A stretch of 52,583 nucleotides of DNA from Kiritimatiellia bacterium. GTDB taxonomy: Bacteria; Verrucomicrobiota; Kiritimatiellia; CAIVKH01. The notes under the pieces are model-generated. The model made no database searches and was not told the DNA's origin. It saw only the letters and a program-made list of their open reading frames with translations. Position 1 is the first letter of the stretch. The number at the start of each line of letters is the position of its first letter. The stretch is taken from contig JANWZO010000004.1 of assembly GCA_025054615.1 (NCBI GenBank), positions 108,982-161,564 on the forward strand, written 5' to 3'. Both the position numbers and the translations under genes were made by a program. Below, one piece after another: positions 1-52,583 of the stretch.

Positions 1-436
1 CTAGCGCGACGCGCTGCCGCTGCCCCCCGCTCAACTGCGACGGCGATCGGCGCTCAAATCCTTCGAGACGGACCAGCGCCAGGCATTCTTGTGCCTTCTT
101 TCTCGCGGCGGAATCCGTCAATCCTTTGTAGCGGAGCCCGAACATCACGTTTTCCAGCACATTCAGGTGCGGAAAGAGGGCGTACGATTGGAACACCATG
201 TTGACCGGCCGCTTGTAAGGAGGCAGGCGGGTCACGTCGCGGTCTCCGATGCGGATTGTCCCCTCCGTTGGAAATTCAAAACCACCGATCATCCGCAACA
301 AGGTGGTCTTGCCGCAACCGCTCGGGCCGAGCAGCGAGAAGAATTCGCCCTTCTCGATCCGTAGCGAAACGCGATCCACGGCGACGAAGTCGCCGAATCG
401 CTTGGTCACATTGCAAATCTCGACGCTGTTCGACAT
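1..436 (-). CDS. ABC transporter ATPase, PotA-like (partial)
   Basis: The first 145 residues of an ABC importer ATPase are present; the 3' end lies outside the window. Reading back from the ATG at 434-436 gives a Walker A motif GPSGCGKTT near residue 38, a Q-loop with FQSYALFPH near residue 84, and the signature LSGGQRQR near residue 135, after which the sequence runs off the edge. The phrase [12 protein letters not shown] is typical of the polyamine/iron/sulfate (CUT1-like) ATPases such as PotA and FbpC, which power uptake of small solutes from the cytoplasmic face. The permease and binding-protein genes should lie beyond the window. The exact substrate cannot be decided from the ATPase alone. 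Confidence 0.9.
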
Positions 437-546
437 AGCAGCCCCGTGCGAAGGGCTAGAGTGGCGACGCGCCGGAAAATTTCAATCCCGGACGTGATCC
501 AGGGCAAGCCTTTGCCAGCGGCGCGCCCACCGGCTATACAGAATTT

Positions 547-2313
547 TCAGATGCGCTCCGGCGCCTCAATCCCGAGGAGATCCAGGCCCTGCTTCAAGAT
601 CCGCGCCGTCAGGTCGCATAAACGCACTCGGCTCTCCCGGACGCCCTCCGGCGCCTTCAGGAACGGAACGGTCTGGTAGAACGTGCTGTACACCTGCGCC
701 AGGTCGAAGAGGTATTCGCACAATAAGTTGGGCCGATATGTGGCAGCCGCCCGCACCACGACATCCGGAAAGCGGATGAGTCTCCGCGCCAGACGCTTTT
801 CCGTCTCCTCCCCGAGGACGATCGGGGTCCCGAGGTAATTCCCGCGCGGAAACTGATCGGCGTATTTATCGCGGACACTCGCGATCCGCGCGTGGGCATA
901 CTGCAAATACGGAGCGGAATTGCCATCCAATGCGAGCGCCTTGTCCCACGTGAAGGTCACGAGGCTTTGCGGGTTTTGGCTTAGGTCGGCGTATTTCACC
1001 GCGCCAATCCCGACGGCCCGCGCAACCTCGCGCTGCGCCTCCGGCGGCATCTCAGGGCTGCTCTCGCGTACGATCGCAAGTGCGCGCGACTCCGCCTCAT
1101 CCAGGAGCCGCTCCAGCTTGATCACGTTTCCCTGTCGCGTGGAAAACGTACCCTCCGGCAAACGCATCAGGCCAAACCACACGTGGATCAGCGGTGTCTG
1201 CACCCCGAGCCGGCGCGCGACAGCGAACACCTGTTTGAAGTGCAGCTGCTGCCGCTCGTCCGTCACATAGATGATTGCATCCGGCGCAAACTCTTCGACG
1301 CGGCTTAGAATCGTCGCGATGTCCGTCGTTGCATAGTTATAACCGCCGTCGCTCTTGCGTACGATGCATACGGGCAGTTTTTCCTCCTCCAGCCGGACGA
1401 CCAACGCGCCCTCGCTCTCTTCCGCAATCCCGCGGGCAAGCAGCATTTCGATTAGTGAGGGGATCCGGTCGTTGTACCAGCTCTCGCCGCGATACAAATC
1501 GAACTGCACGCCGAGGCGTCGGTAGATGGTGTCGAATTCCCGCACGCTCAGCTCAACGAACCGGCTCCACAGGGCGCGATTTTCGGGATCGCCCTGCTGC
1601 AGCTTCACTAGCTCCGCTCGAGCCGCGTTCAGCCAGGCCTCGTCCTGCTGCGAACGCTCATAGCTTTTCACGTAAATTCGCTCCAGCTCGTCGATCGGGT
1701 CCGCCTCCAGTGCCGCGGGGTCCGCAAAATGGCGGTAGCCAAGGATCAACAGCCCGAATTGCGTGCCCCAGTCGCCCAAATGATTGTCCGCAATCACGCG
1801 GTAGCCGAGATAACGATGCAGGCGATCGATGGCGTTCCCGATCACGGTGGAGCGGATATGGCCGATGTGCATCGGCTTGGCGACGTTCGGACTGGAATAA
1901 TCAATCACGATCGTGCGCCCTTCGCCTAACATCGGCACATGCAACCTTGGATCCATCTGCATCCGTTCGAGGCGCCGGGCAAGGGCGCCATCGTCGAGGA
2001 AAAAATTGATGAAGCCGGGCCCCGCCACCTCCGCCCGAGCGACGTCCGGCGGCAGCGCAGCGCCGGCCAGCAGACGCCCTGCCACGTCGCGCGGCGACAT
2101 TCGCAGCCGTTTGCCCGCCGCCATCGCCGCATTGCACTGATAATCTCCAAACGACTCCTCCGCCGTCGGCAGCACGTCCAGCGCCACGCCACCGAAATCC
2201 ACACCGGGAAACATCTCCCGGAATCTCGCTCGAACCCACGCCGACAACGAGGCCTCAAGGCTCTCCTGCTTCGCCCCGCTTCCGCTCCCATCCGCGCTAA
2301 GTTGGTCGCTCAT
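547..2313 (-). CDS. argS: Arginyl-tRNA synthetase
   Basis: This class I aminoacyl-tRNA synthetase charges tRNA-Arg in the cytoplasm. The product is about 588 residues. An N-terminal Add1-type tRNA-binding domain is followed by the HIGH motif (VAKPMHIGHIRST). The KMSKS-like loop reads STRQGNVIKL, the degenerate form usual for ArgRS, and a DALR-type anticodon-binding domain ends in LGIEAPERI. A longer reading frame continues to 2415, but the start at 2311-2313 (MSDQLS) is preferred because the extension does not look like ArgRS and would run into the promoter of the divergent gene at 2486. A purine-rich AAGGG lies about 9 nt upstream of this ATG. The length is normal for the family. Confidence 0.97.
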   Translation of the reverse strand: MSDQLSADGSGSGAKQESLEASLSAWVRARFREMFPGVDFGGVALDVLPTAEESFGDYQCNAAMAAGKRLRMSPRDVAGRLLAGAALPPDVARAEVAGPGFINFFLDDGALARRLERMQMDPRLHVPMLGEGRTIVIDYSSPNVAKPMHIGHIRSTVIGNAIDRLHRYLGYRVIADNHLGDWGTQFGLLILGYRHFADPAALEADPIDELERIYVKSYERSQQDEAWLNAARAELVKLQQGDPENRALWSRFVELSVREFDTIYRRLGVQFDLYRGESWYNDRIPSLIEMLLARGIAEESEGALVVRLEEEKLPVCIVRKSDGGYNYATTDIATILSRVEEFAPDAIIYVTDERQQLHFKQVFAVARRLGVQTPLIHVWFGLMRLPEGTFSTRQGNVIKLERLLDEAESRALAIVRESSPEMPPEAQREVARAVGIGAVKYADLSQNPQSLVTFTWDKALALDGNSAPYLQYAHARIASVRDKYADQFPRGNYLGTPIVLGEETEKRLARRLIRFPDVVVRAAATYRPNLLCEYLFDLAQVYSTFYQTVPFLKAPEGVRESRVRLCDLTARILKQGLDLLGIEAPERI

Positions 2314-2401
2314 CCGTCCATCCCTTATCTGAAATCCTAAAAAAGCTGTTATCGTGTCGCTCCTGGAAGACCGTTCAAAGAAAAAATGAACACTAAAACG
2401 G

Positions 2402-2429
2402 TTGCAAACGCGCACCTTGCCTCTATAGT
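2402..2429 (+). promoter_or_regulatory. Putative sigma70-type promoter for the DUF2934 gene
   Basis: TTGCAA (2402-2407) and TATAGT (2424-2429) are separated by 16 bp and lie about 57 bp upstream of the start at 2486. A good ribosome-binding site, AAGGAG (2472-2477), sits 8 nt before the ATG. Both hexamers match the consensus at most positions. Confidence 0.55.
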
Positions 2430-2485
2430 GCGCGGTTTATCGATTCCAAACGCGTTGTATCGCGTTGAGATAAGGAGAAATTTCC

Positions 2486-3181
2486 ATGGCTGAAACACCG
2501 AAGAAAAAGTCGGCCTCGGCAAAGAAGGCGGCGAAGGTTCCGTCCGCCCGAGCGGTCGCGGCGGCCGCGGCCGCCGCCGAGTCAAAGGGCGAGTCGGCCC
2601 CCGCGGCAGTCAAGACAGCGGTCGCATCCGCGGCGCCAAAGGCCGAAGCCGCCAAACCTGCGGCCAAACCCGAATCAGCCGCCAAAAAACCAGCTCCTGC
2701 AAAGACGGAACCACCGGCACCAGCCCCTGCGAAGACGGAGGCGCCCGCGGCCGCCAAAGCTGAGCCTCCCGCTCCGGCCAAAACGGAGGCGCCTGTACCC
2801 CCGAAAGCGGAGGCTCCCGCCGCTCCCAAGGCTGCACAAGTGGCTAAGTCGGAGCCGGTTGCCCCGAAAAAACCCGAACCCGTAGCTGCGGCCGCACCGC
2901 AGCCAGTTTCTAAGCCGGCTGCGCCGGCAACGGCTCCGGTGCCCGAGGCTAAACCAGCAGCTCCGGCCACGCCGCCCTCGCAACCCGCGCCGGCGAAAGC
3001 TGCTCCGGCCCCGACCAAGCCGGTGATCATCACTGCTGAAGAGCGTCGCCGAATGATCGAGCAGGCCGCCTACTTCCGCGCGGAACGGCACGGCTTCCAA
3101 GGCGACCCGGCCGAACACTGGGCCGCGGCCGAGGCGGAGATCGACGCGGAACTCAAGCGCAAAGGCGTGACTGTCGTCTGA
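2486..3181 (+). CDS. DUF2934 protein with long Ala/Pro/Lys-rich tail
   Basis: This 231-residue protein has two parts. Residues 1 to about 178 are low-complexity Ala, Pro, Lys and Glu with repeated motifs such as AKTEAPAP and PPKAEAP, resembling bacterial histone-H1-like tails. Residues about 180-231 match the small DUF2934 domain: an ITAEERRRMIEQAAYFRAE helix, then a GDPAEHWAAAEAEI helix. The start is supported by AAGGAG 8 nt upstream. DUF2934 has no established function. The basic, proline-rich tail suggests binding to nucleic acid or acting as a flexible tether, which is inference. The gene stands alone, divergent from argS, with its own promoter. Confidence 0.85.
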   Translation: MAETPKKKSASAKKAAKVPSARAVAAAAAAAESKGESAPAAVKTAVASAAPKAEAAKPAAKPESAAKKPAPAKTEPPAPAPAKTEAPAAAKAEPPAPAKTEAPVPPKAEAPAAPKAAQVAKSEPVAPKKPEPVAAAAPQPVSKPAAPATAPVPEAKPAAPATPPSQPAPAKAAPAPTKPVIITAEERRRMIEQAAYFRAERHGFQGDPAEHWAAAEAEIDAELKRKGVTVV

Positions 3182-3306
3182 ACGGGCGCGTCCCGTTTGG
3201 GCCGATTTTAGCGCCATGGATTCTGCGCGGCGGCGATTGATTCGGCACGCCTGGACCTTTTTGGGGCCCGCTTCCCGAAAAAAATTCAAGACTAATCCTT
3301 GAAGAG

Positions 3307-3389
3307 TGCCCGGGGCGGGACTCGAACCCGCACGGCCTTTCGGCCAAGGGATTTTAAGTCCCTTGTGTCTGCCATTTCACCACCCGGGC
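3307..3389 (-). tRNA. tRNA-Leu (UAA)
   Basis: An 83-nt class II tRNA. The acceptor stem pairs GCCCGGG with CCCGGGC, with A as discriminator base. The D-arm region reads TGGTGAAATGGCAGACAC, the anticodon loop is CTTAAAA with anticodon TAA (3354-3356 on the plus strand), the variable arm is long and GC-rich (GGCCGAAAGGCC core), and the T-arm contains GGGTTCGAGTCCC. The 3' CCA is not encoded. It closely resembles bacterial leucine UAA tRNAs. Confidence 0.97.
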
Positions 3390-3501
3390 CCTATCGCGAA
3401 CCTTAGAGCACAACGCGAACGCTGTGCAACTTCGGTTTTGGGCCGACATGCCAAAAAACGCGAGCCCGGCCCAATCCCCGTCATTCGCCAAGCCGCCGAC
3501 C

Positions 3502-4935
3502 TTAATCGGAAATCACGCGCGCATCCTGTCCGATATTCACCGGCGGGAGGGGCATTTGCCGGTCCACCACAACAATGTTTCTCCAGGTCCCACGCGCAAA
3601 ACGCAGATAAAACCCTACCGACAGCACTGCGATCACCGCCGCCAGAAATGCCCACGCCCCCAGAATGCCGCCACCCAGCACCTCAATGACGAACCATGTG
3701 CCGGGGACAAAGAGGCACCAGGCCATCGCCACGGAATACCACATCACAAACCGCGTGTCGCCCGCCCCCTTCAGCGCCCCGGACAAGATGATATTGACCG
3801 CATCCAACAAACCCCACATCGCCATCAGGATCAGCAGCGGCCGCCCGACCGTCAGCAATTCCTCGAGGGTAAAGCCTCCGCCACCACGTTCTGAAAACAG
3901 CCAGAAATACTCCCGTGGAAACGCCACATAGGTCGCGCCTATCACCGCCATGTACATCAATCCTACCTTGAGCGATGTCCAACCCGCTTTCTCCGCGAGG
4001 TCCGAACGTCCGCGACCCTGATATTGTCCCACGAGTGTCGATGCAGCGATGCTGATGCCCAGCAGCGGCATGAACGCAAGCGTGTTGATGCTCAGCGCGA
4101 TGTTGCTCGCCGCAAGCGACAGCGGCCCGAGCCGTCCGGTTAGGAGAACGAAAATTGAGAAGGACGCCACATCGAGCACCATCTGCACACCTGCCGGAGC
4201 GCCAAATCGGATCAGTTTGGCAAAAAGGGCGCGGTCTGGTCGCCATTCCCGCCGCGTGTGAAATTCTGCGTCCAGTCGCCGGGACAAATACGCGGCACCG
4301 AGCACGATCGAAGGCACAAAGCCTGCTATCACCGTTGCAATTGCCGCGCCGCGGATTCCCATCTCCGGGAAGCCCCATCGCCCGAAGATCAGCGCGTAAT
4401 CCAGCACAATATTCACCGCATTTCCCGCGACCTGCGCGTACATGTTGGTGAGCGTGTCTCCGCGGCCCGTAAAAAAACCGCTGATCGCCGCGCCGAAGGG
4501 AATGCTCACGCCGCCCGCCATCAGGATCGTGAAATACTCCAGCTCCAGTGCAACAACCTCGGGGCCGTGATCCGCCCATCGCAGCAGGGCATGTCCGGCT
4601 GGAATCAGCGCCAAAATCAGCGGCCACGAAAGTAGCGACGCCCAGAGGCCCTGCGCGGTCGCCCGCGCACACGCCGGACGGTCGCCCGCTCCGTAATAAT
4701 GGGCGACCAAGGTGTTGGTGTAGCCCGCCAGCGCCATAAACCCCGAGCACAGCGTGAATGCCAGCAAGCCGGCCGGCAGCGCCGCCTGGATCGCGGCCGA
4801 GCTGTATTGCGCGAGAAACACGCGATCGATGAACTGCATCGCGGAGAAGGACGCTGTGCTGATAATCAGCGGCATCGCGATCCGGACCACCTCGCGATAT
4901 CCGGCGGGTACAGGCGCTGTGGATGTTTCAGCCAC
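3502..4935 (-). CDS. MATE family efflux transporter
   Basis: A 477-residue inner-membrane protein with about 12 predicted hydrophobic helices arranged as two MATE repeats. Family-typical stretches include IAMPLIISTASFSAMQFIDR in the first helix, GNAVNIVLDYALIFG near residue 170, and the second repeat from about residue 245 (GAPAGVQMVLDVASFSIFVL). MATE proteins export drugs or metabolites in exchange for Na+ or H+; the substrate here is unknown. The start is a GTG at 4933-4935 with no Shine-Dalgarno sequence. A promoter-like pair lies immediately upstream, so the mRNA may be leaderless. It is separated from hisC by about 300 bp. Confidence 0.93.
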   Translation of the reverse strand: MAETSTAPVPAGYREVVRIAMPLIISTASFSAMQFIDRVFLAQYSSAAIQAALPAGLLAFTLCSGFMALAGYTNTLVAHYYGAGDRPACARATAQGLWASLLSWPLILALIPAGHALLRWADHGPEVVALELEYFTILMAGGVSIPFGAAISGFFTGRGDTLTNMYAQVAGNAVNIVLDYALIFGRWGFPEMGIRGAAIATVIAGFVPSIVLGAAYLSRRLDAEFHTRREWRPDRALFAKLIRFGAPAGVQMVLDVASFSIFVLLTGRLGPLSLAASNIALSINTLAFMPLLGISIAASTLVGQYQGRGRSDLAEKAGWTSLKVGLMYMAVIGATYVAFPREYFWLFSERGGGGFTLEELLTVGRPLLILMAMWGLLDAVNIILSGALKGAGDTRFVMWYSVAMAWCLFVPGTWFVIEVLGGGILGAWAFLAAVIAVLSVGFYLRFARGTWRNIVVVDRQMPLPPVNIGQDARVISD

Positions 4936-4944
4936 AATCGCGGC

Positions 4945-4973
4945 ACTTTAGCCGATCCACAAGCCAAGCTCAA
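4945..4973 (-). promoter_or_regulatory. Putative promoter of the MATE gene
   Basis: On the minus strand TTGAGC (4968-4973) and TAAAGT (4945-4950) are separated by 17 bp. The predicted transcription start falls about 3 nt before the GTG at 4935, which would give an mRNA with almost no leader. Confidence 0.4.
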
Positions 4974-5242
4974 AGGCCTGTGGCTTCATGCAGATATACT
5001 TCCGCGTGTAGTCCATCGCTCTGACCGCTGCGGAATCCTGGCCTACCCAGCGCGCAAAAGGCCCTCAATTTCCATCCTTTGTAAAAAACCGGCTAAGCCG
5101 TTTCCATCGTCTGTAAAAACGATCCCCAATCTCTTCCTTCCAGTGTACAAAAGGGGCAAATTCTCGTCGTAGGAAGCGAAGGCGACTCAAAGGGCCGCCG
5201 CCACTGCAACTGCACGCGGGGGTCGAGCGTAGTCCCGGCCGG
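4974..5242. other. Intergenic region between hisC and the MATE gene
   Basis: No gene is supported here. Apart from the MATE promoter at its left end, the region holds the degenerate TTCCA repeats described at 5069-5152. The frames that cross it have no family-like sequence. Confidence 0.5.
5069..5152. repeat. Degenerate TTTCCATC..TGTAAAAA repeat group
   Basis: TTTCCATCCTTTGTAAAAA (5069-5087) and TTTCCATCGTCTGTAAAAA (5101-5119) are near-identical 19-mers with starts 32 bp apart. A shorter relative, TTCCAGTGTACAAAA, follows at 5138-5152. Each unit has a TTCCA left side and an A-rich right side, like decayed versions of the TTCCA/TGGAA palindromes at 41142-41227. They lie downstream of hisC. 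Confidence 0.55.
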
Positions 5243-6280
5243 TCACGCGCGGAGCGCGGCGAGGAGCGCGTCCATCTGTTCGTCGGTTCCGATAGTGATG
5301 CGCAGGTACTCGCCGGTGCGCGGCCCGGGAAAGTGGCGGACCAGGATATTTCGGGCGCGAAGTTTAGCGAATATTCCGGCCGCGTCGCCACCGGGCGGCC
5401 GTGCGAAGAGGAAATTGGCCGCAGAGGGCAGAACCTTCCATCCGAGGGCAGCGAGCGCGTCGGCCACTCGCCCGCGTGTGGCGATGATCCGGTCGGCGTT
5501 AGCGCGCATCCACGCCTGGTCGCGGACGGCCTCAATGCCGAGGCGCTGGGCAATGGCGTCGATATTGTAAGAATCCTTGATCTTGAAGAGGGCCTCGATC
5601 AGCGGGCGAGGTCCAATCGCGTATCCGAGGCGCAGGCCCGCGAGCGAATAGGATTTCGAGAACGAGCGGGTAACGAGCACGTTGGGAAGCCGCAGGGCGA
5701 GATCCGCGAACGATTCGGGCGCGAAATCGACATAGGCCTCGTCGAGAACGACTACGCCCGGAACGGCTCGGCAGATGGCCTCAATCTCGGGCCGGGGATA
5801 GGCCAGACCGGTTGGCGCGTTAGGCACGGTGACAAACATTAGGGAGACAGACCTAAGCCCCATGACTTCGATGGGAGGAAGGCGGAACTCGTTAGTGAGT
5901 GGGATCGCGCGCGCGGGCGTGTCCGCGATAGCGGCGAGCACAGGATAGAGCGAATAGGAAGGGTCGAACCACGCGATCTCGCCCTGCGGCTCCACAAAGG
6001 CGCGAGTGCACAGCGCAAGAATTTCATCGGAGCCATTTCCCGCAAAGACATTTTCCGGCGCACAGCCGTGAAGGTGGGCGATTTCGGCGCGCAGGTCGGC
6101 GGCGAGGGGGTCCGGATACAGACGAAGGCCTTCCGCGGCAATCTGGCGGAGCGCCTCGGCGACGCGGGGGGATGGCGGGTATGGGTTTTCGTTCGTGTTG
6201 AGTTTGATAAGGCCGGGCACCCGCGGCTGCTCGCCCGGCGTGTAGGGCTGCAACTTTGAAACCGAGGCGCGTATTCCCAT
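5243..6280 (-). CDS. hisC: Histidinol-phosphate aminotransferase
   Basis: This PLP-dependent class I/II aminotransferase converts imidazole-acetol phosphate and glutamate to histidinol phosphate in histidine synthesis. The 345-residue length is typical. Recognisable features are the N-terminal KLNTNENPYPPSP segment, the substrate/PLP region GNGSDEIL near residue 80, VVLDEAYVDFAPES near residue 175, and the PLP-lysine motif SFSKSYSLAGLRLGYAIG near residue 207. It lies 39 bp downstream of hisD on the same strand, so the two enzymes of late histidine synthesis are likely cotranscribed. Histidinol-phosphate aminotransferases can also act on aromatic amino acids. Confidence 0.96.
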   Translation of the reverse strand: MGIRASVSKLQPYTPGEQPRVPGLIKLNTNENPYPPSPRVAEALRQIAAEGLRLYPDPLAADLRAEIAHLHGCAPENVFAGNGSDEILALCTRAFVEPQGEIAWFDPSYSLYPVLAAIADTPARAIPLTNEFRLPPIEVMGLRSVSLMFVTVPNAPTGLAYPRPEIEAICRAVPGVVVLDEAYVDFAPESFADLALRLPNVLVTRSFSKSYSLAGLRLGYAIGPRPLIEALFKIKDSYNIDAIAQRLGIEAVRDQAWMRANADRIIATRGRVADALAALGWKVLPSAANFLFARPPGGDAAGIFAKLRARNILVRHFPGPRTGEYLRITIGTDEQMDALLAALRA

Positions 6281-6319
6281 AGAGCGCTTTTCCCAACGAT
6301 CCGGTTTCTCGGCGGACCG

Positions 6320-7648
6320 TTACTTCTGAAACCGCACCTTGGCGGACCACCCGTGGGCGGGAAGCCGCTCAACACGGGAGAACTGTTCGATGTGCGGGAG
6401 AACGTCCTGCAGGTCGGCGCGGGTGAAGGATACGAAGCTCGTGCGCCGTCGGAAAGATTCGACGGAGAGGCCGGAGAATAGCGCGGCGGTTCCACCTGTC
6501 GGCAGGACATGGCTGGGACCAGCTAGAAAATCGCCCGCGCATTCAGGGGTCCATGGACCGATAAAAACGGCGCCTGCACGACGAATCTTTTTGAGCCACA
6601 TCCGCGGCTCGCGGCAGATGATTTCGAGGTGTTCGGGCGCGAATTGGTTGATGATGTCCATGCCGATGTCGAGGTTGTCGGTAATAACCACCATGGTGCC
6701 CTCGTTGAGCACCTTGTAGACGGCGGGCCCGGCGCCGAGTTCGGCCGCGAGACGCGGCAGTTCCTCGCTCACGGCGTAGGCGAGCTGTGGCGATGTAGTG
6801 ACGAGCAGCGCGCGTTCATGGCCGGTGCCGTGTTCGGCCTGCGCAAGCAGGTCTGCGGCGACATGCTTCGCTGCGGCGGAGTCATCCGCCAGAATCGCCA
6901 CCTCGCTGGGGCCAGCCACCATGTCGAGATCGACATAGCCGTAGACTAAGCGCTTGGCGGCCGTCACATAGGGGCCGCCAGGGCCGACGATTTTTTGGAC
7001 CTTGGGGATGGATTTGGTGCCGAACGCCATCGCGCCGATCGCTTGGATGCCGCCGAGCCGGTAGATTTCCGTAGCGCCGGCGAGGTCGAGGGCATAGAGG
7101 ACAAAGGGGTTGACCTTGCCCGATTTTTCGGGCGGTGTGCAGGCGACAACCTCCTGGACCCCGGCCACTTTGGCGAGCGCGACGGTCATGAGCGCGGTGG
7201 AGGCAAGAGGCGCAGCCCCTCCGGGGATGTAGCAGCCGACCCGGTCATATGGCTGGAACTGTTCGCCAAGAATGCCGCCCTTGGGACTCAGAATATTCCA
7301 GTCTTTCCGAAGGCCGGCTTTTGCGAATTTCTGGATGCGCGCGAGGGCTTCGCCGGCCGCCTTTTTGAAGTCGGCATCCACGCGCTCGATGGCGGCCATG
7401 CGCTCGGCTTTGGTCACCTCGAATTTGCCGGGCGCGAGTTTCTGGTCATCGAATTTGGCAGCGTATTCTACGATGGCAGCATCGCCACGAGCTCGGATAT
7501 CCTCGAGAACGGTGCGCGCGACGGCCTCCGCCTCCGGAAGAATCGCGGGCCGTTCTAGAAAGTCCAGAACCTGTTGGGACGGCGCGGACGGCGTCCATTT
7601 GACCACTCGGATTTGAGCGGATGGGAAAAGTTCCCGGGTGCCATTCAT
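6320..7648 (-). CDS. hisD: Histidinol dehydrogenase
   Basis: The enzyme catalyses the last two steps of histidine synthesis, oxidising histidinol to histidine with NAD+ and Zn2+. The 442-residue product carries the family landmarks: YIPGGAAPLASTALMT near residue 140, IVGPGGPYVTAAKRLV near 220, the zinc/catalytic segment LLAQAEHGTGHERAL near 267, FAPEHLEI near 340, and GPSHVLPTGGTA near 375. The ATG at 7646-7648 has AGGA about 7 nt upstream. The 31-bp gap to the upstream zinc-ribbon gene suggests that the TonB-like operon may read through into hisD and hisC. Confidence 0.97.
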   Translation of the reverse strand: MNGTRELFPSAQIRVVKWTPSAPSQQVLDFLERPAILPEAEAVARTVLEDIRARGDAAIVEYAAKFDDQKLAPGKFEVTKAERMAAIERVDADFKKAAGEALARIQKFAKAGLRKDWNILSPKGGILGEQFQPYDRVGCYIPGGAAPLASTALMTVALAKVAGVQEVVACTPPEKSGKVNPFVLYALDLAGATEIYRLGGIQAIGAMAFGTKSIPKVQKIVGPGGPYVTAAKRLVYGYVDLDMVAGPSEVAILADDSAAAKHVAADLLAQAEHGTGHERALLVTTSPQLAYAVSEELPRLAAELGAGPAVYKVLNEGTMVVITDNLDIGMDIINQFAPEHLEIICREPRMWLKKIRRAGAVFIGPWTPECAGDFLAGPSHVLPTGGTAALFSGLSVESFRRRTSFVSFTRADLQDVLPHIEQFSRVERLPAHGWSAKVRFQK

Positions 7649-7679
7649 TTAGGGGTCCTGTTCTCTTTGTTTAGCATGA

Positions 7680-7916
7680 TCAGCGGCTCGGGGTCTCGTT
7701 CACCTCGCCGCACACGGGGCAACGCGACAGCGGGACGCGGCGCGGCTCGACATAGACGCGGCCGCAGGCTCTGCACCGGCAGGCGTGTCCCTTCTGCGTG
7801 GCCTGATACGGCCACCCCGGGCGGAATTCCAAATATATCCACGTCGCGAATATCGCCACAAGGGCGAAAACGGCGGGCAGCCACAACGCAACAGCTTCTG
7901 GCGAGGCAGCGTTCAT
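7680..7916 (-). CDS. Small membrane-anchored zinc-ribbon protein
   Basis: A 78-residue protein with one N-terminal membrane helix (about residues 8-29, VALWLPAVFALVAIFATWIYLEF) and a C-terminal zinc ribbon made of CRAC (residues 48-51) and CPVC (residues 66-69). The ATG at 7914-7916 overlaps the TGA of the upstream TonB-like gene by 4 nt (ATGA), which is strong support for this start and for translational coupling. No named family was recognised. Its position as last gene of a TPR-ExbB-ExbD-TonB unit suggests an accessory or regulatory part of that system, possibly a metal-binding or assembly factor; this is inference. Confidence 0.8.
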   Translation of the reverse strand: MNAASPEAVALWLPAVFALVAIFATWIYLEFRPGWPYQATQKGHACRCRACGRVYVEPRRVPLSRCPVCGEVNETPSR

Positions 7917-8680
7917 GGCGCGGCGGAGGAGTTGCCGTTGCCACCTGTCGGGATGTAATAAACGGTGGCCCGGAAGTGGCCTTCGCGCCCGGGTACGGCG
8001 CGGAGCCGCCGAAACGCCCGCACCAGCGCCTCGTTCCGCTCGCGGTCGGGCGTCGGCTGGGTCAGAAACACCGAGACCACGTCTCCGGCGGTAGAGACGC
8101 TGACCGAGACGGACGCCTCCCATGGACGTGAGCCGGAATTTAACTCGGGGGCGTCCAGGGGCAGACCGCTCTGCCAACCGGGTGAACCGTCCGGCCAATC
8201 GATGAACAGCCCCCCTGCCGTTGCTGCCCGGTCGCGGAACGGGTCCGAGATCCCTTCCAGCTTCCGCCAGTGCGCGGCGAGGGCCCTGCGCGCCTCATTA
8301 ACTGCTCGTGGCGTCATCGGGGGCTGCCCGGCGCCCGGATCGATGCGTTCCAGAACAGGTCCCGGCCGATCGAGGGGAAGAACCCCTGACAAATAATCGG
8401 GCGGTTTCAGAGGGCGAGGACTGAAGCCTGGCCGAATGGGCAGCGCGAAGAGGACCGGCGACCAGAGCAGCCGAGGATCGTCGTCCTGAATATCCGGCTC
8501 TGAAGACTCTGCGGAGTCGATCCATGCGGTCAGACGAGACGGCGTCAGGTTCGGTTTGGCCGGCGCTATGGGTGGCCATACGGCGATGAAGAGCGCGGCC
8601 GCCGCCGCATGAAACGCAACGGTCACCGCCACGCCTCGCCAGAAACATGCTCGCGCGATCCGCGCGGCTCCTGTGTTCAT
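7913..8680 (-). CDS. TonB-like energy transducer protein
   Basis: A 255-residue protein with a single N-terminal membrane helix (GVAVTVAFHAAAAALFIAVW, residues about 16-35), a proline-rich middle (residues 75-130) and a C-terminal globular segment (ASVSVSVSTAGDVVSVFL to the end) that resembles a TonB/TolA C-domain. TonB proteins span the periplasm and pass energy from ExbB/ExbD to outer-membrane transporters. It overlaps the exbD-like gene by 4 nt at its start and the zinc-ribbon gene by 4 nt at its end. Homology is weak; the assignment rests on topology and neighbours. A TolA-like role is also possible. Confidence 0.7.
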   Translation of the reverse strand: MNTGAARIARACFWRGVAVTVAFHAAAAALFIAVWPPIAPAKPNLTPSRLTAWIDSAESSEPDIQDDDPRLLWSPVLFALPIRPGFSPRPLKPPDYLSGVLPLDRPGPVLERIDPGAGQPPMTPRAVNEARRALAAHWRKLEGISDPFRDRAATAGGLFIDWPDGSPGWQSGLPLDAPELNSGSRPWEASVSVSVSTAGDVVSVFLTQPTPDRERNEALVRAFRRLRAVPGREGHFRATVYYIPTGGNGNSSAAP

Positions 8681-9126
8681 CGGGCGTCCTCCAGCCGGGT
8701 GGCGAGAACGATTTCGCGGAATCCGGCCGCTTGAGCGAGCTGGTAAACGGCCATCAGCGTCCCGTGAGAAATGCGACGGTCGGCTTCGAGGATCAGACCA
8801 GGAGGTGTACCGGAACGGGCGGCGCGGGCAAGGGCGACCTGGAGCCCATCGAGGGACATTCGTTCGTCCTGAAAGAAATACATGCCTTCCTGGGGAATGG
8901 TGACGACGAGGGCATCCGCACGGATCCCGTCACGGAACGGCGCGGCTGGCAGCTCAAGGCGGATCCCGGGGCGGATGACGACGGAGGATTGGAACAGGAT
9001 CACCAAAAATACCAGCAGAGTGGCGTCCACCCAAGGGGCGGCGCCGAGCCAGCCTCCAGACGCGCGAGAGGCTGGCGCAAATACGCGCCGAAAGACGGGC
9101 AATCGTTCAGGAACAAATTCAGCCAT
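8677..9126 (-). CDS. exbD: ExbD/TolR family biopolymer transport protein
   Basis: A 149-residue protein with one membrane helix near residues 30-48 (APWVDATLLVFLVILFQSS) that carries the conserved aspartate used for proton conduction in ExbD and TolR. The periplasmic part contains the beta-strand-rich domain, with the ADRRISHGTLMAVYQLAQAAGF segment matching the family's D-x5-Y/H...V...A..AG pattern. It follows the ExbB-like gene after a 6-nt gap and overlaps the TonB-like gene by 4 nt. ExbD and TolR cannot be separated by sequence alone here, but the TonB-like neighbour favours ExbD. Confidence 0.85.
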   Translation of the reverse strand: MAEFVPERLPVFRRVFAPASRASGGWLGAAPWVDATLLVFLVILFQSSVVIRPGIRLELPAAPFRDGIRADALVVTIPQEGMYFFQDERMSLDGLQVALARAARSGTPPGLILEADRRISHGTLMAVYQLAQAAGFREIVLATRLEDAR

Positions 9127-9132
9127 GTCCCA

Positions 9133-9759
9133 TCAGCTCTCCGTGGACCCCCCGGCCAACTGCGCGACCGCTTGGAGGATCTCCAGGTACGCCCGCTCCA
9201 TTTCGAGCACGACGGCATTGACCCGGGTTACGATGAAGGCGTGACCGATCCATCCGACCGCGCCCACCGACAGCCCCGCGATGGTCGTGAGCAGAGCGCG
9301 GCTGAGCCCAGCGCCCAGATCACCCGCGTGGACCAGGGGCGACTGCGCCTGCAGCGCGGCGGCCATCTCCCACATACCGACGCAGGTGCCTATGAGGCCG
9401 AGGAGCGGCGCGGTTTGGGCCAGCGCGAGCAGGAGCGGAAGGTGTTTTTCCAGCCGCGCAATTTCGATGACGCCGACATCGTGCATGACCGGCCCGATCC
9501 GCTTGCCGCCCTGCTGGAGTTCGAGAATGGCGGCACGAGCCATTTGCGGAATGGGGCCGGGTGTGTCCTCGCACAGCGCTATCGCCTCCATTACATTGCC
9601 CCGCTGCAAATTGTTGATAATACCGCCGAGGAAATCGCGTCCGCGGAGGGACGATCGGTGGACGAAAAGCGCACGCTGGGCGATCAGCAGCACGATCACC
9701 GCGCTGAGGGCGAGGATCGCCCACAATACCGGCCCGCCCTGCAACAGATAGACGTTCAT
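9133..9759 (-). CDS. exbB: MotA/TolQ/ExbB proton channel family protein
   Basis: A 208-residue inner-membrane protein with three hydrophobic helices: residues about 8-28, 108-130 (LALAQTAPLLGLIGTCVGMWEM) and 155-178 (ALLTTIAGLSVGAVGWIGHAF). The second and third carry the APLLGLIGTVxGM and L.TT..GL signatures of the ExbB/TolQ family, which form the proton-driven channel with ExbD. Its start overlaps the TPR gene's stop by 4 nt. It likely energises the TonB-like protein two genes downstream. Confidence 0.92.
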   Translation of the reverse strand: MNVYLLQGGPVLWAILALSAVIVLLIAQRALFVHRSSLRGRDFLGGIINNLQRGNVMEAIALCEDTPGPIPQMARAAILELQQGGKRIGPVMHDVGVIEIARLEKHLPLLLALAQTAPLLGLIGTCVGMWEMAAALQAQSPLVHAGDLGAGLSRALLTTIAGLSVGAVGWIGHAFIVTRVNAVVLEMERAYLEILQAVAQLAGGSTES

Positions 9760-12308
9760 CGATGCGCCCTCCCGGCCGGGACTTCGTTCAGTTGCGCGGC
9801 CCGGGCCTGTTGGATGGCCCGAATTCGACGCTCAGCGTCTTGCGCCGCCGGCCCCGCGGCGGAAACAACCCGCTCATAAATGCGCACCGCCTCGTCCCAT
9901 TGCTGTTCGGATTCCTTGATCGCCGCGGCAGCAAAGGCAGCGCGGACGAACCAGACCGGCTCCACGAACTGCCCCTCCGCGCGCGCGGTGAGCCATCCGT
10001 ACACGGTGTCCATGTAATAGCGGAAGGCCTCGGCATTACGGCCCATCTGTTCATAGCAGCGGCCGATTTTGAATTGGGCCTGCAGCCGAAGGGCCTGCGG
10101 CGCGGAGGGATTGTCGAGCAGCGACCGGTAGCTGGCAATCGCTTCCAGATACCGTTCGGCCCGCTCCGAGCCGAGCATGAACTGGCAGTCCCCGGCGCGG
10201 CCCCGAGCGCGGTCGGCAAGCGGATGATTGGGAAACCGCCGGATGATGTCGTCAAACGCGAGCAGCGCTCCCGAATACTCGCCCAATTCGGCGAGCGCAT
10301 CGCCCTGGGCGAATCGGGCGTCCGGGACGAGCGGACTATTGGTATAGGTGCGAATCAGTTCATTGAGGATGCCGATGGCGCGGCGGAATTCGGATTTCGC
10401 CATCGCGGCTCGGCCCGCCCAGTATTGCGCGTCATCCGCCCATTCGCTCAGCGGATAGTCGCGCGCGATGGACAGGAAATTGGTTTCGGCGACGAGATAG
10501 GCCCCGGCGTTGAACTGTTGTTCGGCCAGCCAGAAGCGGACCTCCGGCGCCGCGGGCGATGTAGGGTACCGCTCGAGGAACTGTTGGGCCACTTGCACGG
10601 CGCGGCGGGTCTGCCCGAGCATATGCAGCGCGCGCGCGCGGAGATGGAATGCCTGCTCCGCCGCGGGGGTGTTGGGCTGTTCTCGCACCGCGCGCTCGAA
10701 TCGGTCGAGCGCGCCCTGAAAATCGCCGGAGCGATAACGTGCCAACCCGGACCGCACGATCGCATCGACCCGGTCTTCCGCGTTGGTGGCCGTAGCGATG
10801 AGCCGATCGTACAGCGCGATGGCATCGTTCCACCTCCCCTGCTGTTCCCGGATCGCTGCGAGTCGGAGCGCGGCGCGCAGGGCCATCGGGTGCTCCGGGT
10901 GGCGGTCCAACACTACCTGCAGAGCATCGACCGCGCTGTCGAAATCGCGGATCAGGGCAAGGCATTCGGCGATCTGGAGCCTGAGGGACGGCGCATGCGC
11001 GGTGTCCGGGAACATCTCGAGCGCGCGCCGGTACGCGGCCTCCGCCAGCCGAAACTGGTTGTTGGCGAAATATGAATCGGCGGCCTTGATCAGGGCAGTT
11101 TCACGACTCGCAGGATCCCGCTGGACCGCCGAAGCCGCCTCGAAAGAGGAAGCGGCCTCCGCGTACCGCCCCAAGTGCCAGAGCGCCCATGCGCGACCTA
11201 ACTGGGCCCGCGCCTGCCCTTCAGGATCAGCGTGGGCGCCCAGGTAGCCCTGGTAAGCGTCGAGAGCGGCCTCATATCGGCGCTGTTCGAGGAGCAGGTC
11301 CGCCAGCGCCAATCTTGCATCCGACACACCGGGATGGGTAGGCGCGGACTGGACCGCGGCCTGCAGCAGGTCAATAGCGGCGTCGGGCTGGCCGGCTGCC
11401 GCCAGCAGGCGCGCGCGTGCGATGCGGTGCTCCAATTTCAGGGTCAGATCTTCCGCGACGCGCTCGCCGCGCTCGTGCGCGTCCAGCGCGGCTGCCCGGT
11501 TCGTCTGCGCGAGCGCAAGGCGAGCGAAGGCGAGCCACGCCTCCGACCGCGTATTTGGCTCCGCCTCGCCACCGCGGTCCCGCGTCAGCTCGTCGAGCCA
11601 CCTGTGCGCTTCGGCGTAAGCGCCGCGGTCGATCAGTAGGCGCGCGAGCCACAGACGGGCTGTTTGGGCCGCCGCGTGTGTCGGGAATCGCTCCACCAAC
11701 TGCGCGAGAAGCTGCTCGGCGTCCTCTACCCTTTGTGCATCGAGCAGGGCTCCAGCCCAATCGAGGAGATTGGCCGCGGCCTCAGGGTCGGCAGGAAACC
11801 GCTCCTGAAATTGCGCCATCGCGCGCATCGCCCCATCGAGGTCGCCTAATTTGAGGAGCGCATGCGCCCGCAACCGGATGGCCTTGGGGAAGTTCGGGTC
11901 CTCCCGGTGCTCTCGCTCGAACCGCTCGAGGGTTCGGACGACCTCGTCGTATCGGCCAAGCTCGAACTGGGACCGGGCCGTCCAGAAGACGAAGGAACCC
12001 TCGAGGTTGGCGCGCGCCGCCCAGTCGCGCCGCGAATTCAACAGGCGGATCACCTCCTCGTGGCGGCCGAGGCCAAACAGCGCCTGGGCGGTGTACAGCG
12101 TGCCAATGGCCTTGGTGCTCTTGAAGAATGCGTTTTCAGTGAAGGCCTCAAATTTCTGGCGTGCGATATCGTAAAATCCATCGCGCAACGCGGCCTGTCC
12201 CGCGACCCAGTTGGGATCGCGCTCGAATCGACCCGGCGTCTCTGCCGCGGCGAGGGCTGCAGCGAAAACGAGGACCCCTAGGAGCCAAATCGGGATTCGA
12301 CGCGTCAT
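9756..12308 (-). CDS. Large exported TPR-repeat protein
   Basis: An 850-residue protein with a signal peptide (MTRRIPIWLLGVLVFAAALA, likely cleaved after AAA) followed almost entirely by tetratricopeptide-type helical repeats. Motifs such as LGRYAEAASSFEAA, YRRALEMFPDT and AEQQFNAGAYLVAETNFL recur about every 34-37 residues from about residue 35 to 840. It heads the operon with exbB, exbD and tonB-like genes and overlaps exbB by 4 nt. TPR partners of Tol/Exb systems (for example CpoB/YbgF) couple envelope steps in the periplasm, and a scaffold role is likely. No enzymatic domain was seen. Confidence 0.88.
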   Translation of the reverse strand: MTRRIPIWLLGVLVFAAALAAAETPGRFERDPNWVAGQAALRDGFYDIARQKFEAFTENAFFKSTKAIGTLYTAQALFGLGRHEEVIRLLNSRRDWAARANLEGSFVFWTARSQFELGRYDEVVRTLERFEREHREDPNFPKAIRLRAHALLKLGDLDGAMRAMAQFQERFPADPEAAANLLDWAGALLDAQRVEDAEQLLAQLVERFPTHAAAQTARLWLARLLIDRGAYAEAHRWLDELTRDRGGEAEPNTRSEAWLAFARLALAQTNRAAALDAHERGERVAEDLTLKLEHRIARARLLAAAGQPDAAIDLLQAAVQSAPTHPGVSDARLALADLLLEQRRYEAALDAYQGYLGAHADPEGQARAQLGRAWALWHLGRYAEAASSFEAASAVQRDPASRETALIKAADSYFANNQFRLAEAAYRRALEMFPDTAHAPSLRLQIAECLALIRDFDSAVDALQVVLDRHPEHPMALRAALRLAAIREQQGRWNDAIALYDRLIATATNAEDRVDAIVRSGLARYRSGDFQGALDRFERAVREQPNTPAAEQAFHLRARALHMLGQTRRAVQVAQQFLERYPTSPAAPEVRFWLAEQQFNAGAYLVAETNFLSIARDYPLSEWADDAQYWAGRAAMAKSEFRRAIGILNELIRTYTNSPLVPDARFAQGDALAELGEYSGALLAFDDIIRRFPNHPLADRARGRAGDCQFMLGSERAERYLEAIASYRSLLDNPSAPQALRLQAQFKIGRCYEQMGRNAEAFRYYMDTVYGWLTARAEGQFVEPVWFVRAAFAAAAIKESEQQWDEAVRIYERVVSAAGPAAQDAERRIRAIQQARAAQLNEVPAGRAHR

Positions 12309-12402
12309 ACGTCTCTCTAGGTAAAATCAATTCGAGCGCTGGGCAAGCCGCAAGCTTTCGGCCCGGCCCGATTCTCGAGGACTGGGGCGGTCTCGCCGCG
12401 CT

Positions 12403-15285
12403 TCAGGCGATGGGCAGCAGGGCCGGCTCGGCAGCCGGCGAGGCGCCGCGGGCCAGCAGCGGCTTCAGATATCGGCCGGTGTGAGATTCCGAATTTTGAG
12501 CAATTTCTTCCGGCGTGCCACAGGCCACCACTCGGCCGCCCGCTTCGCCGCCCTCAGGGCCGAGGTCGATGATGTAGTCCGCGGTTTTGATGACGTCGAG
12601 GTTGTGCTCGATGACGACGAGGGTGTTGCCCGCGTCGCGCAGGCGCTGCAACACCTGGATCAGGCGGTGGACGTCGGCGAAATGCAGGCCGGTGGTGGGC
12701 TCGTCGAGGAGATAAAGCGTGCGGCCAGTGTCTGTCCTGCTCAGCTCAGCCGACAATTTGACCCGCTGGGCCTCGCCGCCAGAGAGGGTCGTGGCCGGTT
12801 GCCCTACCTGCAAGTAGCCGAGCCCGACCTCCGAAAGGGTCCGAAGTTTTCGAGAAATGGCGGGGATGTTTTTGAAAAATTCGAGGGCCTCGTCGATGGT
12901 CATCTCGAGGACGTCGGCGATGCTCTTGCCGTTGTATTTGACCTCGAGCGTCTCACGGTTGTAGCGGCGGCCTCCGCACTGTTCGCACGGCACGTGGACG
13001 TCCGGCAGGAAGTGCATCTCGATTTTCAGGATGCCGTCGCCCTTGCAGGTCTCGCAGCGACCGCCCTTGACGTTGAAGCTGAACCGGCCTTTGTCGAATC
13101 CCCGAACCTTCGAGGCAGGCAGCTTCGCGAAGAGGTCCCGGATCGGATCGAAGGCGCCAGTGTACGTGGCGGGGTTGCTCCGGGGCGTGCGCCCGATCGG
13201 CGACTGGTCGATCACAATCACTTTGTCGATCTGGTCCAGCCCTTTGATCGCCCTGTGCTGGCCGGGCCGTTCGCGGCTGCCGTAGAAATGGCGGAAAAGC
13301 GCGCGCCGAAGGATGTCGTCTACCAGCGTGCTTTTGCCGCTGCCGGACACGCCGGTGACGCAAACGAGGCATCCGAGGGGAATGCGGACATCGATGTTTT
13401 TCAAATTGTTCTCACGAGCGCCGAGAATGGTCAGCCAGCCCTTGTTGGGCGGCGTGCGCACGGCGGGCACGTCGACGGCCAATTCGCCCGTCAAATAACG
13501 CGCGGTCAGCGACCGTCGGAAATTCAGCAAGTCCTGGACTGGGCCCTGAAACACAACGTGCCCGCCGTTGCGCCCAGCGCCGGGCCCCAGGTCGATCACG
13601 TAATCGGCCTCGCGGATTGTCTGCTCGTCGTGTTCGACGACAACCACCGTGTTGCCGAGGTCGCGGAGGCTTTTCAGCGTGCGGATGAGCTTTTCGTTGT
13701 CGCGCTGATGCAGGCCGATGCTCGGCTCGTCGAGCACATAGAGCACGCCGACGAGGCCAGCGCCGATCTGCGTCGCCAGCCGGATCCGCTGCGCCTCCCC
13801 GCCGGACAAGGTTCCGCTCTCGCGGTCGAGCGTCAGGTAATCGAGGCCGACGTCGATCATGAACTGGAGACGGCGCCGGATTTCCTTGATCACGTCCTTA
13901 GCAATTCGGCGCTCCTGCTCGGTAAGGGGAAGATTGTCGAAGAATTCTGCGGCGCGTCGGATGGAGAGCCGGGTGACATCGAGGATCGATTTTCCGCCGA
14001 CGAGGCACGCGAGCGACTCGGGGCGGAGCCGGGCCCCCTTGCAGGCGGAGCAGGGCTGGCGGCTCATAAAGCCGGCGAGCTTCTGTTTCATGTAGTCGCT
14101 GTCGGTCTCTTCGTAGCGGCGCTGCAGGTTCGGGATCACGCCCTCGAACGGCTTGCGATAGGTGTGCCAGGCGCCGCCGCGCCAGAAGCCAAATTCCATC
14201 TCTTCATCGCCGGAGCCATACATCAGGATCTTTCGAACCTGCGCAGGCAGGTCGCGATAGGGCGTGGAGAGGTTAAATCCCATGTGCCGCGCGACGGCGC
14301 GGAGAAGCCCGCTGTAGTAGATCACCGAGCGCCGCCCACCGCTCCGCCAAGGGCGAATCGCCCCTTCCTCGATCGACTTGTCGGGGTCCGGGACGATCAG
14401 ATCCTCGTCGAACACCATCATCGTCCCGAGCCCGTGGCACGTGGGGCAGGCGCCGTAGGGGCTGTTGAACGAAAAATGGCGGGGCGTCAGCGTTTCGAAG
14501 CTCAGCCCGCACGGCACACAAGCATTCTTCTCGGAGTACACCGTTTCCTGCCAGTCGCCCCCCTCTCGCTGGACGAGCGCCAGCAGCGTGCCCTGCCCCT
14601 GCCGCAGGGCGGTCTCCACCGAGTCGGTCAAGCGGCTGCGAATGTTGTCAGCTATGACCAGACGGTCAATAACCACCTCGATGGTGTGGGCCTTCTTTTT
14701 GTCGAGTTTGGGCGCCTGATCGAGGTCCACGATCGTTCCGTCGATCCTGGCGCGGACAAATCCGGATTTGCGCAATTCATCGAGCAGTTCGAGATGTTCG
14801 CCTTTTCGGCCCTGGACGCGTGGCGCGAGCAGGATCAGCCGCGTCTGGGCGGGAAGCTGCATCAACTGGTCGACAATCTGCTCGGCAGTCTGCTGGGTGA
14901 TAGGCCGCCCGCATCGGGGGCAGTGCGGCTTGCCGACGTTCGCGAACAACAGGCGGAGGTAATCGTGAATCTCGGTCGTCGTCGCAACGATCGATCGCGG
15001 ATTCGACCCCGCCGTTCGCTGCTCGATCGAGATGGCGGGGGAGAGCCCCTCAATGTGGTCGACATCCGGCTTCTGCATCTGCTCGAGAAACTGCCGGGCG
15101 TAGGCGGACAGCGATTCGACGTATTTGCGCTGACCCTCCGCGTAGAGGGTATCGAAAGCGAGCGAGGACTTGCCCGATCCGCTAAGCCCCGTGATCACCG
15201 TCAATGAATTTCGCGGGATGCGGACGCTGATGTTCTTGAGGTTGTGCTCGCGTGCTCCGGTTATGACGATGTCAGACACACTCAT
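12403..15285 (-). CDS. uvrA: Excinuclease ABC subunit A
   Basis: UvrA is the damage-recognising ATPase of nucleotide excision repair and acts with UvrB and UvrC on DNA. The product of about 960 residues has two ABC modules. The first has Walker [10 protein letters not shown] near residue 33, a zinc module with CPRCGRPI and CSACKGARL, and signature [16 protein letters not shown]. The second has Walker [10 protein letters not shown], the zinc finger built from CETCKGDG and [10 protein letters not shown], and signature [11 protein letters not shown]. The start at 15283-15285 ([10 protein letters not shown]) is preferred over the ATG at 15324 because AAGGA precedes it and family proteins begin there. 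No LexA-type box was seen upstream. Confidence 0.97.
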
Positions 15286-15356
15286 GCGATCCTTGAGGAA
15301 ATCGTGAGCGTAGAAAATTAGCACATGGCGGCGCGCAATGCGAGCGGTCCGGCCGC

Positions 15357-16616
15357 CTAGCGCGGGTCAGAAATCCGGCCGAGAAACAAAAAGGCCCGAC
15401 TTGGGAAATGTTGCACTGCGAATACAAACGGGCGGTCCACACGAATTTCGATCGGTTTCGGCTTCGGAATCGGGGCCGCCGTCGCGCGCACCATGACCAC
15501 GGCCGACGCGGCCGCCGCCTCGGCCCCGCGTTCGTCCATTTCGAAGAACGTTTTGTGATACACCTGATCGATGAACAGGTAGTCGTCCGGCCGGCGGGGA
15601 GCTATCCGGTCAAAATTCGCGCTACCGGCCGGGACGTCGAACGCGCTCCTCATGCCTAGCTCCACCAGCGCAGGCTTGAGAGGGATTGACGGCGATTCGA
15701 TTTTTAGCTTCGGCAGAAAAAGCACAGCCTCCGCGAATGGCGCGTCTGCGGCGGAGGAGAAGTCGTCCACGGTCAGCGATGCCTCGACAGCGGAAAGTCC
15801 CGACGGGTCATCAGGAACGATCGCGACCAGGTGCAAGCCGCCACCGGTGAAGGGAATTGAGACTGCCGTATAGCCCTGCCCCTTTTTGACCCGATACTGC
15901 GCGGTCCGAACCATTGTGGGAACCGGGACCTGCTCGTGCCCGCCCACCCAGAACGGCAGGGGTCGCGTGTTCCGTTCGTCAAACGGCTCCATCCATGGCG
16001 CCTTCATGTAGAGCGCATTCACCAGAACCAACCGCGTATCGGCCAAGATCCCGCCGGCCGGAATCAGGTCCTGGATTCGCGAGCGGGTTCGATCGGCAAC
16101 CCAGCCGTTGATTTTCACGCGCTCGCCCTCGGGATTGCTCTTAAAATCGCACGTCTCGAACGGCGCTTCGTAGACGCTCTCCATCAATTCGAGAAATTCG
16201 GATCGGAACGGATAGCCGCGCTGGCCGAAGAGCCGATGGGCGACCGCCAGTTCGATCGAGCCCCTCTGCTTCCGATCCCCCGGATCCGCGGCGCCGGATC
16301 GCGCCGTTTCATCGGCGAGTTGTAGCAGCTCGGCCCGCAACGCGGAAAACGAGCGGTGCAGCGCGGCTTCACCCTCGGGATAGAACAGCGCCGTTCGCAT
16401 TTCGTCGCGAGTCTGGCCCGATGCCCCGGCGTAGGCCATCGCGAGCGCCGACTGAATTGAATACGGGGAAATCAGCACATTCGCCGGCGTGCCGCGGGTG
16501 TCCGCCAACAACGCCCAACCCAATCGGTTGATCGCCGAAGCGGCCTCGCCGTCCGCCCAGACCGCCGCGGAGAACGCCATGCCGATGCCGATCACCCCTA
16601 TCGCTGTTTTCTTCAT
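15357..16616 (-). CDS. Secreted serpin-family protease inhibitor
   Basis: A 419-residue serpin with an N-terminal signal peptide ([21 protein letters not shown]), so it acts outside the cytoplasm. Serpin marks are [22 protein letters not shown] near residue 46, [14 protein letters not shown] near 200, and the C-terminal signature [20 protein letters not shown]. The reactive-centre loop has an inhibitory-type hinge, [16 protein letters not shown] (residues 359-374), rich in small residues as needed for loop insertion. By spacing to alpha-1-antitrypsin, P1 would be Ala378, with Arg377 at P2; a one-residue shift would make Arg the P1. It is transcribed as a single gene divergent from prmA. Confidence 0.95.
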
Positions 16617-16723
16617 CTAATCCGCTGCACTTTTACCCGTCTTACACGAGAAGATGCCAGTTCATTCGCTTTCATCTGCTATTTGAGATTGGCAGAAGCT
16701 GAACGGTCCGCTACCTCGAACGT

Positions 16724-17608
16724 GTGCAACCAAGAACCCCTGGGACTGACGGCGCCGTGCTCACGCTGGAGGCCGGCTTGGATCGCGCCGAAGATCTCGC
16801 GGCGAAGGCCGAATCCGCCTGGCGCCGGCCGGCCGCGATTCTGCAGCGCCCTGATTCCAACCGCGCATGGATCGACATCTTTTTTGAGTGCGATACGGAA
16901 GCGCTGGTAGCCGCCCTCGCGGCGCGAGAATGGCCGGGCGTATTTGCGGCCCAGCCCCGCTTGTTGAAACGGCGGAGCTGGCAGACGTTCTGGAAGCACC
17001 ACTTCAAAGCGCAGGATATTGGTTCGCGATTGCGGATTCAGCCGGCGTGGAACCGGCGGAGGCCGGTCCGTGGGCGAGTGTGCGTCCTTTTGGACCCAGG
17101 GTTGAGCTTCGGGACCGGCGAGCATTTCACGACGCGATTTTGCCTTGAGCAACTTGACCGGCTGCTGACGAAGCATCCTGGCAGTTCCGTGCTGGATGTC
17201 GGCACTGGCAGCGGCATCCTCGCGCTTGCGGCCGCCAAACTTGGCGCGCGGCGCGTGGTGGCGATCGACCACGATCCGCAGGCGGTTGCCCATGCGCGAG
17301 CCAATGCGCGCCTGAATCGCCTGGGCAACCGAATCCGATTTTCTGTGCGCGACCTTGAACAAGACGGGCCGCCGCGCGGGCGGTTTGACGTGGTATGCGC
17401 GAATCTGTATAGCCGTCTGCTCACCCGCTTTGCAGACAGTCTCGCGGGCGCCGCGCGACACTTTGCCGTTTTGAGCGGAATCCGCGATGCTGAGCTGGAT
17501 GCCGTCGCCGAGGCGTACATCCGCCTGGGTCTGCGTGAAGTCGCGCGCGATGGCGACGGCGAGTGGGGAGGTCTGATCTTCTCATGGACACGTTCTTCTT
17601 CGACCTGA
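16724..17608 (+). CDS. prmA: Ribosomal protein L11 methyltransferase family protein
   Basis: A 294-residue class I methyltransferase that, by family, trimethylates ribosomal protein L11 using S-adenosylmethionine. The SAM-binding motif VLDVGTGSGILALAAAKLGA is near residue 160, preceded by the PrmA-type LDPGLSFGTGEHFTTRFCLE segment. Motif IV reads VVCANLYSRLL, where most PrmA have xxANIL. The N-terminal domain is diverged, so the exact substrate is less sure than the fold. The GTG start at 16724 is the only start codon after the upstream in-frame TGA that retains the N-terminal domain; a second GTG lies 33 nt later. The 3' end overlaps the next gene by 25 nt. Confidence 0.85.
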   Translation: MQPRTPGTDGAVLTLEAGLDRAEDLAAKAESAWRRPAAILQRPDSNRAWIDIFFECDTEALVAALAAREWPGVFAAQPRLLKRRSWQTFWKHHFKAQDIGSRLRIQPAWNRRRPVRGRVCVLLDPGLSFGTGEHFTTRFCLEQLDRLLTKHPGSSVLDVGTGSGILALAAAKLGARRVVAIDHDPQAVAHARANARLNRLGNRIRFSVRDLEQDGPPRGRFDVVCANLYSRLLTRFADSLAGAARHFAVLSGIRDAELDAVAEAYIRLGLREVARDGDGEWGGLIFSWTRSSST

Positions 17609-18144
17609 CGTTGAAACAGGCGGCAGCTTTTGTGGCCGTTCTTTCGGTCCTTGGCGGGGCCGCCTTGCTCGCTGTGCCGGCAGCATGCCGCGCTTACGTG
17701 CCGACCATCGGCCGCCATAAACCCACAGCTTGGGCGCTGACCGCAATCGACCTGCTCTGGGTCGCGTGGATTATCAACCAAGCTTCGCTGGGGCGATTCG
17801 AGTTCCTCAAGCCGTGGCTCTACCTTGCGACCCCATTGTCGTTTTATCTTATCATCCATTTTGTCGACGAACTTTTGGGCGTGCGGGCGCTCGCGGGTCT
17901 GTTGCTGTTGATGGCCAATCCGGTTCTCAATGCCGCGCGCTGGATGGACACCGAATGGCGCCTCGTCATGACAGTACTTGCATATGTCTGGGCGATCGCG
18001 GGCATCACCCTCACCCTGAGCCCGTATTTGTGGCGCCGCTGGACGGCGCCCTTGTTGGCAACAGACCGGCGCGCGCGCGCCGCGGGGGCAGGAATGCTGC
18101 TCTTCGCCGCGGGTTTGTTTTACCTCGCCGCACGCGTCTACTGA
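17584..18144 (+). CDS. Polytopic membrane protein of unknown function
   Basis: A 186-residue protein with five or six hydrophobic segments (for example AAAFVAVLSVLGGAALLAV, WALTAIDLLWVAWIIN, LYLATPLSFYLIIHF, LMTVLAYVWAIAGITL-like, and GMLLFAAGLFYLAARVY at the end). The ATG at 17584 is preceded by GGGGAGG about 13 nt upstream and lies inside the end of prmA, suggesting cotranslation. No named family was recognised. The predicted location is the inner membrane. Confidence 0.75.
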   Translation: MDTFFFDLTLKQAAAFVAVLSVLGGAALLAVPAACRAYVPTIGRHKPTAWALTAIDLLWVAWIINQASLGRFEFLKPWLYLATPLSFYLIIHFVDELLGVRALAGLLLLMANPVLNAARWMDTEWRLVMTVLAYVWAIAGITLTLSPYLWRRWTAPLLATDRRARAAGAGMLLFAAGLFYLAARVY

Positions 18145-18178
18145 TGGCCGAGAATTGCGCGTTCCGCCGGTCCCAGGA

Positions 18179-19108
18179 CTAGCTGGGAGCAAATGCGCGG
18201 GCCAGTAGCCGATTCGCCGGCCAGGCCAGCATCACTGCGATGGCCGCAGCCACTGCAAACCCGTGGCCGCCTGACGCGAGGATCAGGGCCGACTGAAGCG
18301 GCATCAGCGCGCCGATCAGGCTGCCGACGGCCGCGGGCGCAGCCGACCGCGGCCCTCGGCACAGTTGGCGTGCGGCTGCTCCACTCAGGCCCACGGCTAC
18401 CAAAAAAGGGACCGCCGCCCGCGCCGCCGCCGATTCGCTGACATCGCCCGCCAGCACCAAGGCCGCGCCGCCCGTGAGGAGCGCGGCCATCGGGAGCCAG
18501 GCGCTGAAACCCGGACGCTCCCCCGACAGCTCGCCGCGGGCGGGCAACGACAGCGCCGCAACATACAGGCCCACCATCCCCGCGCCAATCCAGGCCGCAG
18601 CGTTTCCCGCGCCGGCCGATGCGATTCCCAGGCCGACATTGAGCGCCCGACATGCGCCGAGCAAGATGATGGGTAGTATTCCCGACCGCGGCAGAAAGTT
18701 GTAGGCCGCTACGGCCACCGCGAGGGCGCATCCGGCAGCCAAACACCTCCATCCGGAAGCGCTGCAAAATACGAGACCAAGCCCCAGCGCCGCCAGGGCG
18801 GCACGCCAAGCCGCGCGGGTTGAAATCAGGCCGGCCGCGATTGGGCGGTCCGGCCGATTCCTCCGATCTTCGTCCACGTCGGCCAAATCATTCAGAATCA
18901 AGCCAGCGACGTAAAAGATGAGGCCGGCCGCCGCGGCCCATAACACGGGCGCGCTGAATTCGGCGGACGCCCCTATTGAAAGTACGTAGCCTGCGACGGC
19001 GTCTCCCGGCACGGTCAACAGGTTGGGCAAGCGCACCAGCCGAAGCCAGGCGTTAACGGCTGAGTTTCGCTTAGAAGGGGGCCGATCCAGGGGATCGGCA
19101 AAGGTCAC
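18179..19108 (-). CDS. eboC: UbiA-type prenyltransferase, EboC-like
   Basis: A 309-residue membrane protein with about eight or nine helices and the UbiA motif NDLADVDEDRRNRPDRPI near residue 75, whose Asp residues bind Mg2+ and a prenyl diphosphate. The second acidic motif of typical UbiA enzymes is weak, as in many EboC-like proteins. It starts with GTG at 19106-19108, overlapping the TGA of the EboB-like gene by 4 nt (GTGA). UbiA proteins join prenyl chains to aromatic or polar acceptors; EboC is linked to export of cyanobacterial and other metabolites to the envelope. The eboC call depends mainly on the eboB neighbour. Confidence 0.75.
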   Translation of the reverse strand: MTFADPLDRPPSKRNSAVNAWLRLVRLPNLLTVPGDAVAGYVLSIGASAEFSAPVLWAAAAGLIFYVAGLILNDLADVDEDRRNRPDRPIAAGLISTRAAWRAALAALGLGLVFCSASGWRCLAAGCALAVAVAAYNFLPRSGILPIILLGACRALNVGLGIASAGAGNAAAWIGAGMVGLYVAALSLPARGELSGERPGFSAWLPMAALLTGGAALVLAGDVSESAAARAAVPFLVAVGLSGAAARQLCRGPRSAAPAAVGSLIGALMPLQSALILASGGHGFAVAAAIAVMLAWPANRLLARAFAPS

Positions 19109-19953
19109 CGCTGATACTCCCGCGGATGGATAAACGGGATTGAAAAATCTGGATTGAAGCGTCCGCTTTGCCGATAGAACGCGAGCGGATTCTCAAACAG
19201 GAGCCGCTCAATCTGCGCCTCGGAAAAGCCGTTGGACTTCATGTGCCCAGCAACCTTGACAAGGCTGAGCGGGTCCGAAGAACCCCAGTCCGCCGAGCTG
19301 TTTACCCAGGTGCGCTCGATGCCCCATTTCTTGAGGATGTCAATGCACCGTTCCGGATTGAGCTTGGAATACGGATACACCGTGAGCCCCGCCCATGCGC
19401 CCGAATCCCGCGTGAGCTTCATGGTCTCCTCGGTGTTGTGGTCGATCATGATCTTGTCCCAGTCGTAGTTCAGCTCACGGCAGACCGCGATCGTGCGTTC
19501 GACTCCCTTCTTTTTGCTGACCGTCGGCGTATCGTGCGGCGTGTGGATCAAAATCAGCATGTTCCGGGCCTTCGCCATCTCGAGCTGGCGCTGGAAGACC
19601 TCTTCCTCGTTAGCCGTTATGAGGTTGTAGCCGACCTCGCCGACTGCCACGCAGCGGGGATGGTCGAAATAGGGCCCGATCCCGGCCAGCGTCTCCTCAG
19701 CAAGCGCGAGATTGTCGGCTTCCTTTGGATTCACGGCGATGCAGGCATAGTGGTCGATGCCGAATCGGCGAGCCCTGGCTGTCTCGAATTCGAGAATGTG
19801 CTGGAAGTAATCCCAAAACGTTCCCGCATAGCGGCGAGGGGAACCCAACCAGAAGGACGGTTCCACGCAGGCGCGAATTCCATTTTCATACATCGCCTGC
19901 AGGTCGTCCGTGGTCCGCGAAAAAATGTGAATGTGGGGTTCGATGATGATCAT
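19105..19953 (-). CDS. eboB: TatD-like metal-dependent hydrolase, EboB-like
   Basis: A 282-residue TIM-barrel hydrolase starting MIIIEPHIHIFSR, where HIH is the first metal-binding pair. Later metal-site candidates are VGEVGYN near residue 110, LILIHTPHDT near 148, IMIDHNTEET near 190 and SSADWGSSDP near 235. The start at 19951-19953 has GAGGAGA just upstream; the longer frame to 20046 lacks family sequence. TatD relatives are nucleases or phosphoester hydrolases, but this subgroup (EboB of the ebo cluster) has no proven reaction. It is translationally coupled to the EboC-like prenyltransferase and follows a ferritin-like gene by about 130 bp. Confidence 0.8.
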   Translation of the reverse strand: MIIIEPHIHIFSRTTDDLQAMYENGIRACVEPSFWLGSPRRYAGTFWDYFQHILEFETARARRFGIDHYACIAVNPKEADNLALAEETLAGIGPYFDHPRCVAVGEVGYNLITANEEEVFQRQLEMAKARNMLILIHTPHDTPTVSKKKGVERTIAVCRELNYDWDKIMIDHNTEETMKLTRDSGAWAGLTVYPYSKLNPERCIDILKKWGIERTWVNSSADWGSSDPLSLVKVAGHMKSNGFSEAQIERLLFENPLAFYRQSGRFNPDFSIPFIHPREYQR

Positions 19954-20082
19954 GATCTTCTCCTCAGCCCTTGAAGCGGGACTGACGCATCCTATTAATC
20001 GCCGCGCCCAATTTTGCGGTTCATGAAATCCGAAACCGGAAGGCACCAGCAGCAGCCTTCCACGGCGCCGCGGTGGGGCAGA

Positions 20083-20538
20083 CTATTTTTTCTCGTATTC
20101 TTTGAGGAAACTCCGGAATTGCTCGCGGTGAGCCTCCTCGTCGGCCAACAGGTCAATCGCCAAATCTTGCGTGACGTAATCCACGCCATCGCAGAGCTCG
20201 ATCAGTTTGTTGTAGCCCTCAATCGCGTCTTCTTCCGCCGCAATCACGCCTCGGATCACGCTGACGACGTCAGTAGTGTCGCGGGGCGGCTGGAGGTCCT
20301 TCTGGCCGGGCTTGAATTCGAAGGATCCCGGAACGGTTCCTCCGAGCACCTTGATCCGACGGGCAAGCTGCTGAGCATGGCCCAGCTCCGCCGCCACATC
20401 GGCGGCAAGGGCGGCCTTGATCTCTTCGGCTCGTACGCCGTCGAGGTTCACGGAATTGGCAATGTAATTTTGGACCGTCTCCAGTTCTTTCCAATACGCC
20501 TCTTCCAGTGCGCGGATGATTTCCTTCCTCTTTTTCAT
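20083..20538 (-). CDS. Ferritin-like diiron-fold protein
   Basis: A 151-residue four-helix protein. Candidate metal ligands are Glu in helix 1 (EEAYWKELETVQNYI), the ExxH pair in helix 2 (AELGHAQQ), Glu in helix 3 (IAAEEDAIEGYNKL) and ADEEAHRE in helix 4, the classic bacterioferritin/rubrerythrin arrangement. GAGGG lies about 8 nt upstream of the ATG. Such proteins store iron or handle peroxide; without a rubredoxin or heme motif the exact role is open. It is directly upstream of the ebo-like pair on the same strand, so it may belong to that unit. Confidence 0.88.
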   Translation of the reverse strand: MKKRKEIIRALEEAYWKELETVQNYIANSVNLDGVRAEEIKAALAADVAAELGHAQQLARRIKVLGGTVPGSFEFKPGQKDLQPPRDTTDVVSVIRGVIAAEEDAIEGYNKLIELCDGVDYVTQDLAIDLLADEEAHREQFRSFLKEYEKK

Positions 20539-20669
20539 GGCGATACCCTCAGAAAAAAGCTACTCCCGCATGTCGCATCCCTCAAGTTGATCAGTTTAGA
20601 CGACTGCACTGCGGAACCTGCGGCTTCAAAGCACCGGCTAATGCCATCTCCACCATCCGCGCGTATAAC

Positions 20670-21404
20670 CTAGGTCCAAGTCACGGTGAAATGCCGCGCA
20701 AGCGATCGATCGATGACACGTACGCGGTCCACCGCCAGCGCGAGACCGACCTTCACGGCGTAATAAAGGGTACCCCATCCGTGAATCGTCGATCGGCCCG
20801 CTATACGGGGGCGAAACACGACTGGCTCCTCCACGAAGGAGTAGCCCTGCCGACGGAGCAGCGCCAGGGCCTCCGGCTCGGGATAATCAACGGGATACTC
20901 TCGGGCAAAATAGTGGAGCAGCGGGCGTTTGACGGCCCAGAAACCGGACGTCGGGTCGGTCACTCGCTTCCGGCAGATGATCGAGAGGGCGACTGACAAA
21001 AGGCGGATGCCAAGAAACCGCGCCATCGAACTGGTGTGGATGCCGCGCGAGGAAAAACGTGAGCCGATCACAAGGTCGGCATCCGTCTGCCGCGCGCGTG
21101 CGACCAATTTCGGGATTTCCGAAGGCGGGTGTTGGCCGTCGCCATCGATCCGGACGCACAATGAGAATCCGCGCGACAGCGCGTATTGAAAACCCGCCTG
21201 CACAGCGCCGCCGACGCCAAGGTTGCAGGGGAGGTCAAGGACGGTCGCACCCCTCTCACGCGCGCGTTCGACGGTTCGGTCGGTCGACCCATCGGAAATG
21301 ACGACAGCCTGAATGCCGGGCAGCACCGACTGCAATTCATCGAGGAGCGGTCCAATCGCCTCCTCCTCGTTGAAAGCCGGGATGATGACCACCACATCAT
21401 TCAT
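20670..21404 (-). CDS. Family 2 glycosyltransferase (polyprenyl-phosphate type)
   Basis: A 244-residue GT-A enzyme with the opening strand VVVIIPAFNEEEAIGPLLDE, the nucleotide-binding DGSTDRT near residue 37, NLGVGGAVQAGFQYAL near 62, the metal-binding RIDGDGQHPPSEIP near 87, and FWAVKRPLLHYF near 150. This pattern matches DPM1/DpmA-like transferases that move a sugar from a nucleotide donor to polyprenyl phosphate on the cytoplasmic face. The start at 21402-21404 overlaps the upstream membrane-protein gene by 8 nt. A lipid-linked sugar made here could feed the neighbouring membrane proteins. Confidence 0.9.
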   Translation of the reverse strand: MNDVVVIIPAFNEEEAIGPLLDELQSVLPGIQAVVISDGSTDRTVERARERGATVLDLPCNLGVGGAVQAGFQYALSRGFSLCVRIDGDGQHPPSEIPKLVARARQTDADLVIGSRFSSRGIHTSSMARFLGIRLLSVALSIICRKRVTDPTSGFWAVKRPLLHYFAREYPVDYPEPEALALLRRQGYSFVEEPVVFRPRIAGRSTIHGWGTLYYAVKVGLALAVDRVRVIDRSLARHFTVTWT

Positions 21405-23748
21405 CGCTAGCAGTTTGCAACGGCTCGACCCACATGTCGATCCGATGGAGCAGCGCCCCCAAACCGGCTGGGTAATCGGAAATTCCCTCTGTTGAAGGGT
21501 CATACGGAGACTCGGCGCGTAATGCGTAGGCCATCGTCCGGCTGCTCGGAGGACCCGCCCCAGCCACCACAGCCGACGCCTCGCTCCAGGAGTGCGCCAA
21601 CTCAAACGGACCAATCTCAACGCCATCTTCCCGCACGAGCGTGATGCGTTGTACGGCCCGCTCATCGCGTCGCCCGGACACGCCAACCACTCTTACATGG
21701 AGTTGCTCGCCGGCTGCGGCGACCGGGCCGATGATCGCCGCGCCGTTTTGGAACCACTGACCCGGAACTCGATCCCCCTGTGGCGAGCGTATCCTGTTCA
21801 CACGCGGCACCCACGGTCCGCGCAGCGCAAGCCAGCCGCCATCGAAGACCTTAGAGAGACGAGGCAACTCATTGTTGGGGGGGCGAGCCTCGAGGACCTC
21901 CACCGCAAGATCACGCAAGTTAGTCTCCGCCGGCAGCGCCCTCTTGGAACGCACGCGGATCATCCGTCCGGTGATCGAACCGTGCGAACGGAAGACAAGA
22001 CCCTGTTCAATTCCCGGATTGGCGTATGCTGTGACGACAAGGACCGTCCGGCTGCTCGCTTGTCCGGCCAGCCAGCGGATGATCTCAGGCAACTGCTCGC
22101 GGGCCCGTTCGTGCTCGCCCAGCCCGTAAACCGGTCGAGTGGATACGACTGCATGCTGGAGGCTGAACGAGTGGTAGTCAAACAGGGTGAGCGAGTCGCC
22201 GATCGCCTCGGAGACGCGGCGGATCCAATTCTGAGCACCAGCCTCGTTGCGTACCACATAAGGTGCCGGCCAGCGCAATGCATTCGCCACTCCCAATCCC
22301 AACACGAGGATCGCCAGCGCGCCGGTAAGCAGGCCGCTAAAACGGCTTAATCCGTCCACGGCCGACTTCAACACCGCCGCAGCCGGCATCGCCGCAACGG
22401 CCAGAAAGAGAATCGCCGGCAACAAACGGCGCTGGTGCCAGAGGCCGGAAACTTCGACGCCTTTCAAAAAGCAGCACACCACGAACGCGGCAAGGCCAAG
22501 CGCGACCGGCCAACGCTGATCCAGCCGCTTTTTTATCAAGACAAGAACACTAGCCCCCCCTAATAAGGTCACGCCCGGCAAGCGAAGGGCGGACCAGGCG
22601 TCGAGCAGCCCATTCCATAACGCGGATCGCCCGGAGGGCAAGACCGCTAAGACCAGCATGACGAGCAGCGGCAGGGACGCCAGAATGGCTTTCGCGAGGG
22701 CACTTTCACCCCAAGTCCTGATGGCCACCGGCGCGGCCGAACCTTTGCTGCGCCATCCTGCAGCCCCAACGGCCACGCTCGCGACTGCCGCTGCTGCGCA
22801 CAGAAGGGCGGCCACTGTCAGAAACGCGACGAGCGCGCGGTGTTCCGCGACGCGATGCAGGTTTCGGCGCCAGATCGACGGATCGAAAAGATCGCCGTAC
22901 GGCTGGCAAATCCACGCCGTCATCACCACGAGAGGAACAAGCCCTGCCACCCATCCGTACAGTTGGTGCCGACGGTGTGGAGCCCGGAGGAATCGGATCA
23001 AAAAGACCGGCATGGCCAGAAGCGACGCGAGCGGGTGAAGGCTGACCGCCAGACCCAGCGCAAATGAACTGGTCAAAGCGGAGGCGCGGTCTGTTGGCAG
23101 GCGCAACGCCGCACCCGCCGCCAGCAGCGACGCCAACCCCTCGGGGACGTAGCCGCGAAGGAACCAGACGGGCAGGGGCGATGCAACCACCAGAGCAGCA
23201 AATAGCGCAGCACCCAGCAACCCTGCCGACGCGGACGCATGCAGGAGCAACACGCCAAACAGCACGGCGCACAGCGCGGGCAAAACGAAATCGCCACCCC
23301 CCTCGAAAAGCAACTCCGCCAGCGCGGCGGCCGACGGCGCCAGGGGATAAAAGAACGGCTCCGTCTCCGCATGCTCGAGCGAATGGACCAAAAACGATCG
23401 ATCCCGCGTATTCCGCCATTGCATCGTGGGCAGAAGCATGAAGGCGGGGCGAATTTCTTCCGGCACGGCGAGCAGGGCCCGGTCGACCTCATGGAAGCCC
23501 CTCCTCATCGCGAAGGCCTTTGTCATGTGACGGTAACCGGAGGTATCGAGGCCGGAGATCGAATCCTCATGGGGACGAAGAAACAGAGCACCGGCCAACC
23601 CGGCTGTGAACAGCAACCCGACGATCCGCGCCCGCCGGCTGCCGAACCCGCGCCACGCATCGGCGGCCAAGGGGGCGGCAACGGAATAAACGCCAGCCAC
23701 TAGAGCGCAAGCGCCGACTGCTGCAAAAACTGCCACATCCAGTGTCAT
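21397..23748 (-). CDS. Large polytopic membrane protein, possible GT-C fold
   Basis: A 783-residue protein with about 11-13 hydrophobic segments in the first 500 residues, then a soluble region of about 280 residues predicted on the outer face. An acidic loop after the early helices (HEDSISGLDTSGYRHMTKAF, near residue 62) resembles the catalytic-loop position of GT-C glycosyltransferases that use lipid-linked sugars. The ATG at 23746-23748 lies 2 bp from the stop of the upstream membrane-protein gene. No specific family was recognised. Cotranscription with a DPM-like transferase supports a glycan assembly role, but this is inference. Confidence 0.7.
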   Translation of the reverse strand: MTLDVAVFAAVGACALVAGVYSVAAPLAADAWRGFGSRRARIVGLLFTAGLAGALFLRPHEDSISGLDTSGYRHMTKAFAMRRGFHEVDRALLAVPEEIRPAFMLLPTMQWRNTRDRSFLVHSLEHAETEPFFYPLAPSAAALAELLFEGGGDFVLPALCAVLFGVLLLHASASAGLLGAALFAALVVASPLPVWFLRGYVPEGLASLLAAGAALRLPTDRASALTSSFALGLAVSLHPLASLLAMPVFLIRFLRAPHRRHQLYGWVAGLVPLVVMTAWICQPYGDLFDPSIWRRNLHRVAEHRALVAFLTVAALLCAAAAVASVAVGAAGWRSKGSAAPVAIRTWGESALAKAILASLPLLVMLVLAVLPSGRSALWNGLLDAWSALRLPGVTLLGGASVLVLIKKRLDQRWPVALGLAAFVVCCFLKGVEVSGLWHQRRLLPAILFLAVAAMPAAAVLKSAVDGLSRFSGLLTGALAILVLGLGVANALRWPAPYVVRNEAGAQNWIRRVSEAIGDSLTLFDYHSFSLQHAVVSTRPVYGLGEHERAREQLPEIIRWLAGQASSRTVLVVTAYANPGIEQGLVFRSHGSITGRMIRVRSKRALPAETNLRDLAVEVLEARPPNNELPRLSKVFDGGWLALRGPWVPRVNRIRSPQGDRVPGQWFQNGAAIIGPVAAAGEQLHVRVVGVSGRRDERAVQRITLVREDGVEIGPFELAHSWSEASAVVAGAGPPSSRTMAYALRAESPYDPSTEGISDYPAGLGALLHRIDMWVEPLQTASDE

Positions 23749-23750
23749 TC

Positions 23751-25673
23751 TCAGCCCTCGCCATTCTCCGGACGCCAAACGAGGACTCGAAGCCGAGGCG
23801 AAAGCGCAAGGTCCTCCAGCGGCGCGCCCCATCTGCGCAGAGACCGCTCCAACCTGTTGTTCTCCTCGGCAGCCCTCGCCCGGTTTTGTTCGAAGGATTC
23901 AACGAGCTCCGGCTGCAGACGCCGCATGATCGACCCGCCCAAGTCGGGAGGCGCCGTCGTCTCGTCGAGGAGAGCGAGCAGCAGGCCGTCCCCCGGCGGG
24001 CCGTCAATCTGGCGTACAACACGAATTCTTGGAGAGGAGAACGCAAACAGCGGGTCGCCAATATCGTTGCCGAAACCGCTGATGCGGCGGCAGACCATCA
24101 TAATGTTTGGCGATCGATCGATTTCGGCCCATAAGGTTGCGAGGTCGCGCCATCCGCTTCGCGCAATCGGATCGCCCCCAACTGCGCGCGCAAATGCGAC
24201 GATCTCATGTTCGGCGGCCGACCCAAACACGGTGTGCGTGGGAGGAAGGACGAGGCCCGATGCGGCCAGCAGGAGGGCGGCTGCGGAACACCATCTCGGG
24301 TGTCCAATGAGGACTGGCTTTAAACCCTCCATTTGTCGGACCAAATAACCGGCGACCATCGCACAGGCCAGGAGTAGACTCCATCCCTCGCGCTGATAGG
24401 CGGTGAATTGCATGAAGCCCGTCCACGTCTGAATCAGGGTCAATCCGCCCCAAGCGCCCAGAACCGTCTCGATGAACGAGCGGGCTAGGAGACCTCGGGC
24501 CAGGATGAGGGTGAAGATTCCGCCGGCGCCCGCTGCGAGCAGATCCGGGAGCCAATCTCCAAATCCCATTCGCTTGATTCGAAAAAAATCGGCGGCCAGG
24601 CGGACGAGCTGGTCGGACGACCAATCCAACTCATGCGGCGCCTCCTCCTGATTGACCACGGCGCCAACGTCGTCGCCTGAAAGATAGGCCGGCGTCTGAC
24701 TCCGTGCGGCGCCGCCTGCTGCGGCAAGATGTCCGCCTGTCAGGACGACGCCTGGGATCAGACAGAATCCCGCAAGGCATGCCGTTGCAAGAAAACGGCG
24801 GCTCCGGAAGACGCCCATCAGGCCGACAAGGGCGGTGAGGCAGGCCACTTGCAGCAACATCATGGGCACGGCGCACCCGAGCAGCAGGCCGATGAAGACG
24901 AGTGTCGCGGCGGCGCTGCGATCCCCACGGCGGTCATGCAAACGGGCCAAGGCCAGCCATACCACCGGAATGGCAAACAGACCCGCTTGATTGGCAAAAG
25001 CGCCCACGCCTGTTTTCAACAAGGGCCAGAGGAGCGGACAGCCAGCGACTATGCCAACGGTAATTCGGCCCGCACAGCGCCCGAACCATGTTTCGGCCAG
25101 TGCGTGGGTGGCCAGTATGAGTCCCAAGCCGTAAAAGGCGCCTCCAAATCTGGCAATCCAGTAGGGGTCGATCCCGAATGCCAGGGCGGGCAAGGCCATC
25201 ACCCAGGAGTACCCGGGCGGATAGATCGGGTTGGACAGCCGCCCGCCCTGCAGAATCTCGCGAATAAATAGCAAGTGAGTGTAGGCGTCGGATTGGCCGA
25301 GCGCCCACGTTTCCAGAGGATGGATCCAGCGCACTGCCACGGCCATCGCGGAGAGGGCCGGAAGGAGCCCATCCGGCTTCGGGCCTTCAGTTTCATGATC
25401 GGCGATGCGGCGCGAAAAAACGCGAACAACGGCGAGTCCTGCGAGGTACGCCCAGATGCCCCATCGCTGAGGATGGACGGCGACCCAACCCAACACCAGG
25501 CCCAAGGCGCCTTGGAGCGCGACGCCGACGGCGATCGAGACCGTCAGAGCGTGGGATGTGGGGACCCGAAAGCGAAGGGCCCAGAACGGCAGCGCAGCAT
25601 AAAGCATCAGTTGCGCGGCCAGCACGGCGCCGGCCCGCAGCAGGAGAGGAATCAGGGGAAATTCTGGCATCAT
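23751..25673 (-). CDS. Polytopic membrane protein, possible GT-C glycosyltransferase
   Basis: A 640-residue protein with about 12 hydrophobic helices. The loop after the fourth helix, LGQSDAYTHLLFIREILQGG (near residue 113), is followed by NPIYPPGYSWVMALPAL, a layout seen in GT-C transferases with an acidic first loop and a PPGY-like second element. The last 160 residues are mostly soluble (from about residue 480). The ATG at 25671-25673 overlaps the TGA of the preceding glycosyltransferase by 4 nt; a second ATG follows immediately. It is probably involved in sugar transfer or polymer handling at the inner membrane. No precise family was recognised. Confidence 0.7.
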   Translation of the reverse strand: MMPEFPLIPLLLRAGAVLAAQLMLYAALPFWALRFRVPTSHALTVSIAVGVALQGALGLVLGWVAVHPQRWGIWAYLAGLAVVRVFSRRIADHETEGPKPDGLLPALSAMAVAVRWIHPLETWALGQSDAYTHLLFIREILQGGRLSNPIYPPGYSWVMALPALAFGIDPYWIARFGGAFYGLGLILATHALAETWFGRCAGRITVGIVAGCPLLWPLLKTGVGAFANQAGLFAIPVVWLALARLHDRRGDRSAAATLVFIGLLLGCAVPMMLLQVACLTALVGLMGVFRSRRFLATACLAGFCLIPGVVLTGGHLAAAGGAARSQTPAYLSGDDVGAVVNQEEAPHELDWSSDQLVRLAADFFRIKRMGFGDWLPDLLAAGAGGIFTLILARGLLARSFIETVLGAWGGLTLIQTWTGFMQFTAYQREGWSLLLACAMVAGYLVRQMEGLKPVLIGHPRWCSAAALLLAASGLVLPPTHTVFGSAAEHEIVAFARAVGGDPIARSGWRDLATLWAEIDRSPNIMMVCRRISGFGNDIGDPLFAFSSPRIRVVRQIDGPPGDGLLLALLDETTAPPDLGGSIMRRLQPELVESFEQNRARAAEENNRLERSLRRWGAPLEDLALSPRLRVLVWRPENGEG

Positions 25674-26659
25674 GGCAAATCGGCGCGTTCGCTGATGAGC
25701 GCATGCCATGTCCGCTGGGCCATTCGGCACCAAGACACGGGAGTTCGAGCGAGGCACCGAGCGGCCAGCTTGTACAAGGGAGAATAGTTGCCGGGAAGGA
25801 TCGCTTCGCGAACCAGCTCCGGCGTCAGGGCTCCGCCCGCCCGCGCGTAGGCAAGGAACAGGATGCTGTTCAAACCGTGTGCCCGTTCAAATGCGCGCGC
25901 ACTTTGGGCACAGACTTCGGCGCCATACAACGGCTCAAGCATCGACATCAGGCGACGCCATCCGTCAAGGACATCAAGCATGGACCCCGTCCACGTGAAG
26001 ACGCCGGCGCTGCCCGTCCGGTTCCACACTAGCGGCTCGGCCACAATCCCGACCGCGCGCCCGACGACGGCCGAAAAAATTCCCCCCACATGCGCGAACC
26101 AGGTTCCGATGTAGGGCGTGACGTCGATCCGACCCCACGCCAAGCGGTTGATTACGCACGCGCCAATAAATCCGGCGGCCCAACCATATCGAGCGAGAAA
26201 GGCGGACGCCTCCATCGTTGCATCGCGTATGAGAGGGATCGCCCGACGCTTCAAAATCCTCGTGTAGTCCTCGTTGACCGCGCTGTAATTGACGAACAGA
26301 AACTCCGGCGGATCGGCTCCCTCGAGGATTTGCCGCACCTGGCGGATCGCAGTCGGCGTCAGCAAATCGTCCTCCCCGAGCCACCACCCGTAACGCGCCG
26401 GGCATTGGTTCATTGATTCGACGATGTTCCCATCGATCCCGAGATTCCGGTCATTGCGATGATGGTGGATGTGCGGATATTCCGACTGCATGCGGCGGAT
26501 CACCGGCACGTTGGTCTCGTCCGTTGAATCGTCGGTTACTACGATGGGCGTTTCGAAGTCGCGCCCCGCGCGAATCACCGATCGTATTGAACGCTCGAGC
26601 AGGTCGGGGCGCTTGTAGGTCGGGATGCAAACAGCGAGCAACGAATCGCCACGTGCCAT
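25670..26659 (-). CDS. Family 2 glycosyltransferase (abequosyl/rhamnosyl type)
   Basis: A 329-residue GT-A enzyme: LLAVCIPTYKRPDLLERSIRS at the N-terminus, PIVVTDDSTDETNVPVI near residue 40, NDRNLGIDGNIVES near 70, and the metal/donor-binding WWLGEDDLLT near 92. The order resembles sugar transferases of O-antigen and capsule clusters. It is the first gene of a four-gene minus-strand unit with two large membrane proteins and a DPM-like transferase. The sugar donor and acceptor are not predictable. The ATG at 26657-26659 has no strong ribosome-binding site. Confidence 0.9.
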   Translation of the reverse strand: MARGDSLLAVCIPTYKRPDLLERSIRSVIRAGRDFETPIVVTDDSTDETNVPVIRRMQSEYPHIHHHRNDRNLGIDGNIVESMNQCPARYGWWLGEDDLLTPTAIRQVRQILEGADPPEFLFVNYSAVNEDYTRILKRRAIPLIRDATMEASAFLARYGWAAGFIGACVINRLAWGRIDVTPYIGTWFAHVGGIFSAVVGRAVGIVAEPLVWNRTGSAGVFTWTGSMLDVLDGWRRLMSMLEPLYGAEVCAQSARAFERAHGLNSILFLAYARAGGALTPELVREAILPGNYSPLYKLAARCLARTPVSWCRMAQRTWHALISERADLP

Positions 26660-26912
26660 CCGCGCCGAGTCAACCAGCTTCCCGGCGGACCTGCACGTCT
26701 AAATTTCGGCGCGCTCTACTCATCCACCGCCATCTTCAACGCCTCGTTGAAACCACCGGTAGCCGTTGTCTAAACCCTCACCACCGCATCGAGGCTGGCG
26801 GCGAGTACACGGCTCCACCGACGCCCCCAAGACCAGGCCGCCTTGTCTTGAACACGAGCATACCGCAGAGCCAGCCAGCGGAGCCGCTCGGAAAACGTGC
26901 CGCGAAACTGCC

Positions 26913-28631
26913 TTACAAGTGGAGGTCCGTCACCGCACCAAGCGACGCGGAGGCGACCTGCGCGGCATATTTGGCGAGAACGCCCCTCGTATATCGGGGT
27001 TTCGGCGGCGTCCATGCCGCAAGGCGCTGACGGATTTCGGATTCCGGGACGTCGAGGTTGATCACGCGCTTTACGGCATCGATCGTAATCGGATCGCCAT
27101 CTCGAACGATGGCCAGTGGGCCTCCCACGAAGGCCTCGGGAGTGATATGGCCGACCACGAAGCCGTGGCTGCCGCCGGAGAAACGACCGTCAGTAATCAG
27201 CGCGACGGATTTGCCGAGCCCCTTGCCCATTACGGCTGAGGTCGGTGAGAGCATCTCCCGCATCCCGGGTCCGCCGCGGGGACCCTCGTACCGAATCACG
27301 ATGACATGCCCCTCCTTGACCGTGCCGTTCAAGATCGCCTGTAGCGCGGTCTCTTCGGATTCGAACACGATCGCTTTTCCGCTGAAGGTCTGCCCTTCCT
27401 TGCCCGAAATTTTGGCCACGGCGCCCTCCGGCGCCAGATTACCGCGCAAAATCACCAGATGCCCGTCGGGCTTGATAGGGTTAGAGAGCGGGCGGATGAT
27501 CTCCTGCTTGGCAGGGTACGGCTTTGCGCGGCGGACGTTTTCCCAAAGCGTCTTGCCTGTGACGGTTAGGCAATCCCCGTGCATCAGACCCTCCTCAATC
27601 AGCATTTTCATGAGGGGGACGGTTCCGCCGATTTTTACGAGGTCGGCCATCACAAAGCGGCCGCTAGGCTTGAGGTCTGCAAGCACAGGCGTTCGGTTCC
27701 CGATGCGAGTAAAATCGTCGAGGGACAAGGGAATTTCGGCCGCGTGCGCGATCGCCAGCAAATGAAGCACGGCGTTGGTGGAGCCGCCCAGCGCCATAAC
27801 CATCGCGATCGCATTTTCGAATGCCTCTTTGCATAGGATGTCTCGAGGTTTGATGCCGCGCTTGAGCAGATTCAAGACGGCCCGACCGGCCGCGCGGCAA
27901 TCCTCGCGTTTGGCCGCGGAGATGGCGACCTGCGCCGAGCTGTTCGGCAGGCTCAAGCCCATCGCCTCGAGCGCCGATGCCATGGTATTCGCCGTGTACA
28001 TTCCGCCACAGGAGCCGGGCCCGGGAATCGCGCAGGCCTCGATTTCCTTCAATTCCTTGTCACTGATGTCGCCTCGCGCATGCGCACCGACCGCCTCAAA
28101 AACCGACACGATATCGACCTTTTTGCCCTTGTATTTGCCGGGAAGGATCGTGCCGCCATAGACGAAGACAGACGGCCGGTTCAATCGCGCCATGGCAATG
28201 GCGCAGCCCGGCATATTCTTGTCGCAACCGCCGATCGCAACAAACCCGTCAAATCCCTCGCAACCGACCACGGCCTCGATGGAATCGGCGATGATTTCCC
28301 TCGAAACGAGGGAGTATTTCATCCCTTCGGATCCCATTGAAATTCCATCGGAGATCGTAATCGTGCCGAAAATCACCGCCTTGCCGCCGGAGGCATTCAC
28401 GCCGGCTGCCGCATAGCGAGCGAGCTTGTCGATATGCATGTTGCAAGGCGTAACCATACTCCACGTCGACGCGATGCCGACTTGCGGCTTCGCGAAATCG
28501 CGATCGGTGAAACCAACGGCGTGCAACATGGCCCGACTTGGCGCGCGCTCAGGGCCGTCCACGATGCGGGAGGAGTAACAACGAATATCGCACGAGGAAC
28601 AACGGCTGGTGACGGGGGCTTTGCTCTTCAT
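26913..28631 (-). CDS. ilvD: Dihydroxy-acid dehydratase
   Basis: IlvD dehydrates dihydroxy acids to 2-oxo acids in valine, leucine and isoleucine synthesis and holds an Fe-S cluster. The 572-residue protein has the three conserved cluster cysteines in TPCNMHI (about residue 65), GGCDKNMPG (about 133) and [12 protein letters not shown] (about 205), plus [17 protein letters not shown] near the C-terminus. AAGGAG lies 8 nt before the ATG. The extreme N-terminus adds CSSCDIRC (residues 11-18), an extra Cys cluster that is not part of the usual IlvD core and is worth noting. Confidence 0.97.
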
Positions 28632-29416
28632 GCCTGAAACTCCTTTATAAAGACTAACAGCACATCACGTTCCGTTCGTCCAGAGTTTTGGTAGGGTTCA
28701 TCGGCGAAATGATTTGGGGAATCCTCTTCGGGGCGATGTCGTTCGCCAGGGCGGTCGGCGGCTGCCGCAAGCGCGAGGGAGCGAGCCCAGACCCTTCCCC
28801 ACTCTTCAGCCGAAGCCGTCGGTCTAATTCACGGAGCATCTCCGGCAGGCGAGCGACGAGGACGCGTGGAGCCGCTTTCATGACCTTTTCGAGCACCCAG
28901 TCAATGGTGAACAAGTTTTTCACGACGCATTCGATCGGCAACTAGTTGATCGGGGCCCTGGCAGCTTTTGACCTGGCCGAGTTCGTTCTGAATGCCGGGC
29001 AGAGGGAAGAGGGGAATCCAAAAGTCAATCTTTCGTCCGCTCATCTTTCCACAAGCGATTCGCAGGCATCCGGCTCGCGCGGAGATCGATGGGGCACGGA
29101 ATAGGTCCTGTGCGAAACTGATATGATTCCTTGTCGGTTGCAGGCAGTACGTCATTCTCGACAGCGCGGTGCCGCGGTGCGGACCGTACCCGCCATAATC
29201 GCGTAGATGCACCCCTTCGGCGACCCGCGGTCAATAACTGGACTTACTTGTGATGCGGGGATGGTGGATTCGCGTTGGAACGCTCTCGAGTCCCGGTGAT
29301 TTATTTTGGATGTCGATTTGGACAAGGCGATGATGCCTCTTCGCGTGTAGGCCGGGTCGCATCCAGCCTTACTAATGGAATAACCTGAGATATTTACGAC
29401 CCTGAGGACCCGGCTG
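28632..29416. other. 785-bp region without a convincing gene
   Basis: Between ilvD and the PfkB kinase no frame shows clear family similarity, a good ribosome-binding site and consistent coding character together. Minus-strand frames at 28654-28941, 28901-29212 and 29152-29427 are short. Fragments such as GVHLRDYGGYGPHRGTA and DVLPATDKESYQFRTG, read in different frames around 29060-29210, hint at a decayed gene with frameshifts. No repeat, terminator or RNA structure was recognised. Confidence 0.5.
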
Positions 29417-30346
29417 TCAGGCCCCAATCATCCTACGAAACAGTCTGGCCCGCTTCTCAACATCCGCGCGTTTGATCCGGGCGAGGCGGTCGAGGCTGAA
29501 TTCCTCAACGCCAAAGGATGCGACGACGCTACCATACATCATGGCGCGGCGTATCGCGCGCTCATTGACTACGCGGTTCCTCGCGAGCGCGCCCAAAAAA
29601 CCGCCGGCGAAGGTGTCGCCTGCGCCGGTTGGATCCTTGACGTCCTCCAGCAGGAATGCCGGCATCAGAACGATCGATTTGCGCGTGAACAGAATGCTGC
29701 CGTGTTCGCCCTTTTTGATGCACACGTAAGACGGGCCCATCTCCAGCAGATGGCGCGCCGCCTTGACGAGCGCGTGCCGCCCAGTCAGATGGCGGGCCTC
29801 CGACTCATTGAGCGTCAGCATGTCAACCCGGCCAATGGCCCGGATCAGTTCCTCGCGTGCCGTGTTAATCCACAGGTCCATTGTATCCAGCATGACGAAG
29901 CGGGGTTTTTGCACCTGTTGAAGCACATGGAGCTGCAACGAGGGCGAGATGTTCGCCAGAAATAAAAAAGGGGCCCGTCGGTAACGCTGCGGCAGCTCTG
30001 GCGAAAAATTGGCGAATACATTCAATTCGGTGCTGATCGTGCGGCGGATGTCCATGTTGGCCTCATAGACGCCGCTCCATCGGAATGTTTCACCCGGCAC
30101 GATTTGAAGACCCTCGGTGTCGATGCCGAATTTTCTAAAGAGTTGCAGGTATGCGGTTGGAAAATCCGTGCCGACCACCCCCACCATGCCAACGCGCGCG
30201 AAAAAGGAGGCCGCCGCGCAGGCATAACTTGCCGACCCGCCCAGGACGTGCTCGCGACGGTCGACCGGCGTCTCGACCGTGTCGATGCCGACCGAGCCCA
30301 CGACTACGACATCGATGGGGTCTGAGTTGCGTGCGCGGGTGGTCAA
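29417..30346 (-). CDS. PfkB-family sugar kinase
   Basis: A 309-residue ribokinase-fold kinase. The N-terminal substrate segment is DVVVVGSVGIDTVETP, GGSASYACAAASFFA follows, and the catalytic anion-hole motif DPTGAGDTFAGGFLGAL is near residue 235. The start is best placed at the TTG at 30344-30346: GGAGG lies about 7 nt upstream and the TTG overlaps the TGA of the SIS gene (TTGA), so the two are coupled. Next to a phosphoheptose-isomerase-like gene, a heptose-7-phosphate kinase (HldA-like) role is possible, but adenosine- or other sugar-kinase activity cannot be excluded. Confidence 0.88.
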   Translation of the reverse strand: MTTRARNSDPIDVVVVGSVGIDTVETPVDRREHVLGGSASYACAAASFFARVGMVGVVGTDFPTAYLQLFRKFGIDTEGLQIVPGETFRWSGVYEANMDIRRTISTELNVFANFSPELPQRYRRAPFLFLANISPSLQLHVLQQVQKPRFVMLDTMDLWINTAREELIRAIGRVDMLTLNESEARHLTGRHALVKAARHLLEMGPSYVCIKKGEHGSILFTRKSIVLMPAFLLEDVKDPTGAGDTFAGGFLGALARNRVVNERAIRRAMMYGSVVASFGVEEFSLDRLARIKRADVEKRARLFRRMIGA

Positions 30347-30915
30347 GGCCCGGCCTCCATCAGCTCTTCTAGCCGCTCGCATAGAGCGTGGTAGAGCAGC
30401 AGGTGGCCCTCCTGGATGCGCGGCGTCGATTTCGTGCAGGAGATGTTGAGCGGAATGTCCGCGAGGGTTATGAGATCGCCCCCCGTGCCGCCGGTCATCG
30501 TCACGACCGTCAGGCCAATCTCCCGGGCCGCGCGAGCCGCGCGGATCACGTTGGCGGCGCGGCCACTGGTGGAAATCGCCAACAACACATCTCCGGCACG
30601 GCCGAGGGCGCGCACCTGTTTTTCAAAGATCAGCTCGAAGCTGTAATCGTTGCCAATCGCGGTGAGGATCGAGGTGTCGGTGGTGAGCGCGACGGCGGCA
30701 TAGGGGGCTCTTTCGCGCAGAAACCGGTTTACCAGTTCCCCCGCGATGTGCTGCGCGTCGGCCGCGCTTCCGCCATTTCCGCAGATCAGGACTTTTCCAC
30801 CGACCTTCAAGCGACCCGCGAGCAATTCAGCGGTCCGTTCCACGTCCGGACGGAGGCGATTGATGACCTCGTCCAGCACGGCAAGGTGGTCGGCCGCCAC
30901 AGCATCCCAATTCAT
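30343..30915 (-). CDS. gmhA: SIS-domain phosphoheptose isomerase-like protein
   Basis: A 190-residue SIS-domain isomerase. GmhA converts sedoheptulose 7-phosphate to D-glycero-manno-heptose 7-phosphate for lipopolysaccharide core sugars. Family segments are KVLICGNGGSAADAQHIAGELV near residue 41, the substrate loop ISTSGRAANVIRAA near 114, and the C-terminal IQEGHLLLYHALCERLE helix carrying the conserved His. GAGGAG lies about 8 nt upstream of the ATG. It is coupled to the PfkB kinase downstream and follows amaP by about 10 bp, at the end of the acc-asp23 unit. Confidence 0.92.
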   Translation of the reverse strand: MNWDAVAADHLAVLDEVINRLRPDVERTAELLAGRLKVGGKVLICGNGGSAADAQHIAGELVNRFLRERAPYAAVALTTDTSILTAIGNDYSFELIFEKQVRALGRAGDVLLAISTSGRAANVIRAARAAREIGLTVVTMTGGTGGDLITLADIPLNISCTKSTPRIQEGHLLLYHALCERLEELMEAGP

Positions 30916-30925
30916 GCGCCGCTCC

Positions 30926-31489
30926 TCAGGTTGCGAACGTGTCCGCGCGGTCCGTAAGGACCGGCTCCGGAGCGGGCTTGTCGGTGATTTCCTGCACGCG
31001 CACGCGAACCTCTCCGATGTCGGACAGGCCCACCTTTTCGCGAAGCACCGTCCGCGCGCGCTCCTGTAGCATCCGGCACAATTCCGGAATCTGGGCGCCA
31101 GCCTTTACCTTGACGTCCATCTGCACGTCCACGGTACCATTCCGGACCGAGAGGGTGGATTTGAGGTCGTCGATAGAAGCAAATTCCTGAGCGAGGCGCC
31201 CGAGGAAATCCTCGACTGCTCGCAGGCTGATGCTGACGGAGCTTCCCTCGATGTCGTAGGCGATGTACTGGGCCTTTCGGGGCAGCGGAATGGCGGTGAC
31301 GACGTAGAGCACGAGCAAGAGCGCAAGGCCCAGGCCCGCGGCAGCTGCCGAGATCCGCGCCTGCTTCAGCGATTCCACGAAGGCCAACCACGCCTCCGCG
31401 CCTTCGAAAACGCGCGCCAGGACAAAGATCGATGCGGCAAACAGGACCGCGAAAAGAATCAGCCCGATCAGAATATGAATTACCTTCAC
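30926..31489 (-). CDS. amaP: AmaP-like alkaline shock membrane anchor protein
   Basis: A 187-residue protein with two N-terminal membrane helices (IHILIGLILFAVLFAASIFVLA, residues about 4-25, and AAAGLGLALLLVLYVVTAIPL near 50-70) and a soluble domain resembling the Asp23 fold (DLKSTLSVRNGTVDVQMDVKV). AmaP anchors Asp23 to the membrane in Gram-positive bacteria. Here its start overlaps the Asp23 gene's stop by 4 nt, the expected partner arrangement. Finding it in an organism with outer-membrane genes is less usual. Confidence 0.85.
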   Translation of the reverse strand: MKVIHILIGLILFAVLFAASIFVLARVFEGAEAWLAFVESLKQARISAAAAGLGLALLLVLYVVTAIPLPRKAQYIAYDIEGSSVSISLRAVEDFLGRLAQEFASIDDLKSTLSVRNGTVDVQMDVKVKAGAQIPELCRMLQERARTVLREKVGLSDIGEVRVRVQEITDKPAPEPVLTDRADTFAT

Positions 31490-31941
31490 GCCTGCGATTC
31501 CTCCTCGCGCGTCTGGGCCGGCGGCGGAACGCGGATGCCCTGCACGATGATATTTACCGCACGCACCGGCTTGCCCGTCATCTGTTCGACCGCCTTGCGG
31601 ATTTCATTCTGCAGTTGCCAGGCCACGTGCGGAATGCGAACGCCGAACGCCAGGATGACGTGGACGTCGATGACCACGGACGAATCCTCGAATTCAACCC
31701 GTACGCCTCGATCGGCGCTTTTTTTCCCGATCATCCCCGCCAAGCCGTCCACCAGCCCGCCGGACAAATCCACAACCCCGTCGATTTTCAGTGCCGCGAC
31801 GCGCGCGATGGTGGCAATGACGCTGTTGTGAATCTGGACGGTTCCCAGCTCATTCGCATTCTCGACATGTTCTCCGAGAAGATCGGGATGGTCGGCTGAT
31901 ACATGGGAATCGGCCGTTTTGGGGTGCGCGACGTTTGCCAT
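31486..31941 (-). CDS. Asp23/Gls24 family envelope stress protein
   Basis: A 151-residue cytoplasmic protein of the Asp23 family, with GTVQIHNSVIATIARVAALKIDGVVDLSGG near residues 34-63 split here as the family's N-terminal strand-helix, then VVIDVHVILAFGVRIP and NIIVQGIRV. The ATG at 31939-31941 (MANVAH) is chosen because GGAGG lies 8 nt upstream; a GTG 15 nt earlier is also in frame. It follows accC directly and overlaps amaP by 4 nt. In Bacillus, the accBC-linked paralogue YqhY is connected with acetyl-CoA carboxylase control, so a similar link is plausible. Confidence 0.9.
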   Translation of the reverse strand: MANVAHPKTADSHVSADHPDLLGEHVENANELGTVQIHNSVIATIARVAALKIDGVVDLSGGLVDGLAGMIGKKSADRGVRVEFEDSSVVIDVHVILAFGVRIPHVAWQLQNEIRKAVEQMTGKPVRAVNIIVQGIRVPPPAQTREEESQA

Positions 31942-31956
31942 CGTCCTGTCCTCCAC

Positions 31957-33324
31957 TTACGGGTTGTTCATCAGAAAGCTTTCCTTCATGAAATTCTCCA
32001 GGAAGGTCGTCGTGTATTCGCCGCGCTGAAACCGCGCGTCCGCCAGGAGCGCGAGCCCAACGGGCACGGTGGTCGAGACCCCTTCGATCACGAATTCGGA
32101 CAACGCGCGGTTCAGCCGCGCAAGCGCCTTCGGCCGGTCCTCCGCCGTGACGATGATTTTGCCAATCATGCTGTCGTAGTGCGGAGGAATTTCATACCCC
32201 GAGTAGACGTGAGAGTCCACCCGCACGCCAATCCCGCCCGGCATGTGCACAAACTGGACCCGCCCCGGCGAGGGCGCGAAATCGCGATAGGGATTTTCCG
32301 CGTTCACCCGAAATTCAATGGCATGCCCGCGCGGCTTGATGTCGGACTGCTGAAACGACAATTTTTCCCCCGCAGCGATCCGAATCTGTTCCTTGATGAG
32401 GTCGATGCCGGTAATCTGCTCGGTGACGGGGTGCTCAACCTGGATGCGCGTGTTCATCTCCATGAAATAGAACTCGCGCGTCTGAACGTCGAACAGGAAC
32501 TCGATGGTGCCCGCATTCTGGTACTCCACCGCCTCCACGGCGCGGAGCGCCGCTCGGCCCAGTCGCTCGCGAAGCTCGTGATCGATCACGGGGGAGAGCG
32601 CCTCCTCAACCAGCTTCTGGTGGCGCCTCTGGATGGAACAATCGCGTTCGCACAGATGGCAGGCGTTGCCGTGCTGGTCCGCAATCACCTGGATTTCAAT
32701 GTGGCGCGCTTGGTCCACGAATTTTTCAATGTACACCTCGGGGTTCGAAAAGGCCCGTTCCGCCTCGGAACTCGCCATCATGAACCCCTGGACGACGCTG
32801 ACGTCATTCCGCGCAACGCGCATCCCCTTGCCCCCACCGCCGGCGACGGCCTTGATCAGTACGGGATATCCGATCTGCTGCGCAACGCGCACCGCCTCTT
32901 CCTTCGTCCTCACAACCCCCTCGCTGCCGGGCGCGACCGGCACGCCGGCCTTGCGCATCGTCTCGCGCGCGACCGATTTGTTGCCCATCAGCCGTATGCT
33001 CTGGGGCGAGGGGCCGATGAAGTGGATGTTGCAATTCCGGCAAATTTCGGCGAAGTGGGCATTTTCCGCCAGAAATCCGTACCCGGGGTGAATGGCGTCG
33101 ACGTCTGCCACCTCCGCCGCGCTGATGATGTTTGCGATCTTGAGGTAGCTGTCTTTGGCCGGCGGCGGGCCAATGCAAATCGCCTCATCGGCCATCTGGA
33201 CATGGAGCGAACGCGCGTCCGCCGTGGAATAAACGGCCACGGATTTGATCCCCAGCTCCTTGCAGGCGCGAATGATGCGGACAGCAATTTCGCCCCGATT
33301 GGCAATCAAAATGCGTTCAAACAT
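31957..33324 (-). CDS. accC: Biotin carboxylase subunit of acetyl-CoA carboxylase
   Basis: A 455-residue ATP-grasp enzyme that carboxylates the biotin on AccB, the first half-reaction of fatty acid synthesis. The biotin carboxylase N-domain reads FERILIANRGEIAVRIIRAC, the ATP-grasp glycine loop is KAVAGGGGKGMRVARN near residue 157, with metal and catalytic residues in MEMNTRIQVEHPVTE near 286-300 and KIIVTAEDRPKALA near the end. It follows accB by 9 bp, and the start is the ATG at 33322-33324. Length and motifs are fully typical. Confidence 0.97.
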   Translation of the reverse strand: MFERILIANRGEIAVRIIRACKELGIKSVAVYSTADARSLHVQMADEAICIGPPPAKDSYLKIANIISAAEVADVDAIHPGYGFLAENAHFAEICRNCNIHFIGPSPQSIRLMGNKSVARETMRKAGVPVAPGSEGVVRTKEEAVRVAQQIGYPVLIKAVAGGGGKGMRVARNDVSVVQGFMMASSEAERAFSNPEVYIEKFVDQARHIEIQVIADQHGNACHLCERDCSIQRRHQKLVEEALSPVIDHELRERLGRAALRAVEAVEYQNAGTIEFLFDVQTREFYFMEMNTRIQVEHPVTEQITGIDLIKEQIRIAAGEKLSFQQSDIKPRGHAIEFRVNAENPYRDFAPSPGRVQFVHMPGGIGVRVDSHVYSGYEIPPHYDSMIGKIIVTAEDRPKALARLNRALSEFVIEGVSTTVPVGLALLADARFQRGEYTTTFLENFMKESFLMNNP

Positions 33325-33333
33325 GGCAACTCG

Positions 33334-33834
33334 TCAGCGGGGTTCGACCAGAAACAGAGGTTGCCCGAATTCCACAGGGGTAGCGTTCTCGACCAGAATC
33401 TTTCGCACGACCCCCTTCACTTCCGCCTTGATCTCATTCATCACCTTCATGGCCTCAATGATGCAGACGACGCTATCTTCCTCGATCTCTTTGCCAACAG
33501 AGACAAAGGGCTCCGCTTCCGGCGAGGGCGCCCGATAGAAGGTTCCGACCATAGGCGACTTAATTTCGACAAGATTGCTGGGCGCCTCAGCCGGGGCAGC
33601 CGCAGGAGTGGGGGCCGGGGCGGAAGCCGCTGGGGCCGGAGCGGCCTGAGGCAGGGCCGCTGGCTGAATCGCAGGCGCCCCTTGCGGCGTCACCGGCGCC
33701 GCCAAAACCACGTGCGGTTCGCCGCCGAGCCGGCGTTTCAACGTCAGGCGGAATCCCTGCTCCGCCAGCTCAAATTCCGAAATATCATTCTCCTTCATCA
33801 ACTCGAGGATTCGTTTGATATCCTTGATGTCCAT
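33334..33834 (-). CDS. accB: Biotin carboxyl carrier protein of acetyl-CoA carboxylase
   Basis: A 166-residue protein with an N-terminal helix region (residues 1-35), a Pro/Ala linker (residues about 50-85), and a C-terminal biotinyl domain. The biotinylated lysine lies in IIEAMKVMNEI near residue 132, followed by VEFGQPLFLVEPR at the C-terminus. GGAGGT lies 6 nt before the ATG. It is first in the accB-accC-asp23-amaP-gmhA-pfkB order. The carboxyltransferase genes accA and accD are not in this window. Confidence 0.97.
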   Translation of the reverse strand: MDIKDIKRILELMKENDISEFELAEQGFRLTLKRRLGGEPHVVLAAPVTPQGAPAIQPAALPQAAPAPAASAPAPTPAAAPAEAPSNLVEIKSPMVGTFYRAPSPEAEPFVSVGKEIEEDSVVCIIEAMKVMNEIKAEVKGVVRKILVENATPVEFGQPLFLVEPR

Positions 33835-33992
33835 CGGACTACCTCCCTTTGCTCATCCGGGCGGCGCGAACGCCCCTCGGCAGCCATGAATGGGAACATA
33901 TCAGCCGGTCCGACCATTTGTCACGCCGGAGAAATGGGATTTTGCCGGCTCAATTCGGACGGGCCGCGGGCAATCGAACCGCTTAAGCCCGT

Positions 33993-35000
33993 TCAAATGC
34001 CGGTTCGGACCATAGCGTCAAATACAATGAGTGGCCTCAAATTCGAGTTTAGCCGCATCCGCGCCTCGTCCACGGCCCGTATCCGTTGTTGGAGTTCCGC
34101 CACCGATACGGCCTGCGCCTGCCGGCCCAGAACGTCCGCCCGATTCGGAAAATGCAGAGATTCGGCCGGCGCTCCAAGCTTTACGGCCAGAATGTCGCGC
34201 TGCCACAACTGAATGGTTTTGAGGATTCCATCGCGCTCTTTCGCGAGTTTCGCGGCGAGACGCGCCTCCCGCACCTCCCGGCTGACGGATTCCCGCTCGT
34301 CCTCCGTCCGTTCACGATCTAGCTCGCCGGTCTGACTTGAATGGTCACCCCCTTCCTCCCCTGTTTCTTCATCCAGATTTTGCTCGATCGACTCGATCAG
34401 TTTTTGAAGGCGTCCCGCCCGCGCAAGCGCCGTGATCGAACCACGCGGACCGGTTTCCGCCAGCCATTCCTCCAGCGCCGACCGCCACGAAGCGATCGGC
34501 GGGGTCTCCGGCTCGCCAAGGTTGACTCGGAAACAGCGGGAGACGATCGTCGGCAAAAGCGACTGCGGCTGGTCGGTGACGAGCAATAGAACGGTATCCC
34601 CTGGTGGCTCCTCCAGCGTCTTCAACAACGCGTTCATCGCCTCCGGATTCATCCGGTCCGCCGATAGAATGACACCGACCTTCCTCGATCCCGAATAGGG
34701 CGCGCGCACCGTAAACTGGATCAATTCTCTAATTTGATCGACCGAAATGATCCTGGTTTTCCTGGCGGGCTCGAGCCAGAGCAGGTCCGGGTGCTCTCGA
34801 CGGGCGACGGCCGCACAAGTGGGGCAGGTCTCGCATGCCGGTTGCTCGGCAGGACAGAGGGAAATCTTCGCTATCGTCTCTGCCAAGGACAGGCCGCGCC
34901 CCTCGGGAGACCCCACGATGAGGATCGACATTGCACTCCGATTCAGGAGCAGCATCCGGCGGATCGGCTCGAGGGCCGGAATCTCCTCAGCGCAGAACAT
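33993..35000 (-). CDS. holB: DNA polymerase III delta prime subunit
   Basis: A 335-residue AAA+ clamp-loader subunit. The N-terminal segment EEIPALEPIRRMLLLNRSAM is followed by a changed P-loop (GSPEGRGLS, no lysine), expected because delta prime does not hydrolyse ATP. A four-cysteine zinc module (CPAEQPACETCPTC) is near residue 48, NALLKTLEEPPGDTVLLLVT near 118, and the arginine-finger SRC motif (IVSRCFRV) near 147. The start at 34998-35000 has GGGAGG about 9 nt upstream and overlaps tmk by 14 nt; a start at 34931 would remove the first helix. The C-terminal third is diverged and acid-rich. Confidence 0.88.
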   Translation of the reverse strand: MFCAEEIPALEPIRRMLLLNRSAMSILIVGSPEGRGLSLAETIAKISLCPAEQPACETCPTCAAVARREHPDLLWLEPARKTRIISVDQIRELIQFTVRAPYSGSRKVGVILSADRMNPEAMNALLKTLEEPPGDTVLLLVTDQPQSLLPTIVSRCFRVNLGEPETPPIASWRSALEEWLAETGPRGSITALARAGRLQKLIESIEQNLDEETGEEGGDHSSQTGELDRERTEDERESVSREVREARLAAKLAKERDGILKTIQLWQRDILAVKLGAPAESLHFPNRADVLGRQAQAVSVAELQQRIRAVDEARMRLNSNLRPLIVFDAMVRTGI

Positions 35001-35628
35001 CCTGGACGGCCTCCCAAACTTCGACCGCCACCTGCTCAGGATCCCGTGAGGCGTCGATCCGTCGGAACCGACGCGGGTTTTCGCGGGCCAACTGCAGATA
35101 GCCCTCGCGTACGCGCTCATGGAACGCCAGCTCTTCCCGCTCGATGCGGTCAACCCCCTCAAACAGATCCTGTTGCCGACTTCGGACCCTTTCAAAGCCA
35201 AGGGCGACGGGAATGTCGAGAAGCAGCGTCAGGTCCGGCTCCGCGCCATCAACGGCCAGGGCTCGGATCGTCTGCAAGGCATCCATCGGAAGGCCGCGCC
35301 CAAAACCCTGATACGCTGTGGTTGAGTCGGCAAATCGGTCGCAAACGACCACCGCGCCCCGTTCAAGGGCCGGTAAAATCACCCTGCGAACCAGTTGCGC
35401 GCGGCTGGCCGCGAAGAGAAAAAGCTCGGTTTCGTGCGCCAACGGTTCGCCCGCCTCATCATGCTGCAGGATTCTACGGATCGCCTCACCGGTGGGCGTC
35501 CCGCCCGGTTCCCGAACATGAACCACCTCAGCGCCCATTTCTCGGAGCCGCGCCACCAGACGACGGGCCTGCGTGGACTTGCCGCTGCCCTCGGGGCCTT
35601 CAAACGTAATGAATCGGCCGGTCCTCAT
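34987..35628 (-). CDS. tmk: Thymidylate kinase
   Basis: The enzyme phosphorylates dTMP to dTDP for DNA synthesis. The 213-residue protein shows the P-loop FEGPEGSGKSTQ near residue 9, the substrate motif VREPGGTPTGE near 38, the DRF motif VVCDRFADSTTAYQG near 94, and the LID-region segment EGVDRIEREE near 155. Its start overlaps cysS by 4 nt (ATGA) and its end overlaps holB by 14 nt; tmk followed by holB is a common bacterial pairing. Length is normal. Confidence 0.96.
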   Translation of the reverse strand: MRTGRFITFEGPEGSGKSTQARRLVARLREMGAEVVHVREPGGTPTGEAIRRILQHDEAGEPLAHETELFLFAASRAQLVRRVILPALERGAVVVCDRFADSTTAYQGFGRGLPMDALQTIRALAVDGAEPDLTLLLDIPVALGFERVRSRQQDLFEGVDRIEREELAFHERVREGYLQLARENPRRFRRIDASRDPEQVAVEVWEAVQDVLR

Positions 35629-37025
35629 GTCGCGCGCCGCAGTTTCGGTCCCTGCGGAGTATCCTGGACCACCCAGCCGCGCCGTATGATCTCATTTCGG
35701 AGTCGATCGGACTCCGCCCAATTTTTGGCGGCGCGCGCGGCTTGGCGGCGCTCGACCAATTCGAGGACCTCAGCATCGGGAGCCGCCTCCGACGGCGTGA
35801 GCACCCCCAGAACGCGGTCCAGATCGGCCAGCATCTCCAGGGTCGCCGCGGCCGCATCCGGCGAGACAGAGCCTTCATCCAGAGCCTTGTTTCCCGCGCG
35901 CAGGAGGTCGAACAGCGCGGCGAGCGCACCAGAGATATTTAGGTCGTCATCCATGGCCGCCCGAAAGGCTTCGCGGCCCTCTACGGCCCACGCCGGCAGC
36001 GGCCCGGCGGCTGCCCGGCCCGCCCGATCGCGAAGACGAGCAGTGAACTCATCCACGCGCTGGAGTGCGGCTCGAGCGGCATGCAACCCCTCGCGGGTGA
36101 AATTCAGCGTCTGGCGGTAATGGGTCGCCAGAAGCTGATAGCGAATCTCGCGGCCGGAAAATCCCTCCCGCAGCAGGTCATCCAGCGTCAGAAAATTACC
36201 GAGCGACTTCGACATCTTTCGGCCATCGACGATCAAATGCGCGCAGTGCAGCCAGTACCGGACAAACGGCTGTCCCGTGACCGACTCGCTCTGCGCGATT
36301 TCGCACTCGTGATGGGGAAAAATGTTATCGACCCCTCCACAATGGATATCGAAACTCGGGCCCAGATACCGAATGCTCATGGCAGAGCACTCGATGTGCC
36401 AGCCCGGCCGCCCGCGCCCCCACGGCGAATCCCACCAGACATCGCCGTCCTTCTCCGACCACGCCTTCCACAACGCAAAATCGGCGGCATCCTCCTTGTC
36501 GAATTCATCTTGCGCCACCCGCGCGCCGGGCCGCAGTCCGGCGCGATCCAGCCGCGCGAGCGCGCCATACTTCGGAAATTTCTGGATGCTGAAATAGACC
36601 GACCCGTCGTCGGATCGATAGGCGATGCCCTTCTCCATCAGGACCCGGATCATCTCGATCATTTCCGGGATGTGGTCTGTGGCAGCGGGGTAGTGCTCCG
36701 CCCGTTCGATTCCCAAGACAGCGATGTCCTGGAAAAACGCGTCGATATATCTCTTCGTGAACTCTTTGAGGGGAATCTTCTCTTCGATCGATGCGCGAAT
36801 CGTTTTGTCGTCGACGTCCGTGAGATTCATCACCTGGACGACCTGAAAGCCTGACCATTTCAGGTGGCGGCGTAACAGGTCCTCAAACATATAGGCGCGG
36901 AAGTTGCCAATATGCGCCCGGTTGTAAACGGTAGGCCCGCAGGTATACATCCGGACGCGACCGGGTTCGATCGGCTCGAACGTTTCCAACGCACGCGACA
37001 GCGTGTTGAAAAGACGAAGGGGCAT
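35625..37025 (-). CDS. cysS: Cysteinyl-tRNA synthetase
   Basis: A class I synthetase of about 466 residues that charges tRNA-Cys. It has MYTCGPTVYNRAHIGNFRA (zinc cysteine and HIGN motif) near residue 26, zinc ligands in IHCGGVDNIFPHHECE near 225, and the KMSKSLGNF loop near 263. The ATG at 37023-37025 (MPLRLFNTL) fits family starts better than an upstream frame extension to 37061. There is no Shine-Dalgarno sequence and a promoter-like pair sits just upstream, so the transcript may be leaderless. It heads the cysS-tmk-holB unit. Confidence 0.96.
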   Translation of the reverse strand: MPLRLFNTLSRALETFEPIEPGRVRMYTCGPTVYNRAHIGNFRAYMFEDLLRRHLKWSGFQVVQVMNLTDVDDKTIRASIEEKIPLKEFTKRYIDAFFQDIAVLGIERAEHYPAATDHIPEMIEMIRVLMEKGIAYRSDDGSVYFSIQKFPKYGALARLDRAGLRPGARVAQDEFDKEDAADFALWKAWSEKDGDVWWDSPWGRGRPGWHIECSAMSIRYLGPSFDIHCGGVDNIFPHHECEIAQSESVTGQPFVRYWLHCAHLIVDGRKMSKSLGNFLTLDDLLREGFSGREIRYQLLATHYRQTLNFTREGLHAARAALQRVDEFTARLRDRAGRAAAGPLPAWAVEGREAFRAAMDDDLNISGALAALFDLLRAGNKALDEGSVSPDAAAATLEMLADLDRVLGVLTPSEAAPDAEVLELVERRQAARAAKNWAESDRLRNEIIRRGWVVQDTPQGPKLRRAT

Positions 37026-37033
37026 ATCGGGCG

Positions 37034-37061
37034 AGTATAGTTTCTTCACCCACCCCGGCAA
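37034..37061 (-). promoter_or_regulatory. Putative promoter of cysS
   Basis: Minus-strand TTGCCG (37056-37061) and TATACT (37034-37039) are separated by 16 bp. A start of transcription 6-8 nt past the -10 would be at about 37027, only 2-3 nt before the cysS ATG. Confidence 0.45.
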
Positions 37062-37146
37062 TGGCGGATTCGACGTCGCGGCCTAACTGCCTGTCCTTTT
37101 TGTCCGTGGACACGTGCGGAGACTTAGCGCATGCTGCAATCGATTC

Positions 37147-38328
37147 ATGAGAGACCTCACCCAGCGGGGCGAGCTGCTAGTCACTTTTGCGCGCGGCGCG
37201 TCTGAGATTGTCGCCGCGGAGCTGAGAGATCTCGGGTATTCGTCCAAGCCCGCCGATGAAACGGCCCGCACCACCGAGGGCAACCTTGAAGATGTCATGC
37301 GGCTCAACCTCTGGCTTCGAGCAGCGCAGCGCGTCCTGATGCCGGTGGCGTCGGCCTCAGCACGGGATCCGCAGGAACTATACTCGGCCATGGTCGCCGA
37401 GCCATGGGAGCGTCTCCTTCATCCCGATGGCTACATTTCGGTCACCGCCTCGGTCCGTGAAGCGGAAGTGCGCGATCCTCGCTACGCTGCGCTCAAATTA
37501 AAGGACGCCATCGTCGACCGGATTGCAAAAATCTGCGGACGGCGCCCGGACTCGGGCGGCCGCCGCGACCGCGCGGTTCTGCACCTCCATTGGGCCGGCG
37601 GGGTTGCCACGGTCAGCATTGACACCAGCGGCGAGCCGCTTTCGCGGCGCGGATACCGACTCCAGCCGGGCCGTGCGCCCATGCAGGAATCGCTCGCCGC
37701 CGCCTGCATCCTCGCCAGCCCGTGGCGAGGCTCAACGCCCTTTGTCAATCCGATGTGCGGCAGCGGAACCCTCGCAATCGAGGCCGCCCTGATCGCCTCC
37801 AATCGGGCGCCTGGCCTGCTGCGCGACAACTTTGGATTTTTCCATGTCAGGGGCTTCCGCGAAAGGGAGTGGAAACGGCTGAAAAGCGACGCACGCGCCG
37901 GAATCACGCGGATCACCCCTCCCTGCGAAATCATCGCTTCGGACATCAGCCCGCGCGCCGTTGAGGCGGCTCGGGCAAATGCGGAACGCGCGGAAGTCGC
38001 AGTTGACATCCGGTTTGAAGTGTGCGATTTCGCCGATACGACAATCCCGCCCTCGCCCGGGGTGATTTTCCTGAACCCCGAGTACGGCGAACGCTTGGGC
38101 GACGCGGAGGCCCTCGCGCCCGTCTATACGCGGATTGGCGACTTTCTGAAGCAGCGATGCACCGGCTACGTTGGCTACGTCTTCACTGCCAACCTGGCGC
38201 TGGCCAAACGGATCGGCCTGAGAAGCCGGCGCCGCCTCGCATTCTTCAACGCCAACCTCGAGGGGCGCCTGCTCGAATTCGAGCTATATGCTGGTTCGCG
38301 GAAGGCGACCTCCCGTCCCGAGCGATGA
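37147..38328 (+). CDS. RlmL/Trm14-like RNA methyltransferase
   Basis: A 393-residue class I methyltransferase of the RlmL N-terminal (YpsC) type, which by family makes N2-methylguanosine in rRNA. Markers are RGYRLQPGRAPMQESLAAACI near residue 173, VNPMCGSGTLAIEAALIA near 200, ASDISPRAVEAARANAE near 262, and the motif IV segment LNPEYGERLG near 305. Most relatives have NPPYGER, so the third residue is changed (Pro to Glu). A THUMP-like N-terminal domain of about 150 residues is present. It is coupled by ATGA to the LysM amidase gene. Confidence 0.88.
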   Translation: MRDLTQRGELLVTFARGASEIVAAELRDLGYSSKPADETARTTEGNLEDVMRLNLWLRAAQRVLMPVASASARDPQELYSAMVAEPWERLLHPDGYISVTASVREAEVRDPRYAALKLKDAIVDRIAKICGRRPDSGGRRDRAVLHLHWAGGVATVSIDTSGEPLSRRGYRLQPGRAPMQESLAAACILASPWRGSTPFVNPMCGSGTLAIEAALIASNRAPGLLRDNFGFFHVRGFREREWKRLKSDARAGITRITPPCEIIASDISPRAVEAARANAERAEVAVDIRFEVCDFADTTIPPSPGVIFLNPEYGERLGDAEALAPVYTRIGDFLKQRCTGYVGYVFTANLALAKRIGLRSRRRLAFFNANLEGRLLEFELYAGSRKATSRPER

Positions 38329-39215
38329 GCCGCATCACCCGTTTCGGACTGCTCGTTGGCGCATGGCTCGCCGCCGCGGGCGCCGCCATGGCCCAAACCT
38401 CGCATGTGGTGCGCGCAGGAGATACGCTCGAACGCATCGCCCGGCAGTACGGGGTGCGGACCTCGGCGCTGATCGCAGCCAACGATCTCGAGCGGCCGGA
38501 CGAACTGCCCATCGGCAAACGCCTCATCATCCCGCGGCCCGACGAGCCGATCCGAAAACGATATACCGTCGAGGAGGGCGACACGCTCCAGGGCATTGCG
38601 CGCGACCACGGCCTCACCGCTGACCAGCTCGCGCGACTCAACCGGCTGGACGACCCCAACAAGCTGAAGCCCGGGCAGATCCTTGAGATCCCTCTTGATG
38701 CCACCCGCCGACTCCCATCGCCGAAATATCCGCTACCCGAGAATCTTCGACGCGAGCTGGACCAAATCCCCGTGCGCCCGGGGCGCTGGCGGTACATCGT
38801 CATCCACCACAGCGCCACCGACACGGGGAATGCGCAAACCATGGACCACTATCACCGCGTGCGCCGCCGGATGGAAAACGGACTTGCTTATCATTTTGTG
38901 ATTGGAAACGGCCGGGGCATGCCGGACGGCCAGATCGCCATTGGTCGGCGCTGGCGCACCCAGATCAAGGGAGGCCACCTGGCCAGCGACGCGCTTAATG
39001 AAATCGCCATCGGAATCTGCCTCGTGGGCAACTTCGAAAAAAGCCGCCCCACGCCGGCACAGGTTCGCAGCCTGTCCGCGCTCATCAGCTACCTGATGCA
39101 GCGCACCCGTAACAGCGCTTCCGCCGTGCGGACGCACCGCCAGATCAATACAAAACCGACCATCTGCCCGGGCCGCCATTTCCCAACCCGGGCCATCTTG
39201 GAGAACCTCCCATGA
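38325..39215 (+). CDS. LysM-domain N-acetylmuramoyl-L-alanine amidase
   Basis: A 296-residue exported cell-wall hydrolase. Signal peptide MSRITRFGLLVGAWLAAAGA; two LysM domains (HVVRAGDTLERIARQYGVR near residues 27-70 and YTVEEGDTLQGIARDHGLT near 84-127) bind peptidoglycan; an Amidase_2/PGRP domain follows with VIHHSATDTGN near 162 and THRQINTKPTICPG near 266 as the zinc-site segments. The ATG overlaps the TGA of the methyltransferase gene (ATGA), and its own stop overlaps the DUF547 gene by 4 nt. Predicted to cut the amide bond between muramic acid and the stem peptide. Confidence 0.92.
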   Translation: MSRITRFGLLVGAWLAAAGAAMAQTSHVVRAGDTLERIARQYGVRTSALIAANDLERPDELPIGKRLIIPRPDEPIRKRYTVEEGDTLQGIARDHGLTADQLARLNRLDDPNKLKPGQILEIPLDATRRLPSPKYPLPENLRRELDQIPVRPGRWRYIVIHHSATDTGNAQTMDHYHRVRRRMENGLAYHFVIGNGRGMPDGQIAIGRRWRTQIKGGHLASDALNEIAIGICLVGNFEKSRPTPAQVRSLSALISYLMQRTRNSASAVRTHRQINTKPTICPGRHFPTRAILENLP

Positions 39216-40048
39216 TCCAACGAGCAATCCTCACCTGCCTGCTGGCCGCCCTCACCGGTTGCCAGACCCCTACGGAAACCGTCCAACTCAACCGAGACAT
39301 CGAAGCAGAAGAGGAGGGCGTCGCCGCGCTTCGCCGCGCCTCGCTGGGTCCGGACACCGCGGGTGCGAAGTTCGACCATAAGAAATGGGGGGACCTGCTC
39401 TCCGCAGGCGTGCGGTCGGACGGCCTCGTAGATTACGCCGCGCTCAAGCGTCGGGAAACGCAGCTTGACGAATATCTTGTCGAAGCGGGCGACGTACCCC
39501 TCGCCTCGCTATCCCGCCACGAGCAACTGGCACTTCTGCTGAACCTGTTCAACGCCTGCACCGTGAAAATGATCCTCGAACACCCCGGCGTCCAATCAGT
39601 CACGGACATCCGCGCCGACGCCAGCTGGAAACACAAGGGGTGGGTCGTGGATCGGCGGGGGGTCAGCCTTCAAGAGATCGAACGCGCCTACATCCGCACC
39701 CGGTTCCCGGACCCGCGAATCCACTTTGCCCTCGTCCGGGGAGCTCGGGGCAGTCCGCCGCTTCGCGCCGAGCCCTACACCGGCGCGCAACTCGAGGCGC
39801 AGCTCAATGATCAGGCCCGCCGCGTCCTCGCCGACCCGCGTTTCGCCCGCTGGGACGCGGCCCGAAATCGTCTGATCCTCGGCGGATTTTTCGGCCGATA
39901 CCGCCGTGATTTTGCCGATACCGACGCTGAGCTCGTGCGCGTGCTCCTGCCCTGGTTCCCGGAGGAAATCCGCCGCGCACTGGCGGGACGCGACCGAATC
40001 GATCTTGAATTCGCCCCCTTCGACTGGCGCCTGAACGGTTCCTGGTGA
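39212..40048 (+). CDS. DUF547 family lipoprotein
   Basis: A 278-residue protein with a lipobox LLAALTGC ending at Cys17, so it is probably membrane-anchored outside the cytoplasm. The body matches DUF547: LVDYAALKRRETQLDEYL near residue 71, LLLNLFNACTVKMILEH near 108, and IHFALVRGARGSPPLRAEPY near 168, where the usual Cys of related proteins is absent. The function of DUF547 is unknown. It is coupled to the LysM amidase by a 4-nt overlap and ends 3 bp from the convergent VanZ gene. Confidence 0.88.
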   Translation: MIQRAILTCLLAALTGCQTPTETVQLNRDIEAEEEGVAALRRASLGPDTAGAKFDHKKWGDLLSAGVRSDGLVDYAALKRRETQLDEYLVEAGDVPLASLSRHEQLALLLNLFNACTVKMILEHPGVQSVTDIRADASWKHKGWVVDRRGVSLQEIERAYIRTRFPDPRIHFALVRGARGSPPLRAEPYTGAQLEAQLNDQARRVLADPRFARWDAARNRLILGGFFGRYRRDFADTDAELVRVLLPWFPEEIRRALAGRDRIDLEFAPFDWRLNGSW

Positions 40049-40051
40049 GCT

Positions 40052-40447
40052 TCAGCGCGGCCCCCGAGCGGCCCTCAGCGCCGCCCGCAACCGTTCGAAC
40101 GCCCAAAACCCCACTACGGTCAGCGCAGCGCCGGCCGCGTCCGCAAGCCAGTCCACGACGTCCGGATTTCTCGAGGGCACAAACGATTGGTGAATTTCAT
40201 CCGTCGCGCCGTATGCGGCCGCAAACAGCCACCCCCACAACGCGGCCGGTGCAGGTCTTGCCCTATGGCCGACACGCACCGCCAGATAGGCAAGCGCCCC
40301 GAGGATGCCAAACGCGACCGCGTGCGTCAGCTTGTCATGCTGGAATAACCAGTTCGGCGCCCTAGGGTCCGGAGGCCGGCTGCTGAACCAAAACAGCAAT
40401 CCCGCCCACAATGCCGCGGGCAGCCAACTCACAAGGACCCGTTTCAA
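40052..40447 (-). CDS. VanZ-family membrane protein
   Basis: A 131-residue membrane protein with about four helices. VanZ marks are the N-terminal WLPAALWAGLLFWFSSRP, DKLTHAVAFGILGALAYLA near residue 38, and the TDEIHQSFVPSRNPDVVDWLADAAGA segment near 82-107 (shown as two parts TDEIHQSFVPSRN and PDVVDWLADAAG). The biochemical role is unknown; VanZ-like proteins affect teicoplanin susceptibility in enterococci. It overlaps the outer-membrane-protein gene by 4 nt. Confidence 0.92.
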   Translation of the reverse strand: MKRVLVSWLPAALWAGLLFWFSSRPPDPRAPNWLFQHDKLTHAVAFGILGALAYLAVRVGHRARPAPAALWGWLFAAAYGATDEIHQSFVPSRNPDVVDWLADAAGAALTVVGFWAFERLRAALRAARGPR

Positions 40448-41031
40448 AACTGCGTGAACCGTAAAAAGAGCGTCGCAACAAATCCTTCAAAGTCGCCGTT
40501 GCGCCACCCGCCGCGCTCCTGCCGAAAATCGAACCACCGATAGCCGACACCTGCGCCAACATCAATCGTCGGCGTCAGGTGCAGCGCCGCGTTGATTTGC
40601 GGCTCAATGAGACTAAACCGCAGTTCATCGGCCGCGCGCCCGCCAGTCTTTTCCGCCTCCAGACGGCCGATCCCCACCGCCGCGCCTACCGAAAGGTGAA
40701 AGACCTGATCGAACCGAAACGAGTAATCGGCCAGCAGGGCCGCGTAAGCCAGATCGAACGTCTGCGGAAGATTGTAGCCCGGCGGCGCTTCGCTGAAGTC
40801 CTCGATGTTTGCGTAACCGGCCACGCCAACGCCGATCCGGTCATTTAGCAGACCGCCCACCTGCACGCCGCCGAGCCAGGTCGCGCCCGGACCCAGGTCG
40901 GAATGCTTCACGTCGAACCGCGTGAACAAATTCCAGCGGTCGTCCTCGTCGATCAACACCTTCTCCCGCTCCTGACCGGGCGCCGCGACCGCCCACAGCG
41001 CCAACGCCAAAATCACGATAATCTTCCGCAT
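40444..41031 (-). CDS. Predicted small outer-membrane beta-barrel protein
   Basis: A 195-residue protein with a signal peptide (MRKIIVILALALWAVAAPGQ) and alternating hydrophobic patterns typical of membrane beta-strands, such as TWLGGVQVGGLLNDRIGVGV, LAYAALLADYSFRF and VGAGVGYRWFDFR. It ends in aromatic Phe (FLRFTQF), as many outer-membrane proteins do. GAGG lies about 7 nt before the ATG. No named family was recognised. It is the upstream partner of VanZ in a two-gene unit and follows the TTCCA palindrome cluster. Confidence 0.72.
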   Translation of the reverse strand: MRKIIVILALALWAVAAPGQEREKVLIDEDDRWNLFTRFDVKHSDLGPGATWLGGVQVGGLLNDRIGVGVAGYANIEDFSEAPPGYNLPQTFDLAYAALLADYSFRFDQVFHLSVGAAVGIGRLEAEKTGGRAADELRFSLIEPQINAALHLTPTIDVGAGVGYRWFDFRQERGGWRNGDFEGFVATLFLRFTQF

Positions 41032-41141
41032 TCGTCGCCTCGCCTTTTTTTTGCCAGCATACCGAGCCGCAACCGGTTGAAAAGGGCAATCCGCCGGCGC
41101 CGAGAGGGTGAATCGCCGCCTGCGTCAAGCCATCGCTCCCA

Positions 41142-41227
41142 TTTCCAAGGCATGGAAAAAAGATTTCCATGGTATGGAAAAAGTGTGCCGAGGGACTTCC
41201 ATGCCATGGAAATTCCATGCCATGGAA
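41142..41227. repeat. Cluster of four TTCCA..TGGAA palindromes
   Basis: Four inverted repeats lie in 86 bp: TTTCCAAGGCATGGAAA (41142-41158), TTTCCATGGTATGGAAA (41164-41180), TTCCATGCCATGGAA (41197-41211) and TTCCATGCCATGGAA again (41213-41227). The last two are identical. They sit between the end of the E1 dehydrogenase gene and the start of the outer-membrane-protein gene, both on the minus strand. Confidence 0.85.
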
Positions 41228-41284
41228 ATTTCGGACGCGGGAGGACACCCGGCGCGCCGCGGGGCCCGTCGTGAACCCGGCCGC

Positions 41285-43735
41285 TCAGATGCCGAGGCGC
41301 TGGCGGCGCGCGTGCTCGGCGAGCGTCTGGTTCGTCGTCGGGGTGTGGCCCTTGAGCGGAAGGATGCGCTCATGGACCGCGTCGACGATCCACTCCGCCT
41401 GCGGGAAGAAAACTTCCTCCATTTCCGCGCAGGGGGTGATCCAGTTTCGCGACCCGACAACCACCGGCGGGGCGTCGAGGTCGTCGAAACAGAACTGCGC
41501 GAGATTGGCGGCAATGGTCTGCATCATGCTGCCTCGCTCGCTGGCGTCGCCCGCGATGAGGACGCGACCCGTTTTGCGGACCGACTCAATTAGCGGATCG
41601 TAGTCGAGCGGGTTGAGAGTCCGGCAATCCCAGATATCCGAGGTCAACCCGTGGTGTTTCTCGAGATAATCGGCCGCTTCGATCGCGCGATACAGCGTCG
41701 CGCCAATGGTGATCAGCGTCAGGTCCCGGCCTGTGCGCCGTTTAGCGGGCGGTCCAAAGGGAATCTCGTAGTAGTCCGCGGGGACCTCCTTCTCGAAGAG
41801 CTCGCCGATGTCATACAGGCGCTGGCTTTCGAAAAACACGACCGGGTCGCTGCCGGCGAGGGCGGTGTTGAGAAGGCCTTTGGCGTCGTAGGGTGTGGCA
41901 GGGAACGCGACTTTCAACCCCGGGATGTGTGCGACCATCGCCGTCCAGTCCTGCGAATGCTGCGCGCCGTATTTCGAACCCACCGAAACCCGCAGCACGA
42001 CCGGCATCTCGAGCACGCCGGCGGACATGCTCTGCCACTTGGCAAGCTGGTTGAAGATTTCATCGCCCGCGCGGCCCATGAAGTCGCAATACATCAGCTC
42101 GACCAGCGCGCGTCCGCCCTCGAGCGCGTAGCCCACGGCCGTGCCGACGATAGCTGCCTCGGAGATCGGGGCGTTGAAGAGTCGGTGGTATGGCAGCGCC
42201 TCGGTGAGACCGCGGTAGCAGGCGAACGCCCCGCCCCAGTCGCGATTCTCTTCGCCGTACGCGACGAGAGTGGGGTCGACGGTGAACCGGTGGATGATCG
42301 CCTCAAAAATGGCGTCGCGATACTGGTAGACCTTGGTTTTCGGGACCGGTTTGCCATCGACCATGCCGGACCGGATTTTCTTGGCGATGGCCTGCACGCG
42401 CGGGTTTTCCGATAGAGGCTGGCGCAGCTCGGCGGGCCCCTCGGCGTAGGCCTCGCGCCGTTTGTTGGAGAACATGACATCGCCGATTCGCTCGGCCTCG
42501 AGGCGGGGCGAAATGGACAGGTCGGAGGCGAGCTTCAGCGCGAACGTCATCAGGTCCCGCGTGGCCTGCTTCTTCGTTTCCAACGCGGCGGCGTCGATCG
42601 CGCCGAGGGCCACAAGCTCGTCGGCGAACCAGCGGAGCGGATCCACCCGTTGCCAGAGCTCCATCTCCTCCTTGGTGCGGTAAGAGGAGGCATCGGATGG
42701 AGAGTGGCCGGAGAATCGGTAGGTGATCGTGTCCAGAAGGACCGGGCCGTCGCCCTCATCGAGGATCCGGCGCTTGCGCTCGATGGCGTCAGCGACAGCG
42801 AGCGGGTTGTAGCCGTCCACGCGCTCGGCATGCATGCCTTCGGGGTTGACCCCGAGCCCGACGCGGGCGAGCACGTCGTAGCCCATCGTCTCGCCGGAGG
42901 TCTGCCCACCCATTCCGTAGAAATTGTTCATGAAGTTGAAGATGATCGGGAGGCCGCCGCGGTGCGCCTCATCCCACAGCATCTTGAACTGTCCCATCGC
43001 GGCGAAGTTGAGTGCCTCCCAGACAGGGCCGCAGCCCATCGAAGCATCGCCGATGTTCGCGATCACGATGCCCTTTCGGCGCATCACCTTTTTGAAGAGC
43101 GCGGCGCCGGCGGCGATGTCCGCCGACCCGCCGACGATCGCATTGTTCGGGTAAATGCCAAATGGGGTGAAAAAGGCGTGCATCGACCCGCCCAGCCCGC
43201 GGTTGAAGCCCGCCTTCCGTCCGAAGATTTCCGCGAGCGCGCCGTACACAAGAAACTTCACCGCCAACTCGCGCACCGTGCCCGAATGCCCCGGCTCCAC
43301 CACCGCGAGGCATTCGCCGTTGAGAAACTCGCGCATGATCCGCATCAGCGTATCGTCATCGAGCTTGCGGATCGCGGACATACCTTTGGCGAGGATTTCG
43401 CCGTGCGACCGATGCGAGCCGAAAATGTGGTCGTCCACGGTCAGGTGGAACGCCTGGCCCACCGCCGCGGCCTCCTGTCCAATCGACAGGTGCGCGGGCC
43501 CCTTGTGATCGTACGCGATGCCGTTGTACGCGCCCTCGGTCTTGATCGCATGCAGCATGCTCTCAAATTCGCGGATGAGCAGCATGTCCTCGTAAATGCC
43601 GACGAGCGCCTCGGCGCCAAACCGCCTGAGTTCGTCGGCAAGGGGCCGGTTGTACTGGCACAGCGGCAGTTCCGGGGCACGAAGAACGGCCGGTTTTCGC
43701 TCTTTGGCAGGGTCGACAATCAGGTCTTTGGGCAT
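41285..43735 (-). CDS. 2-oxoacid dehydrogenase E1, fused alpha and beta chains
   Basis: An 816-residue thiamine-diphosphate enzyme. The alpha part (about residues 40-420) has the TPP-binding [18 protein letters not shown] near 227 with [11 protein letters not shown] about 40 residues on, and [20 protein letters not shown] near 338. The beta part (about 465-816) has [15 protein letters not shown], the catalytic-Glu segment [20 protein letters not shown] near 527, and a transketolase-like C-domain. Most bacteria make alpha and beta separately or as PDH-E1 dimers; here they are fused. AAGGAG precedes the ATG by 10 nt. Substrate could be pyruvate, acetoin or a branched-chain oxoacid. Confidence 0.93.
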
Positions 43736-43759
43736 GGCTGGGAACTCCTTTTCGACAGG

Positions 43760-45106
43760 TCAGTGCAGAGAAAAGACTGCGTCGCGCATCGTCTCGGATG
43801 CCGTGGGGTGCGGGAAGACCAGTTCTTCAATTTCCGGCACGCGCGCCTCCAGTTCGATGAGCGCCGCGCATCCAAAGATCATTTCCGAACACGCGCCACC
43901 AATTAGGTGAGCGCCGAGCAGGACCCCTGTATCCGCGTGAACCACCATCTTCGCTAAGCCGCGCTCCGCAGCATGCTCCGCGAGGAATCGGCCGTTGGCG
44001 GTCATGGGCCATTTCACCACCTTTACGGGGATGCCACGCGCGGCGGCATCGGCCTCGCTCAGGCCGACGACGGCGACCTCCGGATTCGTGTAGACGACGC
44101 CCGGAATGGCATGCCAACGCATCCGATCGGGCCGGCCGGTCAGGTTGTTGACGACGACCTCCCCCATTCGGCTGGCGGTGTGGGCCAGCCACGCGCGGCC
44201 GGTGCAATCGCCAATGGCGTAAACCCCCGGCTGATTGGTGGCGCAGCGGTCGTCCACGCGGATGCCGCGGCGGTCAAATTCGATGCGCGCCTCTTCCAAG
44301 CCCAGGCCCTTTACATTCGGGACGCGCCCCGTCGATACGAGCACGATGTCCCGCGGGACGGACTGTTCCTTGCCGCCTTTCTCGAAACGAACGGAATCGG
44401 CGGTGATCTCCAGAACCTTTGCCGAGACGTGAAACTCGATGTTTTTCTTCGACAATTCGGCGCGGAGTGTCCGCGAAATCTCCGCATCGATCTGCGGGCA
44501 GATCTCGGGCATCATCTCGATGACCGTGACGGGCACGCCCAAGGACCCGAAGCAGCAGGCGAACTCACAGCCGATCACCCCGCCCCCGATGACCACCAGA
44601 CTTCGGGGAAGCCGCTCCAGATTGAGCAGGCCCGTCGAATCGACAACGCCCGGCAGGTCGATGCCGGGGATTGGCGGCCTTGCCGGCGACGACCCCGTCG
44701 CCAGGATCACCGCACGGCCTTCATGGGTCTGTCCGTTGACGGCGACGGTCCGGGGGCCGACCAGGCGCGCAGAACCGAAAAGGACATCGACCTTGTATTT
44801 TTTCATCAGTCCCGCGATGCCGTTTCGCAAGGTTTTCATCACCTCTTCCTTGCGCGCCTGCGCGGCGGCCCAGTCGAAGGAGACATTGGCAGCGCGCACG
44901 CCATAGGCTTCGCCGTGCACGGCGTAATGGTAAAGCTTGGCCGAATTGAGCAGCGTTTTGGAAGGGATACAGCCCTCGTTGAGGCACACGCCACCGAGCT
45001 TCGCCTGTTCAATCAGCAGGACGCGCAGCCCTCGGGATCCCGCGCGTTCCGCCGCCACATACCCGCCGGGTCCAGCGCCGATAACAATGAGGTCGTACAT
45101 GGTCAT
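43760..45106 (-). CDS. lpdA: Dihydrolipoamide dehydrogenase (E3)
   Basis: A 448-residue FAD disulfide oxidoreductase that re-oxidises dihydrolipoyl groups with NAD+. The N-terminal dinucleotide fold is DLIVIGAGPGGYVAAERAG, the redox disulfide is GGVCLNEGCIPSK (residues about 37-49), NAD-binding VVIGGGVIGCEFACCFGSLG near 168, FAD-binding VYAIGDCTGRAWLAH near 298, and the catalytic HPTASE near 432. The ATG at 45104-45106 overlaps the E2 stop by 4 nt; the longer frame to 45640 is antisense-like shadow within E2. It sits between E2 and E1 in the operon. Confidence 0.97.
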   Translation of the reverse strand: MTMYDLIVIGAGPGGYVAAERAGSRGLRVLLIEQAKLGGVCLNEGCIPSKTLLNSAKLYHYAVHGEAYGVRAANVSFDWAAAQARKEEVMKTLRNGIAGLMKKYKVDVLFGSARLVGPRTVAVNGQTHEGRAVILATGSSPARPPIPGIDLPGVVDSTGLLNLERLPRSLVVIGGGVIGCEFACCFGSLGVPVTVIEMMPEICPQIDAEISRTLRAELSKKNIEFHVSAKVLEITADSVRFEKGGKEQSVPRDIVLVSTGRVPNVKGLGLEEARIEFDRRGIRVDDRCATNQPGVYAIGDCTGRAWLAHTASRMGEVVVNNLTGRPDRMRWHAIPGVVYTNPEVAVVGLSEADAAARGIPVKVVKWPMTANGRFLAEHAAERGLAKMVVHADTGVLLGAHLIGGACSEMIFGCAALIELEARVPEIEELVFPHPTASETMRDAVFSLH

Positions 45107-46497
45107 GCCTTTCCTGACGAAGAAGACGATGCGGGAGGCGCGGCGAGCAGCAGGTCGATGTGCTCGATCGCCGCGACGAGATCCTGGAGGAAGCGCGCCG
45201 CCGGTGCGCCGTCGACCGCCTGATGGTCGATCGTCAAACTGAAGCTGATGGTTTCGACAAACGCCACGGACCCATCGGGCCGGCGCGCGGGCTGAAGCGA
45301 AATGCCACCTACCCCGAGGATGGCGACCTCCGGCGCATTGAGCACCGGCGTGAAATAATCGATCCCCAGCGCGCCAAGGTTGGTCACGGTGAAGGTCCCG
45401 CCTGTCAGCAGATCCGGATTGATCGAGCCCGCCTGGCAGGCTTCCGCGCGCTCGCGGATTGCTGCCGATAACGCGGCGATGGAGAGCCGATCGGCCCCGT
45501 GGATCACCGGGACCATCAAGCCGCGCGGCGTGTCGACAGCCACACCGAGGTTTACGGCGCCGAACTCCACGATTCGATCGCCGAGGAAATGCGCGTTGAG
45601 GGACGGGTGTTTCTTCAGCGCGTGAAGCGCGGCATAGCACACCAAATCGTTGATGGTGAGTTTCGGCAGGCCAAATGCCTCGCCCTGCGCCTTGGCCCTG
45701 GCTCGAAACGCCTGCACGACGGAGAGGTCCGCGCGGGCGTGCAGCGTGAGCTGCGCGGTCGTCGAGAGGGATTGGCGCATCCGGTCGGCGATGATCTTGC
45801 GAATGCCCTTCACCGGGATCTCGCGCTTCGTTCCGGCCTCTATCGCGGCGGGCTCCAAGGCCGCGGCTGCGCCGGCCTCCGGCGGAGCCAACCGGTCCGC
45901 CGCCGTGATCCGGCCGCCCAGCCCGCTCCCGCGCCGCGGCAGCGCATCGGGAGTCGAAGCCCCTGCCGCACGGGCTGCCGCGGTCAAAGGCGGAACTGTC
46001 GCGGCCGCCGCAAGAACATCGCGTTCAATCACCCGTCCGCCGGGTCCGCTTCCCGCGAGCGCAGAAGGATCAATCCCCGCCCGGGCAGACGCCTTACGCG
46101 CGCGCGGAGACACGCCAACCGAACCCGATGGCGCTGCCGGTTCTTTGGGCGCGGGCGCTGCGGTTGCGGGCGAAGCCGCGGCCCCGGGCGCCGGGCTCGC
46201 CGGCGCGGGAGCAGCCGCAGGCGCGGCCCCCGCCGGACGCAAGGCCGAAACATCTTCGCCGGGCGCCCCGATCGCGCCGATATGGGTCAATACGGGAATG
46301 TCCGCGCCCTCCGGGAAAAACAATTCCACAACAGTCCCACCCGCCGGTGCGGGGACCTCGAACGTGGCCTTGTCCGTCTCAATGCTCGCCACCGGCTGGC
46401 CCTCGACCACCGTGTCACCGGGCTTCACCAGCCATTTGACGAGAATGCAGCTTTCAACCGATTGCCCCTGCCTCGGCATGATGATGGGTACGGCCAT
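45103..46497 (-). CDS. 2-oxoacid dehydrogenase E2 (dihydrolipoyl acyltransferase)
   Basis: A 464-residue acyltransferase core. The lipoyl domain (residues 1-80) has the lipoylated lysine in IETDKATFEV near residue 42; an Ala/Pro linker follows; a peripheral-subunit-binding domain is GVSPRARKASARAGIDPSAL with GSGPGGRVIERDV near 130-165; then a second partial copy of its end, GSGLGGRITAADRL, near 190-203. The catalytic domain ends with SLTIDHQAVDGAPAARFLQD near 430. The ATG at 46497 has GAGGAGG 7 nt upstream. It is 2 bp from the DeoR regulator gene. The duplicated binding-domain end is an oddity. Confidence 0.94.
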   Translation of the reverse strand: MAVPIIMPRQGQSVESCILVKWLVKPGDTVVEGQPVASIETDKATFEVPAPAGGTVVELFFPEGADIPVLTHIGAIGAPGEDVSALRPAGAAPAAAPAPASPAPGAAASPATAAPAPKEPAAPSGSVGVSPRARKASARAGIDPSALAGSGPGGRVIERDVLAAAATVPPLTAAARAAGASTPDALPRRGSGLGGRITAADRLAPPEAGAAAALEPAAIEAGTKREIPVKGIRKIIADRMRQSLSTTAQLTLHARADLSVVQAFRARAKAQGEAFGLPKLTINDLVCYAALHALKKHPSLNAHFLGDRIVEFGAVNLGVAVDTPRGLMVPVIHGADRLSIAALSAAIRERAEACQAGSINPDLLTGGTFTVTNLGALGIDYFTPVLNAPEVAILGVGGISLQPARRPDGSVAFVETISFSLTIDHQAVDGAPAARFLQDLVAAIEHIDLLLAAPPASSSSSGKA

Positions 46498-46499
46498 GG

Positions 46500-47288
46500 T
46501 CAATCCTCCTCGGCGATCATAACGCGAATACCTTTTGCACGCAGCGATTTTATAAACGACGGGTCCGCACCGGCGTCGGTGATCAACACGTCGAAATCTT
46601 CAATTTTTCCCGCATTTGAAAATGACGTCTTTCCGATTTTCCCGCTGTCAGCCAGCACGACCACCTCGTGAGCGCGGCGCATCGCCTCTCGCTTTGTGAA
46701 CGCCTCGTTGGCGTCGGTGGTCGTGAGGCCCTCTTCAATCGACAGGCCGATCGTGCCCATGAAGGCTCGATCCACCCGTAGATGGGCAAGGAGCGGTTGC
46801 GTGAGCGGACCCACGAGTGTCTGGCTCAGCCGACGCAACTCACCGCCGATGAGGATCACGCGCGGACCCTGGCCCGACAGCTCGACGGCCGCGCGCAGTG
46901 AATTGGTGACCACGGTCACGTTCGCGCGGTCGCGTAGCAGGCGCGCCAACTCGAGCACCGTGCTGCCGCCGTCGAGGTAAATCGTCTCACTTGGCCGGAT
47001 CAGGCGAAGGGCAGCTTTCGCGATAGCCCTCTTTTCCCGCGAGCGAATGGCCGCCTTGTCATCAAAGAGAGGCTCGTCCACCGGGAGCTCCGCACTCACC
47101 GCACCGCCGTGGACCCGCCGGATATGTCCGGCCGCTTCCAATGTTTCGAGGTCCCTCCGCGCCGTAGCGGGCGAAATCCCCAGCGCACGGACGATTTCTT
47201 CGACACGCGCAGCCCCCCGCTGGCGGATGAACGCACGCAACCGCTGGTGCCGTTCCCATGCCAAATCGCGCTGACCCGAATTGATCAT
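46500..47288 (-). CDS. DeoR-family transcriptional regulator
   Basis: A 262-residue repressor-type protein. The N-terminal winged helix-turn-helix is AARVEEIVRALGISPATARRDLETLEAAG (about residues 26-54, quoted here as AARVEEIVRALGIS then PATARRDLETLE). The C-terminal DeoRC sensor domain has IYLDGGSTVLELARLL near 102, NSLRAAVEL near 127, FMGTIGLSIEEGLTTTDANE near 174, and ADSGKIGKTSF near 210. Such proteins sense phosphorylated sugars. It is first in the operon with E2, E3 and E1, and its ATG lies inside a phased repeat array, so autoregulation is likely. No ribosome-binding site is seen. Confidence 0.93.
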   Translation of the reverse strand: MINSGQRDLAWERHQRLRAFIRQRGAARVEEIVRALGISPATARRDLETLEAAGHIRRVHGGAVSAELPVDEPLFDDKAAIRSREKRAIAKAALRLIRPSETIYLDGGSTVLELARLLRDRANVTVVTNSLRAAVELSGQGPRVILIGGELRRLSQTLVGPLTQPLLAHLRVDRAFMGTIGLSIEEGLTTTDANEAFTKREAMRRAHEVVVLADSGKIGKTSFSNAGKIEDFDVLITDAGADPSFIKSLRAKGIRVMIAEED

Positions 47289-47326
47289 TTGTGAGCGATA
47301 TTGAGCACTATTGATCGATTGTCAAC
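47281..47326. promoter_or_regulatory. Phased direct-repeat operator array of the DeoR operon
   Basis: Read on the plus strand, five hexamers recur every 10 bp: TTGATC (47281), GTGAGC (47291), TTGAGC (47301), TTGATC (47311), GTCAAC (47321), consensus TTGAKC. A weaker CTGACC continues the phase at 47271. DeoR-family operators are often direct repeats spaced by one helical turn. The array covers the promoter region and the regulator's own start codon at 47286-47288. Confidence 0.7.
47297..47325 (-). promoter_or_regulatory. Putative promoter of the DeoR-E2-E3-E1 operon
   Basis: A perfect -35 TTGACA (plus 47320-47325) is followed after 17 bp by a weak -10 AATATC (47297-47302). The promoter lies inside the repeat array, so bound regulator would block it. 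Predicted transcription would begin next to the ATG. Confidence 0.45.
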
Positions 47327-47536
47327 AAAATTTTTTGCACACCTGACCCTCAGACGGGGAAGATCAAGCGGCATCGGCCACGCCGGGGCGAAGCCGCTGG
47401 GTGGAGGATTGGCGCCGCAAAACCGCACAGAAGAAGGCGGCTGTAAAACCGATACCTTCGCCGGAGGCGAAACCGGCCGGGTGTGAAATCGCTCGATGCC
47501 GAGTGCGCGGGCAGGGCCGCGCGTGCAAAACGGGGT

Positions 47537-48550
47537 TCAGGCGAGGCGAACTTTCGGCTTCTCGCCGGCGCCCCGGATGTTGTCGAATTCCTGCTTGAGA
47601 CGGATGAACCGCTCGTTGAGTTCGCGGTGCTGGGTTACCAGAAAGCGAAAATCGTCATTTTTCTGATCGAGCTGACGCCGTGCATTCTGCAGTTCTGTTT
47701 TGAGCTGCTCGATTTGTTTTTCGAACTCCGCTTGGCGGGATTCAGCCGCTTTCCGCTCGGCGGCAAGTTCTTTTTCGAGCGACTCGCTGCGTTGCATCTG
47801 TTCGTCCACCTGCGCCAACAGCCGCTCGCACCGTTTTGTGAGGTCGCGTATGTCGCGTTCATGAGCGGCCGACGCCACTTTGTCCGCTGAGGCGGTGGCA
47901 GCGGTGCGGGCGCTGACCTCCGCCAAAATATGAAGGCGCCGAATTTCTTCGCGCGCCAGCCGCAATTCCTCTTCCAGCAGCGCCGCACGGGTGCCCTCTT
48001 CCCGGGCGCGGGTGCGGAGGGATTCGGCTTCCGCCCGCACATCGCTGAGTTCGCGTTCCAGCGCCGCTATGCGGTCGGGCAACGCCCTCGCGTCCTCGGG
48101 GGCAGACCGGCCACCGGCCCCTTCTGCCGCAGCCACAGCAGGCAGCTTGGCGCCGGCTTGCGCGTTTTCTGACCGACCTTGCGACGCTGGGAGTTCCGTA
48201 TTCGCGGACCTCTCGCTGAGGCGCCGCAAGCATTCGCGAGCGATGACGCACGCGATCGGGGCAGGCTCTCCTCCAGCCGCGTGAACGAGGAACTCCTGGC
48301 CGGTGAGGGCGCCATCCTGTAGCAACTCGGCGAAGGCGAGGATATGCAGAGGTCCGATCGCGGCTTCACCATCCTGCATAAGCAACCACTCCATTTCGAG
48401 GGCGGCAACGCTCGGCGCGGGGCGCCAATCGCCACCCTCTTCGGCAACCTGGTCATCGGCAGCAATGCGGCCCTCGGCCGCCCATCGGCGCAAGACCTCC
48501 AGTGGCGCGGGACCGTAAACAGAGCCATCCGGTTTCTGGACCCTCCACAT
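47537..48550 (-). CDS. GYF_2-domain coiled-coil protein
   Basis: A 337-residue protein. Residues 1-45 match a GYF_2 domain (WRVQKPDGSVYGPAPLEVLR, then WAAEGRIAADDQVAEEGGDW), possibly followed by a second degenerate copy (WLLMQDGEAAIGPLHILAFA, near residue 55). Residues about 160-330 form a long coiled coil rich in Glu, Arg, Leu and Ala. GYF-type domains bind proline-rich peptides. The gene is 6 nt downstream of the LysM lipoprotein. There is no signal peptide, so it is probably cytoplasmic. The function is unknown. Confidence 0.8.
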   Translation of the reverse strand: MWRVQKPDGSVYGPAPLEVLRRWAAEGRIAADDQVAEEGGDWRPAPSVAALEMEWLLMQDGEAAIGPLHILAFAELLQDGALTGQEFLVHAAGGEPAPIACVIARECLRRLSERSANTELPASQGRSENAQAGAKLPAVAAAEGAGGRSAPEDARALPDRIAALERELSDVRAEAESLRTRAREEGTRAALLEEELRLAREEIRRLHILAEVSARTAATASADKVASAAHERDIRDLTKRCERLLAQVDEQMQRSESLEKELAAERKAAESRQAEFEKQIEQLKTELQNARRQLDQKNDDFRFLVTQHRELNERFIRLKQEFDNIRGAGEKPKVRLA

Positions 48551-48556
48551 GGCGAG

Positions 48557-49168
48557 CTAAGGCTTGGCGGGGATAAAAAGCTTTTGGCCGACGCGAAGCG
48601 AATTCGGATTCGAAAGGTTGTTCGCCTCGACGATCTCGCGGACAGACACGCCATAGGCCGCCGCGATGGCCGAAAGGGACTGGCCCGCCTCGACCACATG
48701 CTCATAGCCCTCCTGCGCGCCGCCGCGTCGCACAGCAGAGGGGGTGGGCGCGGATGCGGTACGGGGCCGTGTTGCCGTTTGAGAGGCGAGGAGTTGGCTG
48801 ATGCGGGCCGTGAGTGTGTCGATAATCTCCTTGCGGTCTCGCTCTCGGGCGGCGTCGATGTTGCGTAACTGCGCCTCGAGTGCGCCCATTCGCTGTTGAA
48901 GGGCCTGAATATCGGCCGTGGAGGGGCCCGCCGGCGCCGCGCGCAGTGCGTCCACGGCCCGGGCCAGCCGATCGATCTCCAATTCCATGCCCTCCAACTG
49001 TCCCTTGAGTCGTCGGTTCTCTTCCTGGAGGGCCATCAGATCCTGCTGCAGGGCGAGCTCCGTCGCCGAGGGCTGACCGGCGCCATCGGTCACCAAGCAA
49101 CCTGACGTAAGCGAAAGCGCCAGCGTGGCGGCCGTTGCCTGCACGAGAAGAGGGATTGCTCGGGACAT
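48557..49168 (-). CDS. LysM-domain coiled-coil lipoprotein
   Basis: A 203-residue envelope protein. Signal and lipobox LALSLTSGC end at Cys24; a coiled-coil region covers about residues 38-125 (QEENRRLKGQLEGMELEIDR and neighbours); a C-terminal LysM domain (HVVEAGQSLSAIAAAYGVSV, near 157-200) binds peptidoglycan. The layout resembles lipoproteins that link membrane and cell wall. The start is the ATG at 49166-49168; another ATG 12 nt earlier (49180) is possible. It is divergent from the amidohydrolase gene. Confidence 0.86.
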   Translation of the reverse strand: MSRAIPLLVQATAATLALSLTSGCLVTDGAGQPSATELALQQDLMALQEENRRLKGQLEGMELEIDRLARAVDALRAAPAGPSTADIQALQQRMGALEAQLRNIDAARERDRKEIIDTLTARISQLLASQTATRPRTASAPTPSAVRRGGAQEGYEHVVEAGQSLSAIAAAYGVSVREIVEANNLSNPNSLRVGQKLFIPAKP

Positions 49169-49244
49169 ATCCGGATGCATAATCCATTGCCCCAGTAGCC
49201 TCAAGGAAAACTCATTCCTGCAGACAGGGTCAATCGCGCACGCC

Positions 49245-50570
49245 ATGGCATCCACCATCCTGATCAAAAATGCGCTGATTTTGACATCAGCCGACGCTGA
49301 ACCGATCGAACGCGGCTCCGTGCTCGTCAGGCAGGGTCGCATCGCCAGGGTCGGTCGGTTCATCGCCCGGGCCGACATGACGATCGATGCCGAGGGGGGA
49401 CTGCTGATGCCCGGGTTAATCCAAGGCCACATCCACTTGTGCCAGACGCTGTTTCGCGGCCTCGGAGAGGATATGGCCCTTCTGCCCTGGTTGCGGAACG
49501 TGATCTGGCCGCTCGAGGCGGTGCACGACGAGGAGTCGATCTACCTCTCCGCCTTGCTGAGCTGCGCCGAGCTGATCAAAAGCGGAACGACAGCCTTCCT
49601 CTCGATCGAGACCGTCCGCCATACGCGACACGTGCTCCGAGCCGTTCATGAAGCGGGGATGGCCGGGGTCATCGGCCACTGTTTGATGGACGAAACCGGC
49701 GGATACGACCCACTTGCGGTGGACATCGAGGATGCCCTCGCCGACCTCGACGTCCTCCGTGACGAGTGGGAGGGGCACCCGCGGATCCGGCTGGCGGTGG
49801 CGCCGCGCTTTGCGCTGAGCTGCTCCGCGCGAAACATGCGCCTGGCCGCGGAGTATGCTCGCGAGAACGGGCTACGGCTGCACACCCACTCTTCGGAGCA
49901 AATCGAGGAGGTCGAACTGGTGCGGACGCGCACGGGGCTGCCGAACATCGAATACCTGCATTCAGTGGGCCTGACCGGCCCGGATGTCGGACTCGCCCAT
50001 TGCGTCCACACCGAGCCGCACGAGCGGGACATCCTTCGCGAAACCGGGACCAGCGTATTGCATTGCCCCTCCGCGAACCTGAAACTCGGTTCAGGAATCG
50101 CGCCGATTCCGGAGTATCTCCAGATGGGCATCAACGTCGCGCTCGGAGCCGACGGCGCGCCCTGCAACAATCGGCTCGACCCATTTCTTGAAATGCGCGA
50201 GGCGGGACTCCTCCAGAAGATCCGCCTCGGTCCGGCCGCGCTGCCCGCGCGAGAGATCGTGCGGATGGCCACGGAGGGCGGTGCCCGTGCCCTGGGGTGG
50301 CAGGATGAAATGGGTACCCTCGAGGTGGGAAAACGCGCGAATCTGATCCTCGTCGACCCAGCCGGTGTCTCGGCCTTGCCCTCGGCGGATCCGCTGACCA
50401 ATCTCGTGTATTCTCACGCTGCATCCGACGTGCGGATGACCATGGTCGACGGCCGGATTTTGTATGAGGATGGCGAGCTGACGACGATTGACGAGGAACG
50501 GCTTCGCGACGCCGTTCTCCGCGCCCGGGCCCGGCTGATGAGGAAAGCGGGGCTCCAACCGCCGGACTGA
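49245..50570 (+). CDS. ATZ/TRZ-type amidohydrolase (deaminase)
   Basis: A 441-residue metal-dependent amidohydrolase starting MASTILIKNALILTSADAEP. Metal-site segments are PGLIQGHIHLCQTLFRGLG near residue 58 (HIH), LRLHTHSSEQIEE near 210, VGLAHCVHTEP near 247, and NVALGADGAPCNN near 300 (catalytic Asp). The SGTTAF...HTR layout and the HSSE element match the guanine/SAH/5'-methylthioadenosine deaminase branch. Substrate remains open among adenosine-like compounds, guanine and triazines. It is divergent from the LysM lipoprotein gene and ends 64 bp before the convergent lexA. Confidence 0.9.
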   Translation: MASTILIKNALILTSADAEPIERGSVLVRQGRIARVGRFIARADMTIDAEGGLLMPGLIQGHIHLCQTLFRGLGEDMALLPWLRNVIWPLEAVHDEESIYLSALLSCAELIKSGTTAFLSIETVRHTRHVLRAVHEAGMAGVIGHCLMDETGGYDPLAVDIEDALADLDVLRDEWEGHPRIRLAVAPRFALSCSARNMRLAAEYARENGLRLHTHSSEQIEEVELVRTRTGLPNIEYLHSVGLTGPDVGLAHCVHTEPHERDILRETGTSVLHCPSANLKLGSGIAPIPEYLQMGINVALGADGAPCNNRLDPFLEMREAGLLQKIRLGPAALPAREIVRMATEGGARALGWQDEMGTLEVGKRANLILVDPAGVSALPSADPLTNLVYSHAASDVRMTMVDGRILYEDGELTTIDEERLRDAVLRARARLMRKAGLQPPD

Positions 50571-50634
50571 CGGCGTTCAACATCTCTGGGGCGCAGCGCG
50601 GCGCCGGCGCCGGCGGCGAGCCCAGCGAAACTGC

Positions 50635-51222
50635 TCAATCGTATCGGCGCACGACCCCTCGGACGATGCCACCGATTACGAGGGAGTGTTTGGGCCGGAT
50701 AAACGAGTATTTTTTGTTCGCCGGATCCAACCGCACCCCGGCGCGGTCTTTGTGGTAATATTTCAAGGTCCACTCGCCGTCCACCTGCGCCACGACAATC
50801 TGGCCGTTCCGGGGCGTTCCCCCTTTTTCAACGAGGACAATGTCGCCCGGGTGAATGCCGGCATCGATCATCGAGTCACCGGTCACGGTGAGCAGGTAGG
50901 TCGCCTCGGGCCGTCGGATCAGGTACTCGTCGAGGCTGAGAACATCGACTAGTTCCTCTTCCGCCGGAGAGGGGAAGCCGGCCTGCACAGTGCCGAGAAG
51001 TTTGACGACGCCAGTGAGTTTCCGCGTCGGCGCCATGTGTCCCTGGCTGTCCTGCAGAATGAACCCACCTTCGACGAGTTTGCGGACCAGCCCGGCAACA
51101 GAGTTAGTGGAGCGGTACCCGAACAGGGTGAGCATCTCACGGTAGGTCGGCATCCGGCGTTCGCGATGGAGGAACAGCCGCAGTTGTTGGATCTTTGCGT
51201 TGAGATTCATGGTCCTCGGCAT
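50635..51222 (-). CDS. lexA: LexA-family SOS repressor
   Basis: A 195-residue self-cleaving repressor. The N-terminal winged helix (QQLRLFLHRERRMPTYREML to about residue 60) binds DNA. The cleavage site is Ala-Gly in VQAGFPSPAEEE near residue 85, the catalytic Ser is in TGDSMIDAGIHPGD near 118, and the Lys in EWTLKYYHKD near 155. The ATG at 51220-51222 has GAGG about 7 nt upstream; the longer frame to 51369 crosses its own operators. Two GAAC-N4-GTTC-type boxes lie just upstream, so autoregulation is expected. It controls the DNA damage response. Confidence 0.95.
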   Translation of the reverse strand: MPRTMNLNAKIQQLRLFLHRERRMPTYREMLTLFGYRSTNSVAGLVRKLVEGGFILQDSQGHMAPTRKLTGVVKLLGTVQAGFPSPAEEELVDVLSLDEYLIRRPEATYLLTVTGDSMIDAGIHPGDIVLVEKGGTPRNGQIVVAQVDGEWTLKYYHKDRAGVRLDPANKKYSFIRPKHSLVIGGIVRGVVRRYD

Positions 51223-51239
51223 GGAGCACCTCGCATTCT

Positions 51240-51273
51240 GAACAGGTGATCCCATAATACTGAACAAATGTTC
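51240..51273. promoter_or_regulatory. Two LexA boxes and the lexA promoter
   Basis: A perfect palindrome GAACAAATGTTC (51262-51273) and an imperfect GAACAGGTGATC (51240-51251) are 22 bp apart, two helical turns. The form GAAC-N4-GTTC is the Gram-positive/PVC-type SOS box. On the minus strand -35 TTGAAA (51276-51281) and -10 TATTAT (51254-51259), spaced 16 bp, bracket the perfect box. Confidence 0.85.
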
Positions 51274-51525
51274 CTTTTCAAGGCAAAACTTGGCGGTGTC
51301 ATAACTCAAAATGTCCCCTTGCGAACTCGGTAGAAATAACCCACGGCGGTGAAGGGAGGACCGCTGCAATGGGAGGAACTTTAAAAGAGCCAGAACAAGC
51401 GAACGAGGTTAGAGGTCAACGGGCGGCTCCATCGGGGATACAAGGGGCACGCTCCACAGCATGCCCCTTTATTACAAATGAATTTTCCATTCAGCGTGGG
51501 ACCTCCCATCTAAACGTGGACGTCT
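51274..51525. other. Region between the lexA promoter and the REP-like repeat
   Basis: A plus-strand frame begins with an ATG at 51369, with GGGAGG 9 nt upstream, but it crosses a terminator at 51442-51470 and then a repeat, so it is not annotated as a gene. A short RNA between the lexA operator and the terminator is possible. Nothing else was recognised. Confidence 0.4.
51442..51473 (+). terminator. Rho-independent terminator
   Basis: A strong hairpin: AAGGGGCACGC (51442-51452), loop TCCACA, GCATGCCCCTT (51459-51469) with one mismatched pair, then the T-rich TATT. It terminates plus-strand transcription; no annotated gene precedes it on this strand except the distant amidohydrolase. Confidence 0.7.
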
Positions 51526-51584
51526 TGGAGGGCGCGGTTCCACCCGCGACGCGGATTTCGGTCGGGGTGGAACCCGACCCTCCA
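51526..51584. repeat. 59-bp REP-like inverted repeat
   Basis: Two 20-nt arms, 51526-51545 and 51565-51584, pair over TGGAGGG and GGTTCCACCC with a 3-nt internal mismatch (CGC opposite CGA), leaving a 19-nt loop. It resembles a repetitive extragenic palindrome. It lies just past the end of the TSP3-repeat gene. Confidence 0.8.
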
Positions 51585-51603
51585 GGTTCTTCACACCCCC
51601 GTC

Positions 51604-52278
51604 CTAGGGCACCACCTCGACGTGGTAAAACTCCGCAGGCACCGCCGTCGCATCCGTCACGCTGTTCGTCACCTCATACCACGGCGCCACCCCACCCCCC
51701 ACCGTGTTGCTGAAGATCACCTCATGAGCCGACAACAGCAGGTTCGTCCGCGCCTTCACCACATACTTCCTCTCATGGTTCCCTCGCGCCTGCCAAAACA
51801 CCTGCCGACCGCCGCCCCCCTCCGCAATCTGAACAATCCGCAAATACAAATTCGAATTATTCGGATTGCTCCCACTCAGCGATTCGACCCCATCGCTCAT
51901 CCCATCCCCATCGCTGTCCGAATTGTTATGGTCCGTCACCGTGTTCGGCGAAAAACCGGTGCCTTCCAGTTCCGTCACATCCGCCAGCCCGTCGTTGTCG
52001 TTATCCAGATCAACCTCATCCGGCAACCCGTCGCCATCAGTGTCTTTTCCCGGTTGCATTGCAAAGGTCTGCAAATAGCCCGCAAAGTTCGCCGTCGCGC
52101 CCGCCCAGGAAATCCGAATCCCGCCTGGCTGCGCGCCCGAGCTCCAATGGGTGTAGGGCCCGCCGGTCGAGCGATCCCCGAACCCGTCATGCACTGTGCT
52201 GCGATGGGAGTATTGGGCCGACGAGTCCAGCGAGGACATCGCCAAAAACCCGAGACCGAAAAGGACCGAGCGATTCAT
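51604..52278 (-). CDS. Secreted thrombospondin type 3 repeat protein
   Basis: A 224-residue exported protein. The signal peptide is MNRSVLFGLGFLAMSSLDSS, probably cleaved before AQ. The middle (about residues 78-135) has calcium-binding TSP3-like repeats: DTDGDGLPDEVDLDNDNDGL and NSDSDGDGMSDGVE. The C-terminal part (about residues 150-224) is beta-rich, perhaps a PEP-CTERM-like or adhesion module, but no sorting signal is clear. AAGGAGGTG lies 5-6 nt before the ATG. It follows the S74 gene by 18 bp on the same strand. Likely a surface or extracellular protein. Confidence 0.85.
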   Translation of the reverse strand: MNRSVLFGLGFLAMSSLDSSAQYSHRSTVHDGFGDRSTGGPYTHWSSGAQPGGIRISWAGATANFAGYLQTFAMQPGKDTDGDGLPDEVDLDNDNDGLADVTELEGTGFSPNTVTDHNNSDSDGDGMSDGVESLSGSNPNNSNLYLRIVQIAEGGGGRQVFWQARGNHERKYVVKARTNLLLSAHEVIFSNTVGGGVAPWYEVTNSVTDATAVPAEFYHVEVVP

Positions 52279-52296
52279 GGCGCACCTCCTTGAAAA

Positions 52297-52583
52297 TCAA
52301 TACGCCCCGTTTTGTTGGCTCGAAAGCCGTTTCTCGAGTTCCTCGATCCGGCGACGCAAATCCTCGTTCTCTTGCGCGATTCGCTCATTTTCCTTTGCGA
52401 GCGCCTGCACCGCGGCGAAGAGCACGCCGTCGGCGTCGAGTGTGTTGATCGTCTTGTCATCCCCCAGGCCAAACGCCGCCTGAAAATCCTGCGCCATCGG
52501 CCCGATGTATCGCCGGTCGTTCGGATCCGCCTTGTATTCCCACGACGACAACGGCAACGTCTTTACCCCCTCCAGCACCTTCT
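52297..52583 (-). CDS. S74 chaperone-domain protein (partial, 3' end)
   Basis: The last 95 codons of a gene whose 5' part lies beyond the window. The sequence KTLPLSSWEYKADPNDRRYI, then GPMAQDFQAAFGLGDD, matches the S74 intramolecular chaperone (tail-spike/endosialidase) domain, which trimerises and often cuts itself off. A C-terminal coiled coil follows (AKENERIAQENEDLRRRIEE). The upstream part would probably hold a repetitive beta-structured surface module. It is followed after 18 bp by the TSP3-repeat gene, so the two may form a surface-protein unit. Confidence 0.88.
   Translation of the reverse strand, partial: KVLEGVKTLPLSSWEYKADPNDRRYIGPMAQDFQAAFGLGDDKTINTLDADGVLFAAVQALAKENERIAQENEDLRRRIEELEKRLSSQQNGAY

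Follow-up and report, generated by a model that had tools for sequence, protein, structure and literature searches.

The regulator gene that opens a predicted 2-oxoacid dehydrogenase operon (deoR-E2-E3-E1) in a Kiritimatiellia bacterium starts within an array of four TGATCA-like units spaced one helical turn apart. This array is best read, with a probability of roughly 0.85, as a helically phased autorepression operator of the adjoining DeoR protein, which would be released by a ligand and control the whole operon. The array lies in a window (the whole stretch of DNA analysed) of 52,583 nt from contig JANWZO010000004.1 (GCA_025054615.1), positions 108,982-161,564 of the forward strand. Units were scored with a weight matrix (PWM) built from 23 orthologous upstream regions, that of the window among them. 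The relevant features are the following:

41285..43735, minus strand: E1, fused alpha-beta chain of 816 aa, 24 bp after E3
43760..45106, minus strand: E3, dihydrolipoyl dehydrogenase, exceeding the curated cut-off of TIGR01350; ATGA overlap with E2
45103..46497, minus strand: E2, dihydrolipoamide acyltransferase, its ATG about 2-3 bp after the deoR stop
46500..47288, minus strand: deoR-family regulator gene, 262 aa, HTH_DeoR plus DeoRC, ATG at 47288
47272..47277, plus strand: TGACCC, in phase but doubtful as a unit, within deoR; found by the pattern search with one mismatch, PWM -6.1
47282..47287, plus strand: operator unit 1, TGATCA, PWM 8.3 on the plus and 11.1 on the minus strand; overlaps the deoR ATG and equals the relatives' unit at +38 from the -35
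47292..47297, plus strand: operator unit 2, TGAGCG, PWM 11.2; equals the relatives' unit at +28 from the -35
47302..47307, plus strand: operator unit 3, TGAGCA, PWM 5.5; equals the relatives' unit at +18 from the -35
47312..47317, plus strand: operator unit 4, TGATCG, PWM 10.8; equals the relatives' unit at +8, just 3' of the -35
47297..47302, minus strand: candidate -10, AATATC, with a 17-bp spacer; weak and of uncertain position, CAATAT being an alternative reading
47320..47325, minus strand: -35 element, TTGACA; many orthologues have a TTGAC-like element at the corresponding place with respect to their units

On the plus strand, the units appear as the hexamers TTGATC (47281-47286), GTGAGC (47291-47296), TTGAGC (47301-47306), and TTGATC (47311-47316), in exact steps of 10 bp. 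An earlier note on this DNA had counted five TTGAKC-like hexamers at such steps between 47281 and 47326, four of which stand; the fifth (GTCAAC, 47321-47326) agrees with TTGAKC at 3 of 6 bases, has a PWM score of -4.1, and was rejected, as was an extra unit at 47272 (TGACC), which is weak by its score. Within the 105 bp around the array, the PWM ranks 47282, 47292, 47302, and 47312 highest, exactly the four units. The pattern TGAKC-N5, taken four times, matches the window exactly once and, with up to three mismatches, gives three overlapping matches, all of them at the array, where shuffles lead to an expectation of 0.10. In the form of a three-unit pattern with at most one mismatch, the array is the sole locus in the 2.48-Mb genome, and the reversed control gives 0.

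Read along the coding strand, TTGACA comes first and is followed by the four units, the first three located 5' of the ATG and the last one over it. The array had also been said to cover both the TTGACA promoter and the start codon; the latter part is borne out, since the ATG at 47288 lies under the last good unit, but TTGACA is found just upstream of the array, under no good unit. The promoter is a consensus reading, as a strict sigma-70 scan found none at the deoR array. The start of deoR, close behind the -10 and with no evident Shine-Dalgarno sequence, as in several relatives, suggests a leaderless or near-leaderless message, even if the -10 is weak here. Just 5' of this promoter, three terminator-like stem-loops (0.2 expected) are present on the minus strand at 47369-47451, and might end a transcript arriving from upstream.

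The protein encoded by deoR holds an N-terminal HTH_DeoR domain (PF08220; 61.9 bits, cut-off 21) and a C-terminal DeoRC sensor domain (PF00455; 171.5 bits, cut-off 31.8), which places it in the DeoR family. All named equivalogs (GlpR_Halo, AgaR, SrlR, UlaR, DeoR, and others) remain under their curated cut-offs, with scores of 189/300 for GlpR_Halo, 166/260 for AgaR, and 103/244 for DeoR. In the predicted structure (pLDDT 83.7), the sensor domain is nearest to E. coli DeoR (7L6L; TM 0.88 over the target, 27% identity), followed by ribose-5-phosphate isomerases. Due to this fold, a sugar-phosphate-like ligand is the natural guess for the effector of the modelled protein. The same genome encodes a second DeoR protein on contig C23.

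The four genes follow one another in the order deoR-E2-E3-E1, with tight junctions throughout. The best sequence matches are pyruvate and general 2-oxoacid dehydrogenases, and the encoded complex is probably a 2-oxoacid dehydrogenase of the pyruvate type. Elsewhere, the genome encodes a second 2-oxoacid dehydrogenase set (contig C26) along with a PFOR-like protein and additional E1-like matches, which suggests that the complex of the deoR operon is probably conditional and not the sole route. The set on C26 (C26:1633-5020, L167) consists of separate E1 alpha and E1 beta genes plus E2.

According to the model proposed here, neighbouring TGATCA-like units, which lie one helical turn apart and therefore face the same side of the DNA, would be occupied by the DeoR protein, side by side and presumably in a cooperative manner. 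The bound protein would span the promoter spacer, the -10, the start point, and the start codon, excluding the RNA polymerase and repressing the single-promoter operon deoR-E2-E3-E1, the regulator itself included. As the array lies over a single promoter able to serve all four genes, such repression would mean autoregulation and control of the enzyme complex at once. The C-terminal domain is predicted to bind a small metabolite, which analogy with the family suggests to be a sugar phosphate, and this would release the protein and thereby induce a conditional 2-oxoacid (probably pyruvate-type) dehydrogenase complex. Units placed over the spacer, the -10, and the start codon of an operon headed by its regulator fit autorepression, and the tight autorepression put forward in the earlier note is to that extent supported, binding being predicted.

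This arrangement is widely retained among relatives. A search of 58 relatives returned deoR orthologues at 46-75% identity, with E1 and/or E2 following deoR in all 20 contexts fetched. A second set comprised 80 loci of named genomes, with 15 sequences identical to members of the first set; E1 and/or E2 lie directly downstream of deoR in 78, one of the remaining two being cut by a contig end. In-phase pairs, defined as TGATY/TGAGC units in either orientation spaced 10, 20, 30, or 40 bp, number 95 in the 23 upstream regions (window included), compared to a mean of 1.3 (maximum 7) in 1000 dinucleotide shuffles and to 0 in four control regions. Since the motif had been read off this same set, the test was repeated, with the motif unchanged, on 63 loci unused in defining it. 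These hold 147 in-phase pairs versus 2.9 in shuffles (maximum 8 in 500), at least one pair being found in 45 of the 63 loci versus 2.7 in shuffles. By a four-unit chain score, 46 of these 63 loci exceed the 99% null level, as do 0 of 7 distant DeoR paralogues. The loci share kinship and the counts are not independent trials; yet unconstrained promoters at 50-64% protein identity would hardly keep such phasing. The comparison of upstream regions of orthologous deoR-E2 operons, which the earlier note had proposed as a check, thus finds the phased units and their promoter register conserved in most deoR-E1/E2 operons. A chance or compositional repeat without function, which the shortness of the units could bring to mind, is extremely improbable, as it is excluded by the shuffles, the control regions, the uniqueness in the genome, and the out-of-sample loci, together with the conservation of both units and phase.

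The 17 test loci below the 99% level belong mainly to some Acidobacteriota, Hydrogenedentota, and Chloroflexi, plus some Kiritimatiellota and Lentisphaerota. Their recognition helices show no obvious difference and no correlation with the loss of the array. Three Hydrogenedentota loci (L073, L074, and L093) keep deoR before E2-E1 and have no recognisable array of the TGATY/TGAGC motif; their operators may have diverged. In the closest relative found (L032:9104-10935, G006:C58), all that is left of the operon downstream of deoR is the lipoyl end of E2 and fragments from the C-terminal half of E1, through either decay or misassembly.

The position of the units relative to the promoter could be measured in the 63 of 86 upstream regions with a promoter-like match. 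Measured from where the best -35-like element begins, unit positions show peaks at -13, -3, +7/8, +17/18, +28, and +38, and the four units of the window are located at +8, +18, +28, and +38. At longer range, the spacings are dominated by 10, 20/21, 30/31, and 40/41 bp, as expected from about 10.5 bp per turn. The unit itself is a near-palindrome (TGATCA-like) that is found in either orientation at one register. Units near the -35 are mostly TGATT and those downstream of the -10 are mostly RATCA or GCTCA, the register being kept across the switch. Overlap with the TTGAC element partly dictates how the unit at -3 is oriented, but does not account for the bias at +28 and +38 (46 of 50); all four units of the window have the downstream orientation. 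A purely direct repeat is too narrow a description for the family, whose near-palindromic units occur in either orientation at the same register.

The existence of units upstream of the -35 (position -13) in some relatives, together with a weak match of the regulator to the fucose-operon activator model PRK10411, leaves a small likelihood that the DeoR protein binds the array to activate or dually regulate the dehydrogenase operon. This is quite unlikely for the window, where the good units are all downstream of the -35, over the spacer, the -10, and the ATG, and where binding should block the polymerase. Moreover, a study of Caldicellulosiruptor examined 12 LacI- and DeoR-family regulators, found the sites of every one over promoters or in 5' UTRs, and classed all of them as repressors (PMC8579813).

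Autorepression by the neighbouring regulator would also be replaced if the array were read by another protein, such as a second DeoR paralogue or a global regulator. The genome does hold the DeoR protein of contig C23 mentioned above, and a similar array accompanies a distant DeoR paralogue in a different genome. However, the pattern occurs at no other place in the genome, which is what one would expect of a local regulator, the array travels with the deoR orthologue in most loci, and no such array is seen by eye upstream of the C23 paralogue, making a different reader very unlikely.

The proposed repression by the neighbouring DeoR protein from tandem units has a close precedent. In Chloroflexus, the DeoR-family repressor RhaR occupies a 38-bp stretch containing four tandem hexamers at its own operon promoter, as demonstrated by EMSA, and is released by L-rhamnulose; in the four groups of DeoR-family RhaR proteins, the units share a 10-11-bp periodicity (PMC3870299). 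Like the RhaR of Chloroflexus aurantiacus and relatives, the system described here combines a DeoR-family protein with four tandem units at its own operon promoter (here a consensus reading), and the spacing of about one helix turn is found both in the window and in its relatives. Repression with metabolite release is described for RhaR and predicted by analogy for its counterpart in the window. Both systems differ in the unit (TCGAAA in RhaR, TGATCA-like here), and RhaR targets rhamnose catabolism with L-rhamnulose as its ligand. On the other hand, E. coli DeoR (deo operon, 7L6L) shares the fold of the sensor domain and also represses from operators at its promoters (PMC8053113). Unlike the array, its operators are single, hundreds of bp apart, and act by DNA looping, no 10-bp array being described in PMC8053113; the regulator of the window scores far under the E. 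coli DeoR equivalog cut-off. PMC4694137 was considered as an AgaR precedent and discarded, as it deals with GntR-family proteins and palindromes.

This type of operator, with tandem units of 10-11 bp read by a DeoR-family protein, is hence already known, and the novelty of the present case lies in the motif itself (TGATY/TGAGC), in a 2-oxoacid dehydrogenase as the target, and in how widely the array is conserved. A few searches among open-licence papers, mostly by titles and abstracts, found no DeoR-family regulator of a 2-oxoacid or pyruvate dehydrogenase operon; those for DeoR with 10-bp repeats, IolR, and footprints likewise gave no such regulator by title or abstract among open-licence papers. 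In E. coli, the job predicted for the DeoR protein falls to PdhR, a GntR-family protein whose autoregulated gene heads the pyruvate dehydrogenase operon; both regulators head such an operon, whereas their protein families and motifs are unrelated. As a tentative extension, held with somewhat less than even confidence, an uncharacterised DeoR subfamily of Verrucomicrobiota, Kiritimatiellota, Lentisphaerota, and partly Acidobacteriota may tie a sugar-phosphate-type signal to acetyl-CoA production through near-palindromic units in either orientation, kept in one helical register locked to the promoter and with a polarity converging on it. These poorly studied bacteria would offer a testable regulon with a local repressor, a defined operator, and a 2-oxoacid dehydrogenase complex. 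Furthermore, with the register but not the orientation deeply conserved, these loci form a natural collection in which to study the reading of helically phased sites by DeoR proteins.

Among 193 genomes of the class, 21 contain TGATTGANNTCRATCA, at about 24 places altogether, and five of these places precede deoR-E1. The remaining places in these genomes have none of the operon genes nearby, and a wider regulon drawn from this sequence was discarded, no clear one emerging. In a different genomic context (L168:6527-6560, G033:C5), a DeoR paralogue of about 35-36% identity, encoded beside corrinoid methyltransferase-like genes, carries the similar array TGATTAGATTCGATCATGTTCGATCA over its start, suggesting that a second DeoR branch may use this operator word, which would then not be exclusive to the E1/E2-linked regulator.
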